NCBI RefSeq assembly: GCF_029932565.1
Contig: NZ_JAOZPV010000004.1
Location: forward strand, 17,641 to 61,667
Length of the DNA stretch: 44,027 bases
Reading direction: 5' to 3'
Source: Hydrogenimonas sp.
GTDB lineage: Bacteria; Campylobacterota; Campylobacteria; Campylobacterales; Hydrogenimonadaceae
Shown here: positions 1-44,027 of the stretch, one piece after another
How positions within the stretch are numbered: position 1 is the first letter of the stretch
Layout of the letters: each line of letters begins with the position of its first letter
Position numbers and translations under genes: made by a program
Notes under the pieces: generated by a model
Database searches by the model: none
Told to the model about the DNA's origin: nothing
The model's input: the letters and a program-made list of their open reading frames with translations, nothing else

Positions 1-261
1 AGCCATGGATGTATACGGCTTGCACGTCCCGTCGATCTTCTCGAAAAATTTTCGAAAATCGATACGAGCATCGACTTCGACGAGGCGAAAAAGATTTTGG
101 ATAGTGATGTCCATACACGCCTTTATCCGAAAAAACAGGTTCCGATCGATACAGTCTACCTGACCATCTGGGTCACGCGGAACGGTATGGTGGAATTCAG
201 AGAGGATCTGTATGGCTATGACACGCTGCAATTGGCGTGTCAGAAAGACCATTTCCAGTAA
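1..261 (+). CDS. L,D-transpeptidase (YcbB/LdtD-like), C-terminal fragment
   Basis: The open frame enters from the left edge and ends at TAA 259-261, leaving 86 residues. It begins exactly at the YkuD catalytic signature SHGCIRL, whose cysteine is the nucleophile that forms 3-3 peptidoglycan cross-links in the periplasm. The tail (YPKKQVPIDTVYLTIWV, then a GMVEFREDLYGYD-like segment) resembles the C-terminus of the large YcbB/LdtD family, where a similar strand follows the active site. The N-terminal part, including any signal peptide and peptidoglycan-binding domain, lies outside the window. The last 22 bases overlap the 3' end of the convergent minus-strand ATPase gene. Family assignment is firm; the YcbB subfamily is inferred from the tail. 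Confidence 0.85.
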   Translation, partial: SHGCIRLARPVDLLEKFSKIDTSIDFDEAKKILDSDVHTRLYPKKQVPIDTVYLTIWVTRNGMVEFREDLYGYDTLQLACQKDHFQ

Positions 262-2606
262 AGTACGATCGTCTCGATGCGAATATCACTGCGTCTCGGT
301 TTGATGAAAAAGGTTTCGATGGTGTAATTTTGGATCGAGTACTTCTCATCGACGGTGTCGAGTTTCTCTTCCAGTTCGGTCTTCATGGCTTCGATCTTTT
401 CAAGGGCTGCGGCTGCCAATGCCTCGGCTCTCTCGACATCCGCTTTCTCCTTCAAAATCCGTGACCCTCCTTTGATCGCCTGACCGACTTTCGAAGCGGC
501 GGAACGTTTGCTGCCGAAAAAGGCTCCGAACAAGGCCATTCCCGCATCGATGATGGAACCGGTCGCAGCACCCGAAACATCCTCTTTCTCCTTCTGCAGT
601 TTTTGAAGGGCGCGCTGATAGCGCTCCTGCAGTCTCTGCAGTTTTTTGGAGTAACGCTCCTCCAGCTTCTGTGCCTCCTCGCTGCGTCTCTCTTCCAATA
701 TCTCCATCAACCGGTTTTTGAACATCTCCAACTCCTCACCGGGTCTCGATTCGCTCTTGAGAGATCTGCATCGATAGAGTTCGAGTTTCTGGGTGGCGTA
801 GAGTCTCTCTTTCAAGGCTTTTTCAAATGGTTTGAGGGTTTTCGCTGCGGTGATGGTGTCGGGAAGTGGTTCGAAACCGGTACCGCTGCCCGCTGTTTTG
901 GGCGCTCGGGTGAAATCCTCTTCGCATGGCTCCGCCGATTCCCAGTCGATCGACTCATTCCGTTGGTCGAGTGGATGGAGCAGACAGAGTTCTTTCTCCA
1001 TGTCGATCCCCCGTGATGTGTTGAAGAAGCGTACGACTCCTTTTGCCGCGAGGTAGGGCAGGTAAATGCCGTTCGGCTGCATTGCCGGTTCGAAGCGCTG
1101 TTCGATTCGGGATGAGAGAATCGGTGCTTTTTGGATCTGTACGGTATTCGTGGCAGCTTTGGCCGCTGCTGTTCCGGCACTCTCTTTTTCGACGGGAGCG
1201 CTCCTTCTCTTTGGCTCCATCAGTCGGGAAATTTCACGTTTTTGCAGGGGACCTTTGAGATAACTCAGCACCCAGCGTGTCTGAAAAATCCTGATCTCTT
1301 CGATATGGGAGCTTTTGAGAAAGAATGTGCGTTTGGGCAGGTTCGATATGATCTTTTGGATTGCCGTTTTGGAGAGTCCTCCACCTCTTTTTCCGCTGAG
1401 CCCTTCGATCACTTTGGCGATATCCTGTTTCGTCTGAAGACGTCCGATGAACCAGGTACCGATGTTGGAGAGTCCTTTGTAATCCAGATCTACCGGATTC
1501 TGGGTACTGAGTACCATGCCCACGCCGAAGGCACGCGCCTGCTTGAGCATCAGCATCATCGGCTCTTTGGAAGGGGGATTTTTGGAGGGAGGAAAATAGC
1601 CGTAGATCTCGTCCATATAGACCAGTGTCCGCAGTCGTCCGGTACCGCTTTGTCGGCGCATCCAACCGAGAATTCTGTTCAGAAGCAGTGTGACGAAGAA
1701 CATCCGCTCCTGGTCACTCAGATGGGCGATGGAGAAGATGGAAATTTTCGATTTCTGCCTGGCGTCGTACATCAGCGTATCGATGTCGAGAGGATCGCCT
1801 TTGAGCCAGTTTTCAAACGTGGGACTGGCCAGGACGTTGTTGAATTTCGAAGCGAGTTTAAAACGGTCCGAGGGGGGATAGAAGCTCTCCAGGGGCAGCA
1901 CGCCGATTTTTGAAAAAGGGGGCGTGATGATCCGGGCGATCAGAGTTCCCATATCGAGCGGTGTACCCTCCAGCCATGCCTTTTTGATGATCTGGGCGAT
2001 CAGAATGAACTCACGGCTCTCGAGTGGATCGGCATCGACGGATATCAGTGAAAGCAGCGATGCGACCGTGGAGTTGACCGATTGGGCAAAGATGTCCGTA
2101 TCTTCGAGAATCGATGGATCGGGAACATCCAGACTGCTCAATACGTTGATCGGAACGCCGGCACTGCTGCCAGGGGTGTAGATGGTGACGTCGTGCTCTT
2201 TGAAGCGTCTGATACGGTCGGGAGACTGGCCGAAACTTCCGATTCCTTTCTCCCAGATCTCAGCCGTTTTTTTTGCCTGCTCCATCGGGTCGACACCTTT
2301 TTGTCTGGCATCCTCCTCCACCCATGGCAGAAAATCTTCCGGTGCCAGATTGTCGAAAGCGAGGCATAGATTGCCCATATCCCCTTTCGGATCGATCGCG
2401 ATGATCGGAATGTTGTCGATGGCAGCTTCTTCGAGGATGTCGATGCCAAGTCCCGTTTTGCCGCTGCCTGTCATGCCGATAATGGCGGCATGGGTCGTGA
2501 AGTTTTTCGATTTTATCAGCGTCGGTGTTTCTGCAGGCTCCAATGTCTGCCGGTCGAGGTCACGCCCCAGGTAGAAAATACCCAGTTTTTCAAAAATTTT
2601 CTCCAT
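240..2606 (-). CDS. HerA/DUF87-type P-loop ATPase with C-terminal coiled coil
   Basis: 788 residues. A P-loop GMTGSGKT at about 44-51 is followed by IAIDPKGDMGN, a hallmark of HerA/VirB4-like ATPases. A Walker B strand LVYMDE lies near 328-333 and STQNP near 367-371, the usual sensor position. From about 620 to 765 the protein is rich in E, K, R and Q and is probably a coiled coil, interrupted by a glycine- and alanine-rich stretch (GMALFGAFFG). The ATG is preceded by AGGAG at good spacing. HerA-fold ATPases move DNA or protein, but no NurA nuclease or secretion gene is adjacent, so the substrate is unknown. The next gene upstream, DUF748, is separated by 9 bases and probably cotranscribed. 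The 3' end overlaps the L,D-transpeptidase convergently. Confidence 0.8.
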   Translation of the reverse strand: MEKIFEKLGIFYLGRDLDRQTLEPAETPTLIKSKNFTTHAAIIGMTGSGKTGLGIDILEEAAIDNIPIIAIDPKGDMGNLCLAFDNLAPEDFLPWVEEDARQKGVDPMEQAKKTAEIWEKGIGSFGQSPDRIRRFKEHDVTIYTPGSSAGVPINVLSSLDVPDPSILEDTDIFAQSVNSTVASLLSLISVDADPLESREFILIAQIIKKAWLEGTPLDMGTLIARIITPPFSKIGVLPLESFYPPSDRFKLASKFNNVLASPTFENWLKGDPLDIDTLMYDARQKSKISIFSIAHLSDQERMFFVTLLLNRILGWMRRQSGTGRLRTLVYMDEIYGYFPPSKNPPSKEPMMLMLKQARAFGVGMVLSTQNPVDLDYKGLSNIGTWFIGRLQTKQDIAKVIEGLSGKRGGGLSKTAIQKIISNLPKRTFFLKSSHIEEIRIFQTRWVLSYLKGPLQKREISRLMEPKRRSAPVEKESAGTAAAKAATNTVQIQKAPILSSRIEQRFEPAMQPNGIYLPYLAAKGVVRFFNTSRGIDMEKELCLLHPLDQRNESIDWESAEPCEEDFTRAPKTAGSGTGFEPLPDTITAAKTLKPFEKALKERLYATQKLELYRCRSLKSESRPGEELEMFKNRLMEILEERRSEEAQKLEERYSKKLQRLQERYQRALQKLQKEKEDVSGAATGSIIDAGMALFGAFFGSKRSAASKVGQAIKGGSRILKEKADVERAEALAAAALEKIEAMKTELEEKLDTVDEKYSIQNYTIETFFIKPRRSDIRIETIVLYWKWSF

Positions 2607-2615
2607 ATTCGTCTC

Positions 2616-5600
2616 CTATTTCAAGGTTGCAAGTCCAAGTTTCAACGGAACCGTGCCGGTTTCCGTCTGTTTCGCTACGGCTTTGGCCGGTTTGATCGCC
2701 ACACGGTTGATCGCCACCTGTTTGGATGTCAGATAATCGGCAATATGATGTGCACGTGCATCGCCGAGAGCCCGAAGTTCCGATTTTTCGACTGGAACGG
2801 TCTCCAGCAGCGCTTCGTAAAGGCGTTTGAGGTATTCCCGCTTATCAGGTTTCCGTTTTTTCTCTTTCACCTCTTTGAAGTAGGCTTTTCGGAAGGCAAA
2901 GAGCGTTTTGCTCCCTTCCCGTTCTTTGTAGACACCTTCCAGAAGCTCCTGAGTCATGGTGCGTTTGAGCTCTTCCGTTTTTGTCAATTTCGCCTTGGTG
3001 ACAAGAATCTGGCGCAGTTTGATTGTTCTCAACCCCCGTGTGTCGGCCTTTTGGTGATAGGCACCGGTGAGTTCCAGTTTCAACAGGGGGCGTTTTTCAA
3101 AAATCTGAACGATTTTGTCCAGTTTTTCGAGTTCCGTCGGGTCCACCGTATCGCTGCCCGGTTCGAAATCGATGCTCTGCAGCTCTTCGCCTTTGATACC
3201 CAGTAGGCTGCCCAGGAAGCGGAAGGGTGCCGTAACGATACCAGAAAGCATGTTGCCGATTGCCTGCCAGACCACTTTGCCGATTTTGAATTTCGGATCG
3301 GTGACATTGCCCTCGACCGGAATATCGAGATTGATGACTCCCCTGGAATCCTTGAGCAGAGCCAGCGCCAGTTGAATGGGTGCGTCGATGCTCTCGTTGC
3401 TCTCGATTCTATCTCCGAGTTCCAGCTTCCTGAGAACGATTTTGTTTTCACTCACCAGTTTGCCGTCGTCGATTTCGTATTTGAGTTTCAGCCAGAGACG
3501 GCCGTCTTTGATGGCGTAGCCGATGTATTTTCCGGTATAGGGCGAGAGGTTCGTTACGTCCAGATTGCGGAAATCGACATTGATTTCACTTTTTTTGACC
3601 GGGTCGGCCGCAACCAGAAGCGCCTTGATGTTCGCCATTCCGTATTTGTCGACGATGCCTTTGAGACGGATGCTGGCAACATCGTTCGGTTCGTTACCGA
3701 TACCAAGTGCTTCGCCTTCCAGATCGTGAATGTGGGTTTGAAACGGCAGTGGAAGCGAGAGATCGGAGAAATCGCTTCGACCCTCTTTGATGCCGAGGCG
3801 TGTCAGGAAAAAGTCGAAACCGGCTTCCGCTTTTCTCTTTTTTTGGATGGATATGGCGCTCTGGGCTTTCTTCTGTTTGACAATCAGGCCGTCGAGATTG
3901 GTCGAGCGGTCTTTGCCGATGTGAATTTTCGCATAGGGTTTTTCAAAGAGAATGTTTTCGATCTTCATCGCATTTGGCATCAGCTGCAGTTTTGCCGGTT
4001 TGACGGTGATCGTTTCGACTCGGAAAATCGTTTCGTGTTTGAGAGCGTGGTCGATCTGCAGATCTTTGATTTTCAATGAATAGTCGATCGTCGCTTTGGG
4101 CTTGCGTCGGTCGTCGTAGGAGATCTTTGCATGGGTGTCGAGCGATCCTTTCGGAATGTCGAGATTGACAAACTCCTGGAGATAGGGGATATAGGGTGTC
4201 AGTGCCACGCCGGAAGTCGTGACTGTCGCGCTCACTTTGGCCGGATCGAGCAGAAAGGTGCCGTTTGCCGCTATCTTTCCCCGTTTCGGCGTGTTGAGAG
4301 AGAGTTTGAAAGGGGTGTTTCTTTTTTGCGGATATTGCATATTGTCGATGCGCAGGTTGAAATCATCCACTTCCAGATCGGTATCATGCTTCAGCATCCT
4401 CTCTTGCAGTTTCAGATGTCCGTTGCCGATAGTGAAGTGACGGAGTGATACGACAAAGGGTCTCCCCTTTTTTGCCACGGTTCTCTTCCGTGACGAAGTT
4501 TTCATGGCGGTACGCTGCGGTGTGGCGAAAATTCTCTGGAAATTCAGTTTTCCATTTTTGTCACGTGTGGCCAATATGTTCGGTCTGGCCAACACAACAC
4601 TTTCGATTTCGAAACGCTTTTTTTTCAAATCGAGCAGACCTTTTCGCAGGGTGATGTCGGCAAGTTTGAAAGGTCTGTTGCGAAGGCGTTTGTCGAGCAG
4701 TGCGATGTCGGCGAGCCGGAGATTTGTCGCGTTGAGTTCGAGCGAGCCGCTGGTGTTGAACCGAATGCTCTCCAGTTTGTGGAAGTGGTCGGTGTCGAAC
4801 AGGTAGGCGGGAGTTTCGAAACGGCTGTGGAGATTCGAAATCTCCAACCTCTCCACGTTGGTCCTCCAGGAAGTCGAAGGAACCTCCCCCGATTCCGGTT
4901 GAACCGGATTTCTGCTCTTCCGTTCGGATTTGAAGCCGCTCGATTTCATCCATTTTTCAAAAGAGAAGCGGCCTTTGGCATCCTGCGCGAGATAGATCCC
5001 GCTTTGCTGAAGTGTGATGGCGGCAATGTCGATGTGCCGTTCCGGCCAGGCCGCCCGAATGTCGTCGATACGGAAATTTCCGATTTGCAACGGTGTTCCG
5101 ATCGGGTCGTCGACTCTCAAATCGGAGATACCGATGCGTCCGTTCGTCAACTTCGCATGGATCCCATCCGGTGTGTCGAGGATTTCAAAATGGAAAAAGA
5201 GTTCTCCGGTGCCATCTTTGAGTTCCAGGTGGGTGTATTCCTCGAGGTAACTGTTCAGATGGGGAAAGTTGGCCCGGCGGATATCGATCTTTCCGCGGAT
5301 ATGGAGGGGGTTGAGGCCGATCTTTGCAAACGAACTGACGAACGCGGTCTCTCGGGTTTCGATTTCGTAGGCCAGAAAACCGTATTCGTTCGGAACGGTG
5401 GAGATGTTTTCGATACCGAAGTTGTAGTTGGTCGCCTCGATATGGGTCGGTTCCGGTGTAGAGTTGTCGTCGAACATGACGTTTGCCGTTTCGATGGCGA
5501 ATTGACGGATACGGATTTTTGGAAGTCCCTTGTCTTGATCGCTTTTCGACTCTTTCTGTCCGGATCTCTTTTTGTTCAGGTGTTCCAGGATATCGGCGAT

Positions 5601-5954
5601 GTTGAGAGTATGGTTGCTGTCGATGGCGATATGGAGCGTCGGATGTCTGAGGCGTAACTCCTGGAGATCGATGGAGAGATGGAAAAGCGATGATAGAGGG
5701 GAAACGTTTACATAAAAAGCTCCCAGTTTGAAAAAGGGCTGCCCGTTTCTGTCTTCAATACGGATGTCTGGAACGGTCAGCTGAAAGGTCAGGGGGTTGA
5801 AACGTATGTCGCCCGTCGTGACACGGGTACCGAGTGTTTGACTCAGCAGAGGCCCCGCCTTTTTCGTCGCAATCGATGGAACGATCCAGAAACCTGCCAC
5901 CAGGTAAAGTAGAAAAAGAGTGCCGAGCAGACCCAAAAAGAGCTTTTTCTTCAT
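2616..5954 (-). CDS. DUF748 (AsmA-like) envelope protein
   Basis: 1112 residues. A positively charged start and one hydrophobic segment (about 4-26) anchor it in the inner membrane, with the rest predicted periplasmic. The N-terminal region (TLGTRVTTGDIRFNPLTF) is typical of DUF748/AsmA-like proteins, long beta-rich proteins of the bridge-type lipid transport superfamily thought to influence outer-membrane lipid or protein homeostasis. The C-terminal part (about 860-1100) has FRFLGSLLG and an FEPGSDTVDPTELEKL segment resembling the OmpA-like end found in many DUF748 proteins. The start ATG follows a GAAGGTG site. It lies just upstream of the HerA-like ATPase gene; a functional link between the two is only inferred. 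The family is well supported, the exact role is not. Confidence 0.85.
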   Translation of the reverse strand: MKKKLFLGLLGTLFLLYLVAGFWIVPSIATKKAGPLLSQTLGTRVTTGDIRFNPLTFQLTVPDIRIEDRNGQPFFKLGAFYVNVSPLSSLFHLSIDLQELRLRHPTLHIAIDSNHTLNIADILEHLNKKRSGQKESKSDQDKGLPKIRIRQFAIETANVMFDDNSTPEPTHIEATNYNFGIENISTVPNEYGFLAYEIETRETAFVSSFAKIGLNPLHIRGKIDIRRANFPHLNSYLEEYTHLELKDGTGELFFHFEILDTPDGIHAKLTNGRIGISDLRVDDPIGTPLQIGNFRIDDIRAAWPERHIDIAAITLQQSGIYLAQDAKGRFSFEKWMKSSGFKSERKSRNPVQPESGEVPSTSWRTNVERLEISNLHSRFETPAYLFDTDHFHKLESIRFNTSGSLELNATNLRLADIALLDKRLRNRPFKLADITLRKGLLDLKKKRFEIESVVLARPNILATRDKNGKLNFQRIFATPQRTAMKTSSRKRTVAKKGRPFVVSLRHFTIGNGHLKLQERMLKHDTDLEVDDFNLRIDNMQYPQKRNTPFKLSLNTPKRGKIAANGTFLLDPAKVSATVTTSGVALTPYIPYLQEFVNLDIPKGSLDTHAKISYDDRRKPKATIDYSLKIKDLQIDHALKHETIFRVETITVKPAKLQLMPNAMKIENILFEKPYAKIHIGKDRSTNLDGLIVKQKKAQSAISIQKKRKAEAGFDFFLTRLGIKEGRSDFSDLSLPLPFQTHIHDLEGEALGIGNEPNDVASIRLKGIVDKYGMANIKALLVAADPVKKSEINVDFRNLDVTNLSPYTGKYIGYAIKDGRLWLKLKYEIDDGKLVSENKIVLRKLELGDRIESNESIDAPIQLALALLKDSRGVINLDIPVEGNVTDPKFKIGKVVWQAIGNMLSGIVTAPFRFLGSLLGIKGEELQSIDFEPGSDTVDPTELEKLDKIVQIFEKRPLLKLELTGAYHQKADTRGLRTIKLRQILVTKAKLTKTEELKRTMTQELLEGVYKEREGSKTLFAFRKAYFKEVKEKKRKPDKREYLKRLYEALLETVPVEKSELRALGDARAHHIADYLTSKQVAINRVAIKPAKAVAKQTETGTVPLKLGLATLK

Positions 5955-5987
5955 AAAGACACCTTCTTTGTGTCAGGATCATATATT

Positions 5988-6920
5988 TTACGATTTTTTT
6001 CTTAGTTTACAGAGAAAGAAGCCGTCCATCGTTTCGGTAGGCAGGATGCGAACGCATGTTTGCACTTCCTCTGAAAAGTGCTTTTTGCCCCACTGCATCA
6101 GGCCCGGTTGTCTGTTTTCGACAGGCAGGTGCAATGGCTCGACGGTGAGTTCGGGATGCTTTTTGAGGGTTTTGTCGATGACTGCTTCATTCTCTTCCGG
6201 TGCGAAAGAGCAGGTGGCGTAGAGCAGAGAACCGCTGGGTTTGAGAGATTTGAGAGCCGACTCCATCAGCCGCAGCTGCAGCTTGGCCATCTCCTTTATT
6301 TTCCGCTCGCTCCAATAGGCATAGCTTTTCGGGTCGTAGCTCTTGAATTTTGCCTCGGTCGAGCAGGGGGCGTCGAGCATGACCCGGTCGAACATCGCCG
6401 GACATTTGTTGCCCACGCTTCGTCCGTCGGTCATGTAATGGTGGGCGATGGTGACGCCGCCCCGCTCCAGGTTGGCTTTGAGCCGGAAAAAACGGTCTTT
6501 TCCCGGTTCGACGACCGAAAGCCACCCTCTGTTTTCCATCTGTGCCGCCATCATCAGCGACTTGCCGCCGGGCGCCGCCGTAAGGTCGAGGATCGTTTCG
6601 TCCGGTTTCGGGTCCAGCGCCAGGGGGGCCAGCATCGACGAGAGACTCTGGATATAGATCTCGCCCCGTTCGAAGAGTTTGGAATGGGTCAGCACGTCGC
6701 GCAGGGAAGGATCGATGGTAAAAGCATAGGGATACCATGCGACCGGTTCGCAGGATACCCCCTCCTTTTCGAGGTCTTCCAGTACAGAATCGACATCCGT
6801 TTTGAGGGGGTTGACGCGAAACGAGACGCGTGTTGGACGTTCGAATGTGGCCAGAAGCCGATCGGCGTCGTCCGGATAGATCGACCGGAAGCGCATGATG
6901 AAAGATGCGGGAAGGGACAC
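5988..6920 (-). CDS. RsmB/NOP family RNA cytosine-C5 methyltransferase
   Basis: 310 residues. This SAM-dependent RNA m5C methyltransferase carries DLTAAPGGKS (SAM site, about 112-122), LDAPCS with the conserved motif IV cysteine, and ATCSFAPEENE with the motif VI catalytic cysteine. It lacks the N-terminal NusB-like domain of Escherichia coli RsmB, so the target (rRNA or tRNA) cannot be assigned from sequence. The start codon is GTG at 6918-6920, five bases after the pgpA stop on the same strand; the SLPASF start resembles other family N-termini, which favours GTG over the ATG nine codons in. No strong ribosome binding site is visible, so translation may be coupled to pgpA. Confidence 0.88.
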   Translation of the reverse strand: MSLPASFIMRFRSIYPDDADRLLATFERPTRVSFRVNPLKTDVDSVLEDLEKEGVSCEPVAWYPYAFTIDPSLRDVLTHSKLFERGEIYIQSLSSMLAPLALDPKPDETILDLTAAPGGKSLMMAAQMENRGWLSVVEPGKDRFFRLKANLERGGVTIAHHYMTDGRSVGNKCPAMFDRVMLDAPCSTEAKFKSYDPKSYAYWSERKIKEMAKLQLRLMESALKSLKPSGSLLYATCSFAPEENEAVIDKTLKKHPELTVEPLHLPVENRQPGLMQWGKKHFSEEVQTCVRILPTETMDGFFLCKLRKKS

Positions 6921-6924
6921 AGGA

Positions 6925-7398
6925 TTATCCCAATATATGGTAATGGTTCAAACCCTCCATGACCAATGCGCTGGAGAGCCCCGCCGCAATGCCGGCGATG
7001 AGGTCGTCACCCATGACACCCCATCCGCCGGGGGCATCCCGATCGATCCGTCCGATAATCGAAGGTTTCCAGATGTCGTAGATACGGAAAAAGATGAAGC
7101 TGAGAATCGCAGCAACAGGAGCCGTTCCGCTGATGCAGAGTGCCAGCCAGATTCCCGCGATTTCGTCGACGACGATGCGCGAGTCGTCATGAATGCCGGT
7201 GCGGACCTCGTACACGTTCGTCATTCGCACACCGAACAGAAAGATCAGGATCGTCAATAGAAAGAGGGTTTCAAGAGGAAAATAGGCCAGTATCGCAACG
7301 CCGCTGACCAATCCCACCAGCGTACCCCATGTTCCGGGTGCTTTGGGCAGAAAGCCGCTTCCCAGACCGGCAAGAAAGAGTTTTTCCTGAAAATTCAT
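6925..7398 (-). CDS. pgpA: Phosphatidylglycerophosphatase A
   Basis: 157 residues from the ATG at 7396-7398, which has GGAGG six bases upstream; the longer ORF in the track has no support because its extra part is a low-complexity intergenic repeat. PgpA removes phosphate from phosphatidylglycerophosphate to make phosphatidylglycerol in the inner membrane. Family marks are KAPGTWGTLVG near the N-terminus, VVDEIAGIW in the middle and MGDDLIAGI near the C-terminus, with several hydrophobic membrane segments. It sits between the Sat-like gene and the RNA methyltransferase gene, the same partner order (Sat-like then pgpA) that I recall from Campylobacter jejuni. Confidence 0.93.
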   Translation of the reverse strand: MNFQEKLFLAGLGSGFLPKAPGTWGTLVGLVSGVAILAYFPLETLFLLTILIFLFGVRMTNVYEVRTGIHDDSRIVVDEIAGIWLALCISGTAPVAAILSFIFFRIYDIWKPSIIGRIDRDAPGGWGVMGDDLIAGIAAGLSSALVMEGLNHYHILG

Positions 7399-7417
7399 CG
7401 AAACCTCCGATTTTTTT

Positions 7418-7544
7418 AGTGAAAAACTAAAAGTGAAAAGTGAAAAGTTTTCGTGAACCGCACTTTGTGCGGACAACTTTAAATAAAAGGAGCGAAGCGA
7501 ACCTCCTCGACTTTTAGTTTTTCGTTTTTGACTTTTCACTCACT
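7418..7544. repeat. Intergenic inverted word repeat with central hairpin (pgpA-sat gap)
   Basis: The gap between sat and pgpA is made of repeated AGTGAAAA-type words. The left part (about 7418-7450) reads AGTGAAAAACTAAAAGTG and continues with AGTGAAAAG copies; the right part (about 7511-7544) holds the same words in inverse orientation. Between them is a perfect hairpin CCGCAC-TTT-GTGCGG at 7458-7472 and a GGAG...CTCC-like segment. The stop codon of the Sat-like gene lies in the right arm. A related element occurs at 31197-31336. It could fold into a long stem acting as a terminator, or be a mobile repeat of the REP/MITE kind; sequence alone does not decide. Confidence 0.6.
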
Positions 7545-8724
7545 TCAGTGAAGTGGTCTGATACAGCTTCATCAGCTTGATGTAAAAATCCTCTTCGCTC
7601 TGGCTCTCGAGCAGTCCCGATCCCGGCATCAGGTCGTAGTAGATCTTTTCGAGATTGTCGAAACGGTTGGGATAGAGGTGGGCCAGAATCATCGCCGAGA
7701 CCTCTTTTCTGATCAGAACGGCGGGTGGAAGCAGCCCCTTTTTCAACAATTCGAGAATCGAGTCGGCATGATAGGAGATGTGATGATGTTCACCGTGCGG
7801 GCATGTCTTGTTGCTCACCAGTGTGCGGCAGATATCGCAGTAGGCATACTCCGGTGCCGTGTGAATTTTAATCTTGAACCCCTTGAGATGGTCGAAAACG
7901 GACTGAATGCGGTTTTTGTCGTAAAAACTGCCGAGCCCTGCGTGGTTCTGCCCGATGACCAGTTCGTCGCACCCGAAGTTTTCGGCGACAAGTGCATCGA
8001 GGATCACTTCGTTGTAGCCGGCGAAGATATAGGTATACTCCAGCGGAACGATGATGACACGGTTGGCCGGCAGATAGTTCTTGACGAAATAGTCCATCGA
8101 GCGGTAGCGGAGCTCATAGGGCAGAGTCGGGTCTTCCTGATAGGGTTTCAACAGAAAAATGACGACGAGGTCCGAGCGGTCGAGTGTCGTACGGATAAGA
8201 CGTTCATGGGCTCTGTGAAGGGGGCGTGCCGCCATCATCAGTGCGCTGGTCTGCTTGGCTCCGATACGGTTTTTCGCCGTCGAAATCTGCTCTTTTATCT
8301 TCCGGAATTTCGGATACGCGACATGGTAGCTACCGCTGATGGCGTAATGACCCAGCCGTTTCATCGTGGCCTGCACACCGGGGTGTGCGGGGTTCTGGGT
8401 TCCGTAGATCTCCTGAACACGCACCTGCGGGTCGATCTCGAACACCTCTTTCGTTTCGATCCAGCCTACGGGTTCGTGATCGACCATCAGTGTCACTTTC
8501 TCACCGGGGTTCAGGGACTGGAGGACTTTTTCATTGCGACGACCTTTGGGTGCGAGGATAAAAGGGAAAGGGAAGCTGTGCTCCCTGTAGCACTTGGTTC
8601 GCGTCACCTCTTCGGCAGTCTTCTTGTCCATCAGGCCATCGACGGGCTTTAGGAGTCCCTCCTGTACGAGGGCGAGGGTCGAGAGCGCCTCCCGGTCGAT
8701 ATAGAGAATTTTATTGGAACCCAT
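7540..8724 (-). CDS. ATP sulfurylase-like protein with altered active-site motifs
   Basis: 394 residues, full length for a bacterial sulfate adenylyltransferase and related along its whole length (PUA-like N-terminal domain, nucleotidylyltransferase domain, zinc site C296/C299/C308 with PHGEHHH). The HxxH of the nucleotide site is kept (LHRAH, 170-173). The usual QTRNP before it reads MAARP (164-168), the usual GRDHAG reads GQNHAG (258-263), and the usual SGTxIR segment reads YHADSILE. The two arginines known to hold sulfate in true ATP sulfurylases are therefore absent. No APS reductase, APS kinase or cysN is nearby. It follows the HP1021-like gene, as I recall for Cj1609 after Cj1608. The family is certain; sulfate as substrate is doubtful. 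Confidence 0.85.
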   Translation of the reverse strand: MGSNKILYIDREALSTLALVQEGLLKPVDGLMDKKTAEEVTRTKCYREHSFPFPFILAPKGRRNEKVLQSLNPGEKVTLMVDHEPVGWIETKEVFEIDPQVRVQEIYGTQNPAHPGVQATMKRLGHYAISGSYHVAYPKFRKIKEQISTAKNRIGAKQTSALMMAARPLHRAHERLIRTTLDRSDLVVIFLLKPYQEDPTLPYELRYRSMDYFVKNYLPANRVIIVPLEYTYIFAGYNEVILDALVAENFGCDELVIGQNHAGLGSFYDKNRIQSVFDHLKGFKIKIHTAPEYAYCDICRTLVSNKTCPHGEHHHISYHADSILELLKKGLLPPAVLIRKEVSAMILAHLYPNRFDNLEKIYYDLMPGSGLLESQSEEDFYIKLMKLYQTTSLK

Positions 8725-8745
8725 TTCAAGACCCCCTATAGGCGG
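8717..8745 (+). repeat. AACCCATYTCA repeat, copy 1 (long form)
   Basis: A 29-base element matching the copy at 17912-17940 at 25 of 29 positions: a GAACCCAT half followed by CCCCTATAG and CGG. It covers the first codons (ATG GGT TCC read on the minus strand) and the AGGGGG ribosome binding site of the Sat-like gene, so the repeat supplies that gene's translation start. Confidence 0.65.
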
Positions 8746-8749
8746 TAAC

Positions 8750-8767
8750 GGAAGCGATTTTGCTTCC
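8750..8767 (-). terminator. Small hairpin downstream of the HP1021-like gene
   Basis: GGAAGC and GCTTCC form a perfect six-base stem with a six-base loop in the 65-base gap between the HP1021-like gene and the Sat-like gene. No run of T follows on either strand, so it may be a weak terminator, an RNA-stability hairpin or a chance structure. Confidence 0.3.
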
Positions 8768-8789
8768 TCTATGTATCGGTTTTCCGGTT

Positions 8790-9680
8790 CTACTTCTTCT
8801 TGAAGATGCCATACTTTTTCCTCTTTTCCCAGAGAGATTTGCGTGAAATACCCAGTTTTTTGCTCAACTCCGTATCGGGAAACTTGCTCTGGTAGTTGTG
8901 GATGATGAATTTGACATAGTCGTCGATCGTCAGGATTTCGGTACGGTCGAAGATTTTGTGTTCGCTGACCAGTTCGATGGTGTCGAGCTCCTCCGCATCG
9001 AATTTTTCCGTCGTGGATGTGATGACGTCATGTCCTTTGATCCTGTTCAGGAAGGTTTCCCTTTCACTCTTTTTGAGTGTCTGAAATTCCGGCATATAGG
9101 CAATGTAATCGCTGTCAAGCTCCTCCAGTGCACCCATCGAGGAGGCATTGCTGAGTGGCAGATATTTCAAGGGACGCTCCAGTTCCTCGGCCAGGGCGAA
9201 AGCGAAGGCATCCGCCTGTTTCTGGTAGTTGGTTTTCACCATCAGCGGAAGCGGCTGTTTGATCGGTTCCGGAAGCTGGATGTTTTTGAGTTGATGATCG
9301 AGATACTCTTCATAAAATTCGCATCGTTTCTGCAACTGTTTGAAGTCATGGTAATGGTTTATTTTTCGAATCAGCTCTTCGATCATGAAAGGTTTCTGGA
9401 TGTAGTCGTGCGCACCGGCTTTGAGCGGGTCGGTTACGGTGTCGTTGCTGATGTAGGAGACCATCAGAAGGATGATCTCGTCGAGATACTTTTTGATAAC
9501 CGGATAGAAATCCTGTCCGGAAAGATTGGTCGAAAGCAGAATGACATCGTATCGTCCGCTGTTTTGCTCCAGTGCATCGTTGACCGTTGCGAAAATATCG
9601 CAGTCGTGGCCAAAATCGATCAATTTGCCCGCGATACTCTGGGCGAGATAGATTTCATCTTCTATGATTAATATTTTCAT
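8790..9680 (-). CDS. HP1021-like orphan atypical response regulator
   Basis: 296 residues. The N-terminal receiver domain (about 1-118) keeps the acidic pair (IIEDE, 5-9) and the lysine (IQKPF), but the phosphoacceptor aspartate is replaced by serine (DVILLSTN, Ser50). The C-terminus (about 262-296) is a Fis-like helix-turn-helix (LSKKLGISRKSLWEKRKKYG). Length, the missing aspartate and position beside ispDF match HP1021 of Helicobacter pylori and Cj1608 of Campylobacter jejuni, phosphorylation-independent regulators that bind TGTTWCW boxes, act at oriC and respond to redox state. No histidine kinase gene is adjacent. The start overlaps the ispDF stop by four bases (ATGA), so the two are translationally coupled. 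Cysteines at 27 and about 120 are candidates for redox sensing. Confidence 0.9.
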   Translation of the reverse strand: MKILIIEDEIYLAQSIAGKLIDFGHDCDIFATVNDALEQNSGRYDVILLSTNLSGQDFYPVIKKYLDEIILLMVSYISNDTVTDPLKAGAHDYIQKPFMIEELIRKINHYHDFKQLQKRCEFYEEYLDHQLKNIQLPEPIKQPLPLMVKTNYQKQADAFAFALAEELERPLKYLPLSNASSMGALEELDSDYIAYMPEFQTLKKSERETFLNRIKGHDVITSTTEKFDAEELDTIELVSEHKIFDRTEILTIDDYVKFIIHNYQSKFPDTELSKKLGISRKSLWEKRKKYGIFKKK

Positions 9681-10810
9681 GATTGGGTCCAGTCGAAAAA
9701 TTTCAGTGTGGCGGCTGCCTGTACGGCGACACCCTCTCCGCGTCCGACGAAACCAAGCTTTTCGCTCGTCGTCGCTTTGATATTCATATGCTGCGGCGGC
9801 AGTTGCAGCAGTTCGGCGAGGCGAAACCGCATCGCGTCTTTGTAAGGGGATATCCGGGGTGTCTGGGCGACGATCGTGATATCGGCCTGCACGATCTCAT
9901 AGCCTGTATGGGTCAGGAGGTGTACTACGTGACGCAGGAGTTTGGCCGAGTCGGCACCCGCCCATGCCGCATCGGTGTCGGGAAAGAGTTCGCCGATGTC
10001 GCCCATGCCGGCCGCTCCCATCAGGGCGTCGATGAGGGCGTGGATCGCCACATCACCGTCGGAGTGGGCTTTGAAGCCCATCGGAGCCTCTATGTTCACA
10101 CCCCCAAGGCGCATCGGTTTACCTTTTTCGAACGCGTGCACGTCGAATCCCGTACCCATGAATCGGACGGACGTGTCGGGAGAGGTGAGGCAGGGAAGCA
10201 ATGCGATGTCACCGGCGAAAGTGAGTTTGTGCAGCGATGCGTCACCGGCGATGAATGCTACTTTTCCACCCATTGCATGGATGGCGCTGCTTTCATCGGT
10301 GAACTCTGTGCCGCTGTCAAGGGCTTTTTTGAGGATTTCGGTACGGCTGAGCTGAGGTGTCTGGATGCGTAACAGGTGCTTGCGATCGATGGGCTCGCCA
10401 TCGTACCAGACCGTGTCGGGTACGGGCAGAGTGGGCACGGTGCAGTCGGCCCGTTCTACCGCGCTCAGAAGGGTTTTGCAAACGGTTTCGTCGACGCAGG
10501 GTCGCGCTACGTCGCTGACGAGTACCAGCGGGGTGTCGACCGATTCGAGGGCATTGTTCAACGAAGCCTGACGGCTTGTGCCGCCTTCGACAAAACGGAC
10601 CTTTTCGTCGTTCGTATGTCTTTTCATATAATGGAGTTCGTCGGCGTGACCGACGACGACCAGCCTGTCGAAAAGCTGCATGGCCCGGAAGGTTTCGAGC
10701 ACATGCAGCCAGAGCGGATCGCTTCCGATGCGAAGCCACTGTTTCTTGACGGGTTTTTTGAAACGGGTCGCTTCTCCTGCCGCGAGAAGCACCAGTGTTA
10801 AATCAGACAA
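9677..10810 (-). CDS. ispDF: Bifunctional IspD/IspF of the MEP isoprenoid pathway
   Basis: 377 residues. The N-terminal half (about 1-212) is IspD, the 2-C-methylerythritol 4-phosphate cytidylyltransferase, with the nucleotide loop LAAGEATRF and SDVARPCV. The C-terminal part (about 216-377) is IspF, the 2,4-cyclodiphosphate synthase, with the metal-binding GFDVHAF and a KAHSDGDVAIHAL segment. The fusion is characteristic of Campylobacterota and alphaproteobacteria. The start codon is TTG at 10808-10810, preceded by AGGAG at seven bases; no ATG is available there. The gene is the first of the minus-strand run with the HP1021-like regulator and is divergent from thiC. Confidence 0.95.
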   Translation of the reverse strand: MSDLTLVLLAAGEATRFKKPVKKQWLRIGSDPLWLHVLETFRAMQLFDRLVVVGHADELHYMKRHTNDEKVRFVEGGTSRQASLNNALESVDTPLVLVSDVARPCVDETVCKTLLSAVERADCTVPTLPVPDTVWYDGEPIDRKHLLRIQTPQLSRTEILKKALDSGTEFTDESSAIHAMGGKVAFIAGDASLHKLTFAGDIALLPCLTSPDTSVRFMGTGFDVHAFEKGKPMRLGGVNIEAPMGFKAHSDGDVAIHALIDALMGAAGMGDIGELFPDTDAAWAGADSAKLLRHVVHLLTHTGYEIVQADITIVAQTPRISPYKDAMRFRLAELLQLPPQHMNIKATTSEKLGFVGRGEGVAVQAAATLKFFDWTQS

Positions 10811-10827
10811 AAATACTCCTAAACAAC

Positions 10828-10854
10828 CTTATGTGTTACGAAAGTATACATAAG
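10828..10854. promoter_or_regulatory. Inverted repeat over the putative ispDF promoter
   Basis: CTTATGT and ACATAAG form perfect seven-base arms, with partly matching TTAC/GTA inside and GAAA at the centre. On the minus strand the right half contains TATACT (complement of 10843-10848), a good -10 for ispDF, so the repeat covers its likely promoter. The left half contains TGTTACG (10834-10840), six of seven matches to the HP1021 box TGTTWCW. An operator for the divergent ispDF/thiC region, possibly autoregulatory, is an inference. Confidence 0.45.
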
Positions 10855-10876
10855 AAAAGCTTGCTTTTATCTTTTT

Positions 10877-10885
10877 TGTGATAAT
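10877..10885 (+). promoter_or_regulatory. Putative extended -10 for thiC
   Basis: TGTGATAAT follows a T-rich stretch and lies 34 bases upstream of the thiC ATG. The -10 resembles TATAAT with an upstream TG, and the T-rich upstream DNA fits sigma-70 promoters of Campylobacterota, which often lack a -35. The resulting leader is only about 25-30 bases. Confidence 0.4.
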
Positions 10886-10894
10886 TTTTCCTAA

Positions 10895-12280
<1,386 letters not shown>

Positions 12281-12307
12281 CCGGCGAAGATTACCAACTT
12301 CGCCGTC

Positions 12308-12327
12308 TCGAAAGCGAAAGCTTTCGA
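12308..12327 (+). terminator. Possible thiC terminator hairpin
   Basis: TCGAAAGC and GCTTTCGA form a perfect eight-base stem with a stable GAAA tetraloop 27 bases after the thiC stop. No T run follows, so Rho-independent termination is uncertain. A similar GAAA- or TTTC-looped stem lies after mrp (13662-13683). Confidence 0.4.
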
Positions 12328-12402
12328 AGCGTTAGGGGGGTGCAGGGGACGGTCAGTCCCCGTCCGATAGGGACTCTGTTCATGTCCGGCATCATTGAGT
12401 AG

Positions 12403-12481
12403 AAGGCGCTTTATGCGCCTTTCATCCTTGGCCATTGGCAATTAATCATTGGGATTAATGGAATGCCAAGGATGAAAGGCG
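12403..12481. repeat. Nested alternative stems upstream of mrp
   Basis: AAGGCGC (12403-12409) pairs with GCGCCTT (12415-12421). The latter is also the beginning of a 17-base arm, CGCCTTTCATCCTTGGC (12416-12432), that is the perfect reverse complement of 12465-12481. The two stems cannot form together. The loop between the long arms is rich in CATTGG/ATTAAT words. It may be an attenuator-like switch ahead of mrp or simply a repeat element. Confidence 0.55.
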
Positions 12482-12537
12482 TATCTTTCGCTACATCATT
12501 TCAATAAAACAAAACCATCATAACAGGAGAAAAGTGA

Positions 12538-13650
12538 ATGACTGAAACACGAGTAAAAGAAGTACTCTCGACCGTGACCTATCCCGGATTTACGAAAGAT
12601 ATCGTCACGTTCGGATTTGTCAAAGATATCGAAATCGACGGCGGTCGTGTCGCCGTTACGATCGAGATCACTTCGAGTGCACCGGAAGTGAAGAAACAGC
12701 TTGAAGATGAGATCCGCAACAAACTGATGCGAGAAGGAGCGTCGGAAGTGATCACGATGATCCAGCAGCCGAAAATGCCGCGTGAGACCTCCAGCCACGG
12801 CAAAAACATCGCCCCGCAGGTCAAGAACTTCGTCATGGTCAGCTCGGGCAAAGGCGGCGTCGGCAAATCGACGACATCGGTCAACCTGGCGATCGCGCTG
12901 GCGATGGAAGGCAAAAAGGTGGGTCTGCTGGATGCAGACATCTACGGCCCGAACATTCCGCGGATGATGGGCATTGAAGAGATGCGTCCGGAAGTCGTCG
13001 GCAACAAGGTCAAGCCGATCGATGCCTACGGCGTCGAAGTGATGAGTATGGGTGTCCTGATGGAAGAGGGACAGTCACTCATCTGGCGCGGTGCCATGGT
13101 CATGAAGGCGATCGAGCAGTTCCTGCGCGACATCCTCTGGAGCGATCTCGATATTCTTGTTATCGACATGCCGCCGGGAACGGGCGACGCGCAGCTGACA
13201 CTGGCGCAGAGCGTACCGGTGACGGCGGGTATCACCGTTACGACGCCGCAGAAAGTCTCTCTGGACGATTCACGCCGAAGCCTCGACATGTTCAAAAAAC
13301 TGCACATCCCGATCGCGGGTGTCGTGGAAAACATGAGTGGATTCATCTGCCCGAACTGCGGAACCGAAAGCGACATCTTCGGCCGCGGTACGGCGGCGGC
13401 GGTCGCCGAAGAGTACGACAGCAAGCTCCTGGCGCAGATTCCCATCGAGCCGGCGGTCCGCGAGGGCGGCGACGAAGGCAAGCCGATCACCTACCACTAC
13501 CCCGAAAGCGAAACGGCCAAACGCTACATGAAAGCGGCCGAGGATCTGTGGCAGATCATCGAAAAGATCAACGAAGAGGGCGGCGTCAGCAACGAAGCGA
13601 TCCAGCCCACCACACCTCCGGGCGTCAGCGCCTGCTCTACCGGCCACTGA
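12538..13650 (+). CDS. mrp: Mrp/NBP35-family iron-sulfur carrier P-loop ATPase
   Basis: 370 residues. An N-terminal DUF59/MIP18 domain (about 1-75) precedes the ParA-like ATPase. The deviant Walker A GKGGVGKS spans 104-111, LDADIYGPN is the switch region, and CPNC at 271-274 is the dimer-bridging pair that holds a transferable 4Fe-4S cluster in Mrp/ApbC proteins. The protein is expected to deliver clusters to cytoplasmic apoenzymes, which would include ThiC upstream and MqnE downstream. The ATG is preceded by AGGAG. In Campylobacter jejuni the homologue (Cj1606, from memory) also lies next to ispDF. Confidence 0.93.
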   Translation: MTETRVKEVLSTVTYPGFTKDIVTFGFVKDIEIDGGRVAVTIEITSSAPEVKKQLEDEIRNKLMREGASEVITMIQQPKMPRETSSHGKNIAPQVKNFVMVSSGKGGVGKSTTSVNLAIALAMEGKKVGLLDADIYGPNIPRMMGIEEMRPEVVGNKVKPIDAYGVEVMSMGVLMEEGQSLIWRGAMVMKAIEQFLRDILWSDLDILVIDMPPGTGDAQLTLAQSVPVTAGITVTTPQKVSLDDSRRSLDMFKKLHIPIAGVVENMSGFICPNCGTESDIFGRGTAAAVAEEYDSKLLAQIPIEPAVREGGDEGKPITYHYPESETAKRYMKAAEDLWQIIEKINEEGGVSNEAIQPTTPPGVSACSTGH

Positions 13651-13661
13651 GCCGACTTTCC

Positions 13662-13683
13662 CCGAAAGCCGAAAGGCTTTCGG
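13662..13683. terminator. Hairpin between convergent mrp and glnD-like genes
   Basis: CCGAAAGCC and GGCTTTCGG form a perfect nine-base stem with loop GAAA. It lies 12 bases after the mrp stop and about 40 bases after the glnD-like stop on the other strand, the right place for a bidirectional terminator. T runs are weak. Confidence 0.5.
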
Positions 13684-13713
13684 ACCACTCCAAAAAATTC
13701 AAAAATCGACTTC

Positions 13714-13727
13714 TGAAATGGGTTCTA
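13714..13727 (-). repeat. AACCCATYTCA repeat, copy 2 (short form)
   Basis: Read on the minus strand this is TAGAACCCATTTCA. The initial TAG is the stop codon of the glnD-like gene, the same arrangement as at the gpt-like gene (17910-17920). Confidence 0.6.
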
Positions 13728-16256
13728 ACCATTCCTGGTAAGCTCCTTTAGGATCTTCTTTCGATTGTTGCAGAACTTTCTGTTTTTTTCGATTAGAAAG
13801 AGGTCGTTGACCCGGTGTTTGCGCGTCGTGATGATGGCGGTGGCGATTTCGATGCCCAGTTCGTCGAAATAGTGGGCGACATAGGCCATCAGCCCCCGCT
13901 GGTTGGCGGTTTTGATCTGCATCAGTGCGTAGGATTTCGAGTGTTCGCAGTCGATCGTGATCTCCTTGGGTTTGATGGCCGGTTTGGTCAGCTTGATCGA
14001 CTTTTCCATATCGAAGGAGTCGTGGATGATCTGCTCCACCATCGGAACCTCTTCGGCCGCGATCGTGTCGTTGAACTCCAGAACGAAATATTTGACGCCG
14101 TCGAAGAGTTTGAAAATCTCCATCGTCACCAGTTCCAAATGGCTCAGTTTGCCCAACAGGTATCCCAGGTTGATCGGCACTTTCCGGTAGATTTCGATTT
14201 TGAGAATCTCCGTGGGTGTAATTTTCATGTCGTAATCGATGACACCCCGTGCGTGCTGGGCGATATCGAGAATTTCACGGGCCGTATGCTTGATAAAGAA
14301 GAGGTTCGATTCGATGGCACGGATCTTGCGCTGAAGGGTACGGGGTAGTGCTTTGAATTCGGGCAGTTTTTTGAGCGCACGCTCCCGGCGCAGGCGTTTG
14401 GCGGTTTCGTCGATGATCGCCGGTTTGTCGAGCATTTCGGACGCTGCGAAATAGAGTGTTTTGAGCATGCGGTCCGTAAAGGCGTTGTAGACTCCGACTC
14501 CCACCGCACTGACATCGCAGTAGGTGAGAATGAAAAGCATATCGAGCAGTTTCTGGCTGTTCAGCGGCGCGACGAATTTCGAAACGGTCGACTCGTCGTA
14601 GATGTCTTCGTTGTGGATCGTCCGCGTCATCCGCGTGTGGTAGCGGATCAGCAGGATGCCCTCTTTGATGAGCTGCTCCGAAAATCCCAGCTTTTTGGCA
14701 TAGATTTTGAAGAGATCGGCACCGACATCGTGATGGTCGCGGACTCTTCCTTTGCCGGCATCGTGAAGCAGAGCGACCAGTTTCAGCATCGCTCTGGAGT
14801 CTTTGTCGAGCTTTTCGAACATCGGTTTGAGAAGCTCGTGCTGGAGGTTGTCGAGCGTTTCGAGAGTGTAATAGGAGTGGAAGTCGACCGGGTAGTGATG
14901 ATAGCCGTCGAACTGCGGCAGGTACATGACCCGTTTGAGCGGTGTGATGGCCTGGGGCAGCTTGCCGCTTTTGTAGAGCGCTTTGATGACGGATGCGCTG
15001 TAGGGCAGGTAGAAGATATGGCGGATGGCGCTGATGAGCTGCCTGCCCTTCGTTTTCGGCACCTCCGTGCGGTCGATCAGGTGTTCGAACGACGCGTCGG
15101 TTTCGACAGGGAACCGGCCCGCCTCTTTCAGCAGCAGTTTCAGGTAATAGAGGAAGGTTTTGGGTTTCAGATGGCGTCGGGCGTAAAGGGTGTCCTGGCA
15201 GCGGAAAATGCCCGGTTCGAGATGCTCCTTTTTGAGCAGGGGGATGTGGCCGGCGTCGTAGAGGTAGGGTTTGCTCAACAGTCCGATCCAGTAGGAGGTT
15301 TTTTTGCGGATGATGTCCAGTGAATGGAGTGTGCGGCTGACCAGTTCCCGCTGCGCTTTTTGCGGATCGTCCTTTTCGATACCCAGCAGGGTGGCGACAT
15401 TGGGGACCAGTTCGAGCCGAAGGGTGTCGTCCTTCTTTCTTGCACTGAGGTGAAGGGCGGCGCGCACCCGGAAGATGAATTCGAGTGCCGAGCGGTATTC
15501 GGTATAGTCGGTTTCGTCGATGACGCTGCCGACCAGTTCGCGCAGACGGAAGACGTTGTGGCGTACCGAAGCGATCCAGAACGCGAGATTCGCGTCCCGC
15601 GTCCCGCCGATGCACTCCTTGATGTTCGGCTCCATCGAGATCGGGTACTTTTGATGGCGGCTCTCCCCCTCCTGCAGTTTGCTCAGTACATAGGCTTTCG
15701 GCTCGTCGCGCCGTATCTTTCCGAGCTGCCGCTGCGTTTCCATCCAGATGAAGTTGGAACCGATGATGAACCGCGACTCCATCAGCGCCGTCTTGATCGT
15801 GATGTCCTCCTTGGCCACCTCGGGAAGTTCGGAGACTTCATGGACGCGGTGTCCCAGGTGGAACCCGGCATCCCAGGCGATGTAGAGGATCTTTTCGATG
15901 ATCTCTTTGATGTTGTAGCCGGGTGTCTCCTTGAAGACGATCATCAGGTCGATATCGCTGTGGACACAGAGCTGTTCGCGCCCGTAGCTGCCGAGTGCCA
16001 CGAGGGCGATAGGGACAGAGTTGCGCATGGGCTGGAACTCCAGAAACATCTTGCGCAGTACGACTTTGTAGATGATGGCTAGAAAGTGGTCGATCTTGCG
16101 TGTATGGTGGACAAGGAAGGCTTTTCCCTGGGTCTCTTTGAAGATCTCTTCGAGATTGTCGAGGTACTCTTTTATCGCCTGTTTCAGAAGCTTCGAGATT
16201 TCGAAATCGGGTGCATCCTTGTCGAGGAGCTCTTCGATGGCAATGTTCAGATCCAA
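13725..16256 (-). CDS. GlnD-like [protein-PII] uridylyltransferase family protein
   Basis: 843 residues from the TTG at 16254-16256, which has GGAGG four bases upstream; the ATG 25 codons earlier lacks a site and lies in an intergenic repeat. Order: nucleotidyltransferase with GSYGRE (about 89-94) and DID (about 101-103), a middle linker domain, an HD phosphohydrolase domain with LLHDAGKGRVRDHHD (about 496-510), and one degenerate plus one clear ACT domain at the C-terminus (about 690-830). GlnD modifies and unmodifies the nitrogen regulator PII in response to glutamine. Length and domain order fit GlnD, but no PII gene is in the window. It is convergent to mrp and divergent from mqnE. Confidence 0.85.
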   Translation of the reverse strand: MDLNIAIEELLDKDAPDFEISKLLKQAIKEYLDNLEEIFKETQGKAFLVHHTRKIDHFLAIIYKVVLRKMFLEFQPMRNSVPIALVALGSYGREQLCVHSDIDLMIVFKETPGYNIKEIIEKILYIAWDAGFHLGHRVHEVSELPEVAKEDITIKTALMESRFIIGSNFIWMETQRQLGKIRRDEPKAYVLSKLQEGESRHQKYPISMEPNIKECIGGTRDANLAFWIASVRHNVFRLRELVGSVIDETDYTEYRSALEFIFRVRAALHLSARKKDDTLRLELVPNVATLLGIEKDDPQKAQRELVSRTLHSLDIIRKKTSYWIGLLSKPYLYDAGHIPLLKKEHLEPGIFRCQDTLYARRHLKPKTFLYYLKLLLKEAGRFPVETDASFEHLIDRTEVPKTKGRQLISAIRHIFYLPYSASVIKALYKSGKLPQAITPLKRVMYLPQFDGYHHYPVDFHSYYTLETLDNLQHELLKPMFEKLDKDSRAMLKLVALLHDAGKGRVRDHHDVGADLFKIYAKKLGFSEQLIKEGILLIRYHTRMTRTIHNEDIYDESTVSKFVAPLNSQKLLDMLFILTYCDVSAVGVGVYNAFTDRMLKTLYFAASEMLDKPAIIDETAKRLRRERALKKLPEFKALPRTLQRKIRAIESNLFFIKHTAREILDIAQHARGVIDYDMKITPTEILKIEIYRKVPINLGYLLGKLSHLELVTMEIFKLFDGVKYFVLEFNDTIAAEEVPMVEQIIHDSFDMEKSIKLTKPAIKPKEITIDCEHSKSYALMQIKTANQRGLMAYVAHYFDELGIEIATAIITTRKHRVNDLFLIEKNRKFCNNRKKILKELTRNG

Positions 16257-16269
16257 AAACCCTCCTTTT

Positions 16270-16342
16270 TGGTGACGCGGGAATCGAAAATCGTGAATGG
16301 GGAGCGGCAAATTGGGATCTTTCCGACTCACGATTCACGTTT
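16270..16342. repeat. Inverted word repeat between glnD-like gene and mqnE
   Basis: AATCGTGAATGGGG on the left and ACGATTCACG on the right carry the same CGTGAATCG word in opposite orientation, in the 133-base divergent gap. This resembles the other word-type intergenic elements here but uses a different word. No clear central hairpin is seen. Confidence 0.4.
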
Positions 16343-16356
16343 TACCCCAATCAAGG

Positions 16357-16362
16357 TATAAT
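16357..16362 (+). promoter_or_regulatory. Consensus -10 box for mqnE
   Basis: A perfect TATAAT lies 27 bases before the mqnE ATG, placing transcription start near 16369. No convincing -35 is visible. Confidence 0.55.
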
Positions 16363-16389
16363 ACCGAAAAATTTTTACGGGATGATGGT

Positions 16390-17451
16390 ATGGACGTTGT
16401 GGAAAAAGTGAAAAGCGGTAAGCGCATCGGGCTCGACGATGCCCTGAAACTCTATGAACTCGACCTTTTCACTCTGGGCGAACTGGCCGACGAGAGACGA
16501 AAGGCGCTGCACGGAAAGAAAACCTATTTCAATATCAACCGCCATATCAATCCCACCAACGTCTGCAAAGATATCTGCAAATTCTGTGCCTACAGTGCCA
16601 GCCGGAAAAACCCGAATCCCTATACGATGCCGATCGAAGAGATTGTCGCCATCGCGAAGCATACATGGGAAAAGGGAGGCAAGGAGGTCCATATCGTCTC
16701 GGCGCACAATCCGGAAGCGGGTCTCGAGTGGTACCTGGGAATGTTCAAGGCGATCAAAAAGGAGCTTCCCGATATTCACGTCAAGGCTCTGACGGCGGCG
16801 GAGATCAACTTTCTGGCCGAAGAGTACGGTCTCACCATCGACGAAGTGCTGGACCGGATGGTCGAAAACGGTGTCGATTCGATGCCGGGCGGCGGCGCCG
16901 AGATTTTCGACGAAGAGGTCCGCGACTATATCTGCAAGGGAAAAGTAAGCAGCGAAGGGTGGCTCGACATTCACAGAAAGTGGCACCAGCGCGGGAAAAA
17001 ATCCAATGCCACGATGCTATTCGGCCATGTCGAGACACGTGCGCACCGCATCGACCATATGCTGCGCCTCCGCGATCTGCAGGACGAGACGGGCGGGTTC
17101 AACTGTTTCATTCCGCTCGTCTACCAGAAAGAGAACAACTACCTCAAAGTCGAGGAGTTTCCGACTGGCCAGGAGATTCTGAAGACGATGGCGGTCAGCC
17201 GCATCGTGCTCGACAACATTCCCAATCTCAAAGCCTACTGGGTGACGGCGACGATCAATCTGGCGCTGATCGCCCAGGAGTACGGAGCCAACGATCTCGA
17301 CGGCACGATCGAGCGGGAATCGATTCAGGCGGCGGCAGGTGCCCAAAGCGCCCATGGCATGCCTTTATCGGAATTCGTCCACCTGATCAAAGACAGCGGT
17401 TTCATTCCTGTCGAACGGGACAGCCTCTACAACGAATTGAAGGTGTGGTGA
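16390..17451 (+). CDS. mqnE: Aminofutalosine synthase (menaquinone, futalosine pathway)
   Basis: 353 residues from ATG 16390; the upstream extension in the ORF track crosses the promoter and repeat. MqnE is a radical-SAM enzyme joining 3-[(1-carboxyvinyl)oxy]benzoate to SAM to make aminofutalosine. The cluster motif CKDICKFC places cysteines at 59, 63 and 66 (CX3CX2C). Segments AHNPEAGLEWYLGMFK, SMPGGGAEIF and HVETRAHRIDHML fit MqnE rather than MqnC. Menaquinone by this route is the rule in Campylobacterota. The stop overlaps the next start by one base (TGATG), so it is coupled to the phosphoribosyltransferase gene. Confidence 0.93.
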   Translation: MDVVEKVKSGKRIGLDDALKLYELDLFTLGELADERRKALHGKKTYFNINRHINPTNVCKDICKFCAYSASRKNPNPYTMPIEEIVAIAKHTWEKGGKEVHIVSAHNPEAGLEWYLGMFKAIKKELPDIHVKALTAAEINFLAEEYGLTIDEVLDRMVENGVDSMPGGGAEIFDEEVRDYICKGKVSSEGWLDIHRKWHQRGKKSNATMLFGHVETRAHRIDHMLRLRDLQDETGGFNCFIPLVYQKENNYLKVEEFPTGQEILKTMAVSRIVLDNIPNLKAYWVTATINLALIAQEYGANDLDGTIERESIQAAAGAQSAHGMPLSEFVHLIKDSGFIPVERDSLYNELKVW

Positions 17452-17912
17452 TGAAACGGGTCCGGTACGATTACGAAACTTTCGCGAAAGATCTGCACGC
17501 CCTTGCCGATTCTATTCCGGAACGGTTCGATGCGATCGTTGCCATCGCCCGGGGTGGCATGACGATGGCGCATCTCCTGGGTGAGTACTGGGGTATCCGC
17601 AACGTTTTCGTCATCAATTCCATCGGTTACAACGATACACGGAAGCTCGAAAAGGTGAAAATTTTCAACGTCCCGGATCTGACCACCTGCCGAAATGTAT
17701 TGATTGTCGATGATATCGCCGACAGCGGCGAGACGCTCAAAGCGGTGACGGAAACATTGACATCACGCTATCCCGGCAAAACTTTCAAAACGGCGACACT
17801 TTTCTACAAACCCGACAAATCGATCGTCGAACCCGACTATTGGCTCAAATCGATTGAGGACGAGTGGATCGACTTTTTCTGGTCGGACGATCTGAAAATG
17901 CAATCCTTTTAG
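17451..17912 (+). CDS. Purine phosphoribosyltransferase (xanthine-guanine type)
   Basis: 153 residues. The PRPP-binding loop VLIVDDIADSGETL (about 83-96) is the signature of type I phosphoribosyltransferases, and IARGGMTMAHLLGEYWG near the N-terminus matches the Gpt/HPRT group that salvages xanthine, guanine or hypoxanthine. Length fits Gpt. The ATG overlaps the mqnE stop. Its TAG stop begins a long copy of the AACCCATYTCA repeat. Aminofutalosine breakdown releases adenine, so pairing with purine salvage is reasonable but not demonstrated. Confidence 0.85.
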   Translation: MKRVRYDYETFAKDLHALADSIPERFDAIVAIARGGMTMAHLLGEYWGIRNVFVINSIGYNDTRKLEKVKIFNVPDLTTCRNVLIVDDIADSGETLKAVTETLTSRYPGKTFKTATLFYKPDKSIVEPDYWLKSIEDEWIDFFWSDDLKMQSF

Positions 17913-17940
17913 AACCCATCTCAAAAGCCCCTATAGACGG
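17912..17940 (+). repeat. AACCCATYTCA repeat, copy 3 (long form)
   Basis: This matches 8717-8745 at 25 of 29 positions and includes CCCCTATAG. It starts at the last base of the stop codon of the gpt-like gene. The rest of the gap up to 18013 is G-rich with no feature I can name. Confidence 0.65.
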
Positions 17941-18013
17941 GAAGGGCAGGCAAACGGTGCGATGGCGGGGCGAAAAGCGCAGGGCACAGCCGAAGCTACG
18001 TTAGCGTTTGATG

Positions 18014-18676
18014 CTAATTTCCGCCGAATCCTCCGAACATCTGTCCTAAATCCATCGCTTTGCAACCGACAGCATCCGAGACGGGAATGAGCGGTTTTTC
18101 CCCGCTTCCGAAATCTTTCAGATAGATGAGATCTTTGCCGTTTTTGACCATCCTGACAATGCCGAAAGGCGTGTCACTGCTCACCCATACCTCTCCCTCA
18201 TCCGATTTGAAAACGGCTACATGCACTTTTTTCCCAGTGGGTGTCGTATAGGTGTCGTAGCGCAGTACCGGTTTGTCGGGGCTGAATTCATCGGGTGTTT
18301 TCGTCATGGGTTTGGAATTTTCATCCGTCATACCGGGCATGGAAGCCGACATGCACATCAGCTGTTCTCCCTGTTTCATGACAAATTTCATCTCTTCGTT
18401 CGTCTTTTTGTCTGTCCAGAACTGGGAAATCATGGTTCTTTGCTGCTGCGGCAGATGGATTCTGGCTTCGACACCGTAAACGGTTTTTCCGTTCATCATC
18501 GCTTCACCAAGATAGACCATCTTTTCCTCCATCTCTCTTCCCTTTTCCAGATTCATCACGAGAATGGCCCACTCTCCCTTTGCCGGTTCTTTGAATCCGG
18601 TATATTTGGCGGCTAAGGCAGAGGATGTGGCAAAGAGCAGAGTTATGAACAGCAGCAAGATTTTCACGATTTTCAT
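18014..18676 (-). CDS. Secreted protein of unknown function
   Basis: 220 residues from the ATG at 18674-18676, preceded by AAGGAG; the track ORF extends upstream into the nhaC-like gene without reason. A clear signal peptide (about 1-22, with LLLFITLLFATSSALA ending in a typical cleavage site) sends it to the periplasm. The rest is soluble and mixed, with methionines clustered at MCMSASMPGM and near the glycine-rich C-terminus (MFGGFGGN). I recognise no catalytic motif and no family. It follows the antiporter gene with 37 bases between and could be cotranscribed with it. Confidence 0.75.
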   Translation of the reverse strand: MKIVKILLLFITLLFATSSALAAKYTGFKEPAKGEWAILVMNLEKGREMEEKMVYLGEAMMNGKTVYGVEARIHLPQQQRTMISQFWTDKKTNEEMKFVMKQGEQLMCMSASMPGMTDENSKPMTKTPDEFSPDKPVLRYDTYTTPTGKKVHVAVFKSDEGEVWVSSDTPFGIVRMVKNGKDLIYLKDFGSGEKPLIPVSDAVGCKAMDLGQMFGGFGGN

Positions 18677-18687
18677 GAGATATGACT

Positions 18688-18703
18688 CCTTGAGATGGGT
18701 TCC
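18688..18703 (-). repeat. AACCCATYTCA repeat, copy 4
   Basis: On the minus strand it reads GAACCCATCTCAAGG and runs directly into AAGGAG, the ribosome binding site of the secreted protein gene at 18676. Confidence 0.55.
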
Positions 18704-18713
18704 AATATGATCA

Positions 18714-20096
18714 TTATGCCATGATGAAGCCAAAAGCGAGGAAAAAGAGGAGTGCCAACAGAGCTGCCAGGAGCGCCCATGGAAGCTGCGTTTTGACATG
18801 GGCGATCAGATCACAGCCCGCCGCCATCGCGGCGATGATGGTGGTGTCGGATATGGGGGAGGCGTGGTCGCCGAAGACACCGCCCGAGACGACGGCGGCG
18901 ATTGCCAGGGGCATGATGGCCATTGTATCGGCATCCATGCCAGCCGCCATCGTGATGGCGATGGGCATCATGATGGAAAAGGTTCCCCAGCTGGTCCCTG
19001 TCGAAAAGGCGATGAGAGCCGAAAGCAGAAAGATGCCCGCCGGCAGAAGTGCAGGATGAAGAATGGCGTTGGCGAAATGGGCCATATAGATTCCGGTACC
19101 CATTTTGACGGTCACGTCGCCGATCGCAAATGCGAATATCAAAATGGCGGCGATCGGAATCATCGTTTTCGCACCGCGAAGGATAGCAGGCAGAATCTCG
19201 TTTGCCGGCATGCTTTTTTTGATCAGATAATAGATGCTGGAGAGAACGATGGATCCCAGAACGGCGGCGAATACCGATGTGGAACCGCTTCCCTTGAGCA
19301 TGTTGCCGCCGCCGGTAATGTAGAGAAACACGAAGACAAGAAGCAGCAGGGACGCGATCGGAACGATCAGCGCGTAGATATCGCCTTTGCCCTCCGGCAG
19401 ACGGAAATCGGGCGGGTCGATGCGTGTATAGGCGGGAAAGTCTATCCCTTTGAGGATCGTATAGAGCACAAGAAGAATCGAGAAGAAGGCGTAGAAATTG
19501 AAAAGCAGCGCCTCTCCAAGCAGTTCGAGGGGTTCGGCCGTTATGATGCCCGCTTCGATCTGCGAACCGATGAGTCCGAGAAGCAGCGCTCCCCAGGCGT
19601 TGAGGGGAAACATCGTGCAGACCGGAGCGGCTGTCGAGTCGCAGATATAGGCGAGCTTCTCTCTCGAGGTTTCGAATTTGTCGGTCAGGGGTCTCGAAAC
19701 GGTGCCGGCGATCAGCGAGGTGATGGAGGATTCGATGAAGATGGCGAGCCCTACGAAAAATGGCAGCAGTTCCGCATCCCTTTTTGTCGTGATCACTTTC
19801 TTGCGTCTTTGCAGAAAGTCCACAAAGCCGTCGACACCGCCGCTTCGCTGGATCAGTTCGATAATGGAACCGACGAAAACGGCAAAAACAAGGGTTTTGA
19901 CGACCCACCCCTTTTCAAAAAGCGCCAGAATACCTTTTGCCGTCTCCAGAAGAGCTGTCAGAACGTTATGTTCGATAATCAGGTAGCCCGAAAGAACACC
20001 GATGAAAAGTGAGACGATGACGTTTCGCGATATAATGGCGAGAACGATTGCAATAAGCGGAGGGAGCAATGAGTAGATGCCGTAACTTTCCTGCAC
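18714..20096 (-). CDS. NhaC-family Na+/H+ antiporter
   Basis: 460 residues from the GTG at 20094-20096, which has AAGGAG five bases upstream; the ATG nine codons earlier would place that site inside the gene. About eleven or twelve hydrophobic membrane segments are visible. Conserved segments include ESSITSLIAGTVSRP, FSTGTSWGTFSIMMPIA and GGVFGDHASPISDTTI, typical of NhaC-type Na+/H+ exchangers. It should expel sodium at the inner membrane. The 5' end overlaps the start of the divergent L,D-transpeptidase gene by 28 bases, so each gene's ribosome binding site and promoter region lie in the other's coding sequence. Confidence 0.88.
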   Translation of the reverse strand: MQESYGIYSLLPPLIAIVLAIISRNVIVSLFIGVLSGYLIIEHNVLTALLETAKGILALFEKGWVVKTLVFAVFVGSIIELIQRSGGVDGFVDFLQRRKKVITTKRDAELLPFFVGLAIFIESSITSLIAGTVSRPLTDKFETSREKLAYICDSTAAPVCTMFPLNAWGALLLGLIGSQIEAGIITAEPLELLGEALLFNFYAFFSILLVLYTILKGIDFPAYTRIDPPDFRLPEGKGDIYALIVPIASLLLLVFVFLYITGGGNMLKGSGSTSVFAAVLGSIVLSSIYYLIKKSMPANEILPAILRGAKTMIPIAAILIFAFAIGDVTVKMGTGIYMAHFANAILHPALLPAGIFLLSALIAFSTGTSWGTFSIMMPIAITMAAGMDADTMAIMPLAIAAVVSGGVFGDHASPISDTTIIAAMAAGCDLIAHVKTQLPWALLAALLALLFFLAFGFIMA

Positions 20097-20743
20097 TGAT
20101 TCTCCTTTGGAGTATTTTATCAATTTTGACGTTCGGTGCCGATGAATTGAAGACCATTCCCGTGAAGAGCCGGCAGATGGTCAAAGTTTTCGATGCGACG
20201 GGACATGCTGCAAAGATGGCACGGTTCGAAAAGGATGGGAGCGGATGGAAACAGGTGGGCGCATCGTGGCGTGTCGTCATTGGCAGAAACGGCCTGGGAA
20301 AAGAGAGAGAGGGAGACGGCAGAACACCCACAGGCATATTCGGATTGGGAGAGGTCTACGGTAACCGGATGGTCGAGACGCCTATGCCGTTTTTCCTGAC
20401 TGCCGACAGAAAACTGATATGCGTCGACGATGCGGCATCCCGTTATTACAATCGCATTGTCGACCGTTCCCGCATCGTGAAGGATTTCGGCAGTTTCGAA
20501 GAGATGTATCGGGAAGACGGCCTCTACGACATCGTCGTCACACTCGGCTACAACACCCAACACGAACCGGGCAGAGGGTCATGCATCTTTCTGCATATCG
20601 CCAACGGTAACAGCCCGACGGCCGGGTGTATCGCGATGACGAAAGAGAAACTCGAGGCCCTGGTGAAATGGCTCGATCCGAAAAAGAGGCCGGTTGTCGT
20701 CATTGAACGGTGGAAGCCTGCCGCGCGCTTCGCGATGCGATAA
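20069..20743 (+). CDS. Secreted L,D-transpeptidase (YkuD family)
   Basis: 224 residues. A hydrophobic signal segment (about 8-23, ALILLWSILSILTFGA) precedes a YkuD domain. The catalytic signature is HIANGNSPTAGCIAM (about 176-190), with histidine and the nucleophilic cysteine. Such enzymes form 3-3 cross-links or attach proteins to peptidoglycan in the periplasm. The ATG has GGAGGG four bases upstream. It is the second L,D-transpeptidase of the window and is unlike the fragment at 1-261. It is divergent from the antiporter gene with overlapping 5' ends and convergent with truA. Confidence 0.9.
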   Translation: MSRCRNFPALILLWSILSILTFGADELKTIPVKSRQMVKVFDATGHAAKMARFEKDGSGWKQVGASWRVVIGRNGLGKEREGDGRTPTGIFGLGEVYGNRMVETPMPFFLTADRKLICVDDAASRYYNRIVDRSRIVKDFGSFEEMYREDGLYDIVVTLGYNTQHEPGRGSCIFLHIANGNSPTAGCIAMTKEKLEALVKWLDPKKRPVVVIERWKPAARFAMR

Positions 20744-20747
20744 ATCG

Positions 20748-20807
20748 TTAGAGTGTGGGAGTGTGTGATCGCCGCTATGCGGCTTTGTGGGAGTGTTAGA
20801 GTGTGAA
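20748..20807. repeat. Direct word repeat around a small hairpin
   Basis: GTTAGAGTGTGGGAGTGTG (from about 20748) and GTGGGAGTGTTAGAGTGTG (from about 20788) flank a perfect hairpin GCCGC-TAT-GCGGC (20771-20783). This lies in the convergent gap between the L,D-transpeptidase gene and truA. A further AGAACGA/TCGTTCT inverted pair follows at about 20827-20859 and may terminate either gene. Confidence 0.55.
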
Positions 20808-20865
20808 GATGTCGAATTGGATAGAGCAGAACGATTTTTCTAAATTTTTCACTTTCGTTCTTCAC

Positions 20866-21594
20866 TCAATAGATGACCCTTGCCAGATAGAGCCCCTGGG
20901 GTTCCGCTAGCAGAGTGGTGTGCTGTTTCCTTCCCTTTAACTGTTCTTTTATCTGCTGCAGGTTCAGTTCACCCCGCATCGCCTGGAGGGCGGCAGCGGT
21001 GATCATACGGACCTGGGAACGCAGGAATCCGTCCGCTTCGAGGTAGAGGAGGGTGTAGCCGCGAAAGGTAGCAACACGGGTTTGGTAGATGGTGCGCACC
21101 ATCGAGCCGGGGTCGCTGCCTTTCTTGTGAAAGAGCGCGAAGTCGTGGGTTCCTTCGAACTGCTTCAGAGTGTTTTGGAGGCGTTGTGCATCGATATCCG
21201 GTACATGCAGGCAGTATGGCATCTCGAAAGGTGACGGCTGCCTCTCTTTCAGAACGTATCGGTAGATGCGTTTTTTGGCGTCGAAGCGCGCATGAAACGC
21301 ATCGTCGACAGGTGTGACGGTTTTGATCTGGATGTGAGGCTTCAGAAGGCGGTTGAACATCGTTTTGAGTTTTGTCAGATCGTTTTGCCAGTGGGAGGGG
21401 AGGTCGAAATGGATAATCTGCCCGGTGGCATGTACGCCCCGGTCTGTACGGCCGCTGCCGACAATGGGAGAGTGGATGCCCAGCCGCTCGGCACTCCGTC
21501 TCAATGCGCCTGCTACGGTTTTGGATGTTGTCGTCTGGGACTGAAATCCGTAAAAAGCCGAGCCATCGTAGGCCAGAACCGCTTTGACGCGCAT
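20866..21594 (-). CDS. truA: tRNA pseudouridine(38-40) synthase
   Basis: 242 residues, normal for TruA, which isomerises uridines 38-40 in the anticodon stem of tRNAs. The catalytic aspartate is D51 in GSGRTDRGVHA, followed by TGQIIHFD. The segment FLRSQVRMI near the C-terminus is the usual family motif. It starts eight bases after the lptF stop and ends the minus-strand run that begins at glmU. Confidence 0.95.
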   Translation of the reverse strand: MRVKAVLAYDGSAFYGFQSQTTTSKTVAGALRRSAERLGIHSPIVGSGRTDRGVHATGQIIHFDLPSHWQNDLTKLKTMFNRLLKPHIQIKTVTPVDDAFHARFDAKKRIYRYVLKERQPSPFEMPYCLHVPDIDAQRLQNTLKQFEGTHDFALFHKKGSDPGSMVRTIYQTRVATFRGYTLLYLEADGFLRSQVRMITAAALQAMRGELNLQQIKEQLKGRKQHTTLLAEPQGLYLARVIY

Positions 21595-21602
21595 ATCGAT
21601 CT

Positions 21603-22622
21603 CTAGAACCTTTTTTGAACGGTAATATAGAAGAGCAGGGCACCTGTAACCAAAAAGAGCGCCAAAAATGCCATGGAGCCCATTGGAGAGATTTTCGCGA
21701 TGGCGGAGATGATACCGTAATAGATGATTGTCACACTGAAAATGGCCAAATAGGAGTGATTTTTGTGGTATCTCGGGTGCAGAATACCGTAACTCATCGC
21801 ATAAAAGAGTGTAATGAGCGGAAAGAGACTGACGGCAATGAAGACGATGAAATCTTTCAACCGTTTGCTGTCGGTTATCGCCATGAACCAGTATTCGGTC
21901 AGATTGCGATAGGTAAAGGGTTCATGGGTCGATGTGTCGTAGATTTTCATCGTTTTGAAATTGATCTGATCCATTGCATCGTGCTGAATGCGGTAGGCCT
22001 CACCCCTTTCGAGTTGTAGTCCGATGATACCGTTTTCGTTGACGAAACTGCCGGATTTTGCAATGAGAATCTGCTCCTCTTTCGGATTGGATGCATTGTA
22101 GAGAACGATATTGTGAAGTCTCCCTTCATCGTCTTTCGACTCCAGAAAGACGAGCCAGTCGCCAAATTTCTGGCCGAACTGACTTGGTTCGACATTGAGA
22201 ACGGCATGGACACTCTTGTAGCTGATGAACGATTTGATCAGCTGTTTTGTGATCGGGATGAGTGCCAGAGAAAGAAGCAGAAGCAGACCCACGATCATGA
22301 ACGTAACCGGAGCGAAGAAGCGCAGCAGTTTGTGGGGAGAAATGCCGAAGGAGAAGAGAACGATGTTTTCGAAGTCGTTGGAGAGCTTCACCATCGTCAG
22401 TGTCAGCGCCGCGAAAAAGGTGATGGGCAGGGTGTAGAAAAGGATGGTGGGCAGAAAATAGCTGTACATCAGAAGCATCTCCGAAAAGCTCATCTGCGTC
22501 ACTTCGGTGATTTTCGCGATACGGACAAAAAGAATCAGCGAGCCGATCGCGATAATCGGAAGAAAGATCGAGAAGAAGAGAGCGCTGAAACTTCTGATGA
22601 GGTATCCCGAAATGTTACGCAT
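21603..22622 (-). CDS. lptF: LptF/LptG-family lipopolysaccharide export permease
   Basis: 339 residues. Three hydrophobic segments at the N-terminal side (about 10-32, 52-75, 100-122), a periplasmic domain of about 140 residues (SQFGQKFGDWLVFLES) and three at the C-terminus (about 260-335) give the LptF/G layout. The family forms the inner-membrane channel with the LptB ATPase that extracts LPS and passes it to LptC/A. Only one member is in the window. The start MRNISGYLIRSF is typical of LptF. The gene overlaps pilD by eight bases. Confidence 0.85.
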   Translation of the reverse strand: MRNISGYLIRSFSALFFSIFLPIIAIGSLILFVRIAKITEVTQMSFSEMLLMYSYFLPTILFYTLPITFFAALTLTMVKLSNDFENIVLFSFGISPHKLLRFFAPVTFMIVGLLLLLSLALIPITKQLIKSFISYKSVHAVLNVEPSQFGQKFGDWLVFLESKDDEGRLHNIVLYNASNPKEEQILIAKSGSFVNENGIIGLQLERGEAYRIQHDAMDQINFKTMKIYDTSTHEPFTYRNLTEYWFMAITDSKRLKDFIVFIAVSLFPLITLFYAMSYGILHPRYHKNHSYLAIFSVTIIYYGIISAIAKISPMGSMAFLALFLVTGALLFYITVQKRF

Positions 22623-23400
22623 AGAGCAGGCTCCACCATCTCATAAAGGTATCGGAAAAGATATAGGTGATCCACGTGCCGAGAGCGAGAAAAGGGACAA
22701 ACGGCACCATGTGGCCACGCGCAAAAAGAGCCGGCACGATGGCGAGGAGGGCCGAAACGTAGATGGCGACCAGGACGAGGGGAAACCCGAGCATGGCGCC
22801 CATCGTACCGGCGATGATGATATCGGCCTCTCCAAGTGCATCTTTTTTGATCAGCAATTTGACGAAGAGGCCAAGCGCGAAGAAAGAAGCCGCCATGATT
22901 GCGGCATCCTTGAACCGTGTCACCAGCATCTCCTGATACCAGGAAAAATCTTTCAGGCCATCGGTCGCCCAGTCCCATCCGAAAATGAAGAGAGGCAGAA
23001 GAAGGGCCAGTCCCAATGCGGTAAAGTTCAGCGAATCGGGAACGGCATAATATTCGAAATCGATGACCGAAAGTGCCAGCAGAAGGGAGAAAACCAACGA
23101 TGCAACGAACCATTCTGCGGTCAGTCCCAGTTTCATGGCGAGTATCAGGAAGAGCAATCCCGTGATCAATTCCACTGTGGGATAGAGGCGGCTGATAGGA
23201 CTCTGGCAGTAGGCGCATTTTCCTTTCAGCAGAATCCACGACACGAGAGGGATGTTGTGCCACCACTTCAGAGCGTTGTCACAGACGGGACAGTGGGATG
23301 GCGGAAAAGCCACGTTTTCGCCTTTGGGAATCCTGACGATCAGAACATTGAGAAACGATCCGATGGCCAGACCGACAAACAGTGCGAAAAGAAGAGCCAT
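22615..23400 (-). CDS. pilD: Type IV prepilin peptidase / leader peptidase
   Basis: 261 residues from the ATG at 23398-23400 with GGAGG just upstream. This polytopic inner-membrane aspartic protease cleaves and N-methylates type IV pilin or type II secretion pseudopilins. Two CxxC pairs (C37/C40 and C62/C65) form the cytoplasmic zinc site. The catalytic aspartates are D114 (SVIDFEYY) and D193 in GEAD, where GxGD is the textbook form. The ATG overlaps the uppS stop by one base. No pilin genes lie nearby. Confidence 0.9.
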   Translation of the reverse strand: MALLFALFVGLAIGSFLNVLIVRIPKGENVAFPPSHCPVCDNALKWWHNIPLVSWILLKGKCAYCQSPISRLYPTVELITGLLFLILAMKLGLTAEWFVASLVFSLLLALSVIDFEYYAVPDSLNFTALGLALLLPLFIFGWDWATDGLKDFSWYQEMLVTRFKDAAIMAASFFALGLFVKLLIKKDALGEADIIIAGTMGAMLGFPLVLVAIYVSALLAIVPALFARGHMVPFVPFLALGTWITYIFSDTFMRWWSLLYA

Positions 23401-24089
23401 TATATACCTCCGAAGCGGCGTTGGCGCTTCTTGAATTCCTCGATGATACGTTCGAGTTCGTCCGGATTGAAATCGGGCCAGAGTGTCGGCGTAAAGAAAA
23501 GTTCGGCATAGGCCGACTGCCAGAGAAGGAAATTGGAGAGGCGCTGTTCGCCGCCGGTGCGGATCAGAATGTCCACCGGGCCGAATTTCGAACTTTCGAT
23601 ACGCTTTTCGAGCGATTCGACCGTGATGCTCTCTCCACGATCGCACATCGTGCGTGCTGCCCGGGCGATTTCGTCCTGCGATCCGTAATTCAGGGCCAGT
23701 ACCTGCGTCAGCTTGCTGAATCGTTTCGTCGCCTCTTTGGTTTTTGCGATCCGATCCTGTAATGCGGAGGAAAATCGGCTGATATCGCCGATCGTTTCGA
23801 ATCGGATCTGGTGCCGGATGTAGGTTTCCATCTCGTTTTTGAGATAGTTGTTCAGCAAGCGCATCAGAAAGTCGACTTCCATTTTCGGCCGTTTCCAGTT
23901 TTCGGTACTGAATGCATAGAGGGTCAACACATCGATTTCCGGATGGTTTGAGGCATATGTCGTAATGGTGCGGACCGCTTCGGCACCACGCTCATGCCCT
24001 TTGACACGCTTGAGGCCGCGTTCGTTGGCCCAGCGTCCGTTGCCATCCATGATGATGGCGATATGTCTTGCAATATTACTCATCTGCAT
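23400..24089 (-). CDS. uppS: Undecaprenyl diphosphate synthase
   Basis: 229 residues from ATG 24089 (a second ATG lies two codons in); the first has AAAGG upstream, and the longer track ORF starts inside the previous gene. UppS extends farnesyl diphosphate to the C55 lipid carrier for peptidoglycan and O-antigen. IIMDGNGRWA near the N-terminus carries the catalytic aspartate; TLYAFSTENWKRP and DILIRTGGEQRLSNFLLWQ are the other family blocks. It consumes isoprenoid precursors from the pathway that includes ispDF here. Confidence 0.95.
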   Translation of the reverse strand: MQMSNIARHIAIIMDGNGRWANERGLKRVKGHERGAEAVRTITTYASNHPEIDVLTLYAFSTENWKRPKMEVDFLMRLLNNYLKNEMETYIRHQIRFETIGDISRFSSALQDRIAKTKEATKRFSKLTQVLALNYGSQDEIARAARTMCDRGESITVESLEKRIESSKFGPVDILIRTGGEQRLSNFLLWQSAYAELFFTPTLWPDFNPDELERIIEEFKKRQRRFGGI

Positions 24090-24090
24090 C

Positions 24091-24849
24091 TCAACCTTTG
24101 ATATCCAGCAGTCCGGGCTGTGCACCGTCCCAAAAGGGTTCAATGGATTCCGTTTTCAGTCGGATCTCGATTTGGTCAAATCCGTTGAGATGCTCTTTCT
24201 CTCTCTCCAGAAGTACAAGACTTTTGGGATAGAAGAGTTCGAGCTTCAGGAGCTGACGATGTTCCGTACGGTGTATCGTTCCCTCAATGGGGCCCAGATT
24301 GTTCATCGCTGCGTAAAATTCTACACTGTTTTGGTTTAAACCTTCGCGTTTTTTCTTCTTCCTCATCTGCAGAAGCATCTTTTTCCCCCGCTCCTCTATC
24401 GGCAGTGTCACGATGCCCTGATGCAGCGAGAGAAGAAGCTGTGTCAGATTCTGAAACTGCTCTTTGCTGCCTGCCGACGCCATGTTCTGCAGCAGCTGCT
24501 CTTTCAAATGGGTGGATGGATCCGGTTTTTCAGTCAACCGTTCCAAAAAGTCAGACCCGAAATGTTCCGGGAAATGTTTCTGGAGCATATGCGGTTTGGG
24601 GTGGAGCCGTTTGAGGTGAACGATGCCTTCGCGTGTCTGCGCCATTTCGACCCAGTAGTCCCTTCCGGGTTCAAGCGGTGTCTCGCTTTTGGTCGTGAAC
24701 GTGTGCCGTCCCATCTGGATAAGAAAGTGCTGCGAATCCTGTTTCTCGAGCACTTTGATACCGATCTGCAGGAGTGCGTTCATTTCGATGGCAGCCAGTT
24801 TGCCAAGAAGCGCCTGGGTCGCCTTGACGGGAGTGAGTCCGAAAATCAT
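24091..24849 (-). CDS. Conserved-looking protein of unknown function between coaBC and uppS
   Basis: 252 residues, no signal peptide or membrane segment. It opens with MIFGLTPVKATQALLGKLA and has a basic patch MRKKKKREG at about 165-173. The second half (NNLGPIEGTIHRTEHRQLLKLEL, shortened: NLGPIEGTIHRTEHR) vaguely recalls the beta-rich C-terminal domain of flagellar hook-length proteins, but I would not assign it. The ATG overlaps the coaBC stop by four bases and uppS starts right after its stop, so it is part of the operon and probably real and expressed. No function can be given. Confidence 0.75.
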   Translation of the reverse strand: MIFGLTPVKATQALLGKLAAIEMNALLQIGIKVLEKQDSQHFLIQMGRHTFTTKSETPLEPGRDYWVEMAQTREGIVHLKRLHPKPHMLQKHFPEHFGSDFLERLTEKPDPSTHLKEQLLQNMASAGSKEQFQNLTQLLLSLHQGIVTLPIEERGKKMLLQMRKKKKREGLNQNSVEFYAAMNNLGPIEGTIHRTEHRQLLKLELFYPKSLVLLEREKEHLNGFDQIEIRLKTESIEPFWDGAQPGLLDIKG

Positions 24850-26111
24850 ATATCTTTGAGACTCTCCAGCATGGAAAAGGCGATATCGGTTTTGTTGGCC
24901 TGGGGGATCTCGATGCGGCCATCAGCAGTAATGAGTGTGATGGCGTTGGTGTCGCTGCCGAAACTTTTGCTGTCGCGAAGCATGTTCAGCGCCACGGCGT
25001 CGACCCCTTTTTCGACTAGAGTCCGCTGGGCATGTTCCAACCCCCTTTCCGGATCCATTTCCGCTTTGAATGCAACGGTTTTCACGCCGCTTCTATCCAG
25101 TTCTTTCAGAATATCCGGATTTTTGACCAGTTCAAGCTGCCATGTTTCGCCGAGCGTCTCTTTTTTGAGTTTTCCCTGCTGCGGATAGGCGGGACGATAG
25201 TCACCGACTGCCGCGGTCATGAAGAGCCATGGTGTTTTCCGGATCAGCTCTGGCTGGTTCGATTCGGAGTGGAAAGAGGGCTTGCTCAGCACCCCTTTTT
25301 TCGCCACACGCAGGGCATCCTGTGTATACTCCAGCATTTCACGGGCACTTTCGACTTTGATAACATGAACCGGCGGAATGCTTTGCGGTTCCCGTGTCGT
25401 GATGTAACAGACATCGGCACCTCTGGCATAGAGTGCCGTGACGAGCGCTTCGGCCATCTTGCCGCTCGAAAAGTTGGAGAGATAGCGGACTTCGTCGATT
25501 TTTTCGATCGTGCCGCCTCCCGTTACGACGACGCGGCGCTGTTTCCAATACGTATCTTCGAAAAGATGCTTGAGAGATGCCGCGAAAATCGTTTCCGGTT
25601 CCGCCATCGCCCCTTTGCCGACCGTATTGCAGGCCAGCATTTTGGTTTGAGGTTCGACCGTCTCGATATGGTGCAGGGCCAATCTTTTCATGTTGGCGAC
25701 CGTAATCGGATGTTCGATCATGCGTGTGTTGGCTGCCGGTGCCAGGAGCATCATTTTCGGAAAGGCGAGGGCGGTCTGGAGCAGCAGATTGTCGGCGATG
25801 CCCGCCGCCATCTTGTTGATCGTGTTGGCACTGGCCGGTGCGATAACAAACAGATCGGCCCAATCTCCCAGCGCGATGTGGTTGATGTCGTTTGCCCAGC
25901 TTTCGGTCTCTTCGTGTAAAACGGCGCAGTTGCCGAGCGCTTCGAATGTCAGTGGGGAGACGAATCGTTTGGACGATTCGGTCATGACGATACGAATATC
26001 CGCCCCCGCCTTTACATAGAGACGCACCAGCTCGCATGCTTTGTAGGCGGCTATGCTTCCTGTCACACCAATGAGAATTTTTTTGCCGTCGAGGCGCACC
26101 TGCTCAAGCAT
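24846..26111 (-). CDS. coaBC: Bifunctional phosphopantothenoylcysteine decarboxylase/synthetase
   Basis: 421 residues. The N-terminal flavoprotein domain (about 1-185, with ITGSIAAYKA-like VTGSIAAYKACELVR, PASANTINKMAAGIADN and the active-site ACNTVGKGAM) decarboxylates phosphopantothenoylcysteine. The C-terminal domain (about 190-421, GGGTIEKIDEVRYLSNFSSG) ligates cysteine to phosphopantothenate. Together they carry out two steps of coenzyme A synthesis. The stop of glmU lies three bases before the ATG, and GGAAAGAG is a plausible ribosome binding site within the glmU end. Confidence 0.95.
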   Translation of the reverse strand: MLEQVRLDGKKILIGVTGSIAAYKACELVRLYVKAGADIRIVMTESSKRFVSPLTFEALGNCAVLHEETESWANDINHIALGDWADLFVIAPASANTINKMAAGIADNLLLQTALAFPKMMLLAPAANTRMIEHPITVANMKRLALHHIETVEPQTKMLACNTVGKGAMAEPETIFAASLKHLFEDTYWKQRRVVVTGGGTIEKIDEVRYLSNFSSGKMAEALVTALYARGADVCYITTREPQSIPPVHVIKVESAREMLEYTQDALRVAKKGVLSKPSFHSESNQPELIRKTPWLFMTAAVGDYRPAYPQQGKLKKETLGETWQLELVKNPDILKELDRSGVKTVAFKAEMDPERGLEHAQRTLVEKGVDAVALNMLRDSKSFGSDTNAITLITADGRIEIPQANKTDIAFSMLESLKDI

Positions 26112-26114
26112 CGG

Positions 26115-27413
26115 TTATCTCTTTCCTGTTTTGAAAAATCGATGGAAAAAGTTGGCGACGATCTTTTGCGGCGTGCGGGAGATGGCCAACGATCCTTCCC
26201 CCACATCGTCGGTCACGGTCGTTCCGGCCGCTATCATCACATTGTCTTCGATCGTGACGGGTGCGACCAACTGCGTGTCGCTGCCGACAAATACATTTTT
26301 CCCGATTTTCGTCTTGTATTTTTTCACACCGTCGTAATTGCAGGTGATGGTGCCGGCGCCGATGTTGGTCCCCTCGCCGATTTCCGCATCGCCGAGATAG
26401 CTGAGATGGCCCGCTTTGACCCCTTTGAGGTGTGATTTTTTGACTTCGACAAAATTGCCGATATGGGTATCTTCGAGAATGCTCCCGGGCCGTATGCGTG
26501 CCATCGGACCGCAGCTCGAATGCCGTATGTCGGCCTCTTCGACAACGGTGTGCGATCTGATATGGCTCGATGTGATGATCGTTTCGCCGTGAATCGTGAC
26601 ACCGTTGTCGAGGGTGCAGTCACCATGAAATGTCGCACGGGAGTCGATGTAGATGGTCCGAGGCAGATGCATCGTGACGCCGGCACGCATCCATCTCTCT
26701 TTGATCCGATTCTGCATGATCTCTTCGGCGTGGGCGAGGTCGAACCGCGAATTGACCCCTTTGAACGCCTCCTCTTCGACCCAGACCGGAATGATGTGTC
26801 TCCCTTCATCACGCGCCATTTTGACGATATCGGTCAGATAGTATTCAGCCTGGGCGTTTTCGTTGGAAAGGAGAGGAAGATAGCGTTCCATGATCTCTTT
26901 TCTGAATACATAGACGCCGGCATTGACGGTCTTGATGCGTTTCTGCTCCTCGGTACAGTCTTTCTCTTCGACAATCGCCTGGACCTCTCCGTTTTCAACG
27001 ACGACTCTGCCGTATCCGGAAGGGTTTTCGAGATCGAAAACACTCATGACGATATCGGCATCGCTGTTTACCAGTGGTTCGAGTGCTTCGGCGGTAACGA
27101 GCGGCATATCGCCGTTCAGTACGAGAATTCGGTCATGGTCCGTTTCGATATCCATGACGGCGCCGCCCGTTCCCGGATAGTTTGAATGATCCTGAATTTT
27201 GAATGCGATACCTTCGAACGAAGCCGTGATGGCATCTTTGATCCGGTCGGCCTGATGATAGAGAACGACGGTGATGTCGTCGCTGAGAGCCTGGGCCGCC
27301 CTGATAGCGTAGTGCAGCATCGGCAGACCGCTGATCGGGTGCAGAACTTTCGGAAGATCGGATTTCATTCGCGTGCCCTGACCGGCTGCGAGAATGATCA
27401 CAGATAGAGACAT
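26115..27413 (-). CDS. glmU: Bifunctional N-acetylglucosamine-1-phosphate uridyltransferase / acetyltransferase
   Basis: 432 residues. The N-terminal pyrophosphorylase has the nucleotide loop LAAGQGTRMKSDLPK (about 8-22) and LNGDMPLV. The C-terminal left-handed beta-helix (about 250-425) carries hexapeptide repeats and the acetyltransferase region HLSYLGDAEIGEGTNIGAG. The product UDP-GlcNAc feeds both peptidoglycan and lipid A, linking it to lpxD and uppS in this window. The ATG follows AAGGT. It is the first gene of the long minus-strand run and is divergent from motA. Confidence 0.96.
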   Translation of the reverse strand: MSLSVIILAAGQGTRMKSDLPKVLHPISGLPMLHYAIRAAQALSDDITVVLYHQADRIKDAITASFEGIAFKIQDHSNYPGTGGAVMDIETDHDRILVLNGDMPLVTAEALEPLVNSDADIVMSVFDLENPSGYGRVVVENGEVQAIVEEKDCTEEQKRIKTVNAGVYVFRKEIMERYLPLLSNENAQAEYYLTDIVKMARDEGRHIIPVWVEEEAFKGVNSRFDLAHAEEIMQNRIKERWMRAGVTMHLPRTIYIDSRATFHGDCTLDNGVTIHGETIITSSHIRSHTVVEEADIRHSSCGPMARIRPGSILEDTHIGNFVEVKKSHLKGVKAGHLSYLGDAEIGEGTNIGAGTITCNYDGVKKYKTKIGKNVFVGSDTQLVAPVTIEDNVMIAAGTTVTDDVGEGSLAISRTPQKIVANFFHRFFKTGKR

Positions 27414-27530
27414 GGTTTACCTTACGCAAGAACATTGAATTTTAGGTGATTTTAACGCAATAAAGATTAAAATGTACCAAATTTTGGCGACGATTTCGAT
27501 ATTGGACTGCATTCCATCGGTACCTGTCGT

Positions 27531-27557
27531 TTAGCATTATTTTCAAATTGCCGATTT
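27531..27557 (+). promoter_or_regulatory. Candidate flagellar sigma-28 promoter upstream of motA
   Basis: TTAG, 15 bases, then GCCGATTT (27550-27557) partly matches the FliA consensus TAAA-N15-GCCGATAA. The -10 part is good (six of eight); the -35 is poor. It lies 84 bases before the motA ATG in a 228-base gap shared with the divergent glmU start, which otherwise shows only AT-rich sequence. Confidence 0.35.
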
Positions 27558-27641
27558 ATAGCACGATGCCATTGGTCAAAACAACAAAGAGCCGTGGCGG
27601 TAAACAAAGAAAAAAATTTTTTATGAAAATCAGGAGTGTCG

Positions 27642-28406
27642 ATGGACTTAGGTAGTGTCATCGGTTTGGTATTGATTCTTGGCCTGCTGTTCGGTGCGAT
27701 GGCCATGGGGGTCGGTGTCGGTGCCTATATCGACATCCCCTCCGTCTTGATTGTCATCGGGGGTTCCATCGGGGCGCTGCTGGTGGCGTTCAAAATGGAG
27801 CAGATGAAGAATTTTGTCAAAATCTTCATGATCGCCATCAAACCGCCGCAGGAGAATGTGGCGGAGCTGATCAAAAAACTGGTCGAATATTCGACGCAGG
27901 CACGACGTGACGGCATTTTGTCGCTCGAGGCGGCCGCCAACAACGAAGAGAACGAATTTTTGAAGAAGGGCCTCTCCATGGCGGTCGACGGAAACGAGCC
28001 CGACACGATTCGCGAACTCCTGGAGATCGAAATGGAACAGACGAGCGAACGCCACAAAGCGAATGCGGCCATTTTCGATCAGTGGGCGGGTCTGGCCGGT
28101 GCGATGGGTATGATCGGTACCCTGATCGGTCTGGTCGCGATGCTTTTGAACATGTCCGATCCGAGTGCGATCGGACCTTCGATGGCGGTCGCGTTGCTTA
28201 CGACGATGTATGGCGCGATGATCGGAAACATCTTCGGTACGCCCATCGCGAATATCCTCAATATCCGTGATGCCGACGAGAACCTCGTCAAAACCATCAT
28301 CCTCGAAGGAATCATGTCGATTCAGGCCGGGGACAACCCCCGCACACTCGAAGCGAAACTTCTCTCATTCCTACCTCCGAACGAGCGGATCAGTCAATTT
28401 GAATAG
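27642..28406 (+). CDS. motA: Flagellar stator protein MotA (PomA-like)
   Basis: 254 residues from ATG 27642, with AGGAG six bases upstream; the track start is a GTG that overlaps that site. Four membrane segments are visible (about 5-22, 30-48, 145-168, 178-200). AGAMGMIGTLIGLVAMLLNM and PSMAVALLTTMYGAMIGN are the channel-lining helices. The N-terminus (DLGSVIGLV) and the D-P-S-A-I-G-P loop resemble Vibrio PomA more than Escherichia coli MotA, which would suggest a sodium-driven motor. It forms the stator with MotB, encoded ten bases downstream. Confidence 0.93.
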   Translation: MDLGSVIGLVLILGLLFGAMAMGVGVGAYIDIPSVLIVIGGSIGALLVAFKMEQMKNFVKIFMIAIKPPQENVAELIKKLVEYSTQARRDGILSLEAAANNEENEFLKKGLSMAVDGNEPDTIRELLEIEMEQTSERHKANAAIFDQWAGLAGAMGMIGTLIGLVAMLLNMSDPSAIGPSMAVALLTTMYGAMIGNIFGTPIANILNIRDADENLVKTIILEGIMSIQAGDNPRTLEAKLLSFLPPNERISQFE

Positions 28407-28416
28407 GTCTTCATAG

Positions 28417-29250
28417 ATGGCGAAACAGAAGTGTCCGGAATGTCCGAAATGTATGCCTGGCTGGCTGGCGGCATTCGGAGATCTGATGAGTCTGCTGCTC
28501 TGTTTTTTCGTACTCCTTCTTTCGATGTCGACGATGGATGCGAAAAAACTCGAAGAGGCGATCGGATCGTTGGCGGGTGCGCTCAGCGTACTGGAAGGAG
28601 GCGAGCGGTCGGAGTTGCAGGAACGCCGTATGGAGAGCGGTACGGGGGGCGGGGCCGCCGCCACTTCTCCGACCGAGATAGAGACGTCGCAGCAGAGCCA
28701 GTCGCAGATGGCGGACCAGATCAGCAAAATGTGGATGCAGATGGTTTCTCTGAAAAACGAGATGAACGAAATCATGATGAGCCAGGGTGCTACGCCCGTC
28801 GCGCTGGAAGAGTCGGAGAAAGGATTTCTGCTCCGTCTGCCTGCCGAACTTCTTTTCAGGCCGGAAGAGGCGAAAATCGAAAACATGGATGCGATTCTGT
28901 TTCTGAAACGGATCGCAATGATTATCGACAGACTTCCCAATACGCTTCTGGTAAATGTCCGCGGCCATACCGACAACACGCGGCCCGGTCCCAGCAGCCC
29001 GTTCCGGGACAACTGGGAACTCTCTGCAGCGCGTGCCGTCTCCGTGGTGAAAGAACTCATCAAAGACGGGGTCGATCCCAAACGCCTTTCGGCATGCGGC
29101 AATGCCGAGTTCAAACCGATCGCAACCAATGCGACACCCGAAGGCCGGGCCAAAAACAGGCGGGTCGACCTCTACTTCTTCTCGAATGAACCGGAATTGG
29201 AAGGCAAAGCGAGAAAATCGATTCTTGATGCTGGTTTAAAGCCTGAATAG
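28417..29250 (+). CDS. motB: Flagellar stator protein MotB (PomB-like)
   Basis: 277 residues. One membrane segment (FGDLMSLLLCFFVLLLSM, about 20-37) contains the ion-carrying aspartate D22. The C-terminal OmpA-like domain (about 170-265, NVRGHTDNTRPG) binds peptidoglycan to fix the stator. The short cytoplasmic N-terminus has three cysteines, CPECPKC, and the segment after it resembles Vibrio PomB, including the LLLCFFVLLLS stretch. A Q- and S-rich linker lies at about 75-115. The gene follows motA directly and precedes fliP. Confidence 0.93.
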   Translation: MAKQKCPECPKCMPGWLAAFGDLMSLLLCFFVLLLSMSTMDAKKLEEAIGSLAGALSVLEGGERSELQERRMESGTGGGAAATSPTEIETSQQSQSQMADQISKMWMQMVSLKNEMNEIMMSQGATPVALEESEKGFLLRLPAELLFRPEEAKIENMDAILFLKRIAMIIDRLPNTLLVNVRGHTDNTRPGPSSPFRDNWELSAARAVSVVKELIKDGVDPKRLSACGNAEFKPIATNATPEGRAKNRRVDLYFFSNEPELEGKARKSILDAGLKPE

Positions 29251-29264
29251 GCTAAAATAGTCGA

Positions 29265-30008
29265 ATGAAATTGATGCCGAAACTGCTGTTTGCAAGCCTC
29301 CCTTTTTTGCTTTTGCCTCTTTTCGGTGCGGTCGATGTGCCAACTGTCAATCTGACGATGAGCGCACCGGCGGAACCGAAGGATCTCGTCAATACGCTCA
29401 ACATCATTATCGTTCTGACACTTCTCGTTCTGGCACCTTCCCTGATTCTCGTGATGACGAGTTTCCTTCGGCTCATCGTCGTCTTCGCCTTTCTGCGGCA
29501 GGCGCTCGGTACCCAGCAGACGCCGCCGACGCAGCTTCTGGTTACTCTGGCACTGGTACTGACCCTTTTCATCATGGAACCGATGGGAAAAGAGGCGTAC
29601 GAGAAGGGCATCCAACCCTACATGGACAAGAAGATCGGATATGAAGTGGCCTATGACGAAGCGGTCAAACCTTTTAAAAGTTTCATGCTTCGGAATACCC
29701 GCGAATCGGATCTTGCCCTCTTTTACCGTATCCGGAACCTCCCGAATCCGACCACCGAAGAGGAGGTGACATTGCCGATCCTCCTGCCGGCATTCATGAT
29801 CAGCGAACTCAAGACGGCGTTCGAGATAGGTTTTCTGATCTTCCTTCCCTTTCTCGTCATCGATATGGTTGTCAGTTCGGTCCTGATGAGTATGGGTATG
29901 ATGATGCTGCCGCCGGTCATGATATCGCTCCCTTTCAAAATCCTGATTTTTGTGTTGGTGGACGGATGGCATCTGCTCGTCGGCAATCTGGTAGAGAGTT
30001 TCAAATGA
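29265..30008 (+). CDS. fliP: Flagellar export gate protein FliP
   Basis: 247 residues, normal length. A cleavable N-terminal signal (LLFASLPFLLLPLFGAVD) is typical of FliP. Family blocks include MTSFLRLIVVFAFLRQALG, LPAFMISELKTAFEIGF and MVVSSVLMSMGMMMLPPV. FliP forms the export gate of the flagellar type III system with FliQ and FliR, neither of which is nearby. Translation signals are weak (no good Shine-Dalgarno before the ATG) and it may depend on readthrough from motB 14 bases upstream. The final codons form one arm of a perfect inverted repeat. Confidence 0.95.
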   Translation: MKLMPKLLFASLPFLLLPLFGAVDVPTVNLTMSAPAEPKDLVNTLNIIIVLTLLVLAPSLILVMTSFLRLIVVFAFLRQALGTQQTPPTQLLVTLALVLTLFIMEPMGKEAYEKGIQPYMDKKIGYEVAYDEAVKPFKSFMLRNTRESDLALFYRIRNLPNPTTEEEVTLPILLPAFMISELKTAFEIGFLIFLPFLVIDMVVSSVLMSMGMMMLPPVMISLPFKILIFVLVDGWHLLVGNLVESFK

Positions 30009-30022
30009 AACATTTGAAACTC
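29996..30022 (+). terminator. Perfect 12-bp stem spanning the fliP stop codon
   Basis: GAGTTTCAAATG (29996-30007) and CATTTGAAACTC (30011-30022) are perfect reverse complements separated by AAA. The stop TGA (30006-30008) is inside the structure. There is no T run after it, so it may protect or delimit the transcript rather than terminate it. Confidence 0.45.
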
Positions 30023-30087
30023 GGTCATTTCGCACCCTGTGGGCGCTGGTCATTTCGTGTGCTGCGCACACTGTCATTGGTCATTCG
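30023..30087. repeat. GGTCATT word repeat with two hairpins
   Basis: GGTCATTTCG occurs at 30023-30032 and 30048-30057 and GGTCATTCG at 30079-30087. Between the copies are GCACCC-TGT-GGGCGC (one mismatch, 30032-30046) and the perfect GTGTGC-TGC-GCACAC (30057-30071). It fills the fliP-trmA gap and ends at the trmA ribosome binding site. Confidence 0.55.
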
Positions 30088-30099
30088 GAGATATGTTTG

Positions 30100-31212
30100 A
30101 TGCATTGTAAGCATTTTGGGGCATGTGGAAGCTGTTCGCTTTACGAGAAGAGTTATGCGGCGCAGCTGGCCGGGAAGATGGGGCGGCTCAGCGCCATGCT
30201 GGAACCTTTCTACCGGGCCGCGATCACGCCGTTCCCTTCTCCCGACGCCCATTACCGTGCCCGCGCGGAATTCAAGATCTTCCACGATGATACCGGCTGT
30301 CACTACGCGATGCGACACCTGGACAAAAAGCGGTTCGTGGTGCTGGAAGAGTGCAACATGGTGGCCGAGCCGATCGCGAAACGGATGTGGAAACTGATGG
30401 ATCTCATCAATGAAGAGAAGGAACTTTCGCGCAAACTTTTCGGCATCGAGTTTCTCTCTGCAACTACCGATGAGATTTTGGTAACGATGCTCTACCATCG
30501 CAGATTGGATGCGGTATGGGAGGAGCGTGCGCGAAAGTTGCAGGTGGAGCTTGGTATTAAAATCATCGGCCGCAGCCGGAAGCAGAAGATTGTACTGGAT
30601 GAAGAGTTCGTGACGGAATCGCTCGACATCGCCGGACACACCTGGCATTACCGCCAATACGAGCAGAGTTTCACCCAGCCCAACCCTCTCGTCAACGTCA
30701 AAATGGTCGAATGGGCGATGCGGCAGGTTTCCCGGTTCGGGGAAGGGGATTTTTGCGAACTCTACGCCGGCGCCGGCAACTTCACGATCCCCCTTTCGAC
30801 GCTTTTTGAGAAGGTGATCGCCACCGAAATCTCCAAACGCTCCATCAAGGCGGCTCTTGAAAACTGTAAACTCAACGGCGTTACAAACATCACGTTTGTA
30901 CGGATGAGCAGCGAAGAGTTTACCGAAGCACTGGAGGGGAAACGGCAGTTCACACGGCTGAAAGAGGTGGATCTTTCCGATTACAATATCGGAACCGTAC
31001 TGGTCGATCCGCCCCGGGCAGGGCTTGACGAAGGGACCCGCAAGCTCATTTCGCGTTTCGACACGATCATCTATATCTCCTGCAATCCCGAAACCTTGAC
31101 ACGGGACCTGGATAGACTGACGCAGACCCACAGGGTGATGGATGCGGCACTTTTCGACCAGTTTCCCTATACGGAGCATATGGAGGCGGGAGTCGTTTTA
31201 GTGAAAAGTTAA
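30100..31212 (+). CDS. trmA: tRNA (uracil-5-)-methyltransferase with iron-sulfur-type cysteines
   Basis: 370 residues from ATG 30100 (GGAG nine bases upstream; a TTG one codon earlier is possible). TrmA makes ribothymidine at tRNA position 54 using SAM. The core is TrmA-like throughout: SFTQPNPLVNVKMVEWAM, ELYAGAGNF (SAM site), VDPPRAGLDEGT, catalytic C328 in YISCNPETLTRDL, and LFDQFPYTEHMEAG. Unusually it starts with CKHFGACGSC (C3, C9, C12) and has C85 in LEECNM, the CX5CX2C...C set that binds a 4Fe-4S cluster in RlmD. Escherichia coli TrmA lacks these residues. tRNA is the likely substrate; rRNA is a minor alternative. Confidence 0.88.
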   Translation: MHCKHFGACGSCSLYEKSYAAQLAGKMGRLSAMLEPFYRAAITPFPSPDAHYRARAEFKIFHDDTGCHYAMRHLDKKRFVVLEECNMVAEPIAKRMWKLMDLINEEKELSRKLFGIEFLSATTDEILVTMLYHRRLDAVWEERARKLQVELGIKIIGRSRKQKIVLDEEFVTESLDIAGHTWHYRQYEQSFTQPNPLVNVKMVEWAMRQVSRFGEGDFCELYAGAGNFTIPLSTLFEKVIATEISKRSIKAALENCKLNGVTNITFVRMSSEEFTEALEGKRQFTRLKEVDLSDYNIGTVLVDPPRAGLDEGTRKLISRFDTIIYISCNPETLTRDLDRLTQTHRVMDAALFDQFPYTEHMEAGVVLVKS

Positions 31213-31336
31213 TAGTGAAAAGTTGGGGAAGCTGCGCTATGCTCGCTTTTTATTTTGAATGAAAAAATCAGGAAAGATGGAAGCGACAAAGCCGCCTCCT
31301 AAACTTTTAGTTTTTAGTTTTCAACGTTTCACTAAA
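31197..31336. repeat. Inverted AGTGAAAAG word repeat (trmA / DUF2780 gap)
   Basis: TTTAGTGAAAAGTTAATAG on the left (from 31197) and AACTTTTAGTTTTTAG followed by TTTCACTAAA on the right (31302-31336) carry the same words in opposite orientation. GCTGCGCTATGCTCGC lies between. Both arms contain stop codons: TAA of trmA on the left and TAG of the minus-strand gene on the right. The architecture and words match 7418-7544. Confidence 0.6.
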
Positions 31337-31823
31337 GGAATGCACTCCACGCCTGTTTCAGCAGGCTGACATTCTCCGGCGTGGCGTATTGTTTGATGTA
31401 GTCGAGTAGAACCGGGGCGAATTTTCCCACCATGCCGCTATCCATGCCGAGTGCTTTGAAAGTACTTCCAACCATGTCGCTGTTGCCTAACATCTGAGCG
31501 GCGCCGTTGACGAGTGTTTCGTTGCCCTGTACCAGTGAGGAGAGGCCCGGTACGCTTTTGAGCAGTTCCGCATAGTTGGTCTGGGGCATGCTTTGGGCTG
31601 CCGTGCTCATCAGCGCTGCCGTACCGCCCGCTGCCTGTTTGTCGGTGATGCCAAGATTGCCTGTAAGTGCGGAAAGGAGGCCGGCAGATTCCTGCTCCGT
31701 CTCCGTTGTTTTCTGGCTGCTTTGTGTATAGCTTTCTGCCTGTTTCATGGCATCGTCGAAAATGCCGGCCTGAAGGGAGAGACCCATGCCCAGAAGTGCG
31801 ATTAGAACACTTTTTTTTATCAT
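31332..31823 (-). CDS. Secreted DUF2780-like protein
   Basis: 163 residues. A signal peptide (about 1-19, VLIALLGMGLSLQAG) precedes a Q-, S- and T-rich stretch and an alanine- and glycine-rich helical domain (about 50-163), with LTGNLGITDKQAAGGTAAL and a C-terminal LLDYIKQYATPENVSLLKQAW. This pattern fits DUF2780 (VcgC/VcgE) proteins, small exported proteins of unknown function. The start sits 18 bases downstream of the rhodanese gene stop on the same strand, so the two may be cotranscribed. Confidence 0.7.
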   Translation of the reverse strand: MIKKSVLIALLGMGLSLQAGIFDDAMKQAESYTQSSQKTTETEQESAGLLSALTGNLGITDKQAAGGTAALMSTAAQSMPQTNYAELLKSVPGLSSLVQGNETLVNGAAQMLGNSDMVGSTFKALGMDSGMVGKFAPVLLDYIKQYATPENVSLLKQAWSAFL

Positions 31824-31841
31824 TTCGGTATCCTTTGCAAT

Positions 31842-32357
31842 TTATTCTCCGCCGGAGGGGAGTCCTTCGGCTTTCCAGTCGAAGACGAATCCGCCTTCGA
31901 GATTGTAGACGTTTTCAAATCCGTTTTTTGCCAGTTTGTTGGCGGCATAGACGGAACGTTCCCCGCTTCGGCAGAGAATGACAATCGGTTTCTGCGTATT
32001 GCCTTTGGCAAGTTTTCTGACCTCCTCGACAAATTTTTTATTTTCGTCCATCATCGGTCGGTAGGTCTTTTTGGCATGTACCGCTTTGCCGTTTTTCTCT
32101 TCGACTTTCGCCACTTTCAGGCGGGTGTCGAGCGGAGGAAGATCGATCCGTACGAAAAAGACGGGAATATTGACCGAACCGACGGCATGTCCGGCATAGA
32201 GAAATTCGACGGGATCACGTACGTCGATCAGGATGGCACTCTCCTCTTTGATCATCCGTGCCGCCTCCTTTCCGTCGATATCGTCGGCGTATTCCATCTC
32301 CTCGGCGAACAGAAGGGTTGAAACGAGCAGCAACGAGGCAAAGATTATCTTTTTCAT
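31842..32357 (-). CDS. Exported rhodanese-domain protein
   Basis: 171 residues from ATG 32355-32357 with GGGAG upstream; the track start six codons earlier is less likely. A signal peptide (about 1-18, IIFASLLLVSTLLFA) exports it. The rhodanese fold covers about 25-165: ILIDVRDPVEFLYAGHAVGS and the active loop CRSGERS with the nucleophilic cysteine. Periplasmic single-domain rhodaneses are common in sulfur-oxidising Campylobacterota and may handle sulfane sulfur, which is an inference. It is divergent from feoA. Confidence 0.88.
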   Translation of the reverse strand: MKKIIFASLLLVSTLLFAEEMEYADDIDGKEAARMIKEESAILIDVRDPVEFLYAGHAVGSVNIPVFFVRIDLPPLDTRLKVAKVEEKNGKAVHAKKTYRPMMDENKKFVEEVRKLAKGNTQKPIVILCRSGERSVYAANKLAKNGFENVYNLEGGFVFDWKAEGLPSGGE

Positions 32358-32446
32358 AACTCTCCCTATGTGCAAATTTGTGGAATTGTAACATAAACGG
32401 CGTGGAGCGATTGTGAACGAATGGGAATCGGAACGGAGTGTAGATT

Positions 32447-32465
32447 GAAAATGATTATCAACATG
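32447..32465. promoter_or_regulatory. Fur box upstream of feoAB
   Basis: GAAAATGATTATCAACATG matches 15 of 19 positions of the Fur consensus GATAATGATwATCATTATC. It lies immediately upstream of the -35 of the feoA promoter, where Fur with ferrous iron would block transcription. Feo genes are classic Fur targets. Confidence 0.7.
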
Positions 32466-32466
32466 A

Positions 32467-32495
32467 TTGACTTTGAAATTTTTTTGCTCTATAAT
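32467..32495 (+). promoter_or_regulatory. Consensus sigma-70 promoter of feoAB
   Basis: TTGACT (32467-32472), a 17-base T-rich spacer and TATAAT (32490-32495) make the best promoter in the window. Predicted start is about 32502, giving a leader of about 34 bases before the feoA ATG, with GGGAGAGG as ribosome binding site. Confidence 0.8.
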
Positions 32496-32508
32496 TTGGC
32501 CAAATTAT
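32491..32508. promoter_or_regulatory. Perfect 18-bp palindrome across the feoA -10 and start site
   Basis: ATAATTTGGCCAAATTAT is its own reverse complement over all 18 bases. It shares five bases with the TATAAT box and extends over the predicted transcription start. This is the position of a classic repressor operator. It does not match the Fur consensus, so a second regulator is inferred. Confidence 0.6.
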
Positions 32509-32535
32509 GCGTAGATGCCATCGTAAAGGGAGAGG

Positions 32536-32775
32536 ATGAAGCCGATTACGAAATGTAGAATCGGATGCGAAGGGACGATTGCCCGGATTCGTGCCCGGGA
32601 GCCGATCAAAGGGAGGCTCTTCTCTTTGGGGCTTGCCAAAGGGAGTCACATCAAAATTCTCGATCATACCCTCGCCAAGCAGACTTGGGAAGTCGAGAGT
32701 GACGGTACCAAGATCGCGTTGCGCGAGGAAGAGGCCGCATCGATTTTCATTGAGTCGCAGGAGTGTGATACGTGA
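32536..32775 (+). CDS. feoA: Ferrous iron transport accessory protein FeoA
   Basis: 79 residues, one SH3-like FeoA domain. GTIARIRAREPIKGRLFSLGLAKGSHI is the usual core (glycine, basic residues, LGL-KG; quoted only as GRLFSLGLAKGSHI here for the key part). FeoA is a small cytoplasmic partner needed for Fe2+ uptake by FeoB. The GTG start of feoB overlaps its stop (GTGA), so the two are coupled. It lies just behind the Fur-type promoter. Confidence 0.93.
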   Translation: MKPITKCRIGCEGTIARIRAREPIKGRLFSLGLAKGSHIKILDHTLAKQTWEVESDGTKIALREEEAASIFIESQECDT

Positions 32776-34871
32776 AAAAAATCAGGGTCGCGCTGGCCGG
32801 ACAGCCGAATGTCGGTAAATCGTCCATCATCAATTCGGTGACCGGAGCCAGACTCCATGTCGGAAATTTTTCCGGTGTGACAGTCGAAAAAAAAGAGGTC
32901 TTTATCGAAAAAGGCGATTACGAAATCGAGATTATCGACCTGCCGGGCATCTATTCACTCAATGCCTATACGCCCGAGGAGCATGTCGCCAAAAAATACC
33001 TCTATGAAGAAGATTACGACCTGATAGTCAATGTCGTCGACGCCAATACACTCTCACGCAATCTCATCTTTACGATGCAGCTGATGGATATGCAGAAGAA
33101 GATGATTCTCGTTGTCAATATGATCGACGAGATCGAAAAGCAGGGTGGAGAGATTGACAGACACAAGCTCGAAGAGCTTCTCGGGATTCCCGTCGTTCTG
33201 ACATCGGCGAAAGAGCATCGCGGGGTCGACGAAATCATCGATCAGATCATCGTTACCTACGAAAGTGAAAAACCGAAAAACAAACTCTATTACGATGAGC
33301 GGATCGAAGAGCAGGTCAACCGGATCGTCAAAGTCCTTCACAAATCACCCCATTTCAAGGATCCGGAGTATGCCCGTTTCATTGCAATCCGGCTTTTGGA
33401 CAGGGATGAAGATATATACAAAATCATCCATGATCTGCCGATTTTCATCGAGCTGCATGAAATGCTCGGGAAGATCTACCGCGAACTTGAGCTGGAATAC
33501 GATGAAGAGAGCACCAGCGACGTCCTGAGCGGTGACCGCTATGCGCTCTCGAAGGCGCTGGTGATGGAAGCGGTCCGGAAACCGCAGAAAAAAGTGACGT
33601 TGACCGATCGTCTCGACAAACTGCTGATCCATCCGGTTTTCGGGCTGCCGATTTTCCTCTTTTTCATGTGGCTTCTGTTCCAGCTGACGTTCGAAGTCGG
33701 ATCGATACCGATGGATATGATCGATGCGGCTTTCACCGAAATGTCGAATCTCGTCAAAGCCGTGCTTCCGGACGGAGCGATCCAGTCGGTTCTGGCCGAT
33801 GGCGTGATTCCGGCTGTCGGATCGATCATCATGTTTCTGCCGAATATTCTGATTCTTTTTATGGGGATCAATCTGCTCGAGCAGACCGGCTACATGGCAA
33901 GAACGGCGTTTCTGCTCGACGGCTTTATGAAGAAGTTCGGTCTGCAGGGGAAAGCGTTCATTCCTCTTGTCAGCGGTTTCGGCTGTACCGTACCGGCATA
34001 TATGGCTGCCCGTACGCTCAAAAATCCGACCGATCGGATCATAACGATGCTGATACTCGGATTTATGAGCTGCTCCGCCAGACTTCCGGTCTATGTGCTG
34101 TTGATCGGTGCATTTTTTCCGATGGCACAGGCCGGAAACATCCTTTTCATCATCTATATCAGCGGTGCGATACTCGGACTGATTGTCGCGAAAATCCTTC
34201 GTACACTCCTTTTCAAGGGAGAGCCCGAACCGTTCGTCATGGAGATGCCACCCTACCGTTTCCCCTCGATGAAAGCGCTCGCAATGGAGCTCTGGATCAA
34301 AACCAGGCTCTTTTTGAAAAAAGCCGGAACGTTCATCGCCGGGGCTTCGATGATCATCTGGTTTTTAAGCACATACCCGCATCAGCCGGAAATCGAAGCC
34401 CGCTATCTGCAGAAAATCGAGATGACACAGGATGGGGAAGCGAAGGCGCAGCTGCAGAACGAGATGATCTCCAAAGTGCTCGAACGGAGTTATCTGGGAG
34501 AGATCGGCAAGACGCTCGAACCTGTTTTCCATCCGATCGGATTCGACTGGCGCATGTCTGTGGCGGTGGTAGCCGGACTGGCAGCCAAAGAGGTTGTCGT
34601 TTCGACGCTCGCGACGCTCTATGCAGTGGGAGATGCGGATGAAAAGAGCAACACGCTTCTGCAGAGACTCCGAGAAAATGTTACATTCAAGGCCGCGATC
34701 GCATTGATCGTCATCATCATGATCTATTCGCCCTGCATCGCTGCCATGAGTACCTTCTGGGTGGAGGTTCCGCAGTGGGTCTGGCGGGGATTCTATCTGG
34801 TCTATCCCAATCTGCTGGCCTGGCTGATGGCATTCGCTGTCTACAGATTGTTGGATTTTATGGGCTATTGA
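32772..34871 (+). CDS. feoB: Ferrous iron transport GTPase/permease FeoB
   Basis: 699 residues, starting with GTG at 32772-32774. The N-terminal GTPase domain has G1 GQPNVGKS (10-17), the G2 threonine in NFSGVTVEKK, G3 DLPGIYSL and G4 NMIDE. A helical spacer follows, then a membrane domain with about eight segments and the gate motifs GFGCTVPAYMAARTL and FMSCSARLPVYVL, whose cysteines lie on the iron path. FeoB carries Fe2+ across the inner membrane in anoxic or acidic conditions. FeoA precedes it; no FeoC is seen. Confidence 0.97.
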   Translation: MKKIRVALAGQPNVGKSSIINSVTGARLHVGNFSGVTVEKKEVFIEKGDYEIEIIDLPGIYSLNAYTPEEHVAKKYLYEEDYDLIVNVVDANTLSRNLIFTMQLMDMQKKMILVVNMIDEIEKQGGEIDRHKLEELLGIPVVLTSAKEHRGVDEIIDQIIVTYESEKPKNKLYYDERIEEQVNRIVKVLHKSPHFKDPEYARFIAIRLLDRDEDIYKIIHDLPIFIELHEMLGKIYRELELEYDEESTSDVLSGDRYALSKALVMEAVRKPQKKVTLTDRLDKLLIHPVFGLPIFLFFMWLLFQLTFEVGSIPMDMIDAAFTEMSNLVKAVLPDGAIQSVLADGVIPAVGSIIMFLPNILILFMGINLLEQTGYMARTAFLLDGFMKKFGLQGKAFIPLVSGFGCTVPAYMAARTLKNPTDRIITMLILGFMSCSARLPVYVLLIGAFFPMAQAGNILFIIYISGAILGLIVAKILRTLLFKGEPEPFVMEMPPYRFPSMKALAMELWIKTRLFLKKAGTFIAGASMIIWFLSTYPHQPEIEARYLQKIEMTQDGEAKAQLQNEMISKVLERSYLGEIGKTLEPVFHPIGFDWRMSVAVVAGLAAKEVVVSTLATLYAVGDADEKSNTLLQRLRENVTFKAAIALIVIIMIYSPCIAAMSTFWVEVPQWVWRGFYLVYPNLLAWLMAFAVYRLLDFMGY

Positions 34872-34872
34872 G

Positions 34873-35424
34873 ATGGATCGTACATGCAGCATACTTCTTG
34901 TCCCTTTTTTCGCAGGGGAGTGGCGGTTTGCATCCCCGCTCTCGTTGAAGCTGGAAGAGATATTCTCTCTCGAGGTGGTCTGGAGTTCGCCCGAACCGCT
35001 TCCCGCGGGGAGTTTTGACAGCCAAAGAGGACAGCACAGGGCATTTGAGCTGCTGCGGGCCGCCTGCATGGGCAAAACCGCGGAAAACCAGATCGTACTC
35101 GGAATCACCCATGAAGACATCTACGAAGGTCAGCTCAATTTCGTTTTCGGTCTTGCATCGGCGGCATACCGCTGCGCCGTCATTTCTACAGCCAGACTCT
35201 CCAACCGTTTCTACGGGATGGTGGAAGACGAGAACCTGTTTTTCCGACGCCTCGTAACCGAAGCGGTCCATGAAATCGGCCATACACTGGGGCTCGAGCA
35301 TTGTCCCGATCCGCACTGTGTCATGCATTTTTCCAACTCCCTTTCCGAAACCGACATCAAAGGATACAGATTTTGCGAGGTGTGCCGCCGAAAAGCCGAC
35401 AGGGCATTGGCCCCGTGCCGTTAA
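34873..35424 (+). CDS. Archaemetzincin-family zinc metalloprotease
   Basis: 183 residues. The zinc and structural signature is HEIGHTLGLEHC, then C-V-M and a C-terminal CEVC, closely following the archaemetzincin pattern HEXXHXXGX3CX4CXM...CXXC, with two zinc sites expected. No signal peptide, so probably cytoplasmic. Archaemetzincins occur in Archaea, vertebrates and scattered bacteria; substrates are poorly known and catalytic activity varies. The ATG is one base after the feoB stop, so it is likely coexpressed with feoAB. Confidence 0.88.
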   Translation: MDRTCSILLVPFFAGEWRFASPLSLKLEEIFSLEVVWSSPEPLPAGSFDSQRGQHRAFELLRAACMGKTAENQIVLGITHEDIYEGQLNFVFGLASAAYRCAVISTARLSNRFYGMVEDENLFFRRLVTEAVHEIGHTLGLEHCPDPHCVMHFSNSLSETDIKGYRFCEVCRRKADRALAPCR

Positions 35425-35537
35425 GTCATTCCGATTCCACATCGTGAATTTCAGTCCTCTTTTGCTATACTTTTCCCAATTTAACGTACATAATGACAGT
35501 TGCAAAAATTGTCAGAATTGTAAACAAAGGATGAACT

Positions 35538-35966
35538 ATGGAGTGTGAATTTCCAACCATCAATGCCGATCCGGACGAGATCCGGGATATTTTCAAAGAG
35601 GTCAAAACGATTGCGGTGATCGGACTCTCTCCCGATGCGACAAAAGACAGCCATCGGGTTGCAAAGTATCTTCAGAGTGTCGGATACAAGATCATTCCGG
35701 TTTATCCGAAAGAGGAGACCATTCTGGGCGAGAAGGTCTATCGTTCGCTGAAAGAGATTCCCGGACAAATCGATATGGTGGATATTTTCAGAAAACCGGC
35801 AGCCGTCGGACCGATTGTCGAGGCATGCATAAAGCGGGGTGATGTGAAGGTGGTCTGGCTTCAAGCCGGGATTGTGAACAATGCCGCGGCGGAAGAGGCG
35901 AAAAAGGCCGGCATGAAAGTGGTGCAGAGCCGCTGCGCCATGGTGGATCATAGAAACCTCGCATGA
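35538..35966 (+). CDS. CoA-binding (YccU-like) protein
   Basis: 142 residues with a single Rossmann CoA-binding domain: VIGLSPDATKDSHRVAKYL near 27-45, YKIIPVYPKEE, and WLQAGIVNNAAAEEAKKAG in the second half. The fold is that of the CoA-binding part of succinyl-CoA synthetase alpha subunits. The family is widespread with no settled role. The ATG overlaps ilvA by four bases (ATGA). The 113-base gap upstream contains TATACT (about 35466) as a possible -10 and a GACAGTT/AATTGTC near-palindrome. Confidence 0.9.
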   Translation: MECEFPTINADPDEIRDIFKEVKTIAVIGLSPDATKDSHRVAKYLQSVGYKIIPVYPKEETILGEKVYRSLKEIPGQIDMVDIFRKPAAVGPIVEACIKRGDVKVVWLQAGIVNNAAAEEAKKAGMKVVQSRCAMVDHRNLA

Positions 35967-37174
35967 TTCGACTGGACGATATTCAAACGGCCTATGAGCA
36001 GGTACGGAAAGTAGCTGTCGACACTCCCTTCTCCTATGCCCCGAAACTGAGCGAGGCGAGCGGGTTCGAAGTCTATTTGAAGAAGGAGAATCTTCAGACC
36101 ACCGGTTCGTTCAAGATCCGTGGAGCTTTCAACAAAATTGCATCGCTGAGTGACGAAGAGCGTGCCAAAGGTGTCGTAGCGGCGAGTGCGGGCAACCATG
36201 CACAGGGTGTGGCCCTTGCAGCGAAATATTTCAATATCCCTGCCACGATTATTATGCCGGAGACGACGCCGCTGACAAAAGTGGACGGTGTCAAGTCGTA
36301 TGGTGCCGAGGTCGTGCTTTCGGGGACAAACTACGATGAAGCGTATGCGTATGCGGTAGAGTTCGCGGAAGAGAAAAAACGTGTCTTCATCCACCCATTT
36401 GCGGACGATCAGGTGATTGCGGGACAGGGAACGATTGCACTCGAAATCCTCGACAGATGCGAGTACCCCGATGCACTGCTTGTTCCAGTCGGCGGCGGGG
36501 GACTTATCAGTGGGATCGCTACAGCGGTCAAAGTACTCTCCCCCCGGACCAAGGTGATCGGTGTCGCTGCCGAAGGTGCACCGGCGATGAAACTCTCGTT
36601 CGATGCGAGAAAGCCGATCGATACGACGGGAGTCAGAACGATTGCCGACGGTATCGCCGTACGTGATACCTCGCCGACGACACTTGCCTATATTCTCCGC
36701 TATGTCGACGATATTGTGCTTGTCAGCGACGATGAAATCGCCAATGCGATTCTCTACCTTCTGGAGAAACAGAAGCTGGTGGTCGAAGGTGCGGGTGCCG
36801 TCGGAGTCGCAGCTCTGCTTCACCGACGCCTCGATCTGCCCGAGAATGCAAAGGTCGTCACGGTATTGAGCGGCGGGAATATCGATGTGACGATGCTCTC
36901 CGTCATCATCGAAAAAGGTTTGTTGAAATCCTATCGGAAAATGAAACTCGTCGTGACGCTGGTCGACAAGCCCGGCAGTCTGATGAAACTGACCGAAATT
37001 CTGAAAGATGCGCAGGCCAATATCGTTCAGATCGGCTATGACCGGACTTCGCTCGATCTGAAATTCGGTGATGCCTACGTGTCGATTGCACTGGAAACGA
37101 AAGGCAAAGAGCATCAGCAGCTGATCAAAAGGCTGCTGCACGACTATGGGTATCGTTTTGAAGAGGAACACTGA
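35963..37174 (+). CDS. ilvA: Threonine ammonia-lyase
   Basis: 403 residues. This PLP enzyme deaminates threonine to 2-oxobutyrate, the first step towards isoleucine. TTGSFKIRGAFNK carries the PLP lysine, SAGNHAQGVALAA and PVGGGGLISG are the cofactor-binding loops, and a single C-terminal ACT domain (about 325-403, VTLVDKPGSLMKLTEIL) fits the shorter, TdcB-like/ACT type. Its product is used by IlvBN encoded downstream, so a biosynthetic role is likely; a catabolic role is possible. Confidence 0.93.
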   Translation: MIRLDDIQTAYEQVRKVAVDTPFSYAPKLSEASGFEVYLKKENLQTTGSFKIRGAFNKIASLSDEERAKGVVAASAGNHAQGVALAAKYFNIPATIIMPETTPLTKVDGVKSYGAEVVLSGTNYDEAYAYAVEFAEEKKRVFIHPFADDQVIAGQGTIALEILDRCEYPDALLVPVGGGGLISGIATAVKVLSPRTKVIGVAAEGAPAMKLSFDARKPIDTTGVRTIADGIAVRDTSPTTLAYILRYVDDIVLVSDDEIANAILYLLEKQKLVVEGAGAVGVAALLHRRLDLPENAKVVTVLSGGNIDVTMLSVIIEKGLLKSYRKMKLVVTLVDKPGSLMKLTEILKDAQANIVQIGYDRTSLDLKFGDAYVSIALETKGKEHQQLIKRLLHDYGYRFEEEH

Positions 37175-37182
37175 ACGACGCC

Positions 37183-39282
37183 ATGATTGTTGAAAAAAGG
37201 CTCCAGTTCAAGTGTGCCATCACCGCGATCAAGCCTGTCGAAGGCCGGAGGGTGGCCATTGTCGATGTCGACAATACGGTCCGGTTTTTCAAACTCGGAC
37301 CGGTCGAACTTCTCGATGGTTTCAAAACCTCCATCCAGCAGGATCCCCATCTTCTCAACGGCAGTGACGTATCACGCGACGGACGTTTTGTGGCCTTTGC
37401 TGTCAAAAAAGAGGGGGTGGCCGTTTTCAGCGGTATCCACAAACGTCTTTTGTACCGTTTCAAACGCCATGACGGAGATGTGGAGAGTCTCCGTATCAGT
37501 GACAGACACGAATATCTCGCGACCGGTGGGCAGGATGGCAAGACATTTCTCTGGAGTCTGGTGACCGGACGCATGATCGCTTCGCTCCCCCACCATGCCG
37601 ATTTCGTCACTGCGATCGATTTCAGTCCCAACGGACAGTGGATCGCGACGGGAAGCTTCGACCGCAAAGTGCTGGTGACCAATATCTCGTCGCTTTCCCA
37701 GAGTTTCCGCCTCCGAGGGCACGGCGGTGCGATCAATACGATCAAATTCATCAGTGACCATCGGCTTGTGGCAGCCGACAAAAGCGGAGAAATCGTCGTA
37801 TGGGATTATTTCAACAGCAAGGTGGTCAAACGGCTCAAAAAAATGCTGGACGAGGTAACATCGTTCTGCACGACGCCCGATGACAGATTTCTGTTTGCAG
37901 CCGACAAAAACGGCCTCGTTTCGCTCTATGATCTCAATACGTATGAGATGCTTTCACTCCGCTATCTCTCCTACAGCAAATCGATCAAAAAGATTGCCTA
38001 TGCCAAATCGGGCAATTATCTCATCGTGGGTCTGGAAAACGGAGAAGTGACCTTCAACTCTCCGCTCAAAGAGAGCGCGAAGATGGAGGAGGCCATCGAC
38101 TCCGACGACCTTGTCGAAGCCTACCGACTGGCCGAAGAGAATCCGCTGCTGCGCTACAGCAGTGCCTATATTCGTCTCGAAGCGTTGTGGAACGATGCCT
38201 GCGAAGAGGCAGTCAAACTGCTCGAAGAGGGGAGACGCAACGAAGCGAGAGAGCGCCTGGAACCGTTCAGTGCCGAAAGTTCGAAACGTCTTCTGACGCA
38301 GCAGCTTCTGAATGATTACAGAGAGTTCGAACGATTCAAAACGGCCGTCGAAAGCCGAAAATATCAGCTTGCCTATTCGCTCGCTGCGCAGTATCCGATG
38401 CTCAAACACAATCGCTATTATGCACGAATGGAGCAGGAGTGGGAAGCGGTCTTCTCGCAGGCGAAAAAAATCATCCTCCAAAACGGAGGCGAGGAGCGTG
38501 TGAAAGAACTTTTCAAACCGTTTCGCGGCATTTCGGGGAAAAGTGTTCTGATACAGACGCTTCTGGCCGAAAAAGAGATCTACAAGCTCTTCATGAAACT
38601 TGTTGTCAAAAAAGATTTCAAGGGAGCCATTGAGCTGGCCAAACGCTATCCGGCGATTCGTGAACTGAAAGAGTACAGAAAAATCGAACGCATGGCAGAG
38701 GCTATTACGCAAAAGGCGAAGATGGAGTTGGAGAGAGGGAACTATGCCGAAACGGCACGGCTCGCTTCCAGGTTGATAGAGTTTCCCGATCAGCGCGAAC
38801 TGGCGGAGGAGCTGAAAGAAGAGGCGAACCTTTATGCATCCGCGATGCGCTATTTTGCCGAGAAGAATTACGAGGCGATTTATCGGATGTTGGAGCAGTA
38901 TCCCTATCTCGAAGAGACTCAGATCGTCAAAAATCTCGAAGAGGCATGGCAGAAAGTGGTCAAACGTGCGGAAGTCTCTGCATCGAAAGGCGACGTTGCA
39001 GGACTGAAGAATCTGTTTGATCCCTTCATCCATTTGTCGCAGAAACGTGTCAAAATCATTTCGCTCTTCAAGCAGGCCTATCTCGAACAGCTCGAAAACA
39101 TTTCAGAGCGCGAACCCGGCAGCCTGGCACCGGCTCTCCGGAACTATCTTGACCTTTTCGGTATGGATGACGAACTCGATGCGTGGCTCAGGGATCATGG
39201 GCTGAGCGATATGGGCGAAGAGATTGAAGCCAAAGAGATCGGGACAATCGATCCGATCGGATTGCCCGAGACGATCGTATGA
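37183..39282 (+). CDS. WD40 propeller protein with four ~84-residue helical repeats
   Basis: 699 residues, no signal peptide or membrane segment. Residues 1-295 form a WD40-type beta-propeller, clearest at LATGGQDGKTFLW, IATGSFDRKVLVT and LVAADKSGEIVVW. Residues 302-637 hold four tandem helical repeats. Each has a proline-marked turn: NPLLR (P321), YPMLK (P405), YPAIR (P490) and YPYLE (P574), spaced 84, 85 and 84 residues, and a later PF..S.K block (361, 446, 614; degenerate in repeat 3). The rest is an acidic tail. The layout suggests a scaffold. It is coupled to ppx by a four-base overlap and follows ilvA by eight bases. I know no function for it. Confidence 0.8.
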   Translation: MIVEKRLQFKCAITAIKPVEGRRVAIVDVDNTVRFFKLGPVELLDGFKTSIQQDPHLLNGSDVSRDGRFVAFAVKKEGVAVFSGIHKRLLYRFKRHDGDVESLRISDRHEYLATGGQDGKTFLWSLVTGRMIASLPHHADFVTAIDFSPNGQWIATGSFDRKVLVTNISSLSQSFRLRGHGGAINTIKFISDHRLVAADKSGEIVVWDYFNSKVVKRLKKMLDEVTSFCTTPDDRFLFAADKNGLVSLYDLNTYEMLSLRYLSYSKSIKKIAYAKSGNYLIVGLENGEVTFNSPLKESAKMEEAIDSDDLVEAYRLAEENPLLRYSSAYIRLEALWNDACEEAVKLLEEGRRNEARERLEPFSAESSKRLLTQQLLNDYREFERFKTAVESRKYQLAYSLAAQYPMLKHNRYYARMEQEWEAVFSQAKKIILQNGGEERVKELFKPFRGISGKSVLIQTLLAEKEIYKLFMKLVVKKDFKGAIELAKRYPAIRELKEYRKIERMAEAITQKAKMELERGNYAETARLASRLIEFPDQRELAEELKEEANLYASAMRYFAEKNYEAIYRMLEQYPYLEETQIVKNLEEAWQKVVKRAEVSASKGDVAGLKNLFDPFIHLSQKRVKIISLFKQAYLEQLENISEREPGSLAPALRNYLDLFGMDDELDAWLRDHGLSDMGEEIEAKEIGTIDPIGLPETIV

Positions 39283-40217
39283 TCGCAGTCGACCTGGGGT
39301 CCAATACATTTCGTGCGGTGGCATTGTCATGCGAAACTCTTGAACCGCTGGCGCAGTATGAGAAGATCGTCAGAACGGCCGACAGGATCACGGAGACCGG
39401 GAAAATTTCGAAAGAGGCGGTGAATAGAATCGTGGCGGCCGCGAAAGAGATGCGGGAGAGACTCGACGGAACGGAAGAGATTGTCGCCGTCACGACCGAG
39501 GCGATTCGCCGCGCCGGGAATGCCGGGGAGGTGCTTGAAGAGATCGATCGTCGCAGCGGTATCTGCTTCAGGGTGATATCGGGTGAAGAGGAGGCAAAAT
39601 ATACACTCCTTGCAGTCAAAACCCGTCTCAAAAAACTCCGTTTGGAGAGCGAACGTTTCGTCATGGCTGACATTGGCGGCGGATCGACCGAAATCGTCTT
39701 TTTCGATCGGGGAAACATTCTGATCGAAAGTTTTCCTGTCGGGATCGTCACGGTCGCGCAGCGCTACCGGGAACTTGCCAGAATTGAGGAGGCACTTCCC
39801 TCGCTGATGGGGGAGATGCGCTCACATATCGAGATGGCCGGACACCGGGGATTCCAACCGAAAATATTTGTTGCGACGGCAGGCACGCCGACGACTGTGG
39901 CCGCGATGAAGCTGGGAATGGAGTATGCCACCTATGACGCGGGCAGAGTCAACGGGACACTATTGAACCGCGACGATCTCCATGCGCAGCTTGAAAGACT
40001 CCTCAGCCTCGGAGACGAAGAGAGGCAGAGGCTTGTGGGTGTCGGCAGGGAAGATCTGATAGCGGCCGGCATTCTGATTTTTGATCATCTCTACCGCCTG
40101 CTGGGCTTCGAAGAGGCTGTCGTTATCGATGACGGACTCAGAGAGGGTGTCGCGATTGCCGCCTGTCGGAACCTGGATATAAATGATCTGTTTTCCGAAA
40201 AACATTTACCTGCATGA
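39279..40217 (+). CDS. Ppx/GppA-family exopolyphosphatase / pppGpp phosphatase
   Basis: 312 residues, the short form without the C-terminal HD-like domain of the Escherichia coli enzyme. VDLGSNTFRAVAL (about 4-16) and ADIGGGSTEIVFF (about 130-142) are the two phosphate-binding loops of the ASKHA fold, and TTEAIRRAGNA fits the family. It may hydrolyse inorganic polyphosphate or pppGpp; the sequence does not separate these. Its ATG overlaps the WD40 gene stop (ATGA), so the two are coupled. A 149-base gap follows. Confidence 0.9.
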   Translation: MIAVDLGSNTFRAVALSCETLEPLAQYEKIVRTADRITETGKISKEAVNRIVAAAKEMRERLDGTEEIVAVTTEAIRRAGNAGEVLEEIDRRSGICFRVISGEEEAKYTLLAVKTRLKKLRLESERFVMADIGGGSTEIVFFDRGNILIESFPVGIVTVAQRYRELARIEEALPSLMGEMRSHIEMAGHRGFQPKIFVATAGTPTTVAAMKLGMEYATYDAGRVNGTLLNRDDLHAQLERLLSLGDEERQRLVGVGREDLIAAGILIFDHLYRLLGFEEAVVIDDGLREGVAIAACRNLDINDLFSEKHLPA

Positions 40218-40329
40218 CAAAGGTGGCGAGGTCCGTTTTCGTATGGTCCGATCTGTCATCTTGCCGCTTTTGAAATCCAATATTTTCTTTCTCGTAACGA
40301 TCTTCAGCCTTTTTAGAGGTGCTCTGGGA

Positions 40330-40335
40330 TATAAT
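40330..40335 (+). promoter_or_regulatory. Consensus -10 box for ilvBN
   Basis: A perfect TATAAT lies 31 bases upstream of the ilvB ATG; the -35 region is poor. I see no leader peptide rich in branched-chain codons and no T-box. Confidence 0.5.
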
Positions 40336-40366
40336 CAGCAAATTTCTAACCTTAGGAGATGCGGCG

Positions 40367-42058
40367 ATGGAGATGACCGGCGCGCAGATGGTGATCGAAG
40401 CGATGAAGCTGGAAGGGGTCGATACGGTATTCGGCTACCCTGGCGGCGCTATCATGAACGTTTACGATGAAATCTACAAGCAGAACGACTTCAGGCATAT
40501 ATTGACCCGTCACGAGCAGGCAGCGGTCCATGCGGCGGACGGCTACGCGCGGGCAACCGGAAAAGTGGGTGTTGCATTTGTAACCAGCGGCCCCGGTTTT
40601 ACGAATGCCGTAACGGGACTGGCCACGGCCTATATGGACTCGGTGCCGATGGTGGTCATCAGTGGGCAGGTTCCGATCACGATGATCGGAACCGACGCCT
40701 TTCAGGAGATCGATGCGACAGGTATCAGCCGCTCCTGTACCAAACACAACTATCTCGTCCGCAGTGCCAAGGAGCTGCCCCTTATCCTGAAAGAGGCGTT
40801 CTACATCGCATCGTCGGGTCGACCGGGGCCGGTGCATGTGGATATTCCCAAGGATGTAACGGCAGAGTTGGCGACGTTCGAGTATCCCACCCATGTCGAT
40901 CTTCCGACTTACCGTCCGACGACGAAAGGCAATGTGCGCCAGATCAAAAAGGCAGCCGAAGCGATCTGCAATGCCAAACGTCCCGTCTTCTATCTTGGCG
41001 GTGGTGTCATCAGTTCGGGCAGTGCCGATCTGGTCCGGGAATTTGTCCAGACGACCCAGATTCCGGCTGTGGAGACTTTGATGGCCCGGGGAGCTCTGCG
41101 CCATGACGATCCTCTGCTGCTGGGCATGGTGGGTATGCACGGCAGCTACCAGGCCAACATGGCTATGAGCGAAGCGGACCTGATGATCGCCCTGGGCCCC
41201 CGTTTCGATGACCGGGTTACGGGAAAACTCTCCGAGTTCGCCAAACATGCAAAAGTGATCCATGTCGATATCGATCCCAGCAGTATTGGCAAACTGGTCG
41301 ATGTGGACTATCCGATCGTCGGGGATCTCAAAGAGGTATTGGAAGTGATGATGCCGAAAGTCAAGGAGTGTGTCGATCCGGACCGCTTCCAGGCATGGCG
41401 GAACATTCTGAAACGCTACAACGAAATCCATCCGATGCAATTCGAGGACAGTGACAAAGTGATCAAGCCCCAATGGGTTATCAAACGGGTCGGAGAGATC
41501 CTGGGTGAGAGGGCAGTTGTCTCCACCGATGTGGGGCAACACCAGATGTGGACGGCGCAGTTCTATCCTTTCAGCTATCCGCGTCAGCTTGTTACGAGCG
41601 GCGGACTGGGAACCATGGGCTTCGGCTTCCCTGCGGCGATGGGGGTCAAACGGGGTATGCCCGACAAGGTGAGTATCAACTTCACGGGGGATGGCTCGAT
41701 TCTGATGAATATTCAGGAGCTGGTGACGGCAGTGGAGGCCCGACTGCCGGTTGTCAATATCATCCTCAACAACCACTATCTCGGTATGGTGCGTCAGTGG
41801 CAGACATTCTTTTACGACAAGCGCTATGCCGAAACCGATCTCAGCTTCCAGCCGGATTTTGTCCGTCTGGCTGAAGCGTGTGGAGGAGTCGGATATCGGG
41901 TCGAGACCAAGGAGGATTTCGACGAGGCGCTGGAAGATGCGGTCAACAAAGGGGTTGTCGCGATGATTGATGTCATTGTGGATCGGGAAGAGAATGTTCT
42001 TCCGATGGTTCCGAGCGGCGGAACGCTCTACAATATGATGCTGGAATACAAGGATTGA
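40367..42058 (+). CDS. ilvB: Acetolactate synthase large subunit
   Basis: 563 residues from ATG 40367 with AGGAG eight bases upstream; the track start is before the promoter. This thiamine diphosphate enzyme condenses pyruvate with pyruvate or 2-oxobutyrate in valine, leucine and isoleucine synthesis. The catalytic glutamate is in LTRHEQAAVHAADGYAR; VTSGPGFTNAVTGLATAY and the ThDP/Mg2+ motif GDGSILMNIQEL are intact. FAD-binding middle domain segments such as GPRFDDRVTGKL mark the anabolic type. ilvN follows directly. ThiC in this window supplies the thiamine precursor it depends on. Confidence 0.96.
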   Translation: MEMTGAQMVIEAMKLEGVDTVFGYPGGAIMNVYDEIYKQNDFRHILTRHEQAAVHAADGYARATGKVGVAFVTSGPGFTNAVTGLATAYMDSVPMVVISGQVPITMIGTDAFQEIDATGISRSCTKHNYLVRSAKELPLILKEAFYIASSGRPGPVHVDIPKDVTAELATFEYPTHVDLPTYRPTTKGNVRQIKKAAEAICNAKRPVFYLGGGVISSGSADLVREFVQTTQIPAVETLMARGALRHDDPLLLGMVGMHGSYQANMAMSEADLMIALGPRFDDRVTGKLSEFAKHAKVIHVDIDPSSIGKLVDVDYPIVGDLKEVLEVMMPKVKECVDPDRFQAWRNILKRYNEIHPMQFEDSDKVIKPQWVIKRVGEILGERAVVSTDVGQHQMWTAQFYPFSYPRQLVTSGGLGTMGFGFPAAMGVKRGMPDKVSINFTGDGSILMNIQELVTAVEARLPVVNIILNNHYLGMVRQWQTFFYDKRYAETDLSFQPDFVRLAEACGGVGYRVETKEDFDEALEDAVNKGVVAMIDVIVDREENVLPMVPSGGTLYNMMLEYKD

Positions 42059-42060
42059 CG

Positions 42061-42534
42061 ATGAAAATAGAACGACGTGTAATTTCCGTAATCGTACAAA
42101 ACGAACACAGTGTCCTCGCCCGCATCACGAGTCTTTTCGCTGCAAGGGGATACAATATCGAAACCCTGACGGTTGCGCCGATTCCTGAGAGCAATATGTC
42201 ACGCCTGACCATCGAAACGAGAGGAAACGTCCGGGTCATCGAACAGATCATCAAACAGCTCCACAAACTCATTCCGACCTATAAAGTGATCGAACATGAG
42301 GAGATGGTCGAAAAAGAGATGGTGCTGATGAAATTTCCGATCAACGAGTCGCTGGCCAACATCCAGGCCCTCTGCGAAGCCTACAACGGAGGGATCGCCA
42401 ACGTCAGCAGCCAGCATATCATCACGATGGTGGCCGATGAACCGAAGCGGGTCAAACACTTTATCGAAGCTGCCCAGCGCTTCCATCCTGTGGAGATTGT
42501 CCGCGGTGGTGTCGTGGCGATGGAGCGTGAATGA
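42061..42534 (+). CDS. ilvN: Acetolactate synthase small (regulatory) subunit
   Basis: 157 residues from ATG 42061, with AAGGA six bases upstream. An N-terminal ACT domain (about 4-78, ISVIVQNEHSVLARITSLFA with RGYNIETLTVAP) binds valine for feedback inhibition; a C-terminal ferredoxin-like domain (about 80-157) completes the IlvN/IlvH form. It activates and regulates IlvB. Its stop overlaps the lpxD ATG by four bases, tying amino acid and lipid A genes together. Confidence 0.95.
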   Translation: MKIERRVISVIVQNEHSVLARITSLFAARGYNIETLTVAPIPESNMSRLTIETRGNVRVIEQIIKQLHKLIPTYKVIEHEEMVEKEMVLMKFPINESLANIQALCEAYNGGIANVSSQHIITMVADEPKRVKHFIEAAQRFHPVEIVRGGVVAMERE

Positions 42535-43508
42535 GACTGAGGGAACTGGCTCATGCCATCGGCATTCCCTACGATGGAGCCGACATCGAGATTTCGGGAC
42601 TGGGAACGCTGAAAAATGCCAAATCCGATCAGCTTAGTTTTCTCGACAATCCGAAGTATCTGAACGATCTCAAATCCACGAAGGCGGGTGCGGTTATCAT
42701 AGCGCCCAAACATGCCGGAGACGTACCGGAAGGAGTCATCGCGCTGGTCGACGAGGAACCCTATTTGAAATTGGCACTCGCCAGCCGGCTCTTCGCACCC
42801 GCACCTATGAAAACGGAGGGTGCGGATCCGGTATTCGGCGAGGAGTGCCGCATCGCCGAGAATGTCTCTTTCGGCAAAGAGGTCGTGCTTGGCGACAGGG
42901 TGACGATCATGCCGGGGTGTTACATCGGCGACGGTGTCACCATCGGCAACGACACGCTTCTCTACCCCAATGTCGTGCTCTATCACGATACCCGAATCGG
43001 TGCACGCTGCATCATACATGCCAATACAGTCATCGGCAGTGACGGATATGGTTTCGCCCACACGAAAACGGGTGAACATATCAAGCTCTACCAGCTGGGG
43101 AACGTGATCGTCGAAGATGACGTGGAGATTGGTTCCAACACCTCCATCGATCGGGGTACCATCGAACCGACGATCATCAAACGAGGTGCCAAACTGGATA
43201 ATCTGATCCAGATCGCTCATAACTGTGTGGTGGGGGAACACTCTCTCATGACCGGACAGGTGGGTCTTGCAGGTTCGACGATTTTGGAACGCAATGTTGT
43301 CATGGGAGGCCAAAGCGGTGCCATGGGGCATCTGACTATCGGTGCTTTCAGTACGATCGCTGCCAAAGCCGGGGTTACCAAATCCCTGAAAGGTGGCACG
43401 GTGTATGCCGGCTATCCCATCATGGAGCATAAGCGGTGGCTCAAGCTCAACGCGATGCTGTCGCGTATGCTGAAACAGTTCAACCCCATCTCAAAGGAGA
43501 GCGAATGA
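42531..43508 (+). CDS. lpxD: UDP-3-O-acyl-glucosamine N-acyltransferase
   Basis: 325 residues. LpxD adds the second acyl chain to UDP-glucosamine in lipid A synthesis, in the cytoplasm. An N-terminal uridine-binding domain (about 1-95) is followed by a left-handed beta-helix of hexapeptide repeats (about 100-285), with the catalytic histidine H230 in IQIAHNCVVGEH, and a C-terminal helix. The end of the gene contains the CCCATCTCAAAGGAG repeat word that supplies the next gene's ribosome binding site. Confidence 0.95.
   Translation: MRLRELAHAIGIPYDGADIEISGLGTLKNAKSDQLSFLDNPKYLNDLKSTKAGAVIIAPKHAGDVPEGVIALVDEEPYLKLALASRLFAPAPMKTEGADPVFGEECRIAENVSFGKEVVLGDRVTIMPGCYIGDGVTIGNDTLLYPNVVLYHDTRIGARCIIHANTVIGSDGYGFAHTKTGEHIKLYQLGNVIVEDDVEIGSNTSIDRGTIEPTIIKRGAKLDNLIQIAHNCVVGEHSLMTGQVGLAGSTILERNVVMGGQSGAMGHLTIGAFSTIAAKAGVTKSLKGGTVYAGYPIMEHKRWLKLNAMLSRMLKQFNPISKESE
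43485..43499 (+). repeat. AACCCATYTCA repeat, copy 5 (shortest)
   Basis: CCCATCTCAAAGGAG inside the last codons of lpxD. As in copy 4 (18688-18703) the word runs straight into a GGAG ribosome binding site, here that of the 75-residue gene. The 5' side diverges (ACCCC). Confidence 0.4.
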
Positions 43509-43732
43509 AAGAGTCCCAAATCATCAAAGAGATTCCTCTGGCAAACACAGAAAGCGGCATCATCACCATCGCGACGGTCAGGGAACCCTACGGAGAGGAG
43601 AGCGAACCCGTTGTCAGCGTGGGCATTTGGCTCAATAAAAGCAGTGACGAACCCGACTGGAAAGTCCACATCCCCGTAGACAGTCTCGACGAAGTGATCG
43701 CAGCCCTCCAGGAAGCGAAGAGAACGCTTTAA
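43505..43732 (+). CDS. Small protein of unknown function downstream of lpxD
   Basis: 75 residues from ATG 43505, with AAAGGAG five bases upstream and a four-base overlap with the lpxD stop; the track ORF starts too early. It is soluble, acidic in the middle and looks like a small alpha/beta domain: strands around SGIITIATVRE and VVSVGIWLN, and a final helix SLDEVIAALQEAKRTL. Good translation signals and coupling to lpxD argue that it is a real gene. I recognise no family. Confidence 0.7.
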   Translation: MKESQIIKEIPLANTESGIITIATVREPYGEESEPVVSVGIWLNKSSDEPDWKVHIPVDSLDEVIAALQEAKRTL

Positions 43733-43740
43733 GAGGAGCC

Positions 43741-43862
43741 GGTTCCGGGAGCCGCCTGGCGTCCAGCGCAGGCGGCCGGGCTTCGCCCCAGTTGCGTGGG
43801 AAAAGCAGAAATGTTTCGGTTCCCGGAATATCGAAGATGGTCCGTCTGCCCCGCGAGGGGCA
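43741..43862. repeat. GC-rich hairpin cluster downstream of the lpxD operon
   Basis: GCCGCCTG/CAGGCGGC (43751-43776, ten-base loop), GGGC-TTC-GCCC (43778-43788) and TGCCCC-GCGA-GGGGCA (43847-43862) lie in a 188-base gap. Near-identical words GGTTCCGGGA and GGTTCCCGGAA flank the first two. The cluster is far richer in G and C than the surroundings and could end the operon transcript. Confidence 0.5.
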
Positions 43863-43920
43863 AGCTTCAGCGGCCCAGTGCCCGGACGTCGTATCAATCT
43901 TATAATGAAAGGAAAACATC

Positions 43921-44027
43921 ATGAAACTCGCCAAAGGTTTTAGAGGACGCTACTTCTCCCTTGCTGCGATCGCCGCGACAGTCGGCTGTATCAATCTGCA
44001 GGCGGTGGAAAACAGCGTACAATCCCA
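43921..44027 (+). CDS. Start of a secreted protein, truncated by the window edge
   Basis: 35 complete codons from ATG 43921, with AAAGGA upstream. A positively charged start followed by a hydrophobic stretch (YFSLAAIAATVGCINLQA) is a signal peptide, with a cysteine at about 24. What follows (VENSVQS) is too short to identify. An outer-membrane or periplasmic protein is likely. Confidence 0.7.
   Translation, partial: MKLAKGFRGRYFSLAAIAATVGCINLQAVENSVQS

Follow-up and report, generated by a model that had tools for sequence, protein, structure and literature searches.

What kind of protein is encoded between an ilvA-type gene and a ppx/gppA-type gene in this Hydrogenimonas genome, and what might it do there? 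The window analyzed here, a stretch of 44,027 nt, carries on its forward strand a run of closely packed genes, one of which joins a WD40 propeller to a long helical C-terminal half. The genes of this run and the parts of the protein are laid out as follows.

35538..35966, + strand: CoA-binding-domain protein, 5' of ilvA and a member of the conserved gene run (PF13380, E 3.8e-42; synteny)
35963..37174, + strand: ilvA-type threonine deaminase (PALP, E 1.3e-88; ACT/Thr_dehydrat_C weak)
37183-39282, + strand: the WD40-solenoid open reading frame, 699 aa
37183..38067, + strand: N-terminal seven-bladed WD40 beta-propeller, residues 1-295, as predicted from Pfam, AlphaFold2 and Foldseek
38092..38343, + strand: helical repeat unit A, residues 304-387 (unit profiles, unit HMM, AlphaFold2 helices)
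38344..38595, + strand: helical repeat unit B, residues 388-471, the best-conserved unit (unit profiles, HMM, AlphaFold2)
38599..38850, + strand: helical repeat unit C, residues 473-556, lacking the PF..S.K block (profiles, HMM, AlphaFold2)
38851..39102, + strand: helical repeat unit D, residues 557-640 (unit profiles, unit HMM, AlphaFold2 helices)
39103..39279, + strand: capping helices to residue 671 (AlphaFold2 helices 645-659 and 663-671) and a short acidic C-terminal tail, 672-699
39279..40217, + strand: ppx/gppA-type phosphatase (PF02541, E 2.1e-38)
40319..43508, + strand: presumed ilvB, ilvH and lpxD, at the 3' end of the conserved run (open reading frames; clusters common across loci)

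Eight bases separate the start of the WD40-solenoid gene from the end of ilvA, and at its far side the stop codon (39282) overlaps the ppx start (39279) in an ATGA. The genes that we take to be ilvB, ilvH and lpxD were named by recognizing their translations and by synteny, rather than by family search. Elsewhere in the window, an M54 archaemetzincin-like small metallopeptidase with an HExxHxxGxxH motif (34873-35424, + strand; PF07998, E 5e-25) lies directly 3' of feoB, and positions 9677-10810 of the reverse strand hold one open reading frame for what, judging from its translation, is apparently a fused IspD-IspF protein.

The N-terminal half is the more familiar. Residues 1-295 match PF25173 in Pfam with E 9.7e-55, and PF00400 scores 92.7 bits against a cut-off of 27, passing the curated threshold. 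The AlphaFold2 model, for which the input was the window protein with three Hydrogenimonas-clade relatives, has 28 strands spanning residues 2-293, that is to say seven blades, with pLDDT mostly at 85-92, and in Foldseek the full model matches designed and natural seven-bladed WD40 propellers with E 3e-17. By sequence and predicted fold, residues 1-295 appear to be an ordinary closed propeller, each blade of which has four strands. Seven blades are also seen in 5yzv, a WD40 domain from Thermomonospora, but the matched structures lack the solenoid that follows the propeller here.

The original prediction that this second half consists of four regular helical units was drawn from prolines in the matching contexts NPLLR, YPMLK, YPAIR and YPYLE. 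These do fall at residues 321, 405, 490 and 574, a spacing of 84, 85 and 84, and the PF..S.K block noted in three of the four units is found at 361-368, 446-453 and 614-621, the third unit having EFPDQRE instead. Orthologues were then gathered from Campylobacterota and 34 of them aligned, full length and C-terminal part separately. When the C-terminal profile is compared with itself, offsets of 169, 253, 84 and 85 are the top four of 245 (z 6.2, 5.7, 4.5 and 3.0, respectively), followed by 211 and 42, and all six unit-against-unit pairs are significant in hhalign, from E 8.7e-19 (A-B) to 1.5e-8 (C-D); the regular 84-residue repeat is thus recovered by both approaches. When the units are cut into 42-residue halves, hhalign gives a good alignment only between corresponding halves of different units; it is strong among the first halves, and among the second halves it is clear for A-B alone. 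First halves match second halves weakly or not at all. The repeat is thus built on 84 residues, and any older period of 42 residues is faint at most. The half-units were rejected as simple TPR duplicates, hhalign between them not being significant.

A unit HMM made from the orthologues also picks out the units, with their register unchanged, in distant paralogues that did not contribute to it. By this HMM, units are present in 105 family members, with four in most; a few divergent members have one unit that scores under the threshold, and seven members of 554-598 aa (L109, L114 and L117-L121) have three units only, which suggests that unit number changes in whole 84-residue steps. Among the other open reading frames of the sampled neighborhoods, the unit HMM matches nothing outside the family. 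In the window's own genome there are exactly four unit matches, 4/4 in the WD40-solenoid frame, and eight or twelve are common in genomes where the gene has more copies. Occurrence of the unit in other architectures was rejected, since no outside frame matched and the host genome's matches are confined to one frame.

Structure prediction likewise returns an alpha-solenoid after the propeller, with a helix pattern that recurs in each unit. In the AlphaFold2 model of unit A the helices run over residues 310-319, 321-325, 327-348, 352-362 and 366-390, and the pattern common to every unit is one of approximately 10, 5, 22-24, 7-11 and 25 residues. Mean pLDDT is 84.8 at full length and 88.1 for the C-terminal half alone; because pTM is only 0.56 and 0.54, respectively, the relative placement of the parts and the curvature of the solenoid are uncertain. 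A unit consists of two dissimilar helical hairpins and bears a conserved Glu-Lys pair. The pair is clearest in unit B, with K453 in 97/97 and E417 in 92/97 of the members longer than 600 residues that make up our conservation sample; equivalents are present, less strictly, in units A and D, and at both places in unit C most members carry hydrophobic or aromatic residues. The alignment suggests that the two side chains may touch, stapling adjacent hairpins. Across the 97 members the mean entropy is 2.61 bits for the solenoid and 2.67 bits for the propeller, and the two halves, being equally conserved, are thus under similar constraint. The tail at 672-699 has a net charge of approximately -6. 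At the C-terminal ends of proteins of family f8 (e.g., L048, L052 and L057) one sees a conserved peptide, WRPSMIV.SILD, that is missing from the Hydrogenimonas proteins and that could be a binding motif.

The combination is by no means peculiar to this genome. Of 298 Campylobacterota genomes, 90, or about a third, give a match to the C-terminal profile; these are distributed over 23 of 58 genera, 36 of 60 nearer relatives are positive as well, and a genome has one to five copies. Every C-terminal match examined also matches the full-length profile of propeller plus solenoid, and the matches listed, all of which come from the same bacterial order, lie in open frames mostly of 690-750 aa. The unit matches listed across the phylum lie in frames of 600-750 aa, except in G199, where the gene is split by contig ends. 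This is, then, a fixed two-part architecture, conserved at full length as a multi-copy family within Campylobacterota. Exact peptide patterns, run against the GTDB species genomes, returned only three close relatives, namely two Hydrogenimonas MAGs and one Campylobacterales MAG. A phage or plasmid origin was rejected, there being no C-terminal match in phage or plasmid collections; those plasmid matches that are listed for the whole protein fall in its propeller. In our search of the literature we found no paper on the propeller-solenoid family. One locus, L123 (G318:C19, 3649-5793), has a frame open for 715 codons in which the first ATG, GTG or TTG gives a protein of 537 aa, 522 bases after ilvA; the short start is probably a start codon or assembly problem.

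WD40 propellers and TPR-like solenoids are interaction folds. No named family or enzyme domain is found in the C-terminal half by Pfam, NCBIfam or PDB sequence searches, so that the initial claim of a unit outside the named repeat families holds for the libraries tested, and the two halves are kept together under similar constraint. For these reasons we consider a cytosolic, soluble, non-enzymatic protein-interaction scaffold to be the most probable reading, at a probability of roughly 0.6. The proposal of a cytoplasmic scaffold fits insofar as both parts are interaction folds and the window protein has no transmembrane-like segment, its maximum 19-residue hydropathy being 0.91 (the 19-residue mean exceeds 1.6 in 9/97 members, with a highest value of 1.98); the scaffold role itself is a prediction. 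Against it stands the uncertain overall shape of the model at the pTM values given above, and the solenoid may instead have an enzymatic or nucleic-acid-binding role.

The protein could simply be a divergent TPR protein fused to a WD40 propeller, its 84-residue unit having no special role, and this we regard as a real, if clearly secondary, possibility. Some other family members do give sub-threshold Pfam TPR matches (best E 0.00026), the unit profile reaches a summed E of 1.8e-8 against 4y6c, a set of designed kinesin-light-chain TPR-like repeats, with no single stretch passing, and there is the weak 42-residue peak. On the other hand, the significant period is 84, with no detectable homology between half-units and no 34- or 42-residue repeat of equivalent hairpins to be found; no TPR model exceeds the Pfam cut-off in the window protein; and the solenoid has no PDB match in Foldseek at E <0.001 (best 0.25). 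A viral fold library gave no significant match. The helical part also has no HEAT/ARM profile, and the sole PADLOC match, HEAT-ARM_XIII, was rejected as a sign of its identity, as it covers residues 64-164 and so lies in the propeller. The model would place the C-terminal part loosely in the TPR-like helical-hairpin solenoid class (2 x 42 residues), as a regular array of helix pairs. Like TPR and the 42-residue kinesin light chain type it has stacked helix pairs, a weak 42-residue period and weak sequence matches, yet it repeats every 84 residues, the two hairpins of a unit differ, and its long helices span 22-25 residues. The unit lies outside the named families tested, without being a structurally alien fold. 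The closest known kind by domain order is the propeller-then-solenoid membrane coat (MC) architecture, whose definition calls for a propeller at the N-terminus and stacked helix pairs (SPAH) at the C-terminus and which was reported only in eukaryotes and PVC bacteria, with three G. obscuriglobus proteins listed at 1,039-1,287 aa (Santarella-Mellwig and colleagues, PMC2799638). The AlphaFold2 model has just this order of N-terminal propeller and C-terminal SPAH domain. As compared with these protocoatomer proteins, however, the present one is of approximately 700 aa, belongs to another phylum and has no detectable homology to them. PDB sequence searches and Foldseek reveal neither homology nor significant fold likeness of the solenoid to a coat protein, and because the order alone is shared we do not file it as one. 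The IFT-A subunits, which also join WD40 to a TPR-like solenoid, are alike in fold order and are the most frequent of the solenoid's fold matches, with 12 of the best 50 listed, all of them non-significant (Foldseek E at least 0.25, TM <0.25). A coat-like role, in which the protein would form a lattice or a tether on the cytoplasmic membrane in the manner of eukaryotic coat or nucleoporin scaffold subunits, could draw on that shared order and on the IFT-A matches, but there is no significant sequence or fold match to coats, no membrane segment and no known endomembrane system in these bacteria; nor is domain order alone proof of function. We therefore hold it to be very improbable. We give equally little credence to a non-PVC coat- or tether-like scaffold whose solenoids would polymerize or dock on a membrane- or enzyme-bound platform, with paralogues dedicated to particular clients; if true, bacteria that have no endomembrane system would have evolved the coat architecture independently.

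Specific clients for the favored interaction scaffold have to be sought in the gene neighborhood. In the window's orthologue clade, no more than 32 bases separate the gene from ilvA on its 5' side in 31 loci, with the CoA-binding gene 5' of ilvA in nearly all, and the next gene is either ilvB directly (14 loci, at most 150 bases) or ppx (13 loci), in most of which ilvB then comes after ppx. Most loci have ilvB/ilvH in one of these two places. The run with ilvA that had been pointed out is thus a constant feature of the clade. Such an arrangement would suit a metabolic scaffold on which threonine deaminase and acetohydroxyacid synthase would be held side by side, 2-oxobutyrate being handed on from IlvA to IlvBH, but genes of the same operon need not encode interacting proteins and the paralogues sit elsewhere, and so we think such a scaffold doubtful, even as the best-supported specific guess at a client. 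Less supported is Ppx, for which a link through overlapping codons had been proposed. The protein might sense the polyphosphate or (p)ppGpp state and regulate the overlapping Ppx/GppA phosphatase. The overlap is real, being found in 11 of 13 ppx loci (most Hydrogenimonas-clade loci and three of the four f8 loci with ppx), and the Hydrogenimonas-clade propeller is basic, with a net charge of approximately +7.6. The linkage is lineage-specific, however: ppx adjoins 13/105 sampled family members, namely all nine Hydrogenimonas-clade loci and four of f8, most f8 orthologues having no ppx there, and the propeller charge falls to a mean of +2.6 in ilv-linked f8 members and -0.4 in other paralogues. 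The basic propeller was accordingly dropped as a polyphosphate binder, its charge varying between clades, and Ppx was rejected as an obligate general partner; a regulatory tie to Ppx in particular we consider very unlikely. From these counts, the ppx link is a local feature and ilvA the clade's constant neighbor. A survey of Campylobacterota for ppx as a neighbor of the family reveals no general link, as other clades adjoin genes that we take, from their translations and without family search, to be polA/mobA, minD/dprA/ruvX, recJ/fliI/folE, ispG, secA and others. Since paralogues adjoin such unrelated genes, operon position is weak evidence for any single client, and the family as a whole is tied to no single pathway.

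As an interaction scaffold, the protein might be expected to work through both of its halves. One partner, probably a peptide or a loop, would be bound by the face of the propeller; a second would be bound or spaced by the solenoid, acting as a curved arm. In the ilvA-linked clade the partner may be the operon's own threonine deaminase or acetohydroxyacid synthase, and the paralogues of other operons would serve different clients.

What is new here is the joining of a WD40 propeller to a TPR-like solenoid with an 84-residue unit that is absent from the libraries tested, in a multi-copy family. This phylum-wide family, which has had no name, is carried by about a third of sampled Campylobacterota, each genome having one to five copies. 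The propeller-solenoid order had been used to tie PVC bacteria to the membrane coats of eukaryotes; it is now seen in another bacterial phylum, and is therefore weaker as a marker of endomembranes. The family offers a compact model for the role of bacterial propeller-solenoid proteins, and its constant place behind ilvA in the window's clade provides a concrete first candidate client.
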